Below are positions 1 through 44,867 of a stretch of 44,867 nucleotides of DNA, one piece after another. Origin of the DNA: Isosphaera sp. GTDB lineage: Bacteria > Planctomycetota > Planctomycetia > Gemmatales > Gemmataceae. The notes below the pieces were generated by a model, which was given only the letters and a program-made list of their open reading frames with translations, was not told the DNA's origin and searched no databases. Within the stretch, counting starts at the first letter, position 1; each line of letters begins with the position of its first letter. Both the position numbers and the translations under genes were made by a program. The stretch covers positions 1 through 44,867 of the forward strand of contig PNKH01000064.1 in the NCBI GenBank assembly GCA_013822345.1. Reading direction: 5' to 3'.

Positions 1-5
1 CGGGC

Positions 6-500
6 GTGGCGCTGGAGCGGGTCATCTCGGGCGGGCAGACCGGGGCGGACCGGGCGGCGCTGGCCGCCGCCCGGGCGGCCGGCCTCCCGACCGGCGGGTG
101 GATGCCGCTCGGGTTCCTCGCCCACGACGGTCCGCACCCCGAGTTCGCACACCGCTACGGGATGCGGGAGACGGCCAGTGCCCGGTACCCGCCGCGGACC
201 CGGCGGAACGTCCGCGGGTCCGACGCCACCCTGCGGATCGCCACCGTCTGGGACTCGCCCGGCGAGGTGCTGACCCTCGACCTGTGCCGCCGGTACGGGA
301 AGCCGTGCCGGGATGTGACCCCCGGCGACGGGCCGACCCCGGAGGAGGTGGCCGCCTGGGTCACCGCCGCCGGGGTGCGGGTGCTGAACGTGGCCGGAAA
401 CTCGGAGCAGACCTCGCCGGGGATCGAGGCGACCGCGACCGAGTTCCTCGCCGAGGTGTTCCGGCTCCTCCTGTTGGCCGGGATGGCGAAAGCCGAATGA
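6..500 (+). CDS. Putative molybdenum carrier-like protein
   Basis: A 164-residue protein. The N-terminal glycine-rich motif SGGQTGADRAAL (residues 8-19) is the nucleotide-binding-like loop typical of the putative molybdenum carrier family (PF12694), a Rossmann-like fold related to DprA/LOG proteins. Further conserved-looking segments are RNVRGSDATLRI in the middle and VLNVAGNSEQTSPGIE near the C-terminus, which fit the family's usual end. The length is normal for the family. The start used is a GTG only five bases into the window, so a slightly longer N-terminus cannot be excluded, but family members begin just before the SGGQTG loop, so this start is plausible. The molybdenum role is only a family annotation. 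No molybdopterin genes are nearby to support it. Confidence 0.8.
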   Translation: MALERVISGGQTGADRAALAAARAAGLPTGGWMPLGFLAHDGPHPEFAHRYGMRETASARYPPRTRRNVRGSDATLRIATVWDSPGEVLTLDLCRRYGKPCRDVTPGDGPTPEEVAAWVTAAGVRVLNVAGNSEQTSPGIEATATEFLAEVFRLLLLAGMAKAE

Positions 501-524
501 GCCGGCGGGTCGCCGGTCCGGCCG

Positions 525-767
525 TCACTCGTTTTCCGCCCGGTCGACCGGGGGCGGGGTATCGGGGTCGGCCACGTCCCCGGTGTCCGGGACTCGGCCG
601 TCCCGGGCCCGGGCCTCGTCGCTCTCCCGGAAGGCGCGGGTGACCTCGTCCGGGGCCAGGGCACCGCCCTCCAGCAGCCCGACCCACCCCAACAGCCCGT
701 CCGCGTCGGGCTCCCGCCCGAGGATGTCGCGGTACAGCCCCGCCACGAACGCCCGGGCGGGGTCGGG
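525..767 (-). pseudogene. DUF4214-domain C-terminal remnant
   Basis: About 80 codons on the minus strand read as a DUF4214-like unit: ARAFVAGLYRDILGREPDADGLLGW, then a helix ending RAFRESDEARARD. DUF4214 is normally found at the C-terminus of long secreted proteins. Here the reading frame has no convincing start, no signal peptide and no upstream domains. A coding-looking stretch just upstream (about 770-860) is in another frame, which suggests a frameshift. The tail ends PPPVDRAENE followed by a stop at 525. I read this as the decayed end of a larger gene. A short intact gene starting inside the longer frame (up to 989) is possible but less likely. Confidence 0.5.
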
Positions 768-886
768 TGGGCCATGACGGCCGCGACGGTCCGGGCTCCC
801 AGGCCCTCCAGGGACAAGAACCACTTCGACCCCTGGCGGCGGTTCAGGGAAAGAGTTGCCCGCGAGGATGAGTAGAGTTCCGCCGC

Positions 887-992
887 ACCCGGGACGTGGC
901 AACGGGGAAACCGTTGCTGACGCTGCGCGGCCACGACAACACCATCGTCGCGCCCGGGTTGTCGCCGGACGGCAAGCGGCTCTGGTCACTGG
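887..992 (+). pseudogene. WD40-repeat remnant
   Basis: About 35 codons translate to a single WD40-like unit: RDVATGKPLLTLRGHD, then LSPDGKRLWSLD. This is the standard spacing of planctomycete WD40 repeats (ATGK..LLTLxGHD...SPDGKRL). No more repeats follow. The frame runs straight into palindrome P1 at 1001 and loses all resemblance there. It is most likely the leftover of a WD40 gene destroyed by deletion, with the palindrome at the break. Confidence 0.55.
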
Positions 993-1000
993 ATGCTGTC

Positions 1001-1083
1001 GAAGCCTTTCGCATCACTGCGGCAGCGGCCTGGCTCAACCCCGCGGGTCGTGGTTCCGCTGCCGCGGTGATGCGAATGGCTTC
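1001..1083. repeat. Palindromic element P1 (singleton)
   Basis: Two 28-base arms (1001-1028 and 1056-1083) match at 26 of 28 positions as an inverted repeat around a 27-base loop. The left arm begins GAAGCCTTTCGCATCAC. It lies directly after the WD40 remnant and before P2. Confidence 0.8.
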
Positions 1084-1176
1084 GGCGGTGCGGCGGGCCG
1101 TCCGCGCCCCAGGTCGGGAGATGGACGCCGCCGCGACCGACGGCGAACGCCCAGGGGAACCCAAGGCGTTCCGCTT

Positions 1177-1242
1177 CCGTCCGAGCCCGGGGCGTGGGCG
1201 ACGGGTAGCCGCACCCGTCGCCCACGCCCCGGGCTCGGACGG
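1177..1242. repeat. Palindromic element P2 (family B)
   Basis: Perfect 30-base arms (1177-1206 and 1213-1242) around a six-base loop. It carries the GTCCGAGCCCGG module shared with P10 and P12 and the GCGTGGGCGAC module shared with P4. It begins eight bases downstream of the stop of the 1250-2053 gene, so in RNA from that gene it would form a very strong stem just after the coding region. Confidence 0.9.
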
Positions 1243-1249
1243 ATACCAT

Positions 1250-2053
1250 TCACCCGGCCGCCAGCCGCCGCACCGCCTCCGCGTGGTCGACGCCGTTCGT
1301 GGCGAGCAGCCCCTTCCGCTGGCCGAAGTCGGCCGCCTGGTACGCCACCGCCCCGCCGGCCAGGTCCGTGACCGTCCCGCCGGCCTCGGTCACCAGGACG
1401 TGCCCGGCACACACGTCCCAGTCGTAGAACGTGTCGTACACGTTCGCGTACACGTCCGCCTCGCCCCGGGCCACGAGCGCCAGCTTCACCCCGCCGGAGT
1501 ACGTCTCGACCACCCGCGCCGGCCGCAGCGCCGCGGTCGCCCGGTGCTCCTTGCCCGGCTTCACCCAGCTCCGGGCCATCACGAACTCGGCCGGCGGCCG
1601 CGCCGACACCCGGCACCGCACCGGCCCGGCGCCGCCGTCCGCCGCCCAGCACCCGCCGCCGGCGGTGGCGTACGTCACCCGGTCCCTCGCCGGCTCCGCC
1701 ACCACGCCGACGACCGGTCGGCCCTCCGCCAGGAACCCGACCATCACCGAGAACTGGCCGACCTTCCTGGCGAACCCGCGGGTGCCGTCGATCGGGTCGA
1801 CGACCCACGCCCGCGGCCCGGCCTTCGGGACGGCGTCGAACCCGGGGATCGACTCCTCGGCGCACAAGGCGTCGCCGGGAAAGCGCTCGCGGAGGAAGCG
1901 GAGGATCAGGTCCTGCGACGCCTTGTCGGCGTGGGTGCTGATCGTCACCGGCGGGTCGGGGACGGCCACGAACGACGCGTACTCCCGCCGGACCAGGTCG
2001 GCCGCCCGGTCCGCCGCCTCCAGGGCCGCCGCCAACTCCGCCTCGAACGCCAT
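1250..2053 (-). CDS. Inositol monophosphatase family phosphatase
   Basis: A 267-residue Mg2+-dependent phosphatase of the inositol monophosphatase superfamily, which includes IMPases, histidinol-phosphatases and CysQ-type bisphosphate nucleotidases. The metal-site motifs are present in order: an EES loop at about 66-68, DPIDGTRGFAR at about 86-96, and the C-terminal WDVCAGHVLVTEAGG at about 215-229. The form GTRGFAR rather than GTxNF suggests the CysQ or histidinol-phosphatase side of the family, so the substrate is uncertain. The ATG at 2053 gives a normal family length. The gene stands alone, with P2 downstream and P3 upstream, so it is probably its own transcription unit. Confidence 0.88.
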   Translation of the reverse strand: MAFEAELAAALEAADRAADLVRREYASFVAVPDPPVTISTHADKASQDLILRFLRERFPGDALCAEESIPGFDAVPKAGPRAWVVDPIDGTRGFARKVGQFSVMVGFLAEGRPVVGVVAEPARDRVTYATAGGGCWAADGGAGPVRCRVSARPPAEFVMARSWVKPGKEHRATAALRPARVVETYSGGVKLALVARGEADVYANVYDTFYDWDVCAGHVLVTEAGGTVTDLAGGAVAYQAADFGQRKGLLATNGVDHAEAVRRLAAG

Positions 2054-2085
2054 CCGGGACCCCCGCTACCTCTGGGTAGTCGACC

Positions 2086-2135
2086 GTCGCCGCTTGCGGC
2101 GGTGCGGTGCCGCCCGCACCGCCGCAAGCGGCGAC
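2086..2135. repeat. Palindromic element P3 (family A)
   Basis: Perfect 22-base arms (2086-2107 and 2114-2135) around a six-base loop. Each arm contains the smaller palindrome GCCGCTTGCGGC, the mark of family A (P3, P8, P14). It lies between two minus-strand genes, downstream of the ABC exporter. Confidence 0.9.
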
Positions 2136-2157
2136 GCGACCCGCCCGACGGACTTCC

Positions 2158-4311
2158 TCACGTCTTGATCACCGCCGCCTCGGCCGACGCGTCCGCCACC
2201 ATCTGCAGCCGCCGGTAGTAGTCGTTCATCTGCCACAGGTCGTGGTGCGACCCGGACGCCTGGACGTGCCCGTCCTTCAGCAGGAACACCCGGTTCACGG
2301 TCTTCAGCGTCGACAGCCGGTTCGCCAGGAAGATGATGGTCCGCCCGGCGGCGGCCCGCTCCAGGGTGTCGTCGAGCAGGGCCAAGGTGTCCTCGTCGAT
2401 CTCGCCGGTCGGCTCCTCGATGATCAGGACGGCCGGGTCCCGGAGCAGGGCCCGCGCCAGGGCCAGCCGGAACTTCTCCCCCGGCTTCAGCACGTGCCCC
2501 CGGTCCCCGACCACCGTCTCGTACCCGTACGGCAGCTTCTCGATGAACTGGTGGGCGTGGGCCAACTTCGCCGCCTCGATCACCTGCGGCAGGTTGAACT
2601 GCGGGTCGCCGCACCCGATGTTGTTGGCCGCGGTGTCGGTGAACACCAGGTCCTCCTGCATCACCGCCGCCACCTGCGCCCGGAGCGACTCGTGGGTCAC
2701 CCACTTGATGTTCTTGTCCTCGATCCGGACCTCCCCGGCGGTCGGGTCGAGGAACCGCGGGATGAGCGACACCAGGGCCCGCTTCGAGTCCGCGTCCGGG
2801 CCGACGACCGCCACCCGGGCCCCCGCCGGGACGGCGAAGCTGACCCCGTCCAGGAGCATCCGCCCGGTCCCCGGCTCCTCCAGCTTGACCCCGCGGAACT
2901 CGATCCGGGTGGACAGCACCGGCAGGTACTCGGCGTCGGCCGCCTCCGCCTCCCCGCCGCGCCGGGCGAAGTACTCGGCCACCGCCGCGGCCGCCTCCTG
3001 GCCGCGCCGCACCCGGGCCCGGTAGACGAACCACGCGGCCACCGGCGGGCCGAGGGACACGGTGGCGACGGCCATCACCGCCAGCCCGGCCGGGGTGAAC
3101 TCGCCGGCGATGATCGACCGCCCGGCCAGGTACATCAGCGCCACCCCGGCCAGCAGCGCGACCGCCCCGAGGAGCGGCCGGGACAGGGCGTCCCCGCGGG
3201 TCCGCCGCCACCCGGCCCGGGCCGCCTCGGCCAGCTGCCGCTCCACCCGGTTCTGGTTGAACCGGTCCATCTGGTACACCTTCACCAGCCGCAACAGCCC
3301 GAGGCTCTCGGCCAGCAGCCCGAGGGCCGAGTCGGCCTGCCGCCCGCCGACCCGCCCCTCCCGGCGGAAGTACGCCGCCGCCTGCCCGACGACCAGCCAC
3401 ACCAGGGCGGCGAAGCAGAGGAAGCAGACGGCCAGCCAGAAGTTCACCAGGAGGATCAGGACCAAGAGCCCGAGGACCATGACCGGGCTGTGGAACCGGG
3501 TGGTGAGCGACGCCTGGACGGCCGCCCCGACGGCGTCCGCCTGGCGGGTGAACAGGTGGACCGGCTCGGCCGGGCCGGCGGCCCGGACGGCGGCCGCCCC
3601 GAGCCGGTAGGTGTGCAGGTACAGGGCCCGGCGGAGGCGGTTGACGAGGTCCAGGGTGGCGGCCGCGGACAGGTACATCATGGCGTTCACCAGCACCCCG
3701 CGGGCGGCCGCCACCCCGAACGCGACCACGAACAGTCCGAACAGGTACCGGCCGTTGGCGTCCCCGCCCGGCCCCGGCCGCCACGCCCACCCGTTCCACG
3801 ACGCCGCCCACCCGGCCAGCCGCCCGGCCCACCGGTTCCGCTCCCGGACGACGAGGCTGAGCACCCCCATCCGCGGGGCCGGCTCGGCCGTCCCCTTGTC
3901 CGACAGGTACGCGTCGGCCGCCTCCGGGCTGACCCGGGCCTGGAGGGCGAGGTACACCCCGGCCCGCCACCGCAGCTCCCACTCGGCCGCCGTCGGGGCG
4001 GTGACGCCCTCCCCGCCGACCACCCGCCGGGCCTGGTCCGGGTCGGCCGCGACCCGCTTCACCGCCTCCCTCCGCTGGTCCACGTCCCGGGCGTCCCACT
4101 CGGCCGCGAACTCCTGCTGGCGGACCGGGGCGAGCTGGGAGTACGCCGGGACCAGCCCGCGCCAGACGAGCAGGTCGGCGAACAGGTACAGGAGGACGAG
4201 CAGGGCCAGGTAGGCGAGGGCGGTGCCGACGGAGCCGACGGCGGCCCCGACCCGGTCGACCGGGGCCTTCATGAAGTCGGTCTTGAGGCGCTCGAGCGCG
4301 GTGGTTTCCAC
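2158..4311 (-). CDS. ABC exporter-like protein with degenerate ATPase domain
   Basis: A 717-residue half-transporter with the type I exporter layout: a membrane segment at about 30-50, a large insert (about 55-190), further membrane spans (about 190-430) and a C-terminal nucleotide-binding domain (about 468-700). The ATPase motifs are unusual. The Walker A loop reads GPDADSKR (504-511), keeping Lys510 but losing two glycines and the Ser/Thr. The signature is LKPGE (608-612) instead of LSGGQ. Walker B ends in EE (632-633) instead of DE. The H-loop histidine is Asn664. Gln552 of the Q-loop is kept. I use GTG 4311, preceded by GAGG at a short distance, because the longer frame reads through palindrome P4. 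ATP use and cargo are unknown. Confidence 0.85.
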   Translation of the reverse strand: METTALERLKTDFMKAPVDRVGAAVGSVGTALAYLALLVLLYLFADLLVWRGLVPAYSQLAPVRQQEFAAEWDARDVDQRREAVKRVAADPDQARRVVGGEGVTAPTAAEWELRWRAGVYLALQARVSPEAADAYLSDKGTAEPAPRMGVLSLVVRERNRWAGRLAGWAASWNGWAWRPGPGGDANGRYLFGLFVVAFGVAAARGVLVNAMMYLSAAATLDLVNRLRRALYLHTYRLGAAAVRAAGPAEPVHLFTRQADAVGAAVQASLTTRFHSPVMVLGLLVLILLVNFWLAVCFLCFAALVWLVVGQAAAYFRREGRVGGRQADSALGLLAESLGLLRLVKVYQMDRFNQNRVERQLAEAARAGWRRTRGDALSRPLLGAVALLAGVALMYLAGRSIIAGEFTPAGLAVMAVATVSLGPPVAAWFVYRARVRRGQEAAAAVAEYFARRGGEAEAADAEYLPVLSTRIEFRGVKLEEPGTGRMLLDGVSFAVPAGARVAVVGPDADSKRALVSLIPRFLDPTAGEVRIEDKNIKWVTHESLRAQVAAVMQEDLVFTDTAANNIGCGDPQFNLPQVIEAAKLAHAHQFIEKLPYGYETVVGDRGHVLKPGEKFRLALARALLRDPAVLIIEEPTGEIDEDTLALLDDTLERAAAGRTIIFLANRLSTLKTVNRVFLLKDGHVQASGSHHDLWQMNDYYRRLQMVADASAEAAVIKT

Positions 4312-4467
4312 GGCGACCTCGCGGGGGTGACGGACCCGATGAACGAGCGGGGCCCCGATCCGGGGCAGGAGACTTGAGGTGAGGGTATCAGACGGGCGGG
4401 CCGGGCGGGTAGGGGAATCGGGCCCGGAGGGGGGAGCGGGGGACGTGCGGCGCCGGCGGAACCGGAC

Positions 4468-4541
4468 CCGGGGCGGGCCGGGGGGCGTGGGCGACCGGAG
4501 GGTTGTCGCCCTCCGGTCGCCCACGCCCCGGCCCGCCGGGG
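4468..4541. repeat. Palindromic element P4 (family B)
   Basis: Arms of about 33-35 bases (4468-4502 and 4509-4541) with a perfect core GCGTGGGCGACCGGAGGG beside a six-base loop. The outer halves differ by small insertions. It joins the GCGTGGGCGAC module of P2 to the GCGACCGGAGG module of P13 and P16. It lies directly downstream of the 4547-4870 gene. Confidence 0.88.
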
Positions 4542-4546
4542 CCGAC

Positions 4547-4870
4547 TTACTTCTTGACCTCGACCTTCGCGTCCTCGATCGTCAGCTTCTTGTCCTTCTC
4601 GACGACCTTGCCGGTCACCTTGGCGGCCACGTCGGTCTTGCAGCAGGCGGCGTGGTACGGCTCCTTCCCGCCCTTGTCGACGAGGTAGTAGGTGACCTTC
4701 TTGTCCCCCTCCTTGACGACCAGGGCGTTGCCGCACGCCTTGGTCTCGCTCAGCGCGCACTTGGTGCAGGTGAGCATCCCTTCGAGGGTCTTGGCGTCCT
4801 TCTTGTCCTGGGCGGCGACCGTGAACAGGGCGGCGAACCCGAGCGAGGCGGCGAGCGCGAAGCGCAGCAT
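4547..4870 (-). CDS. Small secreted cysteine-containing protein
   Basis: A 107-residue protein with a clear signal peptide (about residues 1-20, cleaved near TVAAQ). The mature part has a CTKC pair at 35-38, a Cys in the motif ETKACGNALVVK, and a CC pair in YHAACCKTD, then a Lys-rich end. The layout resembles small planctomycete exported proteins of the DUF6370 type, recalled from memory and not checked. The cysteines could bind metal or form disulfides. No catalytic function can be read. It has its own promoter-like sequence upstream (4949-4977) and P4 immediately downstream. Confidence 0.75.
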   Translation of the reverse strand: MLRFALAASLGFAALFTVAAQDKKDAKTLEGMLTCTKCALSETKACGNALVVKEGDKKVTYYLVDKGGKEPYHAACCKTDVAAKVTGKVVEKDKKLTIEDAKVEVKK

Positions 4871-4948
4871 GGGGGAACCTGTGGTGGGTGTGGAGGCGTG
4901 ACCGGTTTGCGAGTCCGGCGCCGTGCCGGCCCGGTCCGGGCGAATGAC

Positions 4949-4977
4949 ACATTACCGATCGGCATCCGGTGAATCAA
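4949..4977 (-). promoter_or_regulatory. Putative promoter of the small secreted protein
   Basis: Reading on the minus strand, TTGATT (4977-4972) and TAATGT (4954-4949) are separated by 17 bases, an acceptable sigma-70-like pair about 80 bases before the ATG at 4870. The -10 is a weak match. Confidence 0.35.
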
Positions 4978-4978
4978 T

Positions 4979-4997
4979 CAGGAACGAAAAGTTCCTG
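4979..4997. promoter_or_regulatory. Short dyad between divergent genes
   Basis: CAGGAAC and GTTCCTG (4979-4985 and 4991-4997) are perfect 7-base arms around GAAAA. The dyad lies between the putative promoters of the divergent secreted-protein gene and argB, a usual place for an operator. No regulator can be named. Confidence 0.3.
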
Positions 4998-5021
4998 CCG
5001 ATTTTCCCGACGGTGGCGCGG

Positions 5022-5050
5022 TTGACGGTCGGGGGCCGGCCCCGTAGCAT
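5022..5050 (+). promoter_or_regulatory. Putative sigma-70-type promoter of argB
   Basis: TTGACG (5022-5027) and TAGCAT (5045-5050) are separated by exactly 17 bases, 42 bases before the argB ATG. It is the best promoter match in the window. Confidence 0.55.
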
Positions 5051-5092
5051 TGTTCTTTTCCCACTCCGCACCGCCCGCCGGGGCCGGGGCCG

Positions 5093-5953
5093 ATGCCGCC
5101 TTCCCCCCTGTCCGCCGAAGCGTTCGCCGCCGCCGTGCTCCGCGTGGCGCGGTTCCGCGGCCGGCCGGTCGTGGTGAAGCTCGGCGGCAGCGCGATGGAG
5201 GACCCGGCCGCCACCGACGCCTGCCTGCGGTCCGTCGCCGCCCTCCACCTGCTCGGCGTCCCGCTCGTGCTCGTCCACGGCGGCGGGAAGCCGATCGACC
5301 GGGCGATGGCGGAGGCCGGGCTGACCCCCCGGAAGGTCGCCGGCCGGCGGTACACCGACGAGACCACGCTGGCGATCGTGGTTCGGGTGCTGAACGAGAT
5401 CAACGCCCGGCTCGTCTCGGCGATCCGGGACTTCGGCGCGGTTGCGTTCGGGGAGACCGATCTGTTGGACGGCGAACGGCTCGGGCTCGTCGGAACCGAT
5501 GGCCCGATCGACCTCGGCCGCGTCGGGCGGGTGACGGGTGTCGATCACCCCAGGTGCTGGGACGACACGTCCTGGGGCACGCCGGTCCCGGTCATCCCTT
5601 CCCTCGCGCTCGACCCGGACGGCGGGTGGCTGAACGTGAACGCTGACACCGCCGCAGCGGCCGTGGCCGGGCAACTCAACGCCAGGTCCGCGATCTTCCT
5701 CACCGACACCCCCGGTGTCCTCCGCGACCGCCACGACCCCGCCTCGCTCGTCCCCCACCTCACCGAGCGCGAGTGCCGCGACCTGATCGCGTCCGGGGTG
5801 ATCGACGGCGGGATGGTGCCGAAGGTCGAGGCGTGCTTCGAGGCGCTGGAGGCGGGGGCGAGCGCCGCCCTCATCCTCGACGGCCGGGTCCCGTTCTCGC
5901 TCCTCGACGTGTTCCTCTCCGACACGTTCACCGGGACCGAGATCACGCGGTGA
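5093..5953 (+). CDS. argB: Acetylglutamate kinase
   Basis: A 286-residue amino-acid kinase that phosphorylates N-acetylglutamate in the second step of arginine synthesis. The phosphate-binding VVKLGGSAM (about 27-35), the VHGGGKPID loop (about 62-70), the substrate-site NVNADTAAAAVA (about 182-193), the nucleotide-binding LTDTPGVL (about 203-210) and the GGMVPKV segment near the C-terminus are all present and in family order. The length is normal. The ATG at 5093 lies 42 bases after a good promoter. argD begins 49 bases downstream and argF after that, so this is the first gene of an arginine transcription unit. argC, argJ, argG and argH are not in the window. Confidence 0.95.
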   Translation: MPPSPLSAEAFAAAVLRVARFRGRPVVVKLGGSAMEDPAATDACLRSVAALHLLGVPLVLVHGGGKPIDRAMAEAGLTPRKVAGRRYTDETTLAIVVRVLNEINARLVSAIRDFGAVAFGETDLLDGERLGLVGTDGPIDLGRVGRVTGVDHPRCWDDTSWGTPVPVIPSLALDPDGGWLNVNADTAAAAVAGQLNARSAIFLTDTPGVLRDRHDPASLVPHLTERECRDLIASGVIDGGMVPKVEACFEALEAGASAALILDGRVPFSLLDVFLSDTFTGTEITR

Positions 5954-5968
5954 CGCAGCACCGGTTTT

Positions 5969-6002
5969 CCCAACCCCCAATCTCCCATCCCAACCCCCCC
6001 CC
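5969..6002 (-). other. G-quadruplex / i-motif consensus abutting the argD start
   Basis: The plus strand has five C-tracts of 3, 5, 3, 3 and 9 bases (5969-5971, 5974-5978, 5984-5986, 5989-5991, 5994-6002), joined by loops of 2, 5, 2 and 2 bases. The minus strand therefore meets the four-tract G-quadruplex consensus with short loops. It ends directly against the argD ATG and leaves that gene without any Shine-Dalgarno sequence. Confidence 0.6.
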
Positions 6003-7196
6003 ATGCCGACGAGTGAACAGGTCATCGGCCTCGCCAAGCAGTTCCTGACCCCGAACTACACCCGGTACCCGGTGTGCCTCGTCCGGGGCGAGAACTCGTG
6101 GGTGTGGGACGCCGAGGGGAACCGGTACCTGGACTTCTTCCCCGGGTGGGGGTGCGGGCTGCTCGGCCACTGCCCGCCGCGGGTGGTGCGGGCCGTCCAG
6201 GAGCAGGTGGCGACGCTGATCCACGTCCCGAACACGTGGTACACGGAGCCGCAGGCCCTGCTCGGGAAAGCGCTCGCGGAGCGGTGGGGCGCCGCCGGGG
6301 TGTGCTTCTTCTGCAACAGCGGGGCGGAGGCGAACGAGGCGGCGATCAAGCTCGCCCGGCTGAACGGCAAGCCGCGCGGGCGGTACAAGATCGTCACCCT
6401 GACCGGGAGCTTCCACGGCCGGACGATGGCCGCCCTGACCGCGACCGCCCAGCCGAAGTACCACGCCGGCGTCGAGCCGATGCTGCCGGGGTTCAGCTAC
6501 GCCCCGTTCGGCGACCTCGCGGCGATCGAGAAGGCGGTGGACGGCGAGACGTGTGCGGTGATGCTGGAGCCGATCCAGGGGGAGGGCGGGGTGAACCTGC
6601 CGCCGGCCGGGTTCCTGGAGGGGGTGCGGGAGCTGTGCGACCGGCACGGGCTCTTGATGATCCTCGACGAGGTGCAGACCGGGACCGGGCGGACCGGGAC
6701 GTGGTACGCCCACCAGCACTGGGGCGTGCAACCGGACATCGTCACCCTGGCGAAGGCGCTGGCCGGCGGGGTGGCGATGGGCGGGCTGATCGCCCGGCCG
6801 GAGGTCGGGGAGAAGTTGAAGGCCGGGACCCACGCGGCGACGTTCGGCGGCAACCCGCTGGCGGCCCGGGCGGCGCTCGCCACGATCGAGACGATCGAGG
6901 CCGAGGGCCTGCTCGACCGGGCGGTACGGATCGGGGAGCGGTTCCGGGCGCGGTTCGAGGCGCTGCGGGAGGCGTGCCCGCTGGTCGCCGACGTGCGGGT
7001 GAAGGGGGCGATGATCGGGGTGGAGTTGGCGGTCGAGGGGGCGGCGGTGGTGCAGGGGTGCCTGGGGCGCGGGCTGCTCATCAACTGCACCCACCAGACG
7101 GTGCTGCGGCTCCTCCCGGCCCTGACCGTGACGGACGAGCAGATCGACGCGGGGTGTGACATCATCGCCGACGTGGTGACCCGAATGCGGGTGTAA
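6003..7196 (+). CDS. argD: Acetylornithine aminotransferase
   Basis: A 397-residue class III PLP-dependent aminotransferase that transfers an amino group from glutamate to N-acetylglutamate semialdehyde. Visible motifs are NSGAEANEAAIKLAR, SFHGRTMAAL, LEPIQGEGGVN, the cofactor-site DEVQTGTGRTG, and TLAKALAGG, which holds the lysine that forms the Schiff base with PLP. FGGNPLAARAAL follows. The length matches ArgD. It sits between argB and argF, which supports the arginine assignment over other class III enzymes. The ATG follows an unbroken C-tract with no ribosome-binding site, so translation may depend on coupling to argB or on a leaderless-like mode. Confidence 0.93.
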   Translation: MPTSEQVIGLAKQFLTPNYTRYPVCLVRGENSWVWDAEGNRYLDFFPGWGCGLLGHCPPRVVRAVQEQVATLIHVPNTWYTEPQALLGKALAERWGAAGVCFFCNSGAEANEAAIKLARLNGKPRGRYKIVTLTGSFHGRTMAALTATAQPKYHAGVEPMLPGFSYAPFGDLAAIEKAVDGETCAVMLEPIQGEGGVNLPPAGFLEGVRELCDRHGLLMILDEVQTGTGRTGTWYAHQHWGVQPDIVTLAKALAGGVAMGGLIARPEVGEKLKAGTHAATFGGNPLAARAALATIETIEAEGLLDRAVRIGERFRARFEALREACPLVADVRVKGAMIGVELAVEGAAVVQGCLGRGLLINCTHQTVLRLLPALTVTDEQIDAGCDIIADVVTRMRV

Positions 7197-7203
7197 CGGT
7201 CTC

Positions 7204-7307
7204 CCCGGGGTTCACACCCCGGGCTATCACCTGCCCACCCCTTCGGGGTTCAAGGCATTCAGCCCCGAAGGGGCGGCGAGCCAATAGCCCGGGGTGTGAA
7301 CCCCGGG
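7204..7307. repeat. Palindromic element P5 (singleton, nested)
   Basis: Outer perfect arms of 24 bases (7204-7227 and 7284-7307) enclose inner perfect arms of 11 bases (7238-7248 and 7263-7273). Each outer arm also folds alone as CCCGGGG-TTCACA-CCCCGGG. It sits between argD and argF. Confidence 0.9.
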
Positions 7308-7330
7308 CGGCCTAGCGGGTCCCGGCACCC

Positions 7331-8242
7331 ATGAAGCACTTCCTGAACCTGATCGACCTGTCCCCGGACGCGATCTGCCACCTCCTGGCGGAGGCGGCCC
7401 GGCTGAAGGCGGACCACGCCCGCCGGGTCCGGGCCGACAGCCTGGCCGGGCGGGTGGTCGGGCTGGTGTTCGAGAAGCCGAGCCTGCGGACGCGGGTGAG
7501 CTTCGAGAGCGGGGTCGCCCAGCTCGGCGGGACGAGCCTGTACCTGCCGGGGAACGAGGTCGGGCTCGGGTGGCGGGAGACGCTCGCCGACTTCGCCCGG
7601 ACCGTCAGCCAGTACGTCGACGCGCTGGTGCTGCGGGTGTACCGGCACCAGACGCTCGACGGCCTGGCCGCGCACTCCTCCGTGCCGATCGTGAACGCCC
7701 TGTCGGACTGGTCGCACCCGTGCCAGGGGCTGGCGGACGTGCTGACGGTGCGGGAGCTGTTCGGGAAGGAGGCGGGGCGGACGGTGGCGTTCGTCGGGGA
7801 CGGGAACAACGTGGCCCGGTCGCTGGCGGTCGGGTGCGGGAAGCTCGGCGTCCGGTTCGTGCTGGCGTGCCCGCCGGGGTACGGGTTCGACGACGCGTTC
7901 CGGGCCGAGTACCGGGCGAGGGTGTCGGCGGACGGGTTCGCGGAGGTGGCCGACCCGGCGGCGGCGGTGCGGGACGCGGACGTGATCTACACCGACGTGT
8001 GGACGAGTATGGGCCAGGAGGCGGAGCGGGAGGAGCGGCTGCGGCGGTTCGCCCCGTACCAGGTGAACGCGGGGCTCCTGGCGAAGGCGCCGGCCCACTG
8101 CCGGGTGATGCACTGCCTGCCGGCGCACCGCGGGGAGGAGGTGACCGACGAGGTGATGGACGGCCCGGCGTGCGCCGCGTTCCAGCAGGCCGGCAACCGC
8201 CTCCACACGCAGAAGGCGGTGCTGGAGTGGCTGCTGAAGTGA
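7331..8242 (+). CDS. argF: Ornithine carbamoyltransferase
   Basis: A 303-residue carbamoyltransferase that makes citrulline from ornithine and carbamoyl phosphate. The carbamoyl-phosphate loop reads EKPSLRTRVSFE (the common STRT appears as SLRT, a known variant in this family). DWSHPCQGLADVLTV carries the HPCQ motif, and MHCLPAHRGEEV carries the HCLPxHR motif of ornithine enzymes. DGNNVARSL is the usual central motif. Length and order are normal. It follows argD after 134 bases that are mostly filled by palindrome P5, so it may be transcribed with argBD only in part. Confidence 0.95.
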   Translation: MKHFLNLIDLSPDAICHLLAEAARLKADHARRVRADSLAGRVVGLVFEKPSLRTRVSFESGVAQLGGTSLYLPGNEVGLGWRETLADFARTVSQYVDALVLRVYRHQTLDGLAAHSSVPIVNALSDWSHPCQGLADVLTVRELFGKEAGRTVAFVGDGNNVARSLAVGCGKLGVRFVLACPPGYGFDDAFRAEYRARVSADGFAEVADPAAAVRDADVIYTDVWTSMGQEAEREERLRRFAPYQVNAGLLAKAPAHCRVMHCLPAHRGEEVTDEVMDGPACAAFQQAGNRLHTQKAVLEWLLK

Positions 8243-8337
8243 CGGCTGGCCGGCCAGGAGTGTGTTCGCGGGCAGCAGGTTCCCCACATGCCGGGTAGAC
8301 GGGGAGCCGGCATCCACGGGTCCCGCGAGAGACGCTC

Positions 8338-8679
8338 ATGAACCCGACGGCGATCGTGCTGAACCTCGGCGGCGAAGGTGAGATCCCCGGTGTCATCAAC
8401 CAGCAAGGCCCGTGGGTGCTGGGGCCGAACTGGCGGTGCAGCCGGGACGGGCGCACCTTCGCGGAACTCGTTGCCGACGGCCACGTCTTCCTGATCTGCC
8501 CCAACGTCCCGTTACCCTTCCCGGACGACTCCGTCGACGTGGTCTACACCAACGGCGTGCCGATTGACCGGAACGCCACGTTCGGTCTCGGGGTGCAATC
8601 CGCGGAGATCAAGCGTATCCTGAAACCGGGCGGCCGGTGGGTGGACGACTACGGGGCGACGACGTGGACCAAGCCGTAA
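8338..8679 (+). CDS. Short methyltransferase-like protein
   Basis: A 113-residue protein whose second half resembles the post-motif II region of class I SAM-dependent methyltransferases: LPFPDDSVDVVYTNGVPID followed by IKRILKPGGRW. The usual SAM-binding glycine motif is absent. The N-terminus (VLNLGGEGEIPGVINQQGP) is only a weak echo of it. It is less than half the usual length, so it is either a reduced, non-catalytic relative or the remnant of a full methyltransferase. The ATG follows a GAGA-type weak ribosome-binding site. The next gene starts inside its last codons, so the two are likely translated together. Confidence 0.6.
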   Translation: MNPTAIVLNLGGEGEIPGVINQQGPWVLGPNWRCSRDGRTFAELVADGHVFLICPNVPLPFPDDSVDVVYTNGVPIDRNATFGLGVQSAEIKRILKPGGRWVDDYGATTWTKP

Positions 8680-9140
8680 CCAGCTTCCGATCCCTTCTGG
8701 ACCCGGCTCCGGGCGAGGACCCTGGGGCGGCCCAGCGCCGGGCGTCGCAGCTCCTCCCGGACCGGGTGAAGCGGTCGCCGCTCGACTGGTGGCCCGCGGA
8801 CGCGGTGCCGAACGGCACCGGGGACCGACTGTTGATCGGCGTGGCCGTGTGGTCCCGGTACGATCTGAACCTGCTCGACCTGGTGGAAGGCGTCGTGCGG
8901 GTCGGTCGCGGGTCGGTGGTGCCCGTCGGCGTGTTCGAACTCGACCGGATCACGCCGGAAGACCTCGACCGGCTGCTCCCCGGCCTCGGTCCGATTCACC
9001 ACCCCCCGGCCGTCGGCCACTGGGTCGGCGGCGCGCTCACCCGCGTCGCGTGCGGCTTCGAGGCACGGCAGTTCGTCGCCGGCATGCTCGGGTTCGACGC
9101 CCGGCTCACGATCGGGCAACCGGTCGCGGCACCCCGGTGA
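8664..9140 (+). CDS. Hypothetical protein overlapping the methyltransferase-like gene
   Basis: A 158-residue protein that I do not recognise. The GTG at 8664 overlaps the end of the preceding gene by 16 bases, and a GTG at 8637 is the alternative. The chain is soluble, with no signal peptide or membrane span. Its centre is rich in Val, Leu and Asp (LLIGVAVWSRYDLNLLDLVEGVVR), followed by an acidic helix ITPEDLDRLLPG and a tail with HHPPAVGHWVGG. RNase PH begins seven bases after its stop, so it belongs to the same plus-strand run. Function unknown. Confidence 0.65.
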   Translation: MDQAVTSFRSLLDPAPGEDPGAAQRRASQLLPDRVKRSPLDWWPADAVPNGTGDRLLIGVAVWSRYDLNLLDLVEGVVRVGRGSVVPVGVFELDRITPEDLDRLLPGLGPIHHPPAVGHWVGGALTRVACGFEARQFVAGMLGFDARLTIGQPVAAPR

Positions 9141-9147
9141 CCACCCC

Positions 9148-9864
9148 ATGCCCCGCCCCGACGGCCGCAACCCGGACCAACTCCGGCCGCTCTCGTTCGA
9201 GCGGCGCTACACCCGCAACGCCCCCGGCAGCGTCCTCGTCCGGGCCGGCCGGACCACCGTCCTCTGCACCTGCTCCGTCGAGCCGAAGGTGCCGGACTTC
9301 CTCGTCGGCCGCGGCAAGGGCTGGCTCACCGCCGAGTATGGCATGCTCCCCGGGTCGACCCACACCCGCAAGCCTCGCGATAAGGGCGGCAAGGTCGACG
9401 GCCGGGCCGTCGAGATCCAGCGGCTGATCGGCCGCAGCCTGCGGGCGGTGGCGAACCTCGACCGCCTCGGCGAGCGGACGCTGTGGGTCGACTGCGACGT
9501 GCTGGAGGCGGACGGCGGCACCCGCACCGCGGGCATCAACGGGGCGTTCGTCGCGGTCGTCGACGCCCTCACCGCGGTCGGGGTGGCCGGGGTGCTGGCC
9601 GACAGCGTCGCGGCGGTCAGCGTCGGGGTGGTCGCCGGCGAGGTGCGGCTCGACCTGGAGTACGTCGAGGACCGCGACGCGGAGGTGGACGCGAACCTCG
9701 TCATGACCGGGGCCGGGGCGTTCGTCGAGGCGCAGGCGAGCGGCGAGGAGGCGACGTTCACCCGGTCGCAGCTCGACGCGCTGCTCGCGGTGGGCGAGGC
9801 CGGCATCCGGCAGATCACGGCGACTCAGAAGGCGGCACTCGGGGCGGCGTGGCCGATCACGTAG
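9148..9864 (+). CDS. rph: Ribonuclease PH
   Basis: A 238-residue phosphorolytic 3'-5' exoribonuclease that trims tRNA 3' ends using phosphate. The protein begins with the family's RPDGRNPDQLRPLSFE and continues with GRTTVLCTCSVE, WLTAEYGMLPGSTHTR, GRAVEIQRLIGRSLRAV, DCDVLEADGGTRTAGINGA and the acidic DLEYVEDRDAEVDANLVMT. These motifs cover the phosphate and RNA sites, and the length is normal. Its stop lies three bases from the stop of the next, convergent gene, with no palindrome or terminator between them. Confidence 0.95.
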   Translation: MPRPDGRNPDQLRPLSFERRYTRNAPGSVLVRAGRTTVLCTCSVEPKVPDFLVGRGKGWLTAEYGMLPGSTHTRKPRDKGGKVDGRAVEIQRLIGRSLRAVANLDRLGERTLWVDCDVLEADGGTRTAGINGAFVAVVDALTAVGVAGVLADSVAAVSVGVVAGEVRLDLEYVEDRDAEVDANLVMTGAGAFVEAQASGEEATFTRSQLDALLAVGEAGIRQITATQKAALGAAWPIT

Positions 9865-9866
9865 GG

Positions 9867-10613
9867 TCACCGACCCGCGGCGTACACCAGCCCGCCGCCA
9901 ACCACGATCGCGTACTCCGGTTCCGGCATCTCGGCGCGCGGCGTCAGCCGCACCGCCCGCACGTCGTGCAGCCGCCGCAGCCCGTCCTGAAACGCCGGCA
10001 GCGTCAGCTCCGGGAACTTCAGCCGGACCGCGTGGAACAGTTCCGGCAGCGGGCAGTCCCCGGCCGCCGGCCGCCGGTCGAGGTACTCCAGCGCCTCGGC
10101 CGCCCACGGCACCAGCCGGCCGACCGCCGGCCCGAGTCCCGACCCGCTCGTCTCCGCCCGCCGCAGCGCCGCCTCCACCCGGTTGGCCAGGTCGTCGAGC
10201 CGACGCAGCGTCGCCCGGGCCTGCTCCTCGAACCGCGCCGACAGCGCCGCGACCTGGTCCTTCGCGTCCGCCATCCACGCCGGCACCCCGGCCCGGGCCG
10301 CGCCGAGCAACTCCTTCAGCTCCCGCAAGACCGCCTTCGGGGTGTCGTGGTCGTGGACGAACCCGACCGCCTTCGGCGTCGCCCGCACCCACTCCGTCAC
10401 CACCTTCCCGCGAACCTCCGTGCGGATCGTTTCGAGTAGCCCGTCGCGGACGGCGAACAGCGCCGCCTCGGCCGACGCCCCGGCCTTCGCCGGGAACAGC
10501 CCGGCAAGCTTCCCGGAGCGGAACAGGCGGTGTTCGCCGGGTGCCGCGAGCGCGGCCTTGAGCGCGGCGAGGAGGTGGTCGAGCTGCGGCGGGGCGGGGG
10601 TGTGGGCGTCCAT
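9867..10613 (-). CDS. Hypothetical protein with winged-helix-like C-terminus
   Basis: A 248-residue protein. The centre (about 80-160) is helical, with charged heptad-like stretches such as VAALSARFEEQARATLRRLDDLANRVEAALRRAE, which suggests a coiled coil. The C-terminal 65 residues (LPELFHAVRLKFPELTLPAFQDGLRRLHD, then YAIVVGGGLVYAAGR) look like a small winged-helix domain with a beta-hairpin wing. I do not know the family. I chose the ATG at 10613 rather than 10730 because the longer frame runs through the promoter region of the divergent trpS. It is convergent with rph and divergent from trpS. Confidence 0.7.
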   Translation of the reverse strand: MDAHTPAPPQLDHLLAALKAALAAPGEHRLFRSGKLAGLFPAKAGASAEAALFAVRDGLLETIRTEVRGKVVTEWVRATPKAVGFVHDHDTPKAVLRELKELLGAARAGVPAWMADAKDQVAALSARFEEQARATLRRLDDLANRVEAALRRAETSGSGLGPAVGRLVPWAAEALEYLDRRPAAGDCPLPELFHAVRLKFPELTLPAFQDGLRRLHDVRAVRLTPRAEMPEPEYAIVVGGGLVYAAGR

Positions 10614-10681
10614 GCCGTCACCGGGTGTGCGGGGGGCGAACCGGGCGTAGTCTAAACCCGTCCGTGGGATGGGAAAAGGCC

Positions 10682-10695
10682 AGGGAGAAATCGTG
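10682..10695 (+). promoter_or_regulatory. Ribosome-binding site deciding the trpS start
   Basis: AGGGAG at 10682-10687 lies five bases before a GTG at 10693. It is a better start context than the ATG at 10669 upstream in the same frame, which has no such sequence. Confidence 0.6.
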
Positions 10696-11757
10696 TCCGC
10701 CACCGTCACCCGCGAGCCCCGGTCGCGCATCCTGAGCGGCGTCCAGCCGTCCGGGAAGCTTCACCTCGGCAACTACTTCGGGGCGATCAAGCAGCACGTC
10801 GAGCGGCAGGACCGCGGCGACTGCTTTTACTTCATCGCCGACTACCACGCCCTCACCACCCTCAAGGAGGCCGAGGAGAAAGACCTCGCGGTGGCCGCCA
10901 AGAACAAGCAATTCGCACCCCGGTCGGCCAGGCAGATCCTCGCCGAGAACGTCCGCGACGTGGCCCTCGACTACCTCGCCCTCGGCCTCGACCCGGCGAA
11001 GGCGACGTTCTTCCGCCAGTCCGACGTGCCCGAGGTGTGCGAGCTCGCGTGGGTCCTGTCGACCGTGTCCGGCATGGGGCTGCTGGAGCGCGCCCACTCG
11101 TACAAGGACAAGGTGACACGCGGCATCACCCCGAGCGTCGGGCTGTTCACCTACCCGGTCCTGATGGCCGCCGACATCCTGATTTACCGGTCGCACCTGG
11201 TCCCGGTCGGCAAGGACCAGGAGCAGCACCTGGAGATGACCCGCGACATCGCCGGGGCGTTCAACCACGCGTTCGGCGAGGTGTTCCCGCTGCCGGAGGC
11301 GGTGTTCAACGAGGCGGCGGTGGTGCCCGGGACCGACGGCCAGAAGATGAGCAAGAGCTACGGCAACACGATCGACATCTTCGCCGAGGGGAAGCCGCTC
11401 GAGCGGGCGGTCATGGGGATCGTCACCGACAAGCGCGACCTGGCCGAGCCGCTCGACCCGGACACGTGCAACGTGTTCGCCTTGTACAAGCTGTTCGCCG
11501 CCCCGGCCGAGGTCGAGGCGATGGCGGCGAAGTACCGGGCCGGCGGGTTCGGGTACGGCAACGCGAAGAAGGAGCTGCTCGCCAAGATCGACGCCCGCTT
11601 CGCCCCGGCCCGGGAGCGGCGGAAGCAACTCGAACGCGACCCCGGCTTGGTCGAGGAGGTGTTGACGGCCGGGGCGAAGCGCGCCCGCGAGGTGGCGCAG
11701 ATCACCCTCCGCCTCGTCCGCGAGCGGGTCGGGATGCACCCCCGGCCGGTGAGCTGA
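10693..11757 (+). CDS. trpS: Tryptophanyl-tRNA synthetase
   Basis: A 354-residue class I aminoacyl-tRNA synthetase that charges tRNA(Trp). The nucleotide-binding HIGH-type motif appears as KLHLGNYFGA near the N-terminus and the KMSKS motif as GQKMSKSYGNT at about 221-231. The Trp-site region YFIADYHALTTL and the conserved TYPVLMAADIL and VGKDQEQHLEMTRDIA segments are present. There is a charged insert (KEAEEKDLAVAAKNKQFAPR) after the ADYHAL helix. The length is normal. The start is the GTG with a good Shine-Dalgarno sequence. It is convergent with the next gene, with palindrome P6 between them. Confidence 0.95.
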   Translation: MSATVTREPRSRILSGVQPSGKLHLGNYFGAIKQHVERQDRGDCFYFIADYHALTTLKEAEEKDLAVAAKNKQFAPRSARQILAENVRDVALDYLALGLDPAKATFFRQSDVPEVCELAWVLSTVSGMGLLERAHSYKDKVTRGITPSVGLFTYPVLMAADILIYRSHLVPVGKDQEQHLEMTRDIAGAFNHAFGEVFPLPEAVFNEAAVVPGTDGQKMSKSYGNTIDIFAEGKPLERAVMGIVTDKRDLAEPLDPDTCNVFALYKLFAAPAEVEAMAAKYRAGGFGYGNAKKELLAKIDARFAPARERRKQLERDPGLVEEVLTAGAKRAREVAQITLRLVRERVGMHPRPVS

Positions 11758-11768
11758 CCGGCATCTCG

Positions 11769-11834
11769 GTGTGGGAGGGCGAGGCTCCCGCCGAGCCGGG
11801 GCTGAGGCTCGGCGGGAGCCTCGCCCTCCCACAC
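11769..11834. repeat. Palindromic element P6 (singleton)
   Basis: Perfect 29-base arms (11769-11797 and 11806-11834) around an eight-base loop, between the convergent trpS and RcpC/CpaB-like genes. The arms include GGCTCCCGCCGAGCC, a smaller palindrome. Translated, it gives the peptide EGEAPAEP, which I recall from annotated planctomycete proteins. Confidence 0.9.
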
Positions 11835-11841
11835 TGCGACG

Positions 11842-12687
11842 CTACCGAACGACCGGCCGTGGGGCCGGGGCGACGAGGTCGTGCGGCAGGTCGCGGAGCA
11901 CGCCGACCACCGCGTCGAGGTCGTGGTCCGGGACCGGCCGGTCGGGGTTCCGCAGCACGAACTCCGTCCGGCACCCGCGCTCCCGGGCCAGCGCCAACAC
12001 CTCCGCCTGCTTCGGCGTCAGCACCAGGCCCACGGTGACGTTCTCCGGGAACCGGTCCGGGTCGGGCGTGTCGACGGTGTGAACCGGGATGTCGGTCAGC
12101 AGCAGGACGACGCGGACCTTCTCCCCGACCCGCACCGTGCCGAGCACGTCCGCCCGCGACCCCGGGGCGACGAACCCGTCGTATTCGTTCGGCACCCGCA
12201 GCGTCACCAGGGCGGTCCCCGGCGGGAGCGGGAGTGGGGCGACCGCCGCCCGCGGCGGCGGGGCGACCTCGCGGGCCGGGACCGGCAGGTCCCGGAGGAA
12301 CGCGACCACCCGGTCGAGGTCGTGGGCCGGGGCGTCGGTCCCGGGCCACCGCACCCGCGCCTCCGTCCGGCACCCGCGCTCCCGGGCCAGCGCCAGCACC
12401 TCCGCCTGCTTCGAGGTCACCGCCAGGCTCGCCGTCACCGGCCCGCCGGCGCGCCACCCGGTCCCGTGGACCGGCACGTCGGCGAGCAGCGTGAAGACGT
12501 GGACCTTCCGCCCGGTCGGCACCCCCGCGAAGATGTCGACCCGCGACCCCGGGGCGATGTCCACGCCGCCCCCCGTCGGGACCGTCACCTCCGCGGTGTA
12601 CGACGGGTCGCCCCCGGCGGCGGCCGCCGCGGACAGCAGCACCGCGGCGGCCGCCGTCACCAGTCCCGGGCCGGTCCGTCGCGGCAT
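11842..12687 (-). CDS. Secreted protein with two RcpC/CpaB-like domains
   Basis: A 281-residue protein with a signal peptide (about 1-25). The rest is a tandem duplication. Each copy has an APGSRxD motif, a strand-rich stretch LLxDxPVH, then VTxKQAEVLALARERGCRTE and an end DHDLD.VV..LRDLP. The pattern PGxRVDV ... VTxxQAExLALA ... LRNP is that of the RcpC/CpaB family (Flp pilus assembly), where the domain sits in the periplasm and helps the pilus secretin channel. Here there are two copies and none of the other pilus genes nearby, so the role may differ. The ATG at 12687 begins the signal peptide. Longer upstream frames cross palindrome P7. Confidence 0.7.
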   Translation of the reverse strand: MPRRTGPGLVTAAAAVLLSAAAAAGGDPSYTAEVTVPTGGGVDIAPGSRVDIFAGVPTGRKVHVFTLLADVPVHGTGWRAGGPVTASLAVTSKQAEVLALARERGCRTEARVRWPGTDAPAHDLDRVVAFLRDLPVPAREVAPPPRAAVAPLPLPPGTALVTLRVPNEYDGFVAPGSRADVLGTVRVGEKVRVVLLLTDIPVHTVDTPDPDRFPENVTVGLVLTPKQAEVLALARERGCRTEFVLRNPDRPVPDHDLDAVVGVLRDLPHDLVAPAPRPVVR

Positions 12688-12760
12688 GTCCGTCTCCCGT
12701 CCGGTTGCGTTGGGGGCGTCGGTGGAACGTAGGTCACGCCGGACCCGAAGACAACCCACG

Positions 12761-12824
12761 GTCGTAGCACAAGCGTCCTCGCTTGTGGGCGGGGCGGCAC
12801 AAGCGAGGACGCTTGTGCTACGAC
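12761..12824. repeat. Palindromic element P7 (singleton)
   Basis: Perfect 27-base arms (12761-12787 and 12798-12824) around a ten-base loop. Each arm folds alone as CACAAGCG-TCCT-CGCTTGTG. It is the only palindrome in a divergent gap, so it cannot serve as a terminator for either flanking gene. Confidence 0.9.
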
Positions 12825-12895
12825 GGCCCGTCGACTTTTCCGCCCGCCGCTGAACCCGGTCCCCGCCCGCCGCGATCCCGCTGAAACGGCGTGCC

Positions 12896-12902
12896 AGGAG
12901 GA
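12896..12902 (+). promoter_or_regulatory. Strong ribosome-binding site of the kinase leader ORF
   Basis: AGGAGGA at 12896-12902, six bases before the ATG at 12909, is among the best Shine-Dalgarno matches in the window. It serves a 27-codon ORF rather than a large gene. Confidence 0.55.
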
Positions 12903-12908
12903 CCGAAC

Positions 12909-12992
12909 ATGACCTACCGTTTCGGAAGAGACCCGCGGCGTACAGCCCCGCCCACCCACCGGTTCGGCCCGCGAACCGAGGCCCCGCCGTGA
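12909..12992 (+). CDS. 27-residue leader ORF coupled to the kinase
   Basis: An ATG with a strong Shine-Dalgarno sequence opens a 27-codon frame. Its TGA (12990-12992) overlaps the kinase GTG (12989) in the four-base form GTGA, the classic arrangement for translational coupling. The peptide is basic and Pro-rich (starts MTYRFGRDPRR, ends RTEAPP), with the pair YRFG and HRFG repeated. It has no signal peptide or known motif. It may be a leader that sets the level of kinase translation, or simply a chance frame. The strength of the ribosome site argues for real translation. Confidence 0.45.
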   Translation: MTYRFGRDPRRTAPPTHRFGPRTEAPP

Positions 12993-15565
12993 CCATCGCC
13001 TGCCCGTACTGCCAGTACGAACTGAACCTCAAGGGCGGGAAGCCCGGCCGGTTCAGCCCCCGGTGCCGCGGCTGCGACCGGGCCTTCCTCCTCGTCATCC
13101 CCGACGCCTCCGGCGGGGTCCTCCAGGTCCGCCCGATGCCGGCCGGGACCGCCACCCGGGCCGCGCCCGGAATCGGGTCGGGGTCGCTGGTCGTGGCCGA
13201 CCGCGCCCCGGCCGACGTGGCCGTCGGCCCGCCGTCCGGGTCGGACCTGTTCGGCACCGCCCGGGCCGTCGGCCCGTCCGACCCGACCCCGCCGCCGGCC
13301 CAGGCCGACGGCCCGCCGGCGGCGATCCGCGGGTACGAGATCGAGCGGGAGCTCGGCCGCGGCGGGATGGGCCGGGTGTACCTGGCCCGGCAGCTGTCGC
13401 TCGACCGCCCGGTCGCCCTGAAGGTGATGGGGAGGCGGTGGGCGGCCGACCCGGTGTTCGTCGCCCGGTTCACCCGCGAGGCGTACGCGGCCGCCCAACT
13501 GTCGCACCCGAACATCGTCCACATCCACGACATCGGGGAGGCCGACGGGACGCGGTTCTTCTCGATGGAGTACGTCCGCGGGCGGTCCCTGGCGGAGGTG
13601 GTGAAGGAGCACGGCAAGCTCGACCCGGAGACCGCCGTCGGGTACGTCCTGCAGGCCGCCCGCGGGCTCAAGCACGCCCACGACCGCGGCATGATCCACC
13701 GGGACGTGAAGCCCGACAACCTCCTCCTCGACGACCAGGGGATGGTCAAGGTCGCCGACCTCGGGCTGGTCAAGACGCCGGCCACCCGCCCGGCCGACGA
13801 CCGCACGTCCGGGTCGTCGTCCGGGGTCGGGCTGAGCACCCTCCCGCCGGACATGACCGGGGCCCGGATCGCGCTGGGCACCCCGGCGTACATGTCGCCG
13901 GAGCAGTGCCGGGACGCGGCCCGGGTCGACCACCGGGCGGACGTGTACTCCCTCGGCTGCACCCTGTACGTGCTCGTCACCGGCCGGCCGCCGTTCGACG
14001 GGACGACGGCGGTGCAGCTGATGACCAAGCACGCCTACGACCCGCTGGTCCCGCCGGAGGTGATCGCCGGGCGGGTGCCGAAGGAGCTGTCGGCGGTCAT
14101 CCAGCGGATGATGGCCAAGAACCCGGACGACCGGTTCCAGTCGATGGGCGAGGTGGTGCGGACGCTGGAGGGGTGGCTCGGGGTCGGCCGGGCCGGCACC
14201 TTCTCCCCGCCGGAGGAGCAGATCGCCCGGCTGGAGGCGGCCGTCCACGAGTTCAACACCGCCCCGGCGGCCGTCCTCCGCGGGCGGCTCCTGACCGGGT
14301 TCTTCGGTGTCCTGGCGCTGACCGCGGTGCTGGTCACGTTCTTCGGCAACGTGGTCTGGGCGTTCGGCCTGGCCGGGCTGGGGTTCCAGGCGGCGGCGGC
14401 GTACTTCGTGCTCGACGGGGTGACCCGGCGCGGGCACCTGTTCAACCGGTTCCGGCACTTCGCCTGGGGCCTGACGTGGGGCGACTGGGTGGTCGGCGGG
14501 GCGGCCTTCGGGCTGTCGGTGATCGTCCTGGCGATGCTGAAGCTGCTGTGGATCTGGGCCGGGTTCGGGCTGATCGGGGTGGGCCTGGCGTTCGCCCTGC
14601 GGTACGGCCTGGACCGGGCGGTCGAGGCGCAGCGGCGGCCGGCCCTGGAGGCGAGCGAGCGGCTGCTCCGGCGGCTCCGGGCGCTCGGCCGGGACGAGGA
14701 GGAGCTGCGGCAGTTCGTGGCCAAGTTCGCCGGCCGGGACTGGGAGGAGTTCTTCGAGGCGATGTTCGGGTACGAGGCGAAGCTGGCCGCCCGGGGGGTG
14801 CTGCTGCGGGGCGGGTCGGCCGGGGTGCGGGAGAAGCACGCGGCGTGGCGGGAGCCGCTCGTGGCGGTGATGGACCGGGTGGAGCAGGCCCGGCGGGCGG
14901 CCCGGGAGCGCGGGCTGCTGGAGGCGGTCGAGCGGGCGAACCTGCTGGCCGGCGGGGCGGACACCCAGGTGGCGGAGGGGAACGCGCGGGTGACGGCCGA
15001 GGCGATGGTGCGGGCGGCCGGCCAGGTGCGCGACGCGGACGGGCCGGTGAACGTCCGGCGGGCGGTGGTCGCCGGGGAGGCCCCGCCGCCGGCCCCGGAG
15101 CCGCAGGACCGGCTCGGTCGGGTGGTCGGGCTGTTCGTGGGTGCGCCGGCCCGGGCGGCGGTAGCGGCGGTGCTGCTGGCCGGGTGCGGGCTGTGGGCCG
15201 ACCAGAACGGGCTGGTCCCCGGGTCGGAGGCGGTCGGGGCGGTGGCGGCCGGGGATTTCGGGACCCTGCGGCGGTCGGCGGCCGCCGGCCTGGCGAAGCC
15301 GAGGTCGCCGCTGGAGGTGGGCGGGCTGCCGCCGCGGGCGACCGGGTGGGTGGACGGGTGGAACGTCGGGTTCGCCGGGCTGCTGCTGCTCGGGTCGCTG
15401 TTCTTCCGCGGGAACGTGATGGCGGTGTTCGCGCTGCTCGGGGCCGGGGTGGCGGCGGTCGGGCACCAGCACGGGATCCGGACGGTCGAGCCGTTCCGCG
15501 GGGAGCACGTCGCGCTGATGCTCGGGGCGGTGTTCGCCCTGGTCGGGTTCCGCGCCGCCCGGTGA
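12989..15565 (+). CDS. Zinc-ribbon Ser/Thr protein kinase with membrane C-terminus
   Basis: An 858-residue protein. Residues 5-29 form a zinc ribbon (Cys5, Cys8, Cys26, Cys29). A Pro/Ala-rich linker leads to a Hanks-type kinase domain (about 116-395): GRGGMGRV glycine loop, Lys145, Glu164, HRDVKPDN with Asp239, Asp257 in a DLG (not DFG) motif, then GTPAYMSPEQC and HRADVYSLG. All catalytic residues are present. The C-terminal half has several hydrophobic segments (about 430-475, 500-545, 720-740, 790-830 and the extreme end) separated by a charged region, so it is likely anchored in the membrane. Targets are unknown. GTG 12989 overlaps a leader ORF. A GAGG seven bases upstream also supports this start. 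Confidence 0.9.
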   Translation: MTIACPYCQYELNLKGGKPGRFSPRCRGCDRAFLLVIPDASGGVLQVRPMPAGTATRAAPGIGSGSLVVADRAPADVAVGPPSGSDLFGTARAVGPSDPTPPPAQADGPPAAIRGYEIERELGRGGMGRVYLARQLSLDRPVALKVMGRRWAADPVFVARFTREAYAAAQLSHPNIVHIHDIGEADGTRFFSMEYVRGRSLAEVVKEHGKLDPETAVGYVLQAARGLKHAHDRGMIHRDVKPDNLLLDDQGMVKVADLGLVKTPATRPADDRTSGSSSGVGLSTLPPDMTGARIALGTPAYMSPEQCRDAARVDHRADVYSLGCTLYVLVTGRPPFDGTTAVQLMTKHAYDPLVPPEVIAGRVPKELSAVIQRMMAKNPDDRFQSMGEVVRTLEGWLGVGRAGTFSPPEEQIARLEAAVHEFNTAPAAVLRGRLLTGFFGVLALTAVLVTFFGNVVWAFGLAGLGFQAAAAYFVLDGVTRRGHLFNRFRHFAWGLTWGDWVVGGAAFGLSVIVLAMLKLLWIWAGFGLIGVGLAFALRYGLDRAVEAQRRPALEASERLLRRLRALGRDEEELRQFVAKFAGRDWEEFFEAMFGYEAKLAARGVLLRGGSAGVREKHAAWREPLVAVMDRVEQARRAARERGLLEAVERANLLAGGADTQVAEGNARVTAEAMVRAAGQVRDADGPVNVRRAVVAGEAPPPAPEPQDRLGRVVGLFVGAPARAAVAAVLLAGCGLWADQNGLVPGSEAVGAVAAGDFGTLRRSAAAGLAKPRSPLEVGGLPPRATGWVDGWNVGFAGLLLLGSLFFRGNVMAVFALLGAGVAAVGHQHGIRTVEPFRGEHVALMLGAVFALVGFRAAR

Positions 15566-15577
15566 CCGGGGTGAGCG

Positions 15578-15617
15578 CCGCCGCTTGCGGCGCTGCGCGC
15601 AACGCCGCAAGCGGCGG
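15578..15617. repeat. Palindromic element P8 (family A)
   Basis: Perfect 15-base arms (15578-15592 and 15603-15617) around a ten-base loop, with the GCCGCTTGCGGC module of family A. It is the shortest of the family and lies between the convergent kinase and PEP-CTERM genes. Confidence 0.85.
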
Positions 15618-15624
15618 ACGCGCG

Positions 15625-16281
15625 CTAGCTCACGGCCACCGTCCGCCGCCTCCGCAGCCGCCCGACCAACCCGGCCGCCCCGATGCCGAGGAGCGTGAGC
15701 GCGGCCGGCTCCGGGGCGGTGACCGGGGCGGCGGCCGGGGGCGGTGCCTGGCTCAGTTGGATGTTGTCGATCAGCCCGACGTTCCCGTTCCCGCCCGGCG
15801 TCACCTGGATCTCGTCGAACGTGATCCCGGTGAACCCGAAGAAGTTGTTCGCGCTGAGGAAGACCGTCGGGGCCGTGGCCGTCTCGACCACCGAGCCGTC
15901 GAGGAGGGCCGTGAAGGTCGTGGTCCCGGTGTTGGTGGCCAGCGAGAAGGCGGCGGCCGTCTGGTTCGTGGTGAACACGATCGTGATGGGGTTGCCGATT
16001 GCCGGGCCGAAGGTGGACGGGAAGTTCCCGGCGTTCGGCGCCGTTTGGTTCGGGATGAGGATCAAGGGCTGCGGGTTGTACAAGAGGTTCGAGAACGTCA
16101 CCCCGAAGGCGGCGAACTGGTCGGTCAGCGGCGTGTCCGTCGGCAGGTCGACCTCGCTGAACGTGATCGTGGCGGCCGGGCTGGCGATCCCCGTGGTGTT
16201 CTGGATGAAGGCGGCGCGGGCGGGGGCTCCGCAGGTGACGAGCAGGAGCACGGCACCGGCGAACGGGGCGTAACGCAACAT
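15625..16281 (-). CDS. PEP-CTERM exported protein
   Basis: A 218-residue exported protein. It has a signal peptide (about 1-23, cleaved after ARA), a beta-rich middle with many Thr, Asn and Phe residues (ATITFSEVDL, FGVTFSNLLYN, NPITIVFTTN, FFGFTGITFDEIQVT) and a C-terminal sorting tail. That tail is a PEP motif (APEPAAL), a hydrophobic helix (TLLGIGAAGLVG) and a basic cluster (RLRRRR), as recognised by exosortase. No exosortase is in the window. The lectin-like beta fold is inferred only from composition. A good AGGAGG lies before the ATG. Confidence 0.85.
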   Translation of the reverse strand: MLRYAPFAGAVLLLVTCGAPARAAFIQNTTGIASPAATITFSEVDLPTDTPLTDQFAAFGVTFSNLLYNPQPLILIPNQTAPNAGNFPSTFGPAIGNPITIVFTTNQTAAAFSLATNTGTTTFTALLDGSVVETATAPTVFLSANNFFGFTGITFDEIQVTPGGNGNVGLIDNIQLSQAPPPAAAPVTAPEPAALTLLGIGAAGLVGRLRRRRTVAVS

Positions 16282-16331
16282 CGGGGCGACCTCCTGGGGT
16301 GTTGTGAGATGGGTTGGGTGGTCGAGGGCAG

Positions 16332-16361
16332 AGCTTAACTTTCACCCTAACGTGTAGTCAA
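16332..16361 (-). promoter_or_regulatory. Putative promoter of the first PEP-CTERM gene
   Basis: On the minus strand TTGACT (16361-16356) is followed after 18 bases by TAAGCT (16337-16332), about 50 bases before the ATG at 16281. The region is unusually AT-rich for this window. Confidence 0.4.
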
Positions 16362-16390
16362 CTTCTTTCCCGCGAATTTTCGCTGTGATG

Positions 16391-16406
16391 CACAAGCTTT
16401 CTTGTG
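16391..16406. promoter_or_regulatory. Short dyad in the divergent PEP-CTERM/methyltransferase gap
   Basis: CACAAG-CTTT-CTTGTG at 16391-16406 is a six-base perfect stem with a four-base loop, in the AT-rich part of a divergent gap. It could be an operator. Nothing else in the 243-base gap stands out except a CATAAT -10-like sequence at 16469-16474 facing the plus-strand gene. Confidence 0.3.
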
Positions 16407-16524
16407 TCATCTGAACTCCGGCCGGACGTTCGCAGAAATAGGTACTTCCCGCCCCCGTCGCGCCCGCGCATAATCCTCCGTGCCCGATCGGACGCCCTCC
16501 CCAGTCCCCGCACCGAGGACCCCC

Positions 16525-17112
16525 ATGCGGAAGTTCGCGCTGCTCGCCGCCGTCGCGGCGGTCGCCACCCTCGCCGGCTACCCGGCCGCCCAGGACAAGA
16601 AGGACAAGGAACCGGACATCGTCGTCCCGTACGTCCCGACGAACGAGAAGGTGGTCGCCGCGATGCTGAAGCTCGCCGCCGTGAAGGAGGGCGAGACGGT
16701 GTACGACCTGGGGTGCGGGGACGGCCGGATCGTGATCGCCGCGGTCAAGGACTTCAAGGCGAAGAAGGGCCTCGGGATCGACTTCAACCCGGAGCGGCTG
16801 AAGGACTGCGCCGAGAGCGTCAAGAAGGCGAAGCTGACCCCCGAGCAGGAGAAGGCCCTGACGTTCAAGCAGGGCGACGTGCTGAAGATGACCCCCGACG
16901 ATTTCAAGGATGTCGACGTGGTCACCATGTATCTGCTGCCGAAGGTGAACGACCTGCTCGCCCCGGTCCTGAAGAAGGGGCTGAAGCCCGGGGCCCGGAT
17001 CGTGTCCCACGACTTCATGATCACCGACTGGAAGGAAGACAAGCGGGAGGAGGTCCGGGCGGACCGGGACCACACCATCTACCTGTGGACGATCAAGGGC
17101 GACAAGAAGTAG
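16525..17112 (+). CDS. Class I methyltransferase with a signal peptide
   Basis: A 195-residue protein. The first 23 residues (MRKFALLAAVAAVATLAGYPAAQ) are a typical signal peptide. The mature part has the SAM-binding motif VYDLGCGDGRIVIAA, a second acidic motif GLGIDFNPERL, and QGDVLKM followed by VVTMYLLPKVNDLL, all in the order of class I methyltransferases. A cytoplasmic cofactor in an exported enzyme is odd. Either the export signal is misread or the protein works near the membrane. The ATG at 16525 is preceded by GAGGA. The longer frame from 16480 lacks such a site. The substrate is unknown. Confidence 0.75.
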   Translation: MRKFALLAAVAAVATLAGYPAAQDKKDKEPDIVVPYVPTNEKVVAAMLKLAAVKEGETVYDLGCGDGRIVIAAVKDFKAKKGLGIDFNPERLKDCAESVKKAKLTPEQEKALTFKQGDVLKMTPDDFKDVDVVTMYLLPKVNDLLAPVLKKGLKPGARIVSHDFMITDWKEDKREEVRADRDHTIYLWTIKGDKK

Positions 17113-17155
17113 CCCCCACCCGGGACGCCGCGGCCACGCCGTTTTGCGCCGCCCG

Positions 17156-17161
17156 TATCAT
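17156..17161 (+). promoter_or_regulatory. -10-like box before the PYROXD2-like gene
   Basis: TATCAT lies 32 bases before the ATG at 17194. There is no good -35 partner, so it is only a candidate. Confidence 0.25.
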
Positions 17162-17193
17162 GTCGGTACAGACACGCCGCACGGGAACGCACC

Positions 17194-18780
17194 ATGGCCA
17201 CCACCTACGACGCGATCATCATCGGGGCCGGGCACAACGGGCTGGTCACCGCCGCCTACCTGGCCCGGGCCGGGTACAAGGTGCTCGTCCTGGAGCGCCG
17301 GGAGTTGGTCGGCGGGTGCTGCGTCACCGAGGAGGTGTGGCCGGGCTTCAAGGTGTCGACCGCCGCCTACGTCAACAGCCTCTTGCGGCCGGAGATCATC
17401 AAGGAACTGGAGCTGAAGAAGTACGGGTTCGAGATGATCCCGCGGAGCCCGTCGTCGTTCACCCCGTTCCCGGACGGCCGGTATCTGATGATGGGGCCGG
17501 ACAAGGAGATGACCCACCGGGAGATCGCCAAGTTCTCGAAGAAGGACGCGGAGGCGTACCCGAAGTACGAGGACATGCTGACCCGGGTGGCCGACTTCCT
17601 GGAACCGATGCTCGTCCAGACCCCGCCGGACCCGTTCTCGAAGCGGCTCGGCAACCTCTGGAAGATGGGCAAGCTCGGGTGGAAGTTCCAGGGGATGGGG
17701 AAGGACGTGGCCGGGGAGGCGGTCGAGATCCTGACCGGGGCGGCCCGCCCGATCCTCGACCGGTGGTTCGAGTCGGAGCAACTGAAGGCGACGATCGCGA
17801 CCGACGCGGTGATCGGGGCGTTCGCCGCCCCGTCGCAGCCGGGCACCGCCTATGTGCTGTTCCACCACGTCATGGGCGAGTGCGACGGGGTCCGCGGGGT
17901 GTGGGGGTACGTCCGCGGCGGGATGGGGACCATCTCGAACAGCATCGCGGCGGCGGCGAAGAGCCGCGGGGCCGAGATCAAGACGAACGCCGAGGTCGGG
18001 AAGATCCTGGTGAAGGACGGCCGGGCCGAGGGCGTGGCGCTGAAGGACGGGACGGAGTTCCGGGCGAAGCGGGTCGTCTCCGGGGCGGACGCCCACGTCA
18101 CGTTCGTGAGGCTGATGGACCCGAAGGACCTGCCGGCGGAGTTCCTGAAGGCGATCAACCGGATCGACTACGGGTCGGCGACGGTGAAGATCAACGTGGC
18201 GCTGGACCGCCCGCCGAACTTCAAGGCGCTGCCGGGCGACGGGGTCGGGCCGCAGCACCACGGGACGATGCACGTCTGCCCCGACCAGGACTACATCGAG
18301 CGGGCCTACGACGACGCGAAGTACGGGAAGCCGTCGGCGAACCCGATGCTGGAATGCACGATGGCGACGGCGATGGACTCGACCCTCGCCCCGCCCGGCA
18401 AGCACATCCTGAGCATGTTCGTGCAGTACGCCCCGTATCACCTGAAGGGGACGACGTGGGACGCGGAGAAGGACCGGTTCGCGGACCGGTGCTTCGACAT
18501 CCTGGAGGAGTACGCCCCGGGGTTCAAGGCGAGCGTGCTGCACCGGATGGTGATCCCGCCGCCGGAGATGGAGCGGCTGTGGGGGATCACCGGCGGGAAC
18601 ATCATGCAGGGGTCGATGAACCTGCACAGCATGTTCAGCTTCCGCCCGGCGGCCGGGTACGCGAACTACCGGACGCCGGTGAAGGGCCTCTACATGTGCG
18701 GGGCGGCGACGCACCCGGGCGGCGGGGTGATGGGGGCGTGCGGGCTGAACGCGGCCCGGGAGATCATCCGCGACGGGTGA
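17194..18780 (+). CDS. FAD-dependent oxidoreductase, PYROXD2/phytoene desaturase-like
   Basis: A 528-residue flavoprotein. The N-terminal Rossmann motif reads DAIIIGAGHNGLVTAAYLARAG, followed by VLVLERRELVGGCC, the standard FAD site of the phytoene desaturase/amine oxidase fold. The C-terminal GLYMCGAATHPGGGVMGACGLNAAREI is the conserved second FAD contact. Length and motif wording match PYROXD2-like proteins rather than carotenoid desaturases, and no carotenoid genes are near, so carotenoid work is unlikely. The substrate is unknown. It faces a convergent secreted-protein gene across palindrome P9. Confidence 0.88.
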   Translation: MATTYDAIIIGAGHNGLVTAAYLARAGYKVLVLERRELVGGCCVTEEVWPGFKVSTAAYVNSLLRPEIIKELELKKYGFEMIPRSPSSFTPFPDGRYLMMGPDKEMTHREIAKFSKKDAEAYPKYEDMLTRVADFLEPMLVQTPPDPFSKRLGNLWKMGKLGWKFQGMGKDVAGEAVEILTGAARPILDRWFESEQLKATIATDAVIGAFAAPSQPGTAYVLFHHVMGECDGVRGVWGYVRGGMGTISNSIAAAAKSRGAEIKTNAEVGKILVKDGRAEGVALKDGTEFRAKRVVSGADAHVTFVRLMDPKDLPAEFLKAINRIDYGSATVKINVALDRPPNFKALPGDGVGPQHHGTMHVCPDQDYIERAYDDAKYGKPSANPMLECTMATAMDSTLAPPGKHILSMFVQYAPYHLKGTTWDAEKDRFADRCFDILEEYAPGFKASVLHRMVIPPPEMERLWGITGGNIMQGSMNLHSMFSFRPAAGYANYRTPVKGLYMCGAATHPGGGVMGACGLNAAREIIRDG

Positions 18781-18827
18781 GCCGAGGGGGCCTCACGGGG
18801 TGGGTCGGCCGCCGGGCGGCTCGGCAG

Positions 18828-19009
18828 GTGGCGCCCCTCACCCGCCGGCGAAGCGCCGGCGACCTCTCCCCAGCGGGGAGAGGTGAAGACCCCGGCCGCC
18901 TCGGTCGCTCTGCGGGTCGTGTACCTTCGGAGGGGCCGCCGTGCCCCCACCTCTCCCCGCCGGGGAGAGGTCGCCCCGGCGCTTCGCCGGGGCGGGTGAG
19001 GGGCACCAC
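18828..19009. repeat. Palindromic element P9 (singleton, largest)
   Basis: Arms of about 60-68 bases (18828-18895 and 18948-19009) match as an inverted repeat with two substitutions and two 2-base indels around a 52-base loop. Each arm has two internal hairpins, one around CGGCGAAGCGCCGG and one CCTCTCCCC-GGGGAGAGG. It fills most of the gap between convergent genes. Confidence 0.85.
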
Positions 19010-19046
19010 CTGCGGAGGAACGCAACCACCTACGCCCGCTCCGCCG

Positions 19047-19721
19047 CTACTTCTCCTTTGCGTCCTTCCCCGGCTGGGCGACCAGCGCCAGCACCACCGG
19101 CTTGTCGTCCTGCCGGGCGAACAGCACCGCCACCGCCTGCCGCTTCGCCGTCAGGTCGGCCACCTTCGCCGCCGTCAGCCCGTACGGCCGCTTCGGGTCG
19201 TCCTTCGGAGCCATCTCGAAGAACCGGCTCCCGGCCAGCACCCCCACGTCCTCCTGCTTGCCGAACTTCCCGTCGACCAGCGGTTGCATCGTCACCGCCT
19301 TCCCGCCGTCGATCTTGTTCAGCACCCCGCGGACCCCATCGACCACGAACCCCTTCGGCGGCTTCGCGTCGGCGTGCGCGGCGAGGGCCAGGAGGTGGGC
19401 CGCGTCCCCGACCTTGGCGTACACCACCGCCACCGGCAGCTTCGCCCCGGCCTTCAGGTCGGCCGCCTTGACCGGCTTCACCGCCGGCGCCCCCTTGCCG
19501 GCCGACGCCTCCAGGAAGACGGTGTCGGGGGTGACGACCAGGGTCACCTGCTTGCCCGGCTTCCCGCCCTCGTCCGGGACGAACGTGACCGTCTTGCCCA
19601 TGTCCGTCTTGGCCACCGTCCCGGAAGCGACGACGACCTCGTACCCGGGCTCGGCCGCCCGCCCGGCGGCGGCGAGGACCAGGGCCAGCCCGACCGCGGC
19701 GACCCGCCTGAACGCTCTCAC
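19047..19721 (-). CDS. Hypothetical secreted protein
   Basis: A 224-residue protein with a signal peptide (about 1-22, cleaved near GRAAE). The mature chain is Lys/Asp/Val-rich with short strands, such as TVTFVPDEGGKPGKQVTLVV, LPVAVVYAKV, AVTMQPLVDGKFGKQEDV and AVAVLFARQDDKPVVLALV. Two halves appear related (TVTFVPDEGGKPGKQ and AVTMQPLVDGKFGKQ), which suggests an internal duplication of a small beta domain. I do not recognise the family. Function unknown. Confidence 0.75.
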   Translation of the reverse strand: MRAFRRVAAVGLALVLAAAGRAAEPGYEVVVASGTVAKTDMGKTVTFVPDEGGKPGKQVTLVVTPDTVFLEASAGKGAPAVKPVKAADLKAGAKLPVAVVYAKVGDAAHLLALAAHADAKPPKGFVVDGVRGVLNKIDGGKAVTMQPLVDGKFGKQEDVGVLAGSRFFEMAPKDDPKRPYGLTAAKVADLTAKRQAVAVLFARQDDKPVVLALVAQPGKDAKEK

Positions 19722-19813
19722 GGCATGCCTCCGAAGGAGTAGCGGGCGCGGGGAAAGGTGACGGCCCGCCGGCCGACACGATACCCGGCCGCGGCGGGCG
19801 ACGCGAGAAATTC

Positions 19814-19842
19814 TTACCCCCGTGTCGCCGACCGGGTACAGT
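19814..19842 (+). promoter_or_regulatory. Possible promoter of the HEAT-repeat gene
   Basis: TACAGT at 19837-19842 is a fair -10 box, about 43 bases before GTG 19885. TTACCC sits 17 bases upstream but is a poor -35. The GTACAGTGTC wording recurs as GTACACTGTC before the DUF1571 gene. Confidence 0.3.
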
Positions 19843-19884
19843 GTCGGGCGTGGCCCGACCCCCCCGTCCGACCGGAGGCCCGTG

Positions 19885-21531
19885 GTGAACGCCGCCCTCG
19901 CCCCGTTCCGCCTCGCCTGGCGGCACGCCCTCGGCCCCGCCTTCCACGCCCTCGACGCCGGCCTCGTCCGGGTCGCCGCCCTGTTCGGCGCCCTGGAGCC
20001 AGACCTGTGGCGGCGGGTGCTGTGGATGAACGGCCTGTTCCTCGCCCTGTACGCGGTCGGGGCGCTGCCGGTCCCGGGGCTGTCGCTCGCCGCCCTCCTG
20101 TTCGCCTACGTCGGCGTCCTGGCGGTCGGCCGGGCGTGGGTGGCCAACGAGAAGCTCCGCACCCGGATCGTCAAGAAGCTCGACGACACCGACCCGGACA
20201 CCCTGCCGGACCTGCGCGGGGCGGCCCTGCTGTCCATCCTGCAGCTGCTCGTCCTGTTCCCGCTGCTCCTGTGGCAACTGTCGCAGCACTTCCCCGGGAA
20301 GCTGTTCGCGGTGCCGCCCGGGGCGTCGTTCGGGGCGTGGCTGGAGTTCGCGTTCGAGCCGTACGCCAAGACGGTGCTCGACCAGTTCGCGGCCCACTCC
20401 CACGAGTACGACATCGCCGCCTCGACCGCCGCCGGCCGGTTCGTGATCCTGCTCAAGCGGCTGACCCTGGACTTCATCATCATCCAGGGGGTGATCCGGG
20501 TGTTCGCGGTGAGCACGACGATCGGGGAGGCGGTCGGGGCGCTCGGGACGCACCCGGACATCACCGTCCGACTCGGGCGGCGGGCGGTCGCCCCGCTGAC
20601 CGACATCCTGAAGGGCGGCGACCCGGCGGCGCCGGCCACCGCCCACCTGCGGGCGCAGGCCGCGGTCGTGCTCGGGGAGCTGCGGGCGCGGGACGCGGTG
20701 CCGGCGCTGACCGCGGCCCTGGCGGACGAGTGCGAGGAGGTGCGGTGGCGGGCGGCGGGGGCGCTGGCGGCGGTCCGCGACCCGGGGTCGGCCGCGGCCC
20801 TGCTGCGGGCGGTCCGCGACCCGGACCCGAACACCGCCCGCGCCGCCCTCGACGGGCTGATCGCCCTCGACGCCAAGGACGCAGTCCCGACCCTGCGGGA
20901 GTGGCTGGCGGCGCCGGGCCCGGCGACCGGCCGGGCGCTGGCGGCGGAGGGGCTGCAGCACCTGGCCGGGAAGGACGCGGTGCCGGCGCTGGCCGCAGCC
21001 CTGTGGGACGCGGACGAGGAGGTCGGGAAGACGGCGGCGGCGGCGCTCGGGGGGTTGCGGGACGTGTCGGCGGTCGGGCCGCTCGGGGCGGTGGTGTCGG
21101 ACGGCGGGGCCCCGCCGTGGCTGCGGTACGAGGCGGCGAAGGCGCTCGGGGCGGTCGGCGACGCGTCCGCGGTCGCGCCGCTGACCGCCGGCCTGGCCGA
21201 CCCGGACCCGACCCTCCGCCGGCTCGCCGCCCGGGCGCTCGGCGGGCTCGGCGCGGACGGCGGCCCGGCGCTGGTCGGGGCGCTAACGGACGGGTCGGCG
21301 GAGGTCCGGGAGGCGGCGGCCCGGGCGGTCGGGGCGGCGAAGCCCGCGGACGGCCCGGCGGCGCTGGTCCGGCTGCTGCGGGATTCGCACGCCGAGGTGC
21401 GGGACGCGGCCGCCGACGCCCTGGCCGAGTACGGCCCGTCGGCGGCCGCGGCGGTCGAGGCGGAACTCGGGTCGGCCGCCGGCGACGACCGCGAGCGGTT
21501 GGAGGCGGTCAGGGAGCGACTCCGGGCGTAA
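19885..21531 (+). CDS. Membrane-anchored HEAT-repeat protein
   Basis: A 548-residue protein. The N-terminal part has hydrophobic segments (LFLALYAVGALPVPGLSLAALLFAYVGVLAVG; LLSILQLLVLFPLLLWQL) suggesting two or three membrane spans. From about residue 215 to the end it is a run of HEAT-like (PBS-type) repeats, each about 30 residues and built around AVPALTAALADExEEVRWRAAGAL-like units. Such arrays usually bind proteins. I chose GTG 19885, with GGAGG six bases upstream, over the adjacent GTG at 19882 and the longer frame from 19822. It is convergent with a VanZ-like gene across P10. Partner unknown. Confidence 0.82.
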   Translation: MNAALAPFRLAWRHALGPAFHALDAGLVRVAALFGALEPDLWRRVLWMNGLFLALYAVGALPVPGLSLAALLFAYVGVLAVGRAWVANEKLRTRIVKKLDDTDPDTLPDLRGAALLSILQLLVLFPLLLWQLSQHFPGKLFAVPPGASFGAWLEFAFEPYAKTVLDQFAAHSHEYDIAASTAAGRFVILLKRLTLDFIIIQGVIRVFAVSTTIGEAVGALGTHPDITVRLGRRAVAPLTDILKGGDPAAPATAHLRAQAAVVLGELRARDAVPALTAALADECEEVRWRAAGALAAVRDPGSAAALLRAVRDPDPNTARAALDGLIALDAKDAVPTLREWLAAPGPATGRALAAEGLQHLAGKDAVPALAAALWDADEEVGKTAAAALGGLRDVSAVGPLGAVVSDGGAPPWLRYEAAKALGAVGDASAVAPLTAGLADPDPTLRRLAARALGGLGADGGPALVGALTDGSAEVREAAARAVGAAKPADGPAALVRLLRDSHAEVRDAAADALAEYGPSAAAAVEAELGSAAGDDRERLEAVRERLRA

Positions 21532-21556
21532 TCCGGCGTGGAGTTGTTGCGTGCCA

Positions 21557-21617
21557 GTCCGAGCCCGAGCGCGAGCGAGGGTCGAGAGCAGACCCTCGCT
21601 CGCGCTCGGGCTCGGAC
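21557..21617. repeat. Palindromic element P10 (family B)
   Basis: Perfect 27-base arms (21557-21583 and 21591-21617) around a seven-base loop. It shares GTCCGAGCCCGAGCGC and GAGCGAGGGT-type wording with P12, and the first module with P2. It lies between convergent genes. Confidence 0.9.
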
Positions 21618-21642
21618 AGGGGGTGTTCGGACGGGGCGCGGG

Positions 21643-22530
21643 TCACGGCTCCAGCCACACCCGGTAGACTACGACCGTCCGCGGCTCGGCCGGCCGCAGG
21701 ACGAAGAGTTGGACGTACCGGACGTCGGACAGGTCGAGCGGCGCCGGGCGGGCGCGGGCGGCCAGCGCGGCCAGGTCGAGCCGGACCACGTGCCGCCCGC
21801 CGGCGTACTCCGCCTCCGCCTGGACGTGCGTCGTGCCCGCGGCCCCGGGGACGCCCGACCGGACGGAGAACACCAGTTCCAGCGGCACGCCGACCACCTC
21901 GAACGAGCAGCACAGCCACCGGTGGCCGCGGAAGTCCGGCACGACCGGCCGCAGGGCCGCGCCCGGGTAATCTTCCGGCCCCGGGAGCAGCTCCAGCCGG
22001 GCCGCGGCCCCCTGCCGGGTGAGCGTCGCCTGGTCGCACACCCAGCGGCGGAACTGGCGGTCGGTCGTGAAGTCGGCGAGGACCGGGAACGCGTCCCGGC
22101 CGTCGACGGTGTCCGCCAGGTACGGGCCGGCTTCCACGACCGGCCACGCCACCGCCGCGGCCGCGACGACCGCGTACCCGACCCGCGCCCCCGTCGGCCG
22201 CGGCTCCCACGCCCGGACCGCGGCCGCCGCGGCGACCGCCCCGAGCACCCCGGTGAGGAAGTCGGCCCACCCGCCGGACCGCCCGACCCACGGCTGCACC
22301 ACCTCCGCCACCGCGGCGACGGCGACGGCGGCGAGGAGCGCCCGGCCGACGGTGAAGCCGGCGGCGAAGCGGAGGACGAGGACGAGGGCGGCGAACAGCG
22401 GGACGTGACCGAGGTCGAGGAGTTCGCCGTGCCACGCCCCGAGCCACCGGGCCGGGCGCGGCATCAGGAGGAGTCCGGCGGCCGCGACGGCGGCCGCGAC
22501 GGGGAACAACCGGGCGGCCGGGGTTCGCAT
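21643..22530 (-). CDS. VanZ-like membrane protein with a C-terminal beta domain
   Basis: A 295-residue protein. The first 130 residues hold about four hydrophobic segments with VanZ-family features: DLGHVPLFAALVLVLRF, AEVVQPWVGRSGGWADFLTGVLGA. One more hydrophobic segment (YAVVAAAAVAWPVV) leads to a soluble part (about 165-295) rich in strands and Trp/Arg, probably a carbohydrate-binding-like beta sandwich on the outer side. VanZ itself gives low-level teicoplanin resistance in Gram-positives, but the family is broad and most members have no known role. I see no nearby resistance genes. Confidence 0.72.
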   Translation of the reverse strand: MRTPAARLFPVAAAVAAAGLLLMPRPARWLGAWHGELLDLGHVPLFAALVLVLRFAAGFTVGRALLAAVAVAAVAEVVQPWVGRSGGWADFLTGVLGAVAAAAAVRAWEPRPTGARVGYAVVAAAAVAWPVVEAGPYLADTVDGRDAFPVLADFTTDRQFRRWVCDQATLTRQGAAARLELLPGPEDYPGAALRPVVPDFRGHRWLCCSFEVVGVPLELVFSVRSGVPGAAGTTHVQAEAEYAGGRHVVRLDLAALAARARPAPLDLSDVRYVQLFVLRPAEPRTVVVYRVWLEP

Positions 22531-22561
22531 GTGGGACGGTATACCCGCGGCGGCCCGGGCA

Positions 22562-22594
22562 GAGTAGCAGGCACACGGAGTGTGCCTGCTACTC
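22562..22594. repeat. Palindromic element P11 (singleton)
   Basis: Perfect 15-base arms (22562-22576 and 22580-22594) with a three-base loop, a simple tight hairpin. It sits between two minus-strand genes, just downstream of the small secreted protein at 22606-22959. Confidence 0.85.
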
Positions 22595-22605
22595 CCCGGC
22601 GACCG

Positions 22606-22959
22606 TCACTTGTCCTTCTTCTTTTTCTTCGCAGCGGTGTCGAGCCGGACCGCGGTCGCCACGTCCTTCCCGTCCTTCGTCTCGGTGGTGACCGTCACCT
22701 CGCTCCCGGCCGTCAGCGCGCCCAGCCCGCCGGTCACCGGCTGCTTCGGGGCCGGCTGGCCCTTCTTCGCCTTCCCGAGGCTGAACACCTCGGCGTCCTT
22801 CGCCACAAGTACCGTCTGGTCCTTCTCCCCGACGGTGACGACCAGGCTGAACTTCTCGGCGTCCACGCTCTTGACCTTCCCCTTCACCTCGGCCGCCGGG
22901 GCGGCCCCGGCGGACAGGGCGACGGCGACGACCCCGGCGAACAGACAGCGGAACATCAC
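22606..22959 (-). CDS. Small secreted Lys-rich protein
   Basis: A 117-residue protein with a signal peptide (about 1-22, ending GAAPAAE). The mature part is a short beta domain (VKGKVKSVDAEKFSLVVTVGEKDQTVLVAKDAEVF; LTAGSEVTVTTETKDGKDVATAVRL) followed by a Lys run at the C-terminus. It resembles the DUF5666-like or OB-type small exported domains, but I cannot assign it. It lies 37 bases downstream of the anti-sigma factor gene on the same strand, so it may belong to the same transcript. Confidence 0.7.
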   Translation of the reverse strand: MMFRCLFAGVVAVALSAGAAPAAEVKGKVKSVDAEKFSLVVTVGEKDQTVLVAKDAEVFSLGKAKKGQPAPKQPVTGGLGALTAGSEVTVTTETKDGKDVATAVRLDTAAKKKKKDK

Positions 22960-22996
22960 GATCCTCCACGGTTAAAGAGTTCGACACACCGGCCGG

Positions 22997-23767
22997 TCAC
23001 TTGCCGACCTTCTTCTCGCCCCGGGCGGCTTCCTTCTTGGCCGCCCGCGCCTCGGCCCGCTCGGCGACCCGCTCGGCCACCTTCGCGGCCTGCTTCTTCT
23101 TCCCCTCGTCGGGCGGGCCGGCGAGCACCTTGTGGACGTGCCCCATGCTCCCCTCGACGAACCGCAGGTAGTGCCGCTCCCCGGCCGCCGCCCGCTTCGC
23201 GTCCGGGTGGGCGGCCGCCCAGTCGAGGAGCCGGCCGGACATCTCGTCGAGCAACTCGGCCACCACCAGCGGGTGGTCCCCGGCGGACAGCGCCCGGGCG
23301 TTCTCGAACAGGGCGACGGCGAGCCGTCGGTCGTCCGCCGACAGGTCGGCCCGGGCCAGGGCGTCGGATAGCGGCCGGGCCTGCTCGCCGAACCGCGCCC
23401 CGCGGTCGGCCGCGGTCGGGGCGTCGGCGATCGCCAGGTTCCAGTCGGCCAGGTCGTCCACCACGTCCGGCTTCGCTAGTACCTCCCGGCCCGGGATCGC
23501 CAGGAGCGTGACCGCCCCGACGCCGACGAGCAGGCCCGCCGCCACCGCCCACCCGGCGACCCGGAGGACGTGTCGCCGCGGGGCGGGTTCCGCCGCCGGG
23601 GCGGCCGGCTTCTCCCACCGCAGGAGGGCGTCGAGGAGCATGTACTCGGCGTACCGGTCGCGGGCCGCCGGGTCGTCGCGCAGGAGCACCGCCAGGTGGA
23701 GCCGGTCGTGCTCGGACAGCTCCCCGTCCGCGGCAGCCGACAGCAGGCGGTCGAGGTCGTCGGTCAC
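22997..23767 (-). CDS. Anti-sigma factor-like membrane protein
   Basis: A 256-residue single-pass membrane protein. The N-terminal 45 residues (LDRLLSAAADGELSEHDRLHLAVLLRDDPAARDRYAEYMLLDALL) match the planctomycete anti-sigma domain pattern, without the zinc-binding HxxxCxxC motif. A membrane helix follows (about 68-93). The outer part is helical and ends in a Lys/Ala/Glu-rich basic tail. GTG 23767 overlaps the stop of the upstream sigma gene in the form GTGA, so the two are translationally coupled, which supports the anti-sigma role. The signal sensed is unknown. Confidence 0.78.
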   Translation of the reverse strand: MTDDLDRLLSAAADGELSEHDRLHLAVLLRDDPAARDRYAEYMLLDALLRWEKPAAPAAEPAPRRHVLRVAGWAVAAGLLVGVGAVTLLAIPGREVLAKPDVVDDLADWNLAIADAPTAADRGARFGEQARPLSDALARADLSADDRRLAVALFENARALSAGDHPLVVAELLDEMSGRLLDWAAAHPDAKRAAAGERHYLRFVEGSMGHVHKVLAGPPDEGKKKQAAKVAERVAERAEARAAKKEAARGEKKVGK

Positions 23768-24294
23768 GGTACGCCCCCCGAGAGCCGCTTCCGGACGCAG
23801 TTCAAGAGCGCCTTGCGGATGCGGTGCAGCGACACCCGGACGGACTCCGGCGTCCGGCCTGCTTCCGCAGCCGCGGCCCCGACCGACCCGCCATCCGCGT
23901 ACCGGGCGGCGACGAGCCGGCGGGCGTCCGGGGACAACGTCCCCAGGCAGCGGCGGAGGGCGTCGAGCCGGTCGTCGACCTCGGCCACCTTCTCGGCGAC
24001 CGGCCCGGCCAGGTCCGCCAGGATCGCGTCGTCGAACGGCACCGTCCGGTCGCGCCGCAGCTTCTTCCGGTGGGCGAGGACCTGCAGGTACGCGACCCGG
24101 CACGCCCAGGTCAGGAACTCGCCCCGGCCGTCGAACTCGGCGGCCTTCCGCCACAGGACCAGGTTCACCTCCTGGAGCACGTCGTCCGGGTTCCCCCACG
24201 GGGCGACCAGCGTGCGGACGTACGCGGCCAGTGGCCGCTGGGCTGCGGTGATCCGGGCCACCGTCGCTTCGGCGTCGTCGTCCGGGCCGTCCAT
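23764..24294 (-). CDS. ECF sigma factor, planctomycete type
   Basis: A 176-residue extracytoplasmic-function sigma factor. Region 2 is seen in RPLAAYVRTLVAPWGNPDDVLQEVNLVLWRKAAEF and FLTWACRVAYLQVLAHRKKLRRD. Region 4 is LDALRRCLGTLSPDARRLVAARYADGGSVGAAAAEAGRTPESVRVSLHRIRKALL with the DNA-binding helix. The wording fits the ECF group seen with short-chain anti-sigma partners in Planctomycetes and Verrucomicrobia. I chose ATG 24294, with GGGAGG just upstream, over a GTG-like start 21 bases earlier. The next gene overlaps its stop and is its likely anti-sigma factor. The divergent neighbour is the first sulfatase, a candidate target. Confidence 0.85.
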   Translation of the reverse strand: MDGPDDDAEATVARITAAQRPLAAYVRTLVAPWGNPDDVLQEVNLVLWRKAAEFDGRGEFLTWACRVAYLQVLAHRKKLRRDRTVPFDDAILADLAGPVAEKVAEVDDRLDALRRCLGTLSPDARRLVAARYADGGSVGAAAAEAGRTPESVRVSLHRIRKALLNCVRKRLSGGVP

Positions 24295-24386
24295 TCGTCC
24301 TCCCGTACCCGGCAATAGCCCGCCGCCGCCGGCCGTTATCCGAGTTCGTAGATTTTCCCCGTCCCCGCGCTCACGAGGTCACCCCG

Positions 24387-26141
24387 ATGCGCTGGCTCCT
24401 CTCCCTCACCCTCGCCGCGGTCGCGTCGGCCGCGGGTGCCGCCGACCCGGTGAAGCGGCCGAACGTCCTGATCGTCATGACCGACGACCAGGGCCTCGGC
24501 GACTTCTCGTTCACCGGCAACCCGGTCCTCAAGACCCCGAACTTCGACGCCTTCGCCCGGTCGGCCGTCCGCCTCACCGACTTCCACTGCTGCCCGATGT
24601 GCAGCCCGACCCGCGGCCAACTGATGACCGGGTTGTCCGCCCTCCGCAACGGGGCCACCTCGGTCACCGCCGGGCGGACGTTCCTCCGGCCGGGTCTGCC
24701 GACGATGCCGGAGGTGTTCGCCAAGGCCGGGTACCAGACCGGGATCTTCGGCAAGTGGCACCTCGGCGACCACTACCCGCACCGGCCGGTCGACAAGGGC
24801 TTCAAGGAGAGCGTCTATCATCTCGGCTGGGGCCAGCTCAACTCGACCCCCGAGTTCGACTACCCGCTGGTCGACGGGCGGTACTTCCACAACGGGGCCG
24901 AGAAGCGGTACAAGGGGCACTGCACCGACCACTGGTTCGACTCCGCGACGGCGTGGATGAAGGGGTGCAAGGCGAGGGGCGAGCCGTTCCTCTGCTACCT
25001 GCCGACGAACGCCCCGCACGCCCCGCACGTCGAGCTGGACGAGTTCGTCAAGCCGTACCAGGGGAAGGGGCCGGCCGGGTTCTTCGGGATGATCGCCCAC
25101 CTCGACAACCGGTTCGGCGACCTCGAGAAGTTCCTCGCCGCCGAGAAGTTGACCGACGACACCATCGTGATCTTCACGACCGACAACGGCGGCACCGCCG
25201 GGGTGCCGACGCACAACGCCGGGCTGCGGGCCGGGAAGACGACGTACTACGACGGCGGGCACCGCGTCCCGTGCTGGGTCCGGTGGCCGAACGGCCGGCT
25301 CGGCGACCCCCGCGACATCGAGACCCCGACCCAGAACACCGACCTGTTGCCGACGCTCTGCGACCTGTGCGGGGTCGAGAAGCCGAAGCGCGACCCGGCG
25401 GACGCGGTGTACGCCGGCACCAGCCTCGCCCCGCTGATGCGGGTGCCGAAGGCGTTCCCGGAGCGGACGCTCGTGGTCCAGTACGGGCAGACCCCGAAGA
25501 AGTTCGACTGCTGCGTGATCCGCGGTCGGTGGCGGCTGGTGAAGGGCGACGAGCTGTACGACGTCTGGGCCGACCGGGAGCAGAAGACGGACCTGGCGGC
25601 CAAGCACCCGGACGTGGTGAAGTCGCTGCGCGACTTCTACGAGGGGTGGTGGGCGGGCGTCGAGAAGACGCTCGACGACTTCGTCCCGATCAGCATCGGC
25701 GGGAAGCCGCAGCCGGTGGTCGAGCTGACCAGCGGCGACTGGGAGAACATCTACGCCGACAACAGCGGGTACGTCCGGGAGGCGGTCGGCGGCCCGACCG
25801 GCGGGAAGTGGCACATCCTCGTCGAGGAGCCGGGCGAGTACACGTTCACCCTGCGGCGGTGGCCGGAGCAGACGAAGGCGGCGCTCGGGGCCAAGTACGA
25901 GCCGTCCCCGAAGTCGCCGCCGAACAAGGCGAAGCTCGTGACCCGCGACTTCCCGACGATCGCGGCGGCGAAGGTCGACATCGCCGGGGTGAAGGCGGAG
26001 GCGAAGGCCGACCCGAAGGCGACCGGGGCGACGGTGACGGCGAAGCTGCCGGCCGGGAAGACGACGCTGAAGGCGTGGTTCTCGGACGCCGACGGGAAGG
26101 ACCTGTGCGGGGCGTTCTTCGTCACCGTCACCCGGAAGTAG
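24387..26141 (+). CDS. Sulfatase 1 with C-terminal beta domain
   Basis: A 584-residue arylsulfatase-family enzyme with a signal peptide (about 1-19). The calcium site begins LIVMTDDQGLGDF (Asp33, Asp34), and Cys72 in CSPTRGQLMTG is the residue that must be turned into formylglycine for activity. GKWHLGDHYPH and TTDNGG are the further metal and sulfate contacts. After the sulfatase fold a separate beta-rich part (about 455-584, from WENIYADNSGYV) ends the protein, as in some planctomycete arylsulfatases. The substrate is unknown. A GAGG lies eight bases before the ATG. It is convergent with sulfatase 2 across P12. Confidence 0.92.
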   Translation: MRWLLSLTLAAVASAAGAADPVKRPNVLIVMTDDQGLGDFSFTGNPVLKTPNFDAFARSAVRLTDFHCCPMCSPTRGQLMTGLSALRNGATSVTAGRTFLRPGLPTMPEVFAKAGYQTGIFGKWHLGDHYPHRPVDKGFKESVYHLGWGQLNSTPEFDYPLVDGRYFHNGAEKRYKGHCTDHWFDSATAWMKGCKARGEPFLCYLPTNAPHAPHVELDEFVKPYQGKGPAGFFGMIAHLDNRFGDLEKFLAAEKLTDDTIVIFTTDNGGTAGVPTHNAGLRAGKTTYYDGGHRVPCWVRWPNGRLGDPRDIETPTQNTDLLPTLCDLCGVEKPKRDPADAVYAGTSLAPLMRVPKAFPERTLVVQYGQTPKKFDCCVIRGRWRLVKGDELYDVWADREQKTDLAAKHPDVVKSLRDFYEGWWAGVEKTLDDFVPISIGGKPQPVVELTSGDWENIYADNSGYVREAVGGPTGGKWHILVEEPGEYTFTLRRWPEQTKAALGAKYEPSPKSPPNKAKLVTRDFPTIAAAKVDIAGVKAEAKADPKATGATVTAKLPAGKTTLKAWFSDADGKDLCGAFFVTVTRK

Positions 26142-26154
26142 ATCGGGCGCCCGG

Positions 26155-26214
26155 GTCCGAGCCCGAGCGCCAGCGAGGGATGACGCCGACCCTCGCTGGC
26201 GCTCGGGCTCGGAC
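26155..26214. repeat. Palindromic element P12 (family B)
   Basis: Perfect 25-base arms (26155-26179 and 26190-26214) around a ten-base loop. Nearly the same as P10: the central GCGCGAG of P10 is GCGCCAG here, and the change is mirrored in both arms, so the pairing is kept. Between convergent sulfatase genes. Confidence 0.9.
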
Positions 26215-26221
26215 AGTCAGG

Positions 26222-27688
26222 TCACCGCTTCGCCGGCGGGGTGCCCGGCGGGAACTCGGCGTGCAGCGCCAGCCGGGCCTTCTTGAACCCGTCCGTGTCA
26301 TTCGCCTCGGCCGCCAGGTTGGTCAGCTCGTCCGGGTCGCGGGCGTGGTCGTAGAACTCCGTCCCGAGCACCTTCCCGGTCGTCCAGTCCCGCCACTCCG
26401 TGTACCGGGCGGTCGGGGTGCGGACGCTGTACCCCATCGCGTCCGGCACCCCCTTCTCGGTCCGGTCGAAGTACGCCGGCCGCGGGTGCTGGGTGAACGC
26501 CGCCGACTTCACCGTCTGGGCCGGGTCGTCCAGCACCGGGACGAGGCTGACCCCGTCCCCGTCCGGCGGCGTCACCCCGCACAGCTCGGACACCGTCCGG
26601 CACACGTCCACCAGCTCGGCCAGCGACCGCGTCGGCTTGCCGGACGCCTTCGCCCCGGGCGCGGCGACGACCAGCGGCACCCGGGCGTCGCGCTCGAAGC
26701 ACGACGTCTTCGCCCACAGCCCGTGCTCGCCGAGGTGGTACCCGTGGTCCGACAGGAACACCACCACGGTGCGGTCGGCCAGCTTGTGGTCGGCGAGCGC
26801 CTTCAGCACCTTCCCGACCTGGGCGTCCAGGTAGCTGACGTTGGCCAGGTACCCGTGCCGCATCTCGGCCGCCTGGCCGGCGGTCGGGGTGACGTTCTTC
26901 GGCGGGATGCCGAGGATCTCGCGGCTGTCGTGGAACGCGACCTCCGGGGCCTTCGGCCGGGCCGGGTCGAGCGGCGGCAGCCGGGCCGGGTCGTACAGGT
27001 CCCAGTACCGCTTCGGGGCGTTGAACGGGGCGTGCGGCTTCCAGAACCCGACCGCCAGGAAGAACGGCTTGTCCTTGACCGCGGCCAAGGTCTTCACCGC
27101 CTCCGCCGCCACCCGCCCGTCGTAGTACGCCTCGTCCGGCACGTCGCGCTTCTCGCACACCGGGACGTTCCCATAGTCCCGGCCGATCCCGGCGGCCAGG
27201 TTCGGCGGCAGATCGCCCTTCCCCTGCGGGGCGTCGTCGCCGTGGGTGGCGTAGTGGAGGAACTCGTCGGCGGACCACGACCGGCGGTCGCCCTTCTCCT
27301 TCGTGTGCCAGTTGTGGAAGATCTTGCCGACGCACCGGGTCTCGTACCCGGCGCCCTTGAACGCCTGCGGCAGCGTGACCACGTCCGGGTTCTTCTCCCG
27401 GAAGTGCTGGCCGTTCGACCACTGGTGGAGGGTGTCCGGCCGGCGGCCGGTGAGGAACGACGACCGGGACGGGTTGCACACCGCCTGCTGGCAGTACGCC
27501 CGGTCGAACCGCGTCCCGCGGGCGGCGAGGGCGTCGAGGTTCGGGGTCTTGGCCGGCGACCCGTAGCAGCCGAGGTCGGTCCGCAGGTCGTCGGCGACGA
27601 TCAGCAGGACGTTCGTCTTCGCCGGCCCGGCCGCGGCGGCGTAGTCGGCGGCGAGCAGGACGGCGAGCACGGGGAGGGCGCGGCGCAT
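26222..27688 (-). CDS. Sulfatase 2, iduronate-2-sulfatase-like
   Basis: A 488-residue exported sulfatase with a signal peptide (about 1-20). The metal site LIVADDLRTDLGCYG and the formylglycine motif CNPSRSSFLTG (Cys71) are intact. The wording ADDLRTDLGCYGSP, YCQQAVCNPSRSSFLTGRRPDT and SDHGYHLGEHGLWAKTSCFE is that of the iduronate-2-sulfatase group. Its ATG lies four bases after the stop of sulfatase 3, and its Shine-Dalgarno AAGGAG is inside the last codons of that gene, so the two form an operon with coupled translation. Confidence 0.92.
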   Translation of the reverse strand: MRRALPVLAVLLAADYAAAAGPAKTNVLLIVADDLRTDLGCYGSPAKTPNLDALAARGTRFDRAYCQQAVCNPSRSSFLTGRRPDTLHQWSNGQHFREKNPDVVTLPQAFKGAGYETRCVGKIFHNWHTKEKGDRRSWSADEFLHYATHGDDAPQGKGDLPPNLAAGIGRDYGNVPVCEKRDVPDEAYYDGRVAAEAVKTLAAVKDKPFFLAVGFWKPHAPFNAPKRYWDLYDPARLPPLDPARPKAPEVAFHDSREILGIPPKNVTPTAGQAAEMRHGYLANVSYLDAQVGKVLKALADHKLADRTVVVFLSDHGYHLGEHGLWAKTSCFERDARVPLVVAAPGAKASGKPTRSLAELVDVCRTVSELCGVTPPDGDGVSLVPVLDDPAQTVKSAAFTQHPRPAYFDRTEKGVPDAMGYSVRTPTARYTEWRDWTTGKVLGTEFYDHARDPDELTNLAAEANDTDGFKKARLALHAEFPPGTPPAKR

Positions 27689-27692
27689 CGGG

Positions 27693-29270
27693 TTACTCCT
27701 TCTTCTGAGGCGGGATCTGTGCTGACTTGCCGGCCTTCCACACGTCCACCGGCACCGCGTTCTTCCCCGCCGCCCCGGGCGTGCTGCGGCCGTCGGCCAC
27801 GTACGTCTCGAGCAGTTTGGTGAGCCGGGCGACGACATCCGGGTGCTTGTCGTGCAGGTTCGTCTTCTCGCCGGGGTCGGCGGCCATGTCGAACAGTTGG
27901 ACCGGCGGGAGCTTGCTCGCGTCGTCCTTGCCCGGCCGGGGCGCACTCCACCCGCCGGACCCGGGGCACAGGCAGAGCTTCCAGTCCCCGTCGCGGACGG
28001 CGAACGACCCGTTGATCGAGTGGTGGACGACGGCGGTGCGGCGGCCGGCCGGGGACTCGCCGCGGAGCGCCGGCAGCAGGCTGAACGAGTCCTCGCCGGC
28101 GGCGTCCGGCACCTTCACCCCGGCCGCCTCGCCACAGGTGCGGAAGATGTCGGTGAGGCAGGCGAGCTGGGCGGACGTGGTGCCGGGCTTCACCACCCCG
28201 GGCCAGCGGACCAGGAACGGCACCCGGTGCCCGCCGTCGTAGATGTCGGCCTTGTGCCCGCGATAGATGTGGCTCGGGTTGTGCCCCTTCGCCAGCAGCG
28301 CCGGGAAGTCGGCCTGCGGCGAGCACCCGTTGTCGCTGGTGAGGACGACCAGCGTGTTCGCGGCCAGCTTGTGCTCGTCGAGGGCCGCCAGCACCTCGCC
28401 GACCGCGTGGTCCGTCTGCATCACGAAGTCGGCGTACGGGCCGAGGCCGGACTTCCCGACCCAGCCCTTCGGCGGGACGATGGGCGTGTGCGGGCTGGTC
28501 AGCGGGAGGTAGAGGAAGAACGGGGTGGCCGGGGTCTTCGCCCGGTCGCCGATGAACGTCACCGCCTCGCGGGTCAACTCCGGGAGCACGTCGGCGGCCT
28601 CGAACCCGGGGGCGGCGGGGCCCTTCCGCGTCAGCGGGGTCGCCTTCTCCGGGTGCATCCGGAAGTCGCGGTCCTCGGTCGGGTCGGCGGTCAGCCGGTC
28701 GCCGCGGACGTAGGCGTAGGGGACCATGTCGAGCGAGGCGGAGATGCCGAAGTAGTGGTCGAACCCGACGGCGAGCGGCCCGTTCGCGATCGGCTTCGTG
28801 TACTCGACGTTGAACACCTGCTCGCGCGGCTCGATGCCGAGTTCGGTCACGTCCTTGCCCGGCTTCCGCACCCAGTCCATCCCGAGGTGCCACTTCCCGA
28901 CGCACCCGGTCGCGTACCCGTTCGCCTTGAGCAGCGACGCGACCGTCTCCCGGCCCGGCTCGACCAGCCGCGGGCTGAGCCCGCCGAGCACCCCGGACTG
29001 GAGCCTGGTCCGCCAGCAGTACCGGCCGGTCATCAGCCCGTACCGGGTCGGGCTGCAGACGGACGACGGGGTGTGGGCGTCGGTGAACGCCATCCCGCCG
29101 GCGGCGAGTTTGTCGAGGTTCGGGGTCGGGATCTTCCCGTCGCGGTTCAGGCACCGCACGTCCCCGTACCCGAGGTCGTCGGCGAGGATGACGACGACGT
29201 TCGGAGGGGCCGCGTTCGCGGGGAGGGTGAGGGCGAGTGTGAGTGCGAGAGAAAGGCAGAGGCGCGACAC
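27693..29270 (-). CDS. Sulfatase 3 (arylsulfatase family)
   Basis: A 525-residue exported sulfatase with a signal peptide (about 1-20, cleaved near PANAAP). The calcium motif VVILADDLGYGDVRC is followed by the formylglycine motif CSPTRYGLMTG (Cys72), GKWHLGMDWV, and LTSDNGCSP. It belongs to the arylsulfatase A / N-acetylgalactosamine-6-sulfatase type. The C-terminal part ends with a Lys-rich tail. It is the first gene of a two-gene sulfatase operon and is divergent from sulfatase 4. The shared gap holds a direct repeat that could be a regulatory site. Confidence 0.92.
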   Translation of the reverse strand: MSRLCLSLALTLALTLPANAAPPNVVVILADDLGYGDVRCLNRDGKIPTPNLDKLAAGGMAFTDAHTPSSVCSPTRYGLMTGRYCWRTRLQSGVLGGLSPRLVEPGRETVASLLKANGYATGCVGKWHLGMDWVRKPGKDVTELGIEPREQVFNVEYTKPIANGPLAVGFDHYFGISASLDMVPYAYVRGDRLTADPTEDRDFRMHPEKATPLTRKGPAAPGFEAADVLPELTREAVTFIGDRAKTPATPFFLYLPLTSPHTPIVPPKGWVGKSGLGPYADFVMQTDHAVGEVLAALDEHKLAANTLVVLTSDNGCSPQADFPALLAKGHNPSHIYRGHKADIYDGGHRVPFLVRWPGVVKPGTTSAQLACLTDIFRTCGEAAGVKVPDAAGEDSFSLLPALRGESPAGRRTAVVHHSINGSFAVRDGDWKLCLCPGSGGWSAPRPGKDDASKLPPVQLFDMAADPGEKTNLHDKHPDVVARLTKLLETYVADGRSTPGAAGKNAVPVDVWKAGKSAQIPPQKKE

Positions 29271-29355
29271 GGGTCACCTCGCGGCGGGAGTTGGTGTGGC
29301 CTGTGGTATGCGGCGGCTGCGGGGCGACCAGCCCGGCGTCGCGCGGGAATCGGGT

Positions 29356-29387
29356 TAACGTTGGGGCCGGCCGGGCTAATGTTGGGG
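29356..29387. repeat. Direct repeat in the divergent sulfatase gap
   Basis: TAACGTTGGGG (29356-29366) and TAATGTTGGGG (29377-29387) differ at one base and start 21 bases apart, about two turns of the helix. They lie 29 bases before the sulfatase 4 ATG, a plausible place for a regulator dimer or for the core promoter. The rest of the 145-base gap shows nothing else. Confidence 0.4.
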
Positions 29388-29415
29388 TGTGCGGAACGCG
29401 CGACGGGAGGAAGCG

Positions 29416-30789
29416 ATGTCACGGCACACGGCGGTTCTCGGGTCGGTCGCGGCGGTGCTCCTCGCGGCAGGCCAGGTCCGGGCGGCGGGGAAGCCGAACG
29501 TGATCGTCCTGTTCACCGACGACCAGGGGTACGCGGACATCTCGGCCCACGGGTGCAAGGACTACCAGACCCCGCACCTCGACTCGCTGGCGAAGAACGG
29601 GGTGCGGTGCTCGGCCGGGTACGTCAGCCAGTGCCAGTGCTCCCCGAGCCGGGCCGGGATGCTGACCGGCCGGCACCAGTCGCGGTTCGGGCACGAGGAG
29701 AACCCGCCGGCCGAGGCCGTCCCGAAGTACGGCCTGCCGGACGACCAGAAGACGATCGCCGACCACCTGAAGGCGGCCGGGTACGCGACCGGGCACGTCG
29801 GGAAGTGGCACCTCGGGACGCACAGCAGCAAGGACCCGACCGCCCGCGGGTTCGCCGAGTCGGTGTCGGTCGAGGCGACGTTCGACACCGAGGAGAAGCA
29901 CCAGGCGTTCAACGCGGCGAGGAAGAGCGAGTTCGGCACCCGCGGGGTCCCGGTCAAGTACAACGCGTTCACCCGCAACGGGAAGCACGAGAAGGTGTCG
30001 AAGTACATCGCCGACGCGCTCGCCGACGAGGTCGTGTCGTACATCGACCGGCACAAGGCGGAGCCGTTCTTCCTGTACTGGGCGCACGTCTTCCCGCACG
30101 TCCCGCAGGTCGCCGACGAGAAGTATCTCAAGCGGGTCGAGCACATCAAGGACGACGCCCGGCGGACGTACGCGGCGATGATGCTGGCGGTCGACGACGG
30201 CGTCGGGCGGATGCTCGCCGAGCTGCGGAAGCACGGCCTCGAAGAGAACACGCTGATCTTCTACATGAGCGACAACGGCGGGCCGTCGGACGGCCGGCTG
30301 CCGTGCTTCAACACCCCGTTCCGCGGGAACAAGGGCGGCCTGCTCGAAGGCGGCATCCGCGTCCCGTACTTCGTCCAGTGGAAGGGGACGCTGCCGGCCG
30401 GGAAGGAGTACGACCGGCCGGTCAGCACCCTGGACATCCTCCCGACGGCGCTCGCGGCGGCCGGGGCGAAGCCGCCGGCCGACCGCGCCCTCGACGGCGT
30501 CAACCTGCTGCCGTTCCTGAAGGGCGAGGCGACCGGCGACCCGCACGCCCAGCTCTTCTGGCGGTACCTGCGGCGGGACATGTTCGCCGTCCGCGACGGC
30601 GACTGGAAGCTGGTCAAGCTGAAGGGGAAGAATGAGAAGCCGGAGCTGTACGACCTGAAGGCCGACCCCGGGGAGGCGACCGACCTGGCGGCGAAGCACC
30701 CGGACAAGGTGAAGGCGCTGCAGGCGGCCTACGACGCCTGGGCCAAGGACCTGCCGAAGCCGCTGTGGAACAACACCCGGGACGAGTGA
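29416..30789 (+). CDS. Sulfatase 4 (arylsulfatase family)
   Basis: A 457-residue exported sulfatase with a signal peptide (about 1-24). VIVLFTDDQGYADIS carries the calcium aspartates. CSPSRAGMLTG (Cys75) is the formylglycine site. GKWHLGTHSS and YMSDNGGPS are the further active-site motifs. It lacks the extra C-terminal domain of sulfatase 1. The ATG at 29416 has GGGAGG five bases upstream, so I prefer it to the GTG nine codons earlier. Sulfatase 5 follows on the same strand after 93 bases containing P13. Confidence 0.92.
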   Translation: MSRHTAVLGSVAAVLLAAGQVRAAGKPNVIVLFTDDQGYADISAHGCKDYQTPHLDSLAKNGVRCSAGYVSQCQCSPSRAGMLTGRHQSRFGHEENPPAEAVPKYGLPDDQKTIADHLKAAGYATGHVGKWHLGTHSSKDPTARGFAESVSVEATFDTEEKHQAFNAARKSEFGTRGVPVKYNAFTRNGKHEKVSKYIADALADEVVSYIDRHKAEPFFLYWAHVFPHVPQVADEKYLKRVEHIKDDARRTYAAMMLAVDDGVGRMLAELRKHGLEENTLIFYMSDNGGPSDGRLPCFNTPFRGNKGGLLEGGIRVPYFVQWKGTLPAGKEYDRPVSTLDILPTALAAAGAKPPADRALDGVNLLPFLKGEATGDPHAQLFWRYLRRDMFAVRDGDWKLVKLKGKNEKPELYDLKADPGEATDLAAKHPDKVKALQAAYDAWAKDLPKPLWNNTRDE

Positions 30790-30795
30790 GCGCCC

Positions 30796-30860
30796 CGGCG
30801 AGCCGGGAGCGTGAGCGACCGGAGGAACGTCCTCCGGTCGCTCACGCTCCCGGCTCGCCG
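30796..30860. repeat. Palindromic element P13 (family B)
   Basis: Perfect 30-base arms (30796-30825 and 30831-30860) around a five-base loop, with the GAGCCGGG and GCGACCGGAGG modules. It sits between tandem sulfatases 4 and 5. The naive longest frame for sulfatase 5 begins inside it. Confidence 0.9.
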
Positions 30861-30882
30861 CAACCTGCGAGCGATCCGATCC

Positions 30883-32211
30883 ATGACCCGCACCCTCCCC
30901 GCCGTCGCCCTGCTCCTCGCCGCCGGGCCGGCGCCCGCCGCCGACCGGAAGCCGAACGTCGTCGTCTTCTCCGTCGACGACATGGGGTACGCCGACCTCG
31001 GGTGCTACGGCGGCAAGCTCGCCCCGACCCCGCACTGCGACGCCCTGGCGAGGAACGGCGTCCGGTTCACCGACGGGTACGTGTCGGCGTGCGTCTGCAG
31101 CCCGAGCCGGGTCGGGCTGATGACCGGCCGGTACCAGGCCCGGACCGGGCACGACGCCAACTCCGGCCGGCCCGGCAACGAGCTGCTCAGGACCGAGACG
31201 ACGATGGCCGAGCGGCTCAAGGCCGCCGGGTACGCGACCGGGATCGTCGGGAAGTGGCACCTCGGCGAGGGGAAGGAGTTCCTCCCCGGGTCGCGGGGGT
31301 TCGACCACGGTTACGGCAGCCTGGACAACCTGAACGAGAAGGGCGGGCCGGCCGACTTCTACCGCGGGGCGGAGGTGGTGAAGCCGCCGGCCGAGGCCCC
31401 GGTCACGTCCCCGCTGTACGCGAGGGAGGCGTGCGCCTTCATCGACGCCCACAAGGCGAAGCCGTTCCTGCTGTACCTGGCGTTCAACGCGGTCCACGCC
31501 CCGCGGGTGGCGTCCGAGGAGTGGCTGAAGAAGTTCCCCGACCTGAAGGCCCACCAGCGCGACTACGCCGCCTGCCTGGCCGAGTGCGACGCCGCCGTCG
31601 GGGCGGTGATGGACAAGCTCCGGGCGCTGAAGCTCGAAGGGGACACGCTGGTGTTCCTCATCAGCGACAACGGCGGGTCGTCCCCGTTCGCCAACCTCGA
31701 CGGCCTCCGCGGCCGGAAGTGGGTGCTGTGGGAGGGCGGCGTCCGGGTGCCGTTCGTCGTCCAGTGGAAGGGCCGCATCCCGGCCGGGCGAGTGCTGAAC
31801 ACCCCGGTCATCCAGCTCGACGTGCTGCCGACCGCGCTGGCCGCCGCCGGGGCGGCGGTCAAGCCGGAGTGGAAGCTCGACGGGGTGAACCTCCTGCCGC
31901 TGCTGGAGGGGGAGGCGAAGGGGCTCGACCGCGACGCCCTGTACTGGCGGTTCGGGGTGCAGTACGCAGTCCGGCGGGGCGACTGGAAGCTGGTCAGCGC
32001 GGCGAAGGACATGAAGCCGGTGCTGGTGAACCTGGCCGAGGACCGCGGCGAGGCGAAGGACCTCACCGCCCAGCACCCGGAGAAGGCGAAGGAGCTGCAG
32101 GCCCTATGGGACAAGTGGAACGCCGGGAACGTCCCGCCGCGGTGGACCGACCGCCGGTGGGACGGCGAGGAGGCCCGGAAGAAGATGAAGGACGACGGCG
32201 ACGGGCCGTGA
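30883..32211 (+). CDS. Sulfatase 5 (arylsulfatase family)
   Basis: A 442-residue exported sulfatase with a signal peptide (about 1-20). VVFSVDDMGYADLGCYG is the calcium site and CSPSRVGLMTG (Cys72) the formylglycine site. GKWHLGEGKE and LISDNGGSS follow. I start it at ATG 30883 because the longer frame (from 30811) only adds a translation of palindrome P13 and breaks the signal peptide. It is close in layout to sulfatase 4, and the two are probably related by old duplication, though identity is low by eye. Confidence 0.92.
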   Translation: MTRTLPAVALLLAAGPAPAADRKPNVVVFSVDDMGYADLGCYGGKLAPTPHCDALARNGVRFTDGYVSACVCSPSRVGLMTGRYQARTGHDANSGRPGNELLRTETTMAERLKAAGYATGIVGKWHLGEGKEFLPGSRGFDHGYGSLDNLNEKGGPADFYRGAEVVKPPAEAPVTSPLYAREACAFIDAHKAKPFLLYLAFNAVHAPRVASEEWLKKFPDLKAHQRDYAACLAECDAAVGAVMDKLRALKLEGDTLVFLISDNGGSSPFANLDGLRGRKWVLWEGGVRVPFVVQWKGRIPAGRVLNTPVIQLDVLPTALAAAGAAVKPEWKLDGVNLLPLLEGEAKGLDRDALYWRFGVQYAVRRGDWKLVSAAKDMKPVLVNLAEDRGEAKDLTAQHPEKAKELQALWDKWNAGNVPPRWTDRRWDGEEARKKMKDDGDGP

Positions 32212-32273
32212 CCGGAACGCGGGTTGCATCCTGACGGCCGGCGGCCGAGACGCCGCCGCTCCAGGAGGTTGCC

Positions 32274-33158
32274 ATGCCCCGGGCGGTCATCTTCGACGTG
32301 GACGGGACGCTGGTCGACTCGGTGGACCTGCACGCCCGGGCGTGGCAGGACGCGTTCCGCCGGTTCGGGTTCGAGTTCCCGTTCGACCAGGTCCGGCGGC
32401 AGATCGGCAAGGGCGCGGACCAACTCATCCCGTCGCTCCTTTCGCCCGCGGACGACGAGAAGTACCACGACCGCATCGACGCGTTCCGGACCGACCACTT
32501 CATGAGGAACTACCTCCGCCGGGTCCGGCCGTTCCCGGCGGTGCGGGAGCTGTTCGACGAGTGCCGGCGGCGCGGGCTGCGGGTCGCCCTCGCCACGTCC
32601 GGGAAGGAGAAGGAGGTCGAGCACCACGTCCGGACGACCGGCGTCCGCGGACTGTTCGAGGATCGCACCACGTCCGACGACGCGGAGCGGAGCAAGCCGC
32701 ACCCGGACATCTTCGCGGCCGCGCTCGACCGGCTCGGGTCGCCCGACCCGGCGGACGTGGTGGTGGTCGGGGACACGCCGTACGACGCCGAGGCGGCCGG
32801 GAAGCTCGGGCTGCGGACAGTCGGGCTGCTGTGCGGTGGGTTTCCCGAGGGCTGGCTCCGGGCGGCCGGGTGCGTCGCCTTGTACCGCGACCCCGCCGAC
32901 CTGCTCGCCCGGTTCGACCAGTCGCCGCTCGCCGGCCCGCCCGCCCGCACCGGAGGGTTTAGCGTGTCCCGCACCGTCTTCTGGCTCGCCCTCGCCGGCA
33001 CCGCCGGATACCTGGCGTGGCGGCTCCTCCGCGCCCCGGCGCCGGCGGCCACTGCCGACACCGTCCGGTACGACGAGGCGATGATCGACGAGACGCTGGA
33101 CGACTCGTTCCCGGCCAGCGACCCGCCGTCGTGGACGCCGGTGACCGGGAGTCGGTAA
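32274..33158 (+). CDS. HAD phosphatase fused to a membrane tail with a PASDPP motif
   Basis: A 294-residue protein. Residues 1-220 are a HAD hydrolase of the beta-phosphoglucomutase type: FDVDGTLVDS with nucleophile Asp8 and Asp10, LATSGKEKE, RSKPHPD and VVVVGDTPYD. Then comes a short linker, one membrane helix (about 234-250, VFWLALAGTAGYLAWRLL) and a 29-residue tail with the acidic motif DETLDDSFPASDPPSW. The HAD part alone has normal family length, so the tail looks like a separate module joined in frame. A GTG with GGAGGG upstream lies inside the gene at the junction, so the tail may also be made alone. Substrate unknown. Confidence 0.85.
   Translation: MPRAVIFDVDGTLVDSVDLHARAWQDAFRRFGFEFPFDQVRRQIGKGADQLIPSLLSPADDEKYHDRIDAFRTDHFMRNYLRRVRPFPAVRELFDECRRRGLRVALATSGKEKEVEHHVRTTGVRGLFEDRTTSDDAERSKPHPDIFAAALDRLGSPDPADVVVVGDTPYDAEAAGKLGLRTVGLLCGGFPEGWLRAAGCVALYRDPADLLARFDQSPLAGPPARTGGFSVSRTVFWLALAGTAGYLAWRLLRAPAPAATADTVRYDEAMIDETLDDSFPASDPPSWTPVTGSR
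32964..33158 (+). CDS. Possible nested 64-residue membrane protein
   Basis: The in-frame GTG at 32964 is preceded by GGAGGG (32952-32957) at six bases. Starting there gives a complete small single-pass protein: a membrane helix, an Ala/Pro linker and the acidic DETLDDSFPASDPPSW tail. I recall small free-standing proteins ending in this motif in other bacteria. The fused and the free form could both be made. Confidence 0.4.
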   Translation: MSRTVFWLALAGTAGYLAWRLLRAPAPAATADTVRYDEAMIDETLDDSFPASDPPSWTPVTGSR

Positions 33159-33176
33159 CAACCCGCGGCCGGCGGG

Positions 33177-33205
33177 TTGACGGGCCTGTGTAACTCAGAC
33201 ACAAT
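33177..33205 (+). promoter_or_regulatory. Putative promoter of the second PEP-CTERM gene
   Basis: TTGACG (33177-33182) and CACAAT (33200-33205) are 17 bases apart and lie 36 bases before the ATG. TTGACG also heads the argB promoter. Confidence 0.5.
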
Positions 33206-33241
33206 CGGCGGGGTCCCGTTCCCCCTTTTCGGAGCCCACCG

Positions 33242-34222
33242 ATGCGTCTGCCGTCCGTCCTGACCGCCGCCCTCGTCCTCGCCCTGGCCTCCCCAGCCGA
33301 CGCCGCCCTGTTCTACGCCCGGCAACTGACCACCGCGAACGGCGAGATCGTCGCCTTCGACACCGACACGAACACCGTCCTCCGGACGTACGCGGTCGCC
33401 ATCCCGGACATCGACGGGCTGGCCCGGGACCCGCTGAGCGACAACCTGTTCGTCGCCAGCAGCAACGGCGGCGGGCTGTTCCGCCTGAACCTCGTCACCG
33501 GGGCGGTCAGCGCGGTCCCGGTGGCGGGCGTCAGCCCGTTCAACCCGTCGGCCCTGGCGTTCGGCCCGGGCCAGGACCTGTTCATCGCCAACCAGACGGC
33601 CCCGGCCCCGGCGTCGGTGGTCCGGTTCGACGTCCCCACCGGGCTGGTGGAGAACGTGTTCACCGCCGGCGGGGTGCTGCGGACGTCGGCCGGGCTGGCG
33701 GTCGACCCGACCACCGGCAACCTGTTCGTCTCGAGCCTCGGGCTGGGCGTCCCGGCCCCGGTCGTGCAGCTCAACCCGAACACCGGGGCGGTCCTCCAGA
33801 CGTACACCAGCCCGCTGCTCGGGAACGTGTTCGCGGTGGCGGTGGGCGACGGCGGGGTGGAGTTCTTCACCACCAACTTCAGCGGGGGCACCGTCCTCGC
33901 GGTGAACGTGGCCAACGGCTCGACCCGTGTGTTCGCGTCCGGGCTGACTTCCCCGACGGGGTTGGCGTTCGGGCCGGACGGCAACCTGTACGTGACGAGC
34001 GGGAACGCGATCGCGGTCCTGAACGGGACGAGCGGCGCCCGGGTCGGCACCATCCCGGTCGGGACCGGCGGGCCGGAGTACCTGGCGTTCGGGGACCTCC
34101 CGCCCGGGGCGGTGGCGGCGGTGCCGGAGCCGGCGTCGCTGATGGCGGCCGGCATCGGCGGCCTCACCCTGCTGGTCGCCCGGCGGGTTCGGGGGCGAGC
34201 CACCGCAGCAGCGGGGCGGTAG
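33242..34222 (+). CDS. PEP-CTERM protein with a beta-propeller-like body
   Basis: A 326-residue exported protein with a signal peptide (about 1-21). The body repeats a pattern of about 40-50 residues: IDGLARDPLSDNLFVASSNG, PSALAFGPGQDLFIANQT, SAGLAVDPTTGNLFVSSLG, PTGLAFGPDGNLYVTSGN. This is the NHL/SMP-30-like beta-propeller pattern. The C-terminus carries a PEP-CTERM signal: VPEPASL, a hydrophobic helix (MAAGIGGLTLLVA) and a basic end (RRVRGR). Its last 59 bases overlap the end of the convergent antiporter gene. No exosortase gene is in the window. Confidence 0.88.
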   Translation: MRLPSVLTAALVLALASPADAALFYARQLTTANGEIVAFDTDTNTVLRTYAVAIPDIDGLARDPLSDNLFVASSNGGGLFRLNLVTGAVSAVPVAGVSPFNPSALAFGPGQDLFIANQTAPAPASVVRFDVPTGLVENVFTAGGVLRTSAGLAVDPTTGNLFVSSLGLGVPAPVVQLNPNTGAVLQTYTSPLLGNVFAVAVGDGGVEFFTTNFSGGTVLAVNVANGSTRVFASGLTSPTGLAFGPDGNLYVTSGNAIAVLNGTSGARVGTIPVGTGGPEYLAFGDLPPGAVAAVPEPASLMAAGIGGLTLLVARRVRGRATAAAGR

Positions 34223-35591
34223 CGACCGTCGTCGCCAGCGCCATCAGCACCATCATCGCGAACAGCGTCGGGCTGATGACCCCGAGGTCCAGCCCGACGT
34301 TCAGGACGATCAGCCCCATCAGCCCGCGGGTGTTCATCAGCGCCCCGAGCGCCGCCGCCTCCCGCCACCCGGACCCGGTCAGCCGGGCCGCGGCCACCGT
34401 CCCCCCCACCTTCCCGACCGTCGCCACCAGGATCACCGCCCCGCACCACAGCCAGTCGGCCGGGGAGGTCAGCAGCCCGATCTCGGTCCGCAGCCCGGTG
34501 TACGCGAAGAACGCCGGCAAGAGCAGGACGGTGACCGGGTCCCGCAGCCGGGCGGCGAAGTCCCGCGCGACGCGGGTGTCGTGCGGGACGACCGCCCCGA
34601 GGAGGAACGCCCCGAACACCGCGTGCACCCCGATCGCCTCGGTCGCGAGCGCCGACAGCAGCACCAGCAGGAACGCGGCCGGGACGGCGGCCGGCGGGAG
34701 CGGGCCGGCGTCCAGCCGGCGGGCGGCCCGGGCCAGCGCCGGGCGGGCGAGGAGGAACATGAACGCGACGAACGCCGCCGCCCCGGCCACCACCGCCGCC
34801 GCCTGGCCGACCTCCGCCCGGGCCACCCCGACCACGAACGCCAGCAGGCACCACGCGGTCACGTCGTCGGCCGCGGCGCACCCGAGCGCGACCACCCCGA
34901 GCGGGGTCTTGTCCAGCCCGCGGTCGGCGAGGATCCGGGCGAGCACCGGGAACGCGGTGACCGCCATCGCCGCCCCGAGGAACAGGGCGAAGCTGGTGAA
35001 CGGCACCCCGGCGTGCGAGTACCCCGGGTACAGCCCGAGGGCCAGGCCGGCCCCGAGGACGAACGGGACGACGATGCTGGCGTGGGAGACGGCGACCGTC
35101 GCCCCGGCCCGTTCCCCGAGCTGGGCCGCGTTCAACTCCAGGCCGACCAGGAACATGTACAGGATGACGCCGAGCTGCGCCACCGCCTGCAGGGCGGCCG
35201 GCACCCGCCCGCCGGGGTCGGCCGACGCGGGCGGGATCAGGACGTGCATCGCCGGCGGGTAGACCGCCCCGAGCACCGACGGCCCGAGCAGGAGCCCGGC
35301 GACGACCTCGCCGATCACCGGCGGCTGGCCGACGTACCGGAACGCCCGGCCGAGGGCGAACCCCAGGGCGATGACCGCGGCCAGGGTGGCGGTGACGTGG
35401 AGGACCACGTCGACCTTGCCCGGTACGGCCCTCCCGACCGGGGCGGCGCCGTCCGGGGCCGGCGGGGCGGTCAGGCCCTCGCCGGCTGTCCGGATCAGGA
35501 AGAACAGCCCGACCCCGGCGGCGAGCAGGGCCAGGTACGCGACCGGCCCGGCCCACCCGGACCCGGCCGGTGCGACACCGTTGGAACTCAT
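34164..35591 (-). CDS. CPA2-family cation/proton antiporter
   Basis: A 475-residue membrane protein with about 12-13 spans, an Na+/H+ or K+/H+ exchanger of the KefB/CPA2 type. The ion-site motif AAADDVTAWCLLAF holds the paired aspartates. GQPPVIGEVVAGLLLGPSVLG near the N-terminus, FPVLARILADRGL, GVHAVFGAFLLGAVVP and NTRGLMGLIVLNVGLDLGVIS are further family hallmarks. There is no soluble TrkA domain. I use ATG 35591. The longer frame reads through palindrome P14. The ion cannot be read from the sequence. Confidence 0.9.
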   Translation of the reverse strand: MSSNGVAPAGSGWAGPVAYLALLAAGVGLFFLIRTAGEGLTAPPAPDGAAPVGRAVPGKVDVVLHVTATLAAVIALGFALGRAFRYVGQPPVIGEVVAGLLLGPSVLGAVYPPAMHVLIPPASADPGGRVPAALQAVAQLGVILYMFLVGLELNAAQLGERAGATVAVSHASIVVPFVLGAGLALGLYPGYSHAGVPFTSFALFLGAAMAVTAFPVLARILADRGLDKTPLGVVALGCAAADDVTAWCLLAFVVGVARAEVGQAAAVVAGAAAFVAFMFLLARPALARAARRLDAGPLPPAAVPAAFLLVLLSALATEAIGVHAVFGAFLLGAVVPHDTRVARDFAARLRDPVTVLLLPAFFAYTGLRTEIGLLTSPADWLWCGAVILVATVGKVGGTVAAARLTGSGWREAAALGALMNTRGLMGLIVLNVGLDLGVISPTLFAMMVLMALATTVATAPLLRWLAPEPAGRPAG

Positions 35592-35636
35592 CCGCCCCAC
35601 CCTCCCGGGTTCCGTTCTAGGGCGGGTTACGGGTTT

Positions 35637-35709
35637 GTGTCGCGCCGCCGCTTGCGGCGTTGCGGGCGGCACCGCACCGCCCGCAACGCCGCAAGCGGCG
35701 GCGCGACAC
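35637..35709. repeat. Palindromic element P14 (family A)
   Basis: Perfect 33-base arms (35637-35669 and 35677-35709), the longest perfect arms in the window, around a seven-base loop, with the GCCGCTTGCGGC module. It lies downstream of the 35726-36037 gene and upstream of the antiporter, both on the minus strand. Confidence 0.9.
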
Positions 35710-35725
35710 GGTCATGAAACGCACC

Positions 35726-36037
35726 CTACTCCGGCGCCCCCGGGCGGACCCACCCCGGCCGCCACCCGGCCGCGGCGGTCCGCCGCGACTGCAGCCACCG
35801 GGCGAGCAGCCCGCGCGGCTCGGATGGCTTCCCCACCGGGCGGTAGTCCGGCAGGTACAGGTGGCCGTGGTCGTACTCCCCGACCGGGCCCGCGGCGGCC
35901 GGGCGGGCGGTCGGCCGGGCGTCCACCGGCGGCGGGGTGAGCAGCGGCGGGAGTTCGGCCCGCGGGACCTGGCCGACCGCCGACCCGGCGGCCGCGAGCA
36001 GCCCGACCCCGCACCCGGCGACCACGCGCAACAGCAT
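35726..36037 (-). CDS. Small secreted Pro-rich protein
   Basis: A 103-residue protein with a signal peptide (about 1-23, cleaved near AVGQ) and a Pro/Ala-rich mature chain with the motif EYDHGHLYLPDYRPVGKPSEPRGLLARWL. It has no catalytic motif and I do not recognise it. The ATG at 36037 follows GGGAGG at six bases. It lies 17 bases downstream of the lipoprotein hydrolase gene, so the two probably share a transcript. Confidence 0.65.
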   Translation of the reverse strand: MLLRVVAGCGVGLLAAAGSAVGQVPRAELPPLLTPPPVDARPTARPAAAGPVGEYDHGHLYLPDYRPVGKPSEPRGLLARWLQSRRTAAAGWRPGWVRPGAPE

Positions 36038-36054
36038 CGAAACCTCCCGGCCCG

Positions 36055-36810
36055 TCACGACCCGCCGCTCATCAGCGGGAACAGGTACGCCCGGACGAAC
36101 TCCGGGGCGTGCACCCCGTGGTGCCCGCCGGCGTGCCCGGTCCGGCCCACGTCCTCGGTCCAGTGGTGCTGCCGCAGCTTCGCCGCCTCGGCCGCCGCCA
36201 GGCCGCCCGCCCGGAAACCCCACCGCCCAGCCGCCGGCCCGACCCGCCCGGCGTCCGTCGTCCCCACCACCCGGACCACCAACCCGCACGCCAGCCAGTC
36301 CTTCCCGCTGCAGAACACGTCCACCCCCTCGCGCGCCGCCCGCAGCGTCGGGCGGAGGTCGTACCCGGCCGACACGCTCGGGGCCAGCAGCACCACCCGG
36401 TCGACCGCGTCCGGCGGGAGCGCGTCCCCGGCGGCCAGCACGACGGCGCACCCGGCGCTGTGCCCGACCAGCACCACCCGCCGGCCCGGCTCCCGCGCCG
36501 CCCGCTCCCGGACCGCTTCGGCGAGCCGCGCCCCTTGCTCCCGGGCGTGGGCCAGGTCGGTCTGGTCCGCGATCAGCCGGTACTGCCCGTGCGACCACGG
36601 GAAGACGGCCAACTCGACCGGTACGTCCGCCTTCGCCAGGGCGGTCGAACACCCCTTCAGGTCGCCGGCACCGTCCAGCACCCAGACGAGCGGCCGGGTC
36701 GGGTCGGGTGGGGCGTCCGCCGGCGCACGGACGGCGTCCGTCCGGGGCGGCGGAAGGGCACACCCCGCCGCCCCGGCCGCGATCACGACTACCCACCCGA
36801 ATCGGTTCAT
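36055..36810 (-). CDS. Alpha/beta-hydrolase lipoprotein
   Basis: A 251-residue protein with a lipoprotein signal (MNRFGWVVVIAAGAAGC, lipobox AAGC with Cys17). The body has the alpha/beta-hydrolase nucleophile elbow VLVGHSAGCAVVL, a later acidic region, and a His-rich stretch HHWTEDVGRTGHAGGHHGVHAPEFV that should hold the catalytic His. The residue wording suggests an esterase/lipase-type enzyme facing the periplasm. The substrate is unknown. It is the first gene of a two-gene unit on the minus strand and is divergent from the DUF1571 gene. Confidence 0.75.
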   Translation of the reverse strand: MNRFGWVVVIAAGAAGCALPPPRTDAVRAPADAPPDPTRPLVWVLDGAGDLKGCSTALAKADVPVELAVFPWSHGQYRLIADQTDLAHAREQGARLAEAVRERAAREPGRRVVLVGHSAGCAVVLAAGDALPPDAVDRVVLLAPSVSAGYDLRPTLRAAREGVDVFCSGKDWLACGLVVRVVGTTDAGRVGPAAGRWGFRAGGLAAAEAAKLRQHHWTEDVGRTGHAGGHHGVHAPEFVRAYLFPLMSGGS

Positions 36811-36968
36811 GTCCGCCCGCCCGCCGGTTCCGGTGGCACGTTCCGGGGGCGGTGGATACTATCGGCCGGCCCGGGGGGCAACTGCACCTCCGGGCGGGGC
36901 GGGCGCGGAACCGAAAAACCCGGAGCGAGGGGAACATGGACGGCCAGTTGCTGCGGTGGGTCCGGGCG

Positions 36969-36997
36969 TTGGTCGCGTCCGGCGGGCGGGGTACACT
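36969..36997 (+). promoter_or_regulatory. Putative promoter of the DUF1571 gene
   Basis: TTGGTC (36969-36974) and TACACT (36992-36997) are 17 bases apart, about 35 bases before ATG 37032. It argues against the alternative ATG at 36936, which lies upstream of it. Confidence 0.4.
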
Positions 36998-37031
36998 GTC
37001 CGGACCGTCCGTCTCGCCGCGGGGGTTCCGG

Positions 37032-37985
37032 ATGCGCCGCCTGGTCCTCGGCCTGCTGTTCGTCGCCGCCCTGCTGAGCCTCGGGGCCGGGGTGTACCAC
37101 CGGTTCCTCCGGACGCCCCCGCCGCCGCCCGAGGGGCCGAAGTTCGTCGACGACCAGAAGGCCCCGCTCCCCGAGGCCGAGGAGTTCGAGCACCTGGCCA
37201 AGACCGACCCGGTCGCGATGTACGAGAAGTGCCTCGCCCGGTACCAGCGGGAGGTGACCGGCGGGCTGGCGGTCACCCTGGTGAAGAAGGAGCGGGTCGA
37301 GGGGAAGCCGGTCCCGCCGGAGGAGCCGCCGGAGGAGGTGATCGCCCTGTCCGTCCGCGGGGACGTGCCGGACCCGGCCACCGGCAAGCGGTGCGTCGAG
37401 GTTCTGATGAAGTGGCAGTCCGGGGCCCGGCGGTCGATGGGGTCGGAGATGACCGGGTCGTTCTACAGCGAGAAGCCCGGGGCGGAGGGGACGGACAACC
37501 GGGTGGTCACCTGGCGGCCGAAGGCGCTCCTGGGGAAGGCGGTGGCCGTCGACCCGACCGACCGGATGGCCCGGGAGAAGTCCCGGTTCTGCATCCGGGA
37601 CGCCGGCATCTACCGGTCGATGCTCCGCACCTACACCGCCTGGAAGCAGCGGAAGGAGGCCGGGACGCTCAAGACCGAGTACCTCGGCAGGCGGGAGGTG
37701 CCGGAGCTGGGCGGGCGGGTGTGCCACGTCATCGAGCGGACGTGCCCAGCCCCGGAGGCGGACTCGTTCCAGATCGGCGACCCGCCGGTCACCGACCCGA
37801 AGGTGATCGAGCGGGAGGGGTTCACCCGGGTGCGGGTGATGATCGACGCCGAGCGGTGGCTCCAGGTCGGCACCCAGGTGTACCGGCCGGACGGCCACCT
37901 GCTCGCGTCGTACTACTTCCGCGACCCGGTCACCAACCCGGCGTTCGCCCCGGACACGTTTACCGAGGCCGGGCTGAAGAAGTAG
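37032..37985 (+). CDS. DUF1571 family protein
   Basis: A 317-residue protein with one N-terminal membrane helix or uncleaved signal (about 3-22, LVLGLLFVAALLSLGAGVY). The outer part has the DUF1571 pattern: DPVAMYEKCLARYQREVTGGLAVTLVKKERVEGK, VLMKWQSGARRSMGSE, RTYTAWKQRKEAG, and the end VGTQVYRPDGHLLASYYFRDPVTNPAF. DUF1571 proteins are frequent in planctomycetes and have no known function. The fold may be related to LolA/LolB-type lipid-binding proteins, which is only a guess. The alternative ATG at 36936 has a nearby GAGGGG but lies before the promoter-like sequence, so I prefer 37032. Confidence 0.85.
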   Translation: MRRLVLGLLFVAALLSLGAGVYHRFLRTPPPPPEGPKFVDDQKAPLPEAEEFEHLAKTDPVAMYEKCLARYQREVTGGLAVTLVKKERVEGKPVPPEEPPEEVIALSVRGDVPDPATGKRCVEVLMKWQSGARRSMGSEMTGSFYSEKPGAEGTDNRVVTWRPKALLGKAVAVDPTDRMAREKSRFCIRDAGIYRSMLRTYTAWKQRKEAGTLKTEYLGRREVPELGGRVCHVIERTCPAPEADSFQIGDPPVTDPKVIEREGFTRVRVMIDAERWLQVGTQVYRPDGHLLASYYFRDPVTNPAFAPDTFTEAGLKK

Positions 37986-37990
37986 TGGCG

Positions 37991-38103
37991 CTGGAGCGCG
38001 GCCGTCCCGGCCGCTCCACCTGTGCTGCGCGTGGGGCGATTCGGACGACACGACCGCGCAACCGCGCGGGGTCGGTGGAGCGGCCGGGACGGCCGCGCTC
38101 CAG
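37991..38103. repeat. Palindromic element P15 (family C)
   Basis: Perfect 30-base arms (37991-38020 and 38074-38103) around a 53-base loop. Each arm folds alone as GCGGCCG-TCC-CGGCCGC. It begins six bases after the DUF1571 stop, between two plus-strand genes, and shares about 22 bases per arm with P18. Confidence 0.9.
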
Positions 38104-38200
38104 GCAGAGGCTTCGGCACGCCGGTTGCATTACCATTCGCGGACCCGGGCCGCGGCGACGGGCGCCGCCGGCCCCCACCACCGCGAAGGAGGCCCGCATC

Positions 38201-38422
38201 ATGGCCGACACCATCAGGGGCAAGCTGACCGAGGCCGGGAACGCGGTTTCGGAGGCGGCGCAGAAGGCCGCCAACCGCGTCTCGGAGAAGGCGGGCGAGG
38301 CGAAGGACTGGGCGAAGCAGAAGATGAACCAGGCGGGGAACCGGGCGGACGAGGCGGCGACCGAGGCCCGGCACGAGGCCGAGGAGGCCCGCGAGGACAT
38401 CAAGACCAAGGCCGACGGCTGA
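38201..38422 (+). CDS. Small LEA-like helical protein
   Basis: A 73-residue, highly charged protein made of Ala/Lys/Glu-rich amphipathic 11-mer-like repeats (GNAVSEAAQKAANRVSEKAGEAKDWAKQKM; ADEAATEARHEAEEAREDIKTKADG). The pattern is that of group 3 LEA or apolipoprotein-like helices, often stress-related. There are no Cys, no signal peptide and no membrane helix. A strong AAGGAGG lies eight bases before the ATG, which suggests good expression. It is convergent with the PAS-REC gene, with P16 between them. Confidence 0.75.
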   Translation: MADTIRGKLTEAGNAVSEAAQKAANRVSEKAGEAKDWAKQKMNQAGNRADEAATEARHEAEEAREDIKTKADG

Positions 38423-38442
38423 CCGGTCGAGCCGTACCCGGC

Positions 38443-38502
38443 GAGCCGGGGGGGGGAGTGACCGGAGGGTTCGCGCCCTCCGGTCGCTTCCCCCCCCGGC
38501 TC
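38443..38502. repeat. Palindromic element P16 (family B)
   Basis: Arms of 27 bases (38443-38469 and 38476-38502) match at 25 positions around a six-base loop. It contains GAGCCGGG, a G-tract of nine and GACCGGAGGG. It lies between convergent genes. Confidence 0.88.
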
Positions 38503-38509
38503 ACCCCAT

Positions 38510-39598
38510 TCACACCGTCACCCCGGCCACCCGCCGGACGGCCGCGACCAGGTCTTCCGGCCGGAACGGCTTCGCCAGGAACACCGTCCGCTCGTCGCCC
38601 TTGCCCGGGCCGCCCCGCGGGTCGGCGAGGCCGCTGACCAGCACCGCCGGCAGCCCGGGGGCCAGCTCCCGCAGCTGCCCGAGCAGGTGGTCGCCGCGGA
38701 GGCCGGGCATCTTCACGTCCAGCACCGCCACCCGCACCTCGGCCCCGTAGTGGCGGAACAGGTCGAGGGCGGCCGGCCCGGTCGCCGCCAGCAGCGGCTC
38801 GTACCCGAGGTCTTCGAGCGTCGAGGCCATCAGCTCGCGGATGAACATCTCGTCGTCGGCCACCAGCGCCCGGGCCGGCCGTTCGGTCGGGGGCGGCGTC
38901 CGGGCCGGCTCCACCGGCCGGGCCGTCGGGCCGGGGTCGGGGCCGCGGCCGGACAGCCCGGCCAGCTTGTGGCACAGCTCGGCCCCGCGCATCCCGGCCT
39001 GCTCGACCTGGTCGAGGTGGGCCACCGCCGCCGGCGGCAGCCCCTTCCGGGCCAGCCCCACCCCGCCCAGGACCACGGTGAAGACGTTGTTCAGGTCGTG
39101 GGCCACGCTCCCGGCCAGGGCCGCGAGGTCGTCCCCCCGCCGGCCGCCGGCCGGCGGCCGGCCGGTCACGTCCAGGGCGAACGACAGGACCGACGCGACC
39201 TTCCCGGCCGGGTCGGTCAGGACCGAGCTCCGCCACTCCACCACCCGCACCTCGCCGGCCTTGGTCAGGTTCCGGTTGGTGACGACGACCGTCCGCTCGG
39301 CCCCGGACCTGACCCGCTCGGCGACCGGGGCGACGACCGCCTCCCACTCCCCGGGCGGGAAGAACCCGGGCCAGTCCGGCCACAGCCGCCGCCCGGTGAC
39401 CTCGGCCGCGGTCCACCCGAACAGGTGCTCGGCCGCCTCGTTCCAGCGGGTGACGCGCAGCTCGCTGTCCCAGACGACGACCGCGACCGGGGCGTTGTCC
39501 AGGTGGTAGGCGAGGTGCTGGCAGGTCCGCCAGAACTCCTGCGCGGCCGGGGCCGCCGGGGCGTCGGGTTCGGCGGCCGGGCGTTCGGGCGGTGACAT
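38510..39598 (-). CDS. PAS-DHp-receiver protein without an ATPase domain
   Basis: A 362-residue signalling protein. A PAS domain (about 31-147, LDNAPVAVVVWDSELRVTRWNEAAEHLFGW) is followed by a histidine-kinase dimerisation helix with LAGSVAHDLNNVFTVVLGG (His167), a second helix ending near 216, a Pro-rich linker, then a receiver domain (about 244-362): acidic Asp248/Asp249, phosphoacceptor Asp294 in LDVKMPG, Ser322 and Lys343. The HATPase catalytic domain that should lie between the two, about 120 residues with N, G1 and G2 boxes, is missing and only about 27 linker residues remain. It cannot phosphorylate itself alone. The ATG at 39598 comes shortly after a TATATT -10 box. Confidence 0.82.
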   Translation of the reverse strand: MSPPERPAAEPDAPAAPAAQEFWRTCQHLAYHLDNAPVAVVVWDSELRVTRWNEAAEHLFGWTAAEVTGRRLWPDWPGFFPPGEWEAVVAPVAERVRSGAERTVVVTNRNLTKAGEVRVVEWRSSVLTDPAGKVASVLSFALDVTGRPPAGGRRGDDLAALAGSVAHDLNNVFTVVLGGVGLARKGLPPAAVAHLDQVEQAGMRGAELCHKLAGLSGRGPDPGPTARPVEPARTPPPTERPARALVADDEMFIRELMASTLEDLGYEPLLAATGPAALDLFRHYGAEVRVAVLDVKMPGLRGDHLLGQLRELAPGLPAVLVSGLADPRGGPGKGDERTVFLAKPFRPEDLVAAVRRVAGVTV

Positions 39599-39624
39599 GT
39601 GCGCTCCCGCGGCGTGGTCACGAC

Positions 39625-39630
39625 AATATA
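39625..39630 (-). promoter_or_regulatory. -10-like box of the PAS-receiver gene
   Basis: TATATT on the minus strand lies 26 bases before ATG 39598, a striking AT-rich hexamer in this GC-rich DNA. No good -35 partner is seen. Confidence 0.4.
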
Positions 39631-39645
39631 GGAGACGCGGGCGGG

Positions 39646-41007
39646 TTACGAGGGTTCCGCGAACCGGGCGGCCGCCTCGGCGCACCGGGCGAGCAACTGG
39701 TCCCGCCGCCGCGGGTTCCGGTAGACCCCGCGGGTCGTGGCCCACTCCCGCACCTGGTCGACCAGCGGGAGCAGGGCGGCGACCGCCTCCGGCCGGCGGG
39801 CGACCGGGCCGACGGCGACCGGCGCGGTGTGGGCGAAGGCGCCCGCCGGGTCGCACCGGGCCGCGACCCACCCCGCCCCCGCCACCTCCGCCTCGACCAC
39901 CTCCCGGCCGGCGGCGATCACCCGTCCGTCAGCCACGAGTTCGACCCCGGCCGCCGGCCGGACCGCCGCCCGGAACCGGGTGCCGTCGCGGGTGAGGTCG
40001 AGCCGCGGCCCGGCGGTGGCGACCGCCCGCCCGGCCCGGGTGGCCCAGACCCACGTCCCGCCGGCCACGTCCGCATCCGTCCGCATCGTTCCGACAGCGA
40101 CGCGGTTGCTGTCCTTGCCGCTCGCCCCGACCAGCGGCAGCCGCACCCCGGAGTCCCACAGCCGGTACACCCACGGCAGGAGCGGCGCCTTCCGCGGGGC
40201 GGCCGTCACCTCGACCGCGTCGACCTTGCCGAGGACCGCCGCGACCAGCGCCTCGCCGCCGACCAGGCCGCCGGCCGGCTCGAACGCGTCGACCCAGACG
40301 ACGAGCCCGCCCTTGCGGTGGCACTGGTCGCACCAGTCGCACACGCCCCAGTCGTCGGTGTCCTCCGGCGGGCCGAACGTGAGCGGGAACACCGGCCGGT
40401 GGGAGTGCAGAAGCGCGACCTTGCCGAGCACCGGGTGGGTGTTGAAGGTGTTCACCACGACGGCGGTGCCGCCGCGCTCGAGGGCCGGGGCCTGGCCGCT
40501 GAACGCGGCCAGCTGCGGGGCGGTCGGGTAGGCGGTGCCGTCGAGGCTCGGGAACGGCTGGACCGTGGCGAGCAAGTTCACCACGTCGAGCCCCTCGGCA
40601 GCGCCTTCGAGGAGGGCGTCGTGCGGCGAGAGGAAATGGCAGCGGGTGTCGACCGCGACCCGCCCGGGGTCCGGGTCGGACGAGCGCTCGACCGCGAACC
40701 GCACGGCCATCTGCCCCGGGCCGAGCGTGACCACCCGGTCGAGCGCGGCGTACTCCGGGCCTTTCGACACCTGGAACCGGAGCGGCACCCCGGCGGGCAG
40801 CGGGACCTCGCACGCCCCGTCGGTGTACGCCCACCGTTCCCGGCCGACCGCCAGGTGCCCGCCGACCGCCTCGTTCCGGCCGAGCGGGATGTCCGGGAAC
40901 CGGCCGAGCGGGGCGAAGTGGGTGCCGTCCGGGCCGGTGATGCGGACGCGCACCGGGGTCGGCCGGGTGGTGGCCGCGTCGTTGACCCGGAGGTGAACGG
41001 TGAGCAT
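39646..41007 (-). CDS. CehA/McbA-like PHP-type hydrolase with altered metal site
   Basis: A 453-residue protein. An N-terminal beta domain (about 1-115) precedes the region VDTRCHFLSPHDALLEGAAEGLDVVNLLA (119-147), the wording of CehA/McbA family metallohydrolases, a branch of PHP hydrolases. In that family the first metal motif is DxHxH. Here it reads Asp120-Thr-Arg122-Cys-His124, so one metal histidine is replaced by Arg. A later LLHSHRPVFPLTFG and WCDQCHRKGGLVVWVDAFEP follow the family. No signal peptide is seen. The change may lower or end metal catalysis, so the protein may bind rather than cleave. Confidence 0.7.
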   Translation of the reverse strand: MLTVHLRVNDAATTRPTPVRVRITGPDGTHFAPLGRFPDIPLGRNEAVGGHLAVGRERWAYTDGACEVPLPAGVPLRFQVSKGPEYAALDRVVTLGPGQMAVRFAVERSSDPDPGRVAVDTRCHFLSPHDALLEGAAEGLDVVNLLATVQPFPSLDGTAYPTAPQLAAFSGQAPALERGGTAVVVNTFNTHPVLGKVALLHSHRPVFPLTFGPPEDTDDWGVCDWCDQCHRKGGLVVWVDAFEPAGGLVGGEALVAAVLGKVDAVEVTAAPRKAPLLPWVYRLWDSGVRLPLVGASGKDSNRVAVGTMRTDADVAGGTWVWATRAGRAVATAGPRLDLTRDGTRFRAAVRPAAGVELVADGRVIAAGREVVEAEVAGAGWVAARCDPAGAFAHTAPVAVGPVARRPEAVAALLPLVDQVREWATTRGVYRNPRRRDQLLARCAEAAARFAEPS

Positions 41008-41059
41008 GAAGAGAGACGGCCGCAGGGGGTGGAAAGGTGGTTGGGGTACGTTCGGCTTT

Positions 41060-41153
41060 CCCAGGCCGTTGGCCTGGGCTGAGGGAGGCCGGGCCTTCGG
41101 CCCTTCTGAGCACCGAAGGTGCGCCCTTCCTCAGCCCAGGCCAACGGCCTGGG
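41060..41153. repeat. Palindromic element P17 (singleton)
   Basis: Perfect 25-base arms (41060-41084 and 41129-41153) around a 44-base loop that has its own small hairpins. Each arm folds alone as CCCAGGCC-GTT-GGCCTGGG. It lies between two minus-strand genes, downstream of the isomerase. Confidence 0.9.
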
Positions 41154-41174
41154 TAGCGAGGCCAAACCCCGGGC

Positions 41175-42038
41175 TCACCCCTCGTTCCCGCCGCAGTCGC
41201 GGAGGATCTTGCGGAACGCCTCGACCGCCACCGGGAACAGGTCCGCCCCGGTCACGCCCCCGGTCGGGCCGCCGCCGCGCAGGTGCGGCTCCAGCACCGC
41301 GAACCCCCTGTACCCCGCCTGCACCGCCGCCCGGATGCTGTGCGGGATGTTCCCGTCCCCGTGCCCGGCGAGGACGCCGTTCTCGTGCCCGGTGCCGATC
41401 TCCTTCCAGTTCCGCTTCCAGTCCTTGATGTGGAAGTGCGCGGTGAACGCCTTCGTCCGCTCCCACCCGTCCACCGGGTCGTAGTTCCCGAACACGTAGT
41501 TCGCGGCGTCGTACGCGGCCCGCAGCGCCGGGCTGTTGACGGTGGCGAAGATGTCGGCGACGCGCTCCGGGGAGTCGCCGTAGATGCGGTGCTCGTTCTC
41601 GTGGAACAGGGTGACCTTGCTCGCCGCCGCCGCCTCGGCGAGGACGGACAGCCGCCGCATCACCTCGCCGCGGTGGGCCGGCCAGTTCGCCGGGTCGAAG
41701 TTCGGGTCGTTCCCCGGCGGGTAGAAGCTGAACACGCGGATGTTCGGGGTGCCGAAGACGCCGCACAGTTCGACGGCCCGCTTGAACCGGTCGAGGTGCG
41801 GCTCGAACGGGGCGTCGACCGCGACCTTGCCGATCGGCGACCCGATCGCGGAGAGCTTGAAGCCCTCGCCGTCGAGGAGCTTCTTGAACTCCTTCACCTG
41901 GTCGTCGGACAGGGCGAGCACGTTCGTCTTGTGGATCGACCGGAACTCGATGTGCCGGACGTTGCAGCCCTTCAGGACGGCGACCTGCTCGCGCGGGTCG
42001 GGGCTGATCTCGTCGGAGAAGGCGCTGAGGGTGAACAT
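41175..42038 (-). CDS. Sugar phosphate isomerase/epimerase-like TIM-barrel protein
   Basis: A 287-residue protein of the xylose isomerase-like TIM-barrel/AP endonuclease 2 superfamily. Signature stretches: FSDEISPDPREQVAVLKGCNVRHIEFRS, KLSAIGSPIGKV, VTLFHENEHRIYGDSPERVADIF (metal Glu and His), AANYVFGNYDPVDGWER, and FHIKDWKRNWK with the metal-binding His, ending GYRGFAVLEPHLRGGG. The four metal ligands of the family seem present. There is no signal peptide. The exact sugar is unknown. It lies 47 bases downstream of the membrane protein gene on the same strand. Confidence 0.85.
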   Translation of the reverse strand: MFTLSAFSDEISPDPREQVAVLKGCNVRHIEFRSIHKTNVLALSDDQVKEFKKLLDGEGFKLSAIGSPIGKVAVDAPFEPHLDRFKRAVELCGVFGTPNIRVFSFYPPGNDPNFDPANWPAHRGEVMRRLSVLAEAAAASKVTLFHENEHRIYGDSPERVADIFATVNSPALRAAYDAANYVFGNYDPVDGWERTKAFTAHFHIKDWKRNWKEIGTGHENGVLAGHGDGNIPHSIRAAVQAGYRGFAVLEPHLRGGGPTGGVTGADLFPVAVEAFRKILRDCGGNEG

Positions 42039-42085
42039 GCGTCGGTACCGGGGTGAGTGTGGTGCCGGTAGTGTACGGGGCCGGC

Positions 42086-43012
42086 CTACTCGAAGGCGAG
42101 TTGCTCGTGCCGGGCGGCGAGGGCGAGGGCCGCGACGAGCGGGGCGAGCACGAGGACGGCGCGGGCCAAGCGGACGAACCACCGGTCGCGTCGGGCGACC
42201 GCCGGGACGAGGAACGGCAGCAGCACCAGCGGGGCGAGCGCGACCAGCCAGAACGCCGCCTGCGGGATGTTGCTGTCCTGCGAGACGTGCGCGGCGAGCA
42301 GCAGCGCCGGGAGAACCCCGACCCCGGCCGGCACCGCCCCGCTCGCGTCCGCCTTCGCCAGCCCGGCGACCACGGCGACGCCGAACATCGCGCCGCCGAG
42401 CATCAGGGCGACGTGCGACGCGCTCGCCCAGTGGTGGTACAGCATCAACACCGACGCGGCGACGAACACGGCCGACTGGTATGCCGCGACCTGGCCGCCG
42501 GCCCCGGCCCGGGCGACGCCGTCGAGGGCGACCCACTCCAGCAGCATCGCGGCGGCCAGCGCCGGGACGAGCCACCAGACCTCACCGGCCGTCTTCTCCG
42601 ACACGAGCCAGTTGCTCACGACCCCGACGGCTGCCGCCCGCGGCACCCAAACGAGCACGTTTGCGACCCACCACCGGCGTTCGGGGAGGTAGTGGCCGGC
42701 GACCAGGTCGACCCACCGCGTCAGCAGCCCGACCGCGAGGAGCACGAACGCGGCGCGCGGCAGGTGGTGCCACGGCTTCGCGTCGTCGCCCGGCGTCCAC
42801 GGCAGGAGCGGCGACTCGGCGTCCCACCCGAGGTGGCGGGCGGAGTGGTTCGCCCACGCGAACCCGAACGCGACCCCGGCCGCCGCCGCGGCCGCCCCGG
42901 CCCGCCGGCCGAGGAGCAGAAGGGCGGCGGCGACCAGCGCCGCCCCGCCGGCCGCCGGCAGGGCGACGTACTCGAGCACCAGCAGGAGGTCTTCGAGCGG
43001 CGGGAGCGGCAC
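42086..43012 (-). CDS. Multi-pass membrane protein of unknown family
   Basis: A 308-residue protein with about nine hydrophobic segments, starting LEDLLLVLEYVALPAAGGAALVAAALLLLG and ending VLVLAPLVAALALAAR. Loops contain NHSARHLGWDAESPLLPWTPGDD, HYLPERRWW and HHWASASHVA. I do not recognise it. The start used is a GTG at 43012, with AGGA upstream at the edge of palindrome P18. The longer frame translates that palindrome and is rejected. It is probably co-transcribed with the isomerase. Function unknown. Confidence 0.7.
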   Translation of the reverse strand: MPLPPLEDLLLVLEYVALPAAGGAALVAAALLLLGRRAGAAAAAAGVAFGFAWANHSARHLGWDAESPLLPWTPGDDAKPWHHLPRAAFVLLAVGLLTRWVDLVAGHYLPERRWWVANVLVWVPRAAAVGVVSNWLVSEKTAGEVWWLVPALAAAMLLEWVALDGVARAGAGGQVAAYQSAVFVAASVLMLYHHWASASHVALMLGGAMFGVAVVAGLAKADASGAVPAGVGVLPALLLAAHVSQDSNIPQAAFWLVALAPLVLLPFLVPAVARRDRWFVRLARAVLVLAPLVAALALAARHEQLAFE

Positions 43013-43020
43013 GGGGCTTT

Positions 43021-43135
43021 CCTGGACCGCGGCCGTCCCGGCCGCTGCTTCGCGCGGCGGAATGGTAGCCGCCCTCCCGCCCGGCGACGCGCCTGAGCTC
43101 CGGAGCGGGAGCGGCCGGGACGGCCGCGGTCCAGG
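43021..43135. repeat. Palindromic element P18 (family C)
   Basis: Perfect 26-base arms (43021-43046 and 43110-43135) around a 63-base loop. It shares the CGGCCGTCCCGGCCGCT core with P15. It sits between the YceI gene and the membrane protein, both on the minus strand. Confidence 0.9.
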
Positions 43136-43161
43136 TTGGAGGGCGGCCGCCCCCCGGGCAC

Positions 43162-43704
43162 TTACTTCTTCGCGGTGACGGCGAGCTTCAAGGCGACCTC
43201 GTCGTCGATCTTTCCCTTCCCGTAGGTCATGCCCCACTGGGTGCGGTCGATCTTGGTGTCGGCGGCCAGGGTGAAGGTGTCGGCGGTCGCGGACACGGTC
43301 GCCGGGAAGCTGACCGCCTTCGTCTTGCCGAGCAGCGTCAGGTCGCCGGTGATCGTGTACCCCTTGTCGGTCTTCTCCACCTTGGTCGTCTTGAACGTCG
43401 CCTTCGGGTTGTCCTTCACCCCGAAGAAGTCGGGCGACTTGAGGTGCGAGGTCAGCTTCGGGTCGTCGCTGAACAGCGAGGTGCAGTCGATCTCGACCTC
43501 GATCTTGAGCTTGGCCAGGTCGCCGTCCGGGACGACGGCGGAGCCGGTGACGGTCTTGAACCCGCCGTCGTGCTTGCCGCCGGGCTTGAACCCGGTGAAG
43601 GTGATCGTGGTGTTCTCGCCGGTGAGCGGGTACTTGGCGTCGGCGGCCGGGGCGGGGGCGGCGAGCAGGGCGGCCGCGGCGAGGGCGATCAGGGTACGGG
43701 CCAT
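43162..43704 (-). CDS. YceI-like exported lipid-binding protein
   Basis: A 180-residue periplasmic protein with a signal peptide (about 1-20, cleaved near APAAD). The body is the eight-stranded beta-barrel of the YceI family: TTITFTGFKPGGKHDGGFKTVTGSAVV, LKIEVEIDCTSLFSDDPKLTSHLKSPDFFGVKDNPKATFKTTKV, YTITGDLTLLGKTKAVSFPATV, and DTKIDRTQWGMTYGKGKIDDEVALKLAV. These match the family from end to end. YceI proteins bind long isoprenoids or lipids. GGAGG lies eight bases before ATG 43704. P18 lies immediately downstream. Confidence 0.92.
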   Translation of the reverse strand: MARTLIALAAAALLAAPAPAADAKYPLTGENTTITFTGFKPGGKHDGGFKTVTGSAVVPDGDLAKLKIEVEIDCTSLFSDDPKLTSHLKSPDFFGVKDNPKATFKTTKVEKTDKGYTITGDLTLLGKTKAVSFPATVSATADTFTLAADTKIDRTQWGMTYGKGKIDDEVALKLAVTAKK

Positions 43705-43788
43705 CGGTCGGATCCTCCGGGTCGGGCGACGGGTCCGTGGGAGTGTAGGCGGCGGCCCGCCGCCCGACACGGGGAATTCATCCGACCG

Positions 43789-44343
43789 TCAGCGCTCGCG
43801 CGGGACCGGAATGTCCCCTGCCGGCTCGGGCCAGGCGAGCGGCGGTCGTTTCCAGAAGTCGTGCGCGGCTGGCGCCCCGACCGCCGCGGGCAGCGCGAGC
43901 CGCGCCTCCGTCCGCCACCGCCACGCGGCGTCGTGCCCGTTCCAGTACGCGGTCCGCTCCTCGGGCGACAGGGTGTTAATGAACTCCTCTCGGAAGGTGC
44001 AACTGCCCGTCACCGCGTACCGCACCGTCCCGCCCTTCCCGACGAGGGTAGTCCCGTCGTATTTGGACAGGTCCCAGTACATGACGACGTAGTCGCCGAA
44101 CCGGATCACGTCGTAATGCGGGTTCTGCTTGACGAGCGGTTCGATCGCGTCCCCGCCCTTGATGTGGCCGCGGGCCAGGTCGCGGAGGATCGGGTCCTTC
44201 GAATCGCGGAGCGACTCCATCCGGGCGGCGCGATGCGGGTCGCCGCCGATGTCACGCGGCGCGGGGACCACCTCCGGGCCGACCGGCTGTGGCTTCGCAC
44301 ACCCCACGAAACCCACCGCGATCAGGAGAACGGCGGTCCGCAT
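43789..44343 (-). CDS. Hypothetical lipoprotein
   Basis: A 184-residue protein with a lipoprotein signal (MRTAVLLIAVGFVGC, lipobox VGFVGC). The mature chain has DSKDPILRDLARGHIKGGDAIEPLVKQNP, DVIRFGDYVVMYWDL and FREEFINTLSPEERTAYWNGHDAAWRWRTEARLALP, with no known catalytic motif. It looks specific to planctomycetes. The ATG lies two bases after the helicase stop, and the ribosome site GGGGAG overlaps the end of that gene, so they are coupled in one transcript. Confidence 0.7.
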   Translation of the reverse strand: MRTAVLLIAVGFVGCAKPQPVGPEVVPAPRDIGGDPHRAARMESLRDSKDPILRDLARGHIKGGDAIEPLVKQNPHYDVIRFGDYVVMYWDLSKYDGTTLVGKGGTVRYAVTGSCTFREEFINTLSPEERTAYWNGHDAAWRWRTEARLALPAAVGAPAAHDFWKRPPLAWPEPAGDIPVPRER

Positions 44344-44345
44344 CA

Positions 44346-44867
44346 CTACTCCCCCCCGGCCTTCTTCCGCGCCACCACCCTGAGCTTAACCTTGTCCGCG
44401 ACGAACGTCTTCTCCCCGTGCCCGGGGAACCGCAGCTTCACCCGCCGCAGCGCCCCGAACCCGCTCACGTCCAGCACCGTCCCCAGCCCGTACTCCTCGT
44501 GCTGCACCAGCACCCCGACCGCCAGGCCGGTGTCCGGGGCGTCCGGGATCGTCGGCCGGATCTCCGTCCGCCGCCGCACCGGGTACGCCGCCTCGCCACC
44601 GGCCGCCACCGCCTTCGCCCGCCACTCGTCCGCCGCACTCCGCGCCACGTTCTTCGCCAGCGACGTGTCGATCCGCTCCACCCCGTCCTTCGGCAGCTCC
44701 CGGAGGAAGCTGCTCTCGATCGCGTAGTTCATCTGCCCGCGGAACTCCCGCAGCCGGGAGTGGCACAGGTACAGCTCCTTCATCGCCCGCGTCATCCCGA
44801 CGAAGCACAGCCGCCGCTCCTCCTCGATCTCGTCCGCCTGGCCCATGCTCCGCTCGTGCGGCAACAA
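44346..44867 (-). CDS. UvrD/PcrA-type DNA helicase, C-terminal fragment
   Basis: The last 173 residues of a superfamily 1A helicase. The window cuts off the rest upstream. The conserved motif VI appears as EEERRLCFVGMTRAMKELYL, then LREFRGQMNYAIESSFLRELP. The C-terminal tail (VGVLVQHEEYGLGTVLDVSGFGALRRVKLRFPGHGEKTF) is the small PcrA/UvrD C-terminal domain that contacts RNA polymerase and repair partners. The ATPase motifs I-V must lie beyond 44867. The gene is probably pcrA or uvrD. Confidence 0.85.
   Translation of the reverse strand: MLPHERSMGQADEIEEERRLCFVGMTRAMKELYLCHSRLREFRGQMNYAIESSFLRELPKDGVERIDTSLAKNVARSAADEWRAKAVAAGGEAAYPVRRRTEIRPTIPDAPDTGLAVGVLVQHEEYGLGTVLDVSGFGALRRVKLRFPGHGEKTFVADKVKLRVVARKKAGGE

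Follow-up and report, generated by a model that had tools for sequence, protein, structure and literature searches.

A reduced hybrid kinase of Isosphaera sp. without a catalytic ATPase domain

What can a hybrid kinase-like protein do when its sensor, its phosphoacceptor histidine and its receiver are in place and the ATPase domain is missing? The question is raised by a gene in contig PNKH01000064.1 of Isosphaera sp. (assembly GCA_013822345.1), a stretch of 44,867 nucleotides called the window below. A preliminary description, made from the letters of the window, had noted a PAS sensor, a His helix (HDLNN, His167) and a receiver with a full Asp/Ser/Lys set, with about 27 linker residues where an HATPase domain should stand, and had proposed that the protein could be a phosphotransfer hub or a dimerization partner of a true kinase.

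Domain layout of the window protein

The gene and its parts are as follows.

38510..39598, minus strand: gene for the reduced hybrid kinase (362 aa), with PAS, His hairpin and REC (translation, Pfam, AlphaFold model)
39158..39502, minus strand: PAS domain, residues 33-147, the orthologue of PAS-A in full-length relatives (PAS_4, E 6.1e-16)
38945..39139, minus strand: His hairpin (DHp), helices 154-184 and 189-218, His167 in HDLNN (alignment and model)
38873..38944, minus strand: 24-residue linker, residues 219-242, mostly of low confidence (model and alignment spacing)
38528..38872, minus strand: receiver domain, residues 243-357, with D248, D249, D294, S322 and K343 (Response_reg, E 1.5e-13)

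The frame has no internal stop, and its codon positions contrast strongly (GC2 0.53 versus GC3 0.98). Pfam matched PAS_4 at residues 33-147 and Response_reg at 245-355 with nothing between them, and no HATPase match was found in the protein. Pfam HisKA gave no match at E ≤ 1, a negative tempered by the HMMER filters, which discard most weak matches. Because Pfam HisKA is silent, the His helix was called from the alignment with relatives, in which 20 of 23 rows match HisKA, from the NCBIfam model PRK13837, whose best stretch is 158-218, and from the hairpin predicted by AlphaFold. The AlphaFold model, built with 22 relatives as input (mean pLDDT 83.7), gave the PAS domain, the hairpin, the linker and the receiver in this order, and alignment and model together place H167, in an HDxxN motif, within the hairpin at 154-218. 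The first PAS in 13 relatives shares 37-47% identity with the PAS domain, and the receiver set is complete, with the acid pair D248/D249, D294, S322 and K343. The sensor, the His helix at His167, the receiver residues including D294 and the missing ATPase domain were thus borne out; the linker is indeed short, at 24 residues rather than about 27. No match at E 0.01 was found for the pseudo-HATPase C-terminal domain PF10090, which we take to be the ChpT-type domain (Spo0B/ChpT-type dimeric phosphotransferase). A fold search added little, its top rows being PAS and LOV-kinase structures with poor whole-chain superposition.

Origin of the reduced form

A family search over 95 genomes (E ≤ 1e-25) found matches in 21, the window's own (G000) included. 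The window protein was aligned with 22 relatives: the other 20 matching genomes contributed one each, and the receiver-less forms from G013 and G015 were added. Two of the 22 (G089, G091) are interrupted by contig ends, and some (e.g. G031, G094) are related more distantly and are not clear orthologues. HATPase_c was matched in all 22 relatives and not in the window protein, and Response_reg in 21 of the 23 rows. PAS-A is separated from the hairpin by 11 residues in the window protein versus 153 in 14/14 relatives listed, and the hairpin from the receiver by 24 residues versus 183-195, HATPase_c included, in 12 receiver-bearing relatives. At the level of this alignment, the spacings show that a second PAS domain (PAS-B, ~142 aa) and the HATPase domain (~160 aa) have both been lost in frame. 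The preliminary inventory was right about the ATPase domain and had overlooked the second PAS. It had also named a full HATPase domain in relatives as a finding that would count against it; since all 22 have one, the window protein is a derived, reduced form, seen in a single genome, and not a conserved hub architecture. Matches of 42-48% from about residue 184, which at first sight gave relatives a contiguous DHp-REC, are really the second helix aligned onto the end of the HATPase.

The surroundings of the gene supplied three synteny markers.

39646..41007, minus strand: conserved neighbour upstream, used as a synteny marker; it has no Pfam match at 0.01 and lies 47 bp from the reduced gene's start
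41175..42056, minus strand: another synteny marker, a TIM barrel of xylose-isomerase-like type (PF01261)
36055..36810, minus strand: synteny marker on the opposite side, weak alpha/beta-hydrolase-type Pfam matches

A homologue of the 39646-41007 neighbour was found in 19/19 genus genomes. Beside it, 9 of the 18 other genus genomes (G001, G002, G004, G005, G008, G009, G011, G017 and G018) carry a full-length PAS-PAS-HisKA-HATPase-REC kinase, the assignments of G005 and G008 depending on neighbour matches that are partial and lie at contig ends. Two (G013, G015) have a receiver-less kinase there, one (G012) a kinase cut by a contig end, and one (G016; L086:5494-5712) a short PAS remnant alone. 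In three (G003, G007, G010) a related kinase lies elsewhere, not at the locus, and in the last two (G014, G006) no kinase orthologue was found beside the neighbour in the stretch read; G006 has a different kinase (44%) on the neighbour's other side. A genome of another genus (G087) also has the full-length kinase at this locus. Six of the loci fetched (L036, L037, L040, L042, L043, L046) have a homologue of 36055-36810 on the far side of the kinase, and L031 has a weak one. On the strength of these shared neighbours, the window gene is read as the orthologue, still in place, of a complete PAS-PAS-HisKA-HATPase-REC hybrid kinase. It shares with the hybrid kinases of its genus and family the locus, PAS-A, the His hairpin and the receiver, but is without their PAS-B and HATPase, and its DHp is relaxed. 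One genus thus holds, at one locus, the same kinase in full-length form, without its receiver, without its ATPase and nearly erased, a clear natural experiment that permits testing which domains stay selected after the catalytic domain is lost, and whether DHp-REC proteins are phosphate sinks.

The receiver-less kinases of G015 (L082:8554-10155) and G013 (L083:5965-7578) are a different reduction of the same gene, and that of G015 has HNFNN in place of HDFNN.

In a receiver tree, 17 relatives group with the window receiver and are split (97/95) from 6 paralogues found in its own genome, at a point where the program warns that long branches meet. The end branch of the window receiver is 0.47 versus a median of 0.17, no starred subgroup within the family holds it, and it falls outside the 12 genus receivers. 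In the tree of the 41175-42056 neighbour G000 is basal among the genus rows; that of 39646-41007, in a midpoint-rooted drawing, places G000 with G014, G007 and G010, grouped with the out-genus G087. Vertical descent from a deep branch suffices to explain these trees, though the gene may instead have been gained horizontally.

The search for relatives with the same PAS-DHp-REC order, suggested in the preliminary description, gave no second case. None was found in the genus (19 genomes, E ≤ 1e-30), the family (95 genomes, 1e-25, up to 21 candidates scored per genome), the order (102 genomes, 1e-22, up to 30) or the phylum sample (392 genomes, 1e-14, up to 7), where the wide searches scored part of the candidates and may miss weak CA-less cases. 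Among the phylum matches, the six that start nearest the beginning of the query piece (at positions 11 to 35 of 210) all proved by eye to have an HATPase. A conserved CA-less PAS-DHp-REC architecture thus appears unlikely across the candidates scored in the genus, family, order and phylum sample.

A wider locus search gave 90 stretches encoding a relative, of which 80 loci were kept; judged by eye from the match spans, L175 alone among these 80 spans His and receiver without ~130-180 extra residues. Four loci were read (L096, L147, L172, L175). L172 has an HATPase, the open frame of L147 stops inside the HATPase region, and L096 is cut near a contig end and seems to be put together from pieces that are unrelated. 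The L096 contig is filed under Kouleothrix, and its receiver, which follows an unrelated frame, is 63% identical to that of the window, possibly through a chimera or misbinning. L175, from Magnetococcales, encodes a 246-aa protein (2950-3690) in which an AHDLNN helix region is joined to a receiver with no HATPase match, as in the window protein; it differs in having no PAS, and in its lineage and neighbourhood, its gene sitting between a stand-alone receiver and complete kinases.

The L175 protein, too, has no Pfam HisKA match, so counts of HATPase-less proteins based on HisKA models may be low. The available portion of PMC3591291 gives a SMART count of 1556 HisKA proteins without HATPase among 42417 (3.66%), 711 of them with HE/DxxN/T. 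With a His hairpin, HDxxN and no HATPase, the window protein joins these already known proteins by alignment and model, but its full-length parent is shown by synteny, and Pfam HisKA, which fails to score it, would alone have missed it.

Constraint on the remaining domains and proposed function

We counted how many family-invariant residues the window protein keeps, using 17 relatives (G089, G091, G031, G047, G094 and the paralogue C63 left out; G007, G010 and G072, which have no PAS-A, also left out for PAS, and the receiver-less G013 and G015 for REC). It keeps 22/28 in PAS-A, a count that may be high by up to 2 because residues 146-147 align into PAS-B, 16/29 in the hairpin and 30/31 in the receiver, while the other members, left out one at a time, keep 93-100%, 94-100% and 84-100%, respectively. 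Fisher tests, taking columns as independent, gave p = 0.00014 for hairpin versus receiver, p = 0.045 for PAS versus receiver and p = 0.09 for hairpin versus PAS. The hairpin residues kept include A166, H167, N170, N171 and T174, and D168 is also kept; given 16/29 kept, the joint retention of H167, N170 and N171 has a probability of ~0.15, within chance. Mean identity to 10 genus orthologues (G007, G010, G013 and G015 left out) was 0.53 for the window hairpin versus 0.74 and 0.64 for those of two out-genus kinases, 0.53 versus 0.57 and 0.56 for the receiver, and 0.45 versus 0.47 and 0.51 for PAS. By these comparisons the hairpin is clearly more diverged than in the two out-genus kinases, PAS and receiver slightly. 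Judged from sequence, this is the pattern expected if the hairpin's catalytic partner is gone while the receiver is still used.

Our preferred reading, which we hold with a probability of roughly 0.5, is that of a kinase-dead, PAS-gated receiver protein whose hairpin now serves mainly as a dimer stalk, maybe with phosphatase activity, and which acts as a phosphate sink or brake fed by others. As the spacings show, this in-place orthologue of a complete hybrid kinase has lost PAS-B and HATPase in frame, and autophosphorylation would no longer be possible because the ATP-binding domain is missing. The product would form a PAS-sensing dimer, its receiver phosphorylated in trans by the cell's complete kinases or by small phosphodonors; the kept hairpin would be the stalk of this dimer and perhaps a phosphatase surface acting on its own receiver, and the net role would be that of a signal-gated phosphate sink or brake. 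The window protein probably no longer starts signals itself and only receives or quenches those from other proteins. The N at H+4 is kept as N171; in the part of PMC3510030 available, CrdS phosphatase activity requires this N, and the same residue is given this role in other HisKA kinases. Excerpts of PMC7005713 report phosphatase activity of HK853 without its CA domain at pH 8.0, inactive at pH 5.0, and stimulation of the HK853 phosphatase by nucleotide in the CA domain, so that CA loss may weaken the activity. The constraint on the receiver would also fit a plain relay receiver.

A more general idea, which we put forward as speculative, is that hybrid kinases repeatedly become kinase-free 'stalked receivers', the ATPase being excised and the hairpin staying, fused to the receiver on which it acts, as a dimer whose phosphatase activity is signal-gated. 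Such a protein would be a phosphate sink that resets itself, and the window protein and the DHp-REC protein of Magnetococcales would have arisen as two separate examples.

Alternative explanations

The phosphotransfer hub of the preliminary description now appears doubtful. Complete kinases would act in trans on His167, or to begin with on the receiver, and phosphate would pass among His167, Asp294 and other receivers. In its favour, H167, D168, N170, N171 and the full receiver set are retained, the hairpin is predicted intact by the AlphaFold model, and EnvZ HisKA and HATPase parts function on separate chains, as cited in the accessible text of PMC3591291. The same portion of that source describes CheA3/CheA4 of Rhodobacter sphaeroides as a split kinase, in which a phosphoacceptor part stands without a catalytic part, as in the window protein. 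However, the DHp is the least conserved part of the window protein, and with 13 of its 29 invariants gone against one of 31 in the receiver, the hairpin has lost most of its constraint, which weakens a relay through His167.

A separate catalytic partner was also looked for. The window's genome is a draft of 226 contigs, 95.2% complete. It has 45 HATPase_c hits, and an HATPase adjoins every one of its 33 HisKA hits. The remaining 12 HATPases were read by eye. Six have a His helix of their own (C9, C23, C43, C54, C137, C178); C114 best matches HATPase_c_2, presumably an anti-sigma type; C11, read without its N-terminal part, we take to be CheA-like, C63 (15828-16190) and C35 gyrase-like, C21 MutL-like and C161 Hsp90-like. 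Among the 45 hits of this 95.2% complete genome, then, no orphan HisKA-type HATPase without its own His helix was found, contrary to the conserved orphan that had been envisaged, and the likeness to CheA3/CheA4, which are of the CheA type, ends here, no split partner having been found. The best DHp matches in the genome are 41-44% identical among the matches listed, the top one 44% over 54 residues versus 49-54% over 68-69 for two orthologues. In the C137 kinase (L184, about 2000-2650) the His helix and the HATPase lie in two different frames, owing to a frameshift or a sequencing error.

We consider it unlikely that the gene is a functionless decaying remnant, one of several erosions at the locus. 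The eroded forms in the genus, which are receiver-less (G013, G015), a PAS fragment (G016) or without a kinase in the stretch read (G014), and the relaxed DHp and PAS would suit this explanation, but neither a broken frame nor a loss of constraint throughout was found: the frame is intact across two junctions, the receiver keeps nearly all its invariants at 0.53 mean identity, and the contrast between GC2 and GC3 persists.

Quite unlikely, in our view, is a pseudokinase partner that pairs through its hairpin with a complete kinase and adjusts the activity of that kinase, in the way that RocA acts on CovS. RocA resembles the window protein in being derived from a kinase, not being one and acting through another kinase, and RocA lacking its CA domain complements when overexpressed, and RocA interacts with CovS, according to the available text of PMC7028121; the same text has RocA keep a degenerate CA domain, unlike the window protein. 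The hairpin is intact in the predicted model, but 13 of its 29 invariant residues are changed. The strongly kept receiver would be superfluous for this role, and RocA is not known to have a receiver. C63, the nearest complete kinase that the genome yielded, shares 50% identity with an orthologue and stands apart in the receiver tree.

An assembly error or collapsed deletion is highly improbable, even in a draft of 226 contigs, with two in-frame losses that both fall at domain edges and because mis-assembly would not produce the divergence of the remaining DHp along its whole length.

Tail-to-tail with the reduced kinase gene lies a small frame of 73 aa, Ala-rich and charged (MADTIRGKLTEAG..., window 38201-38422, plus strand).
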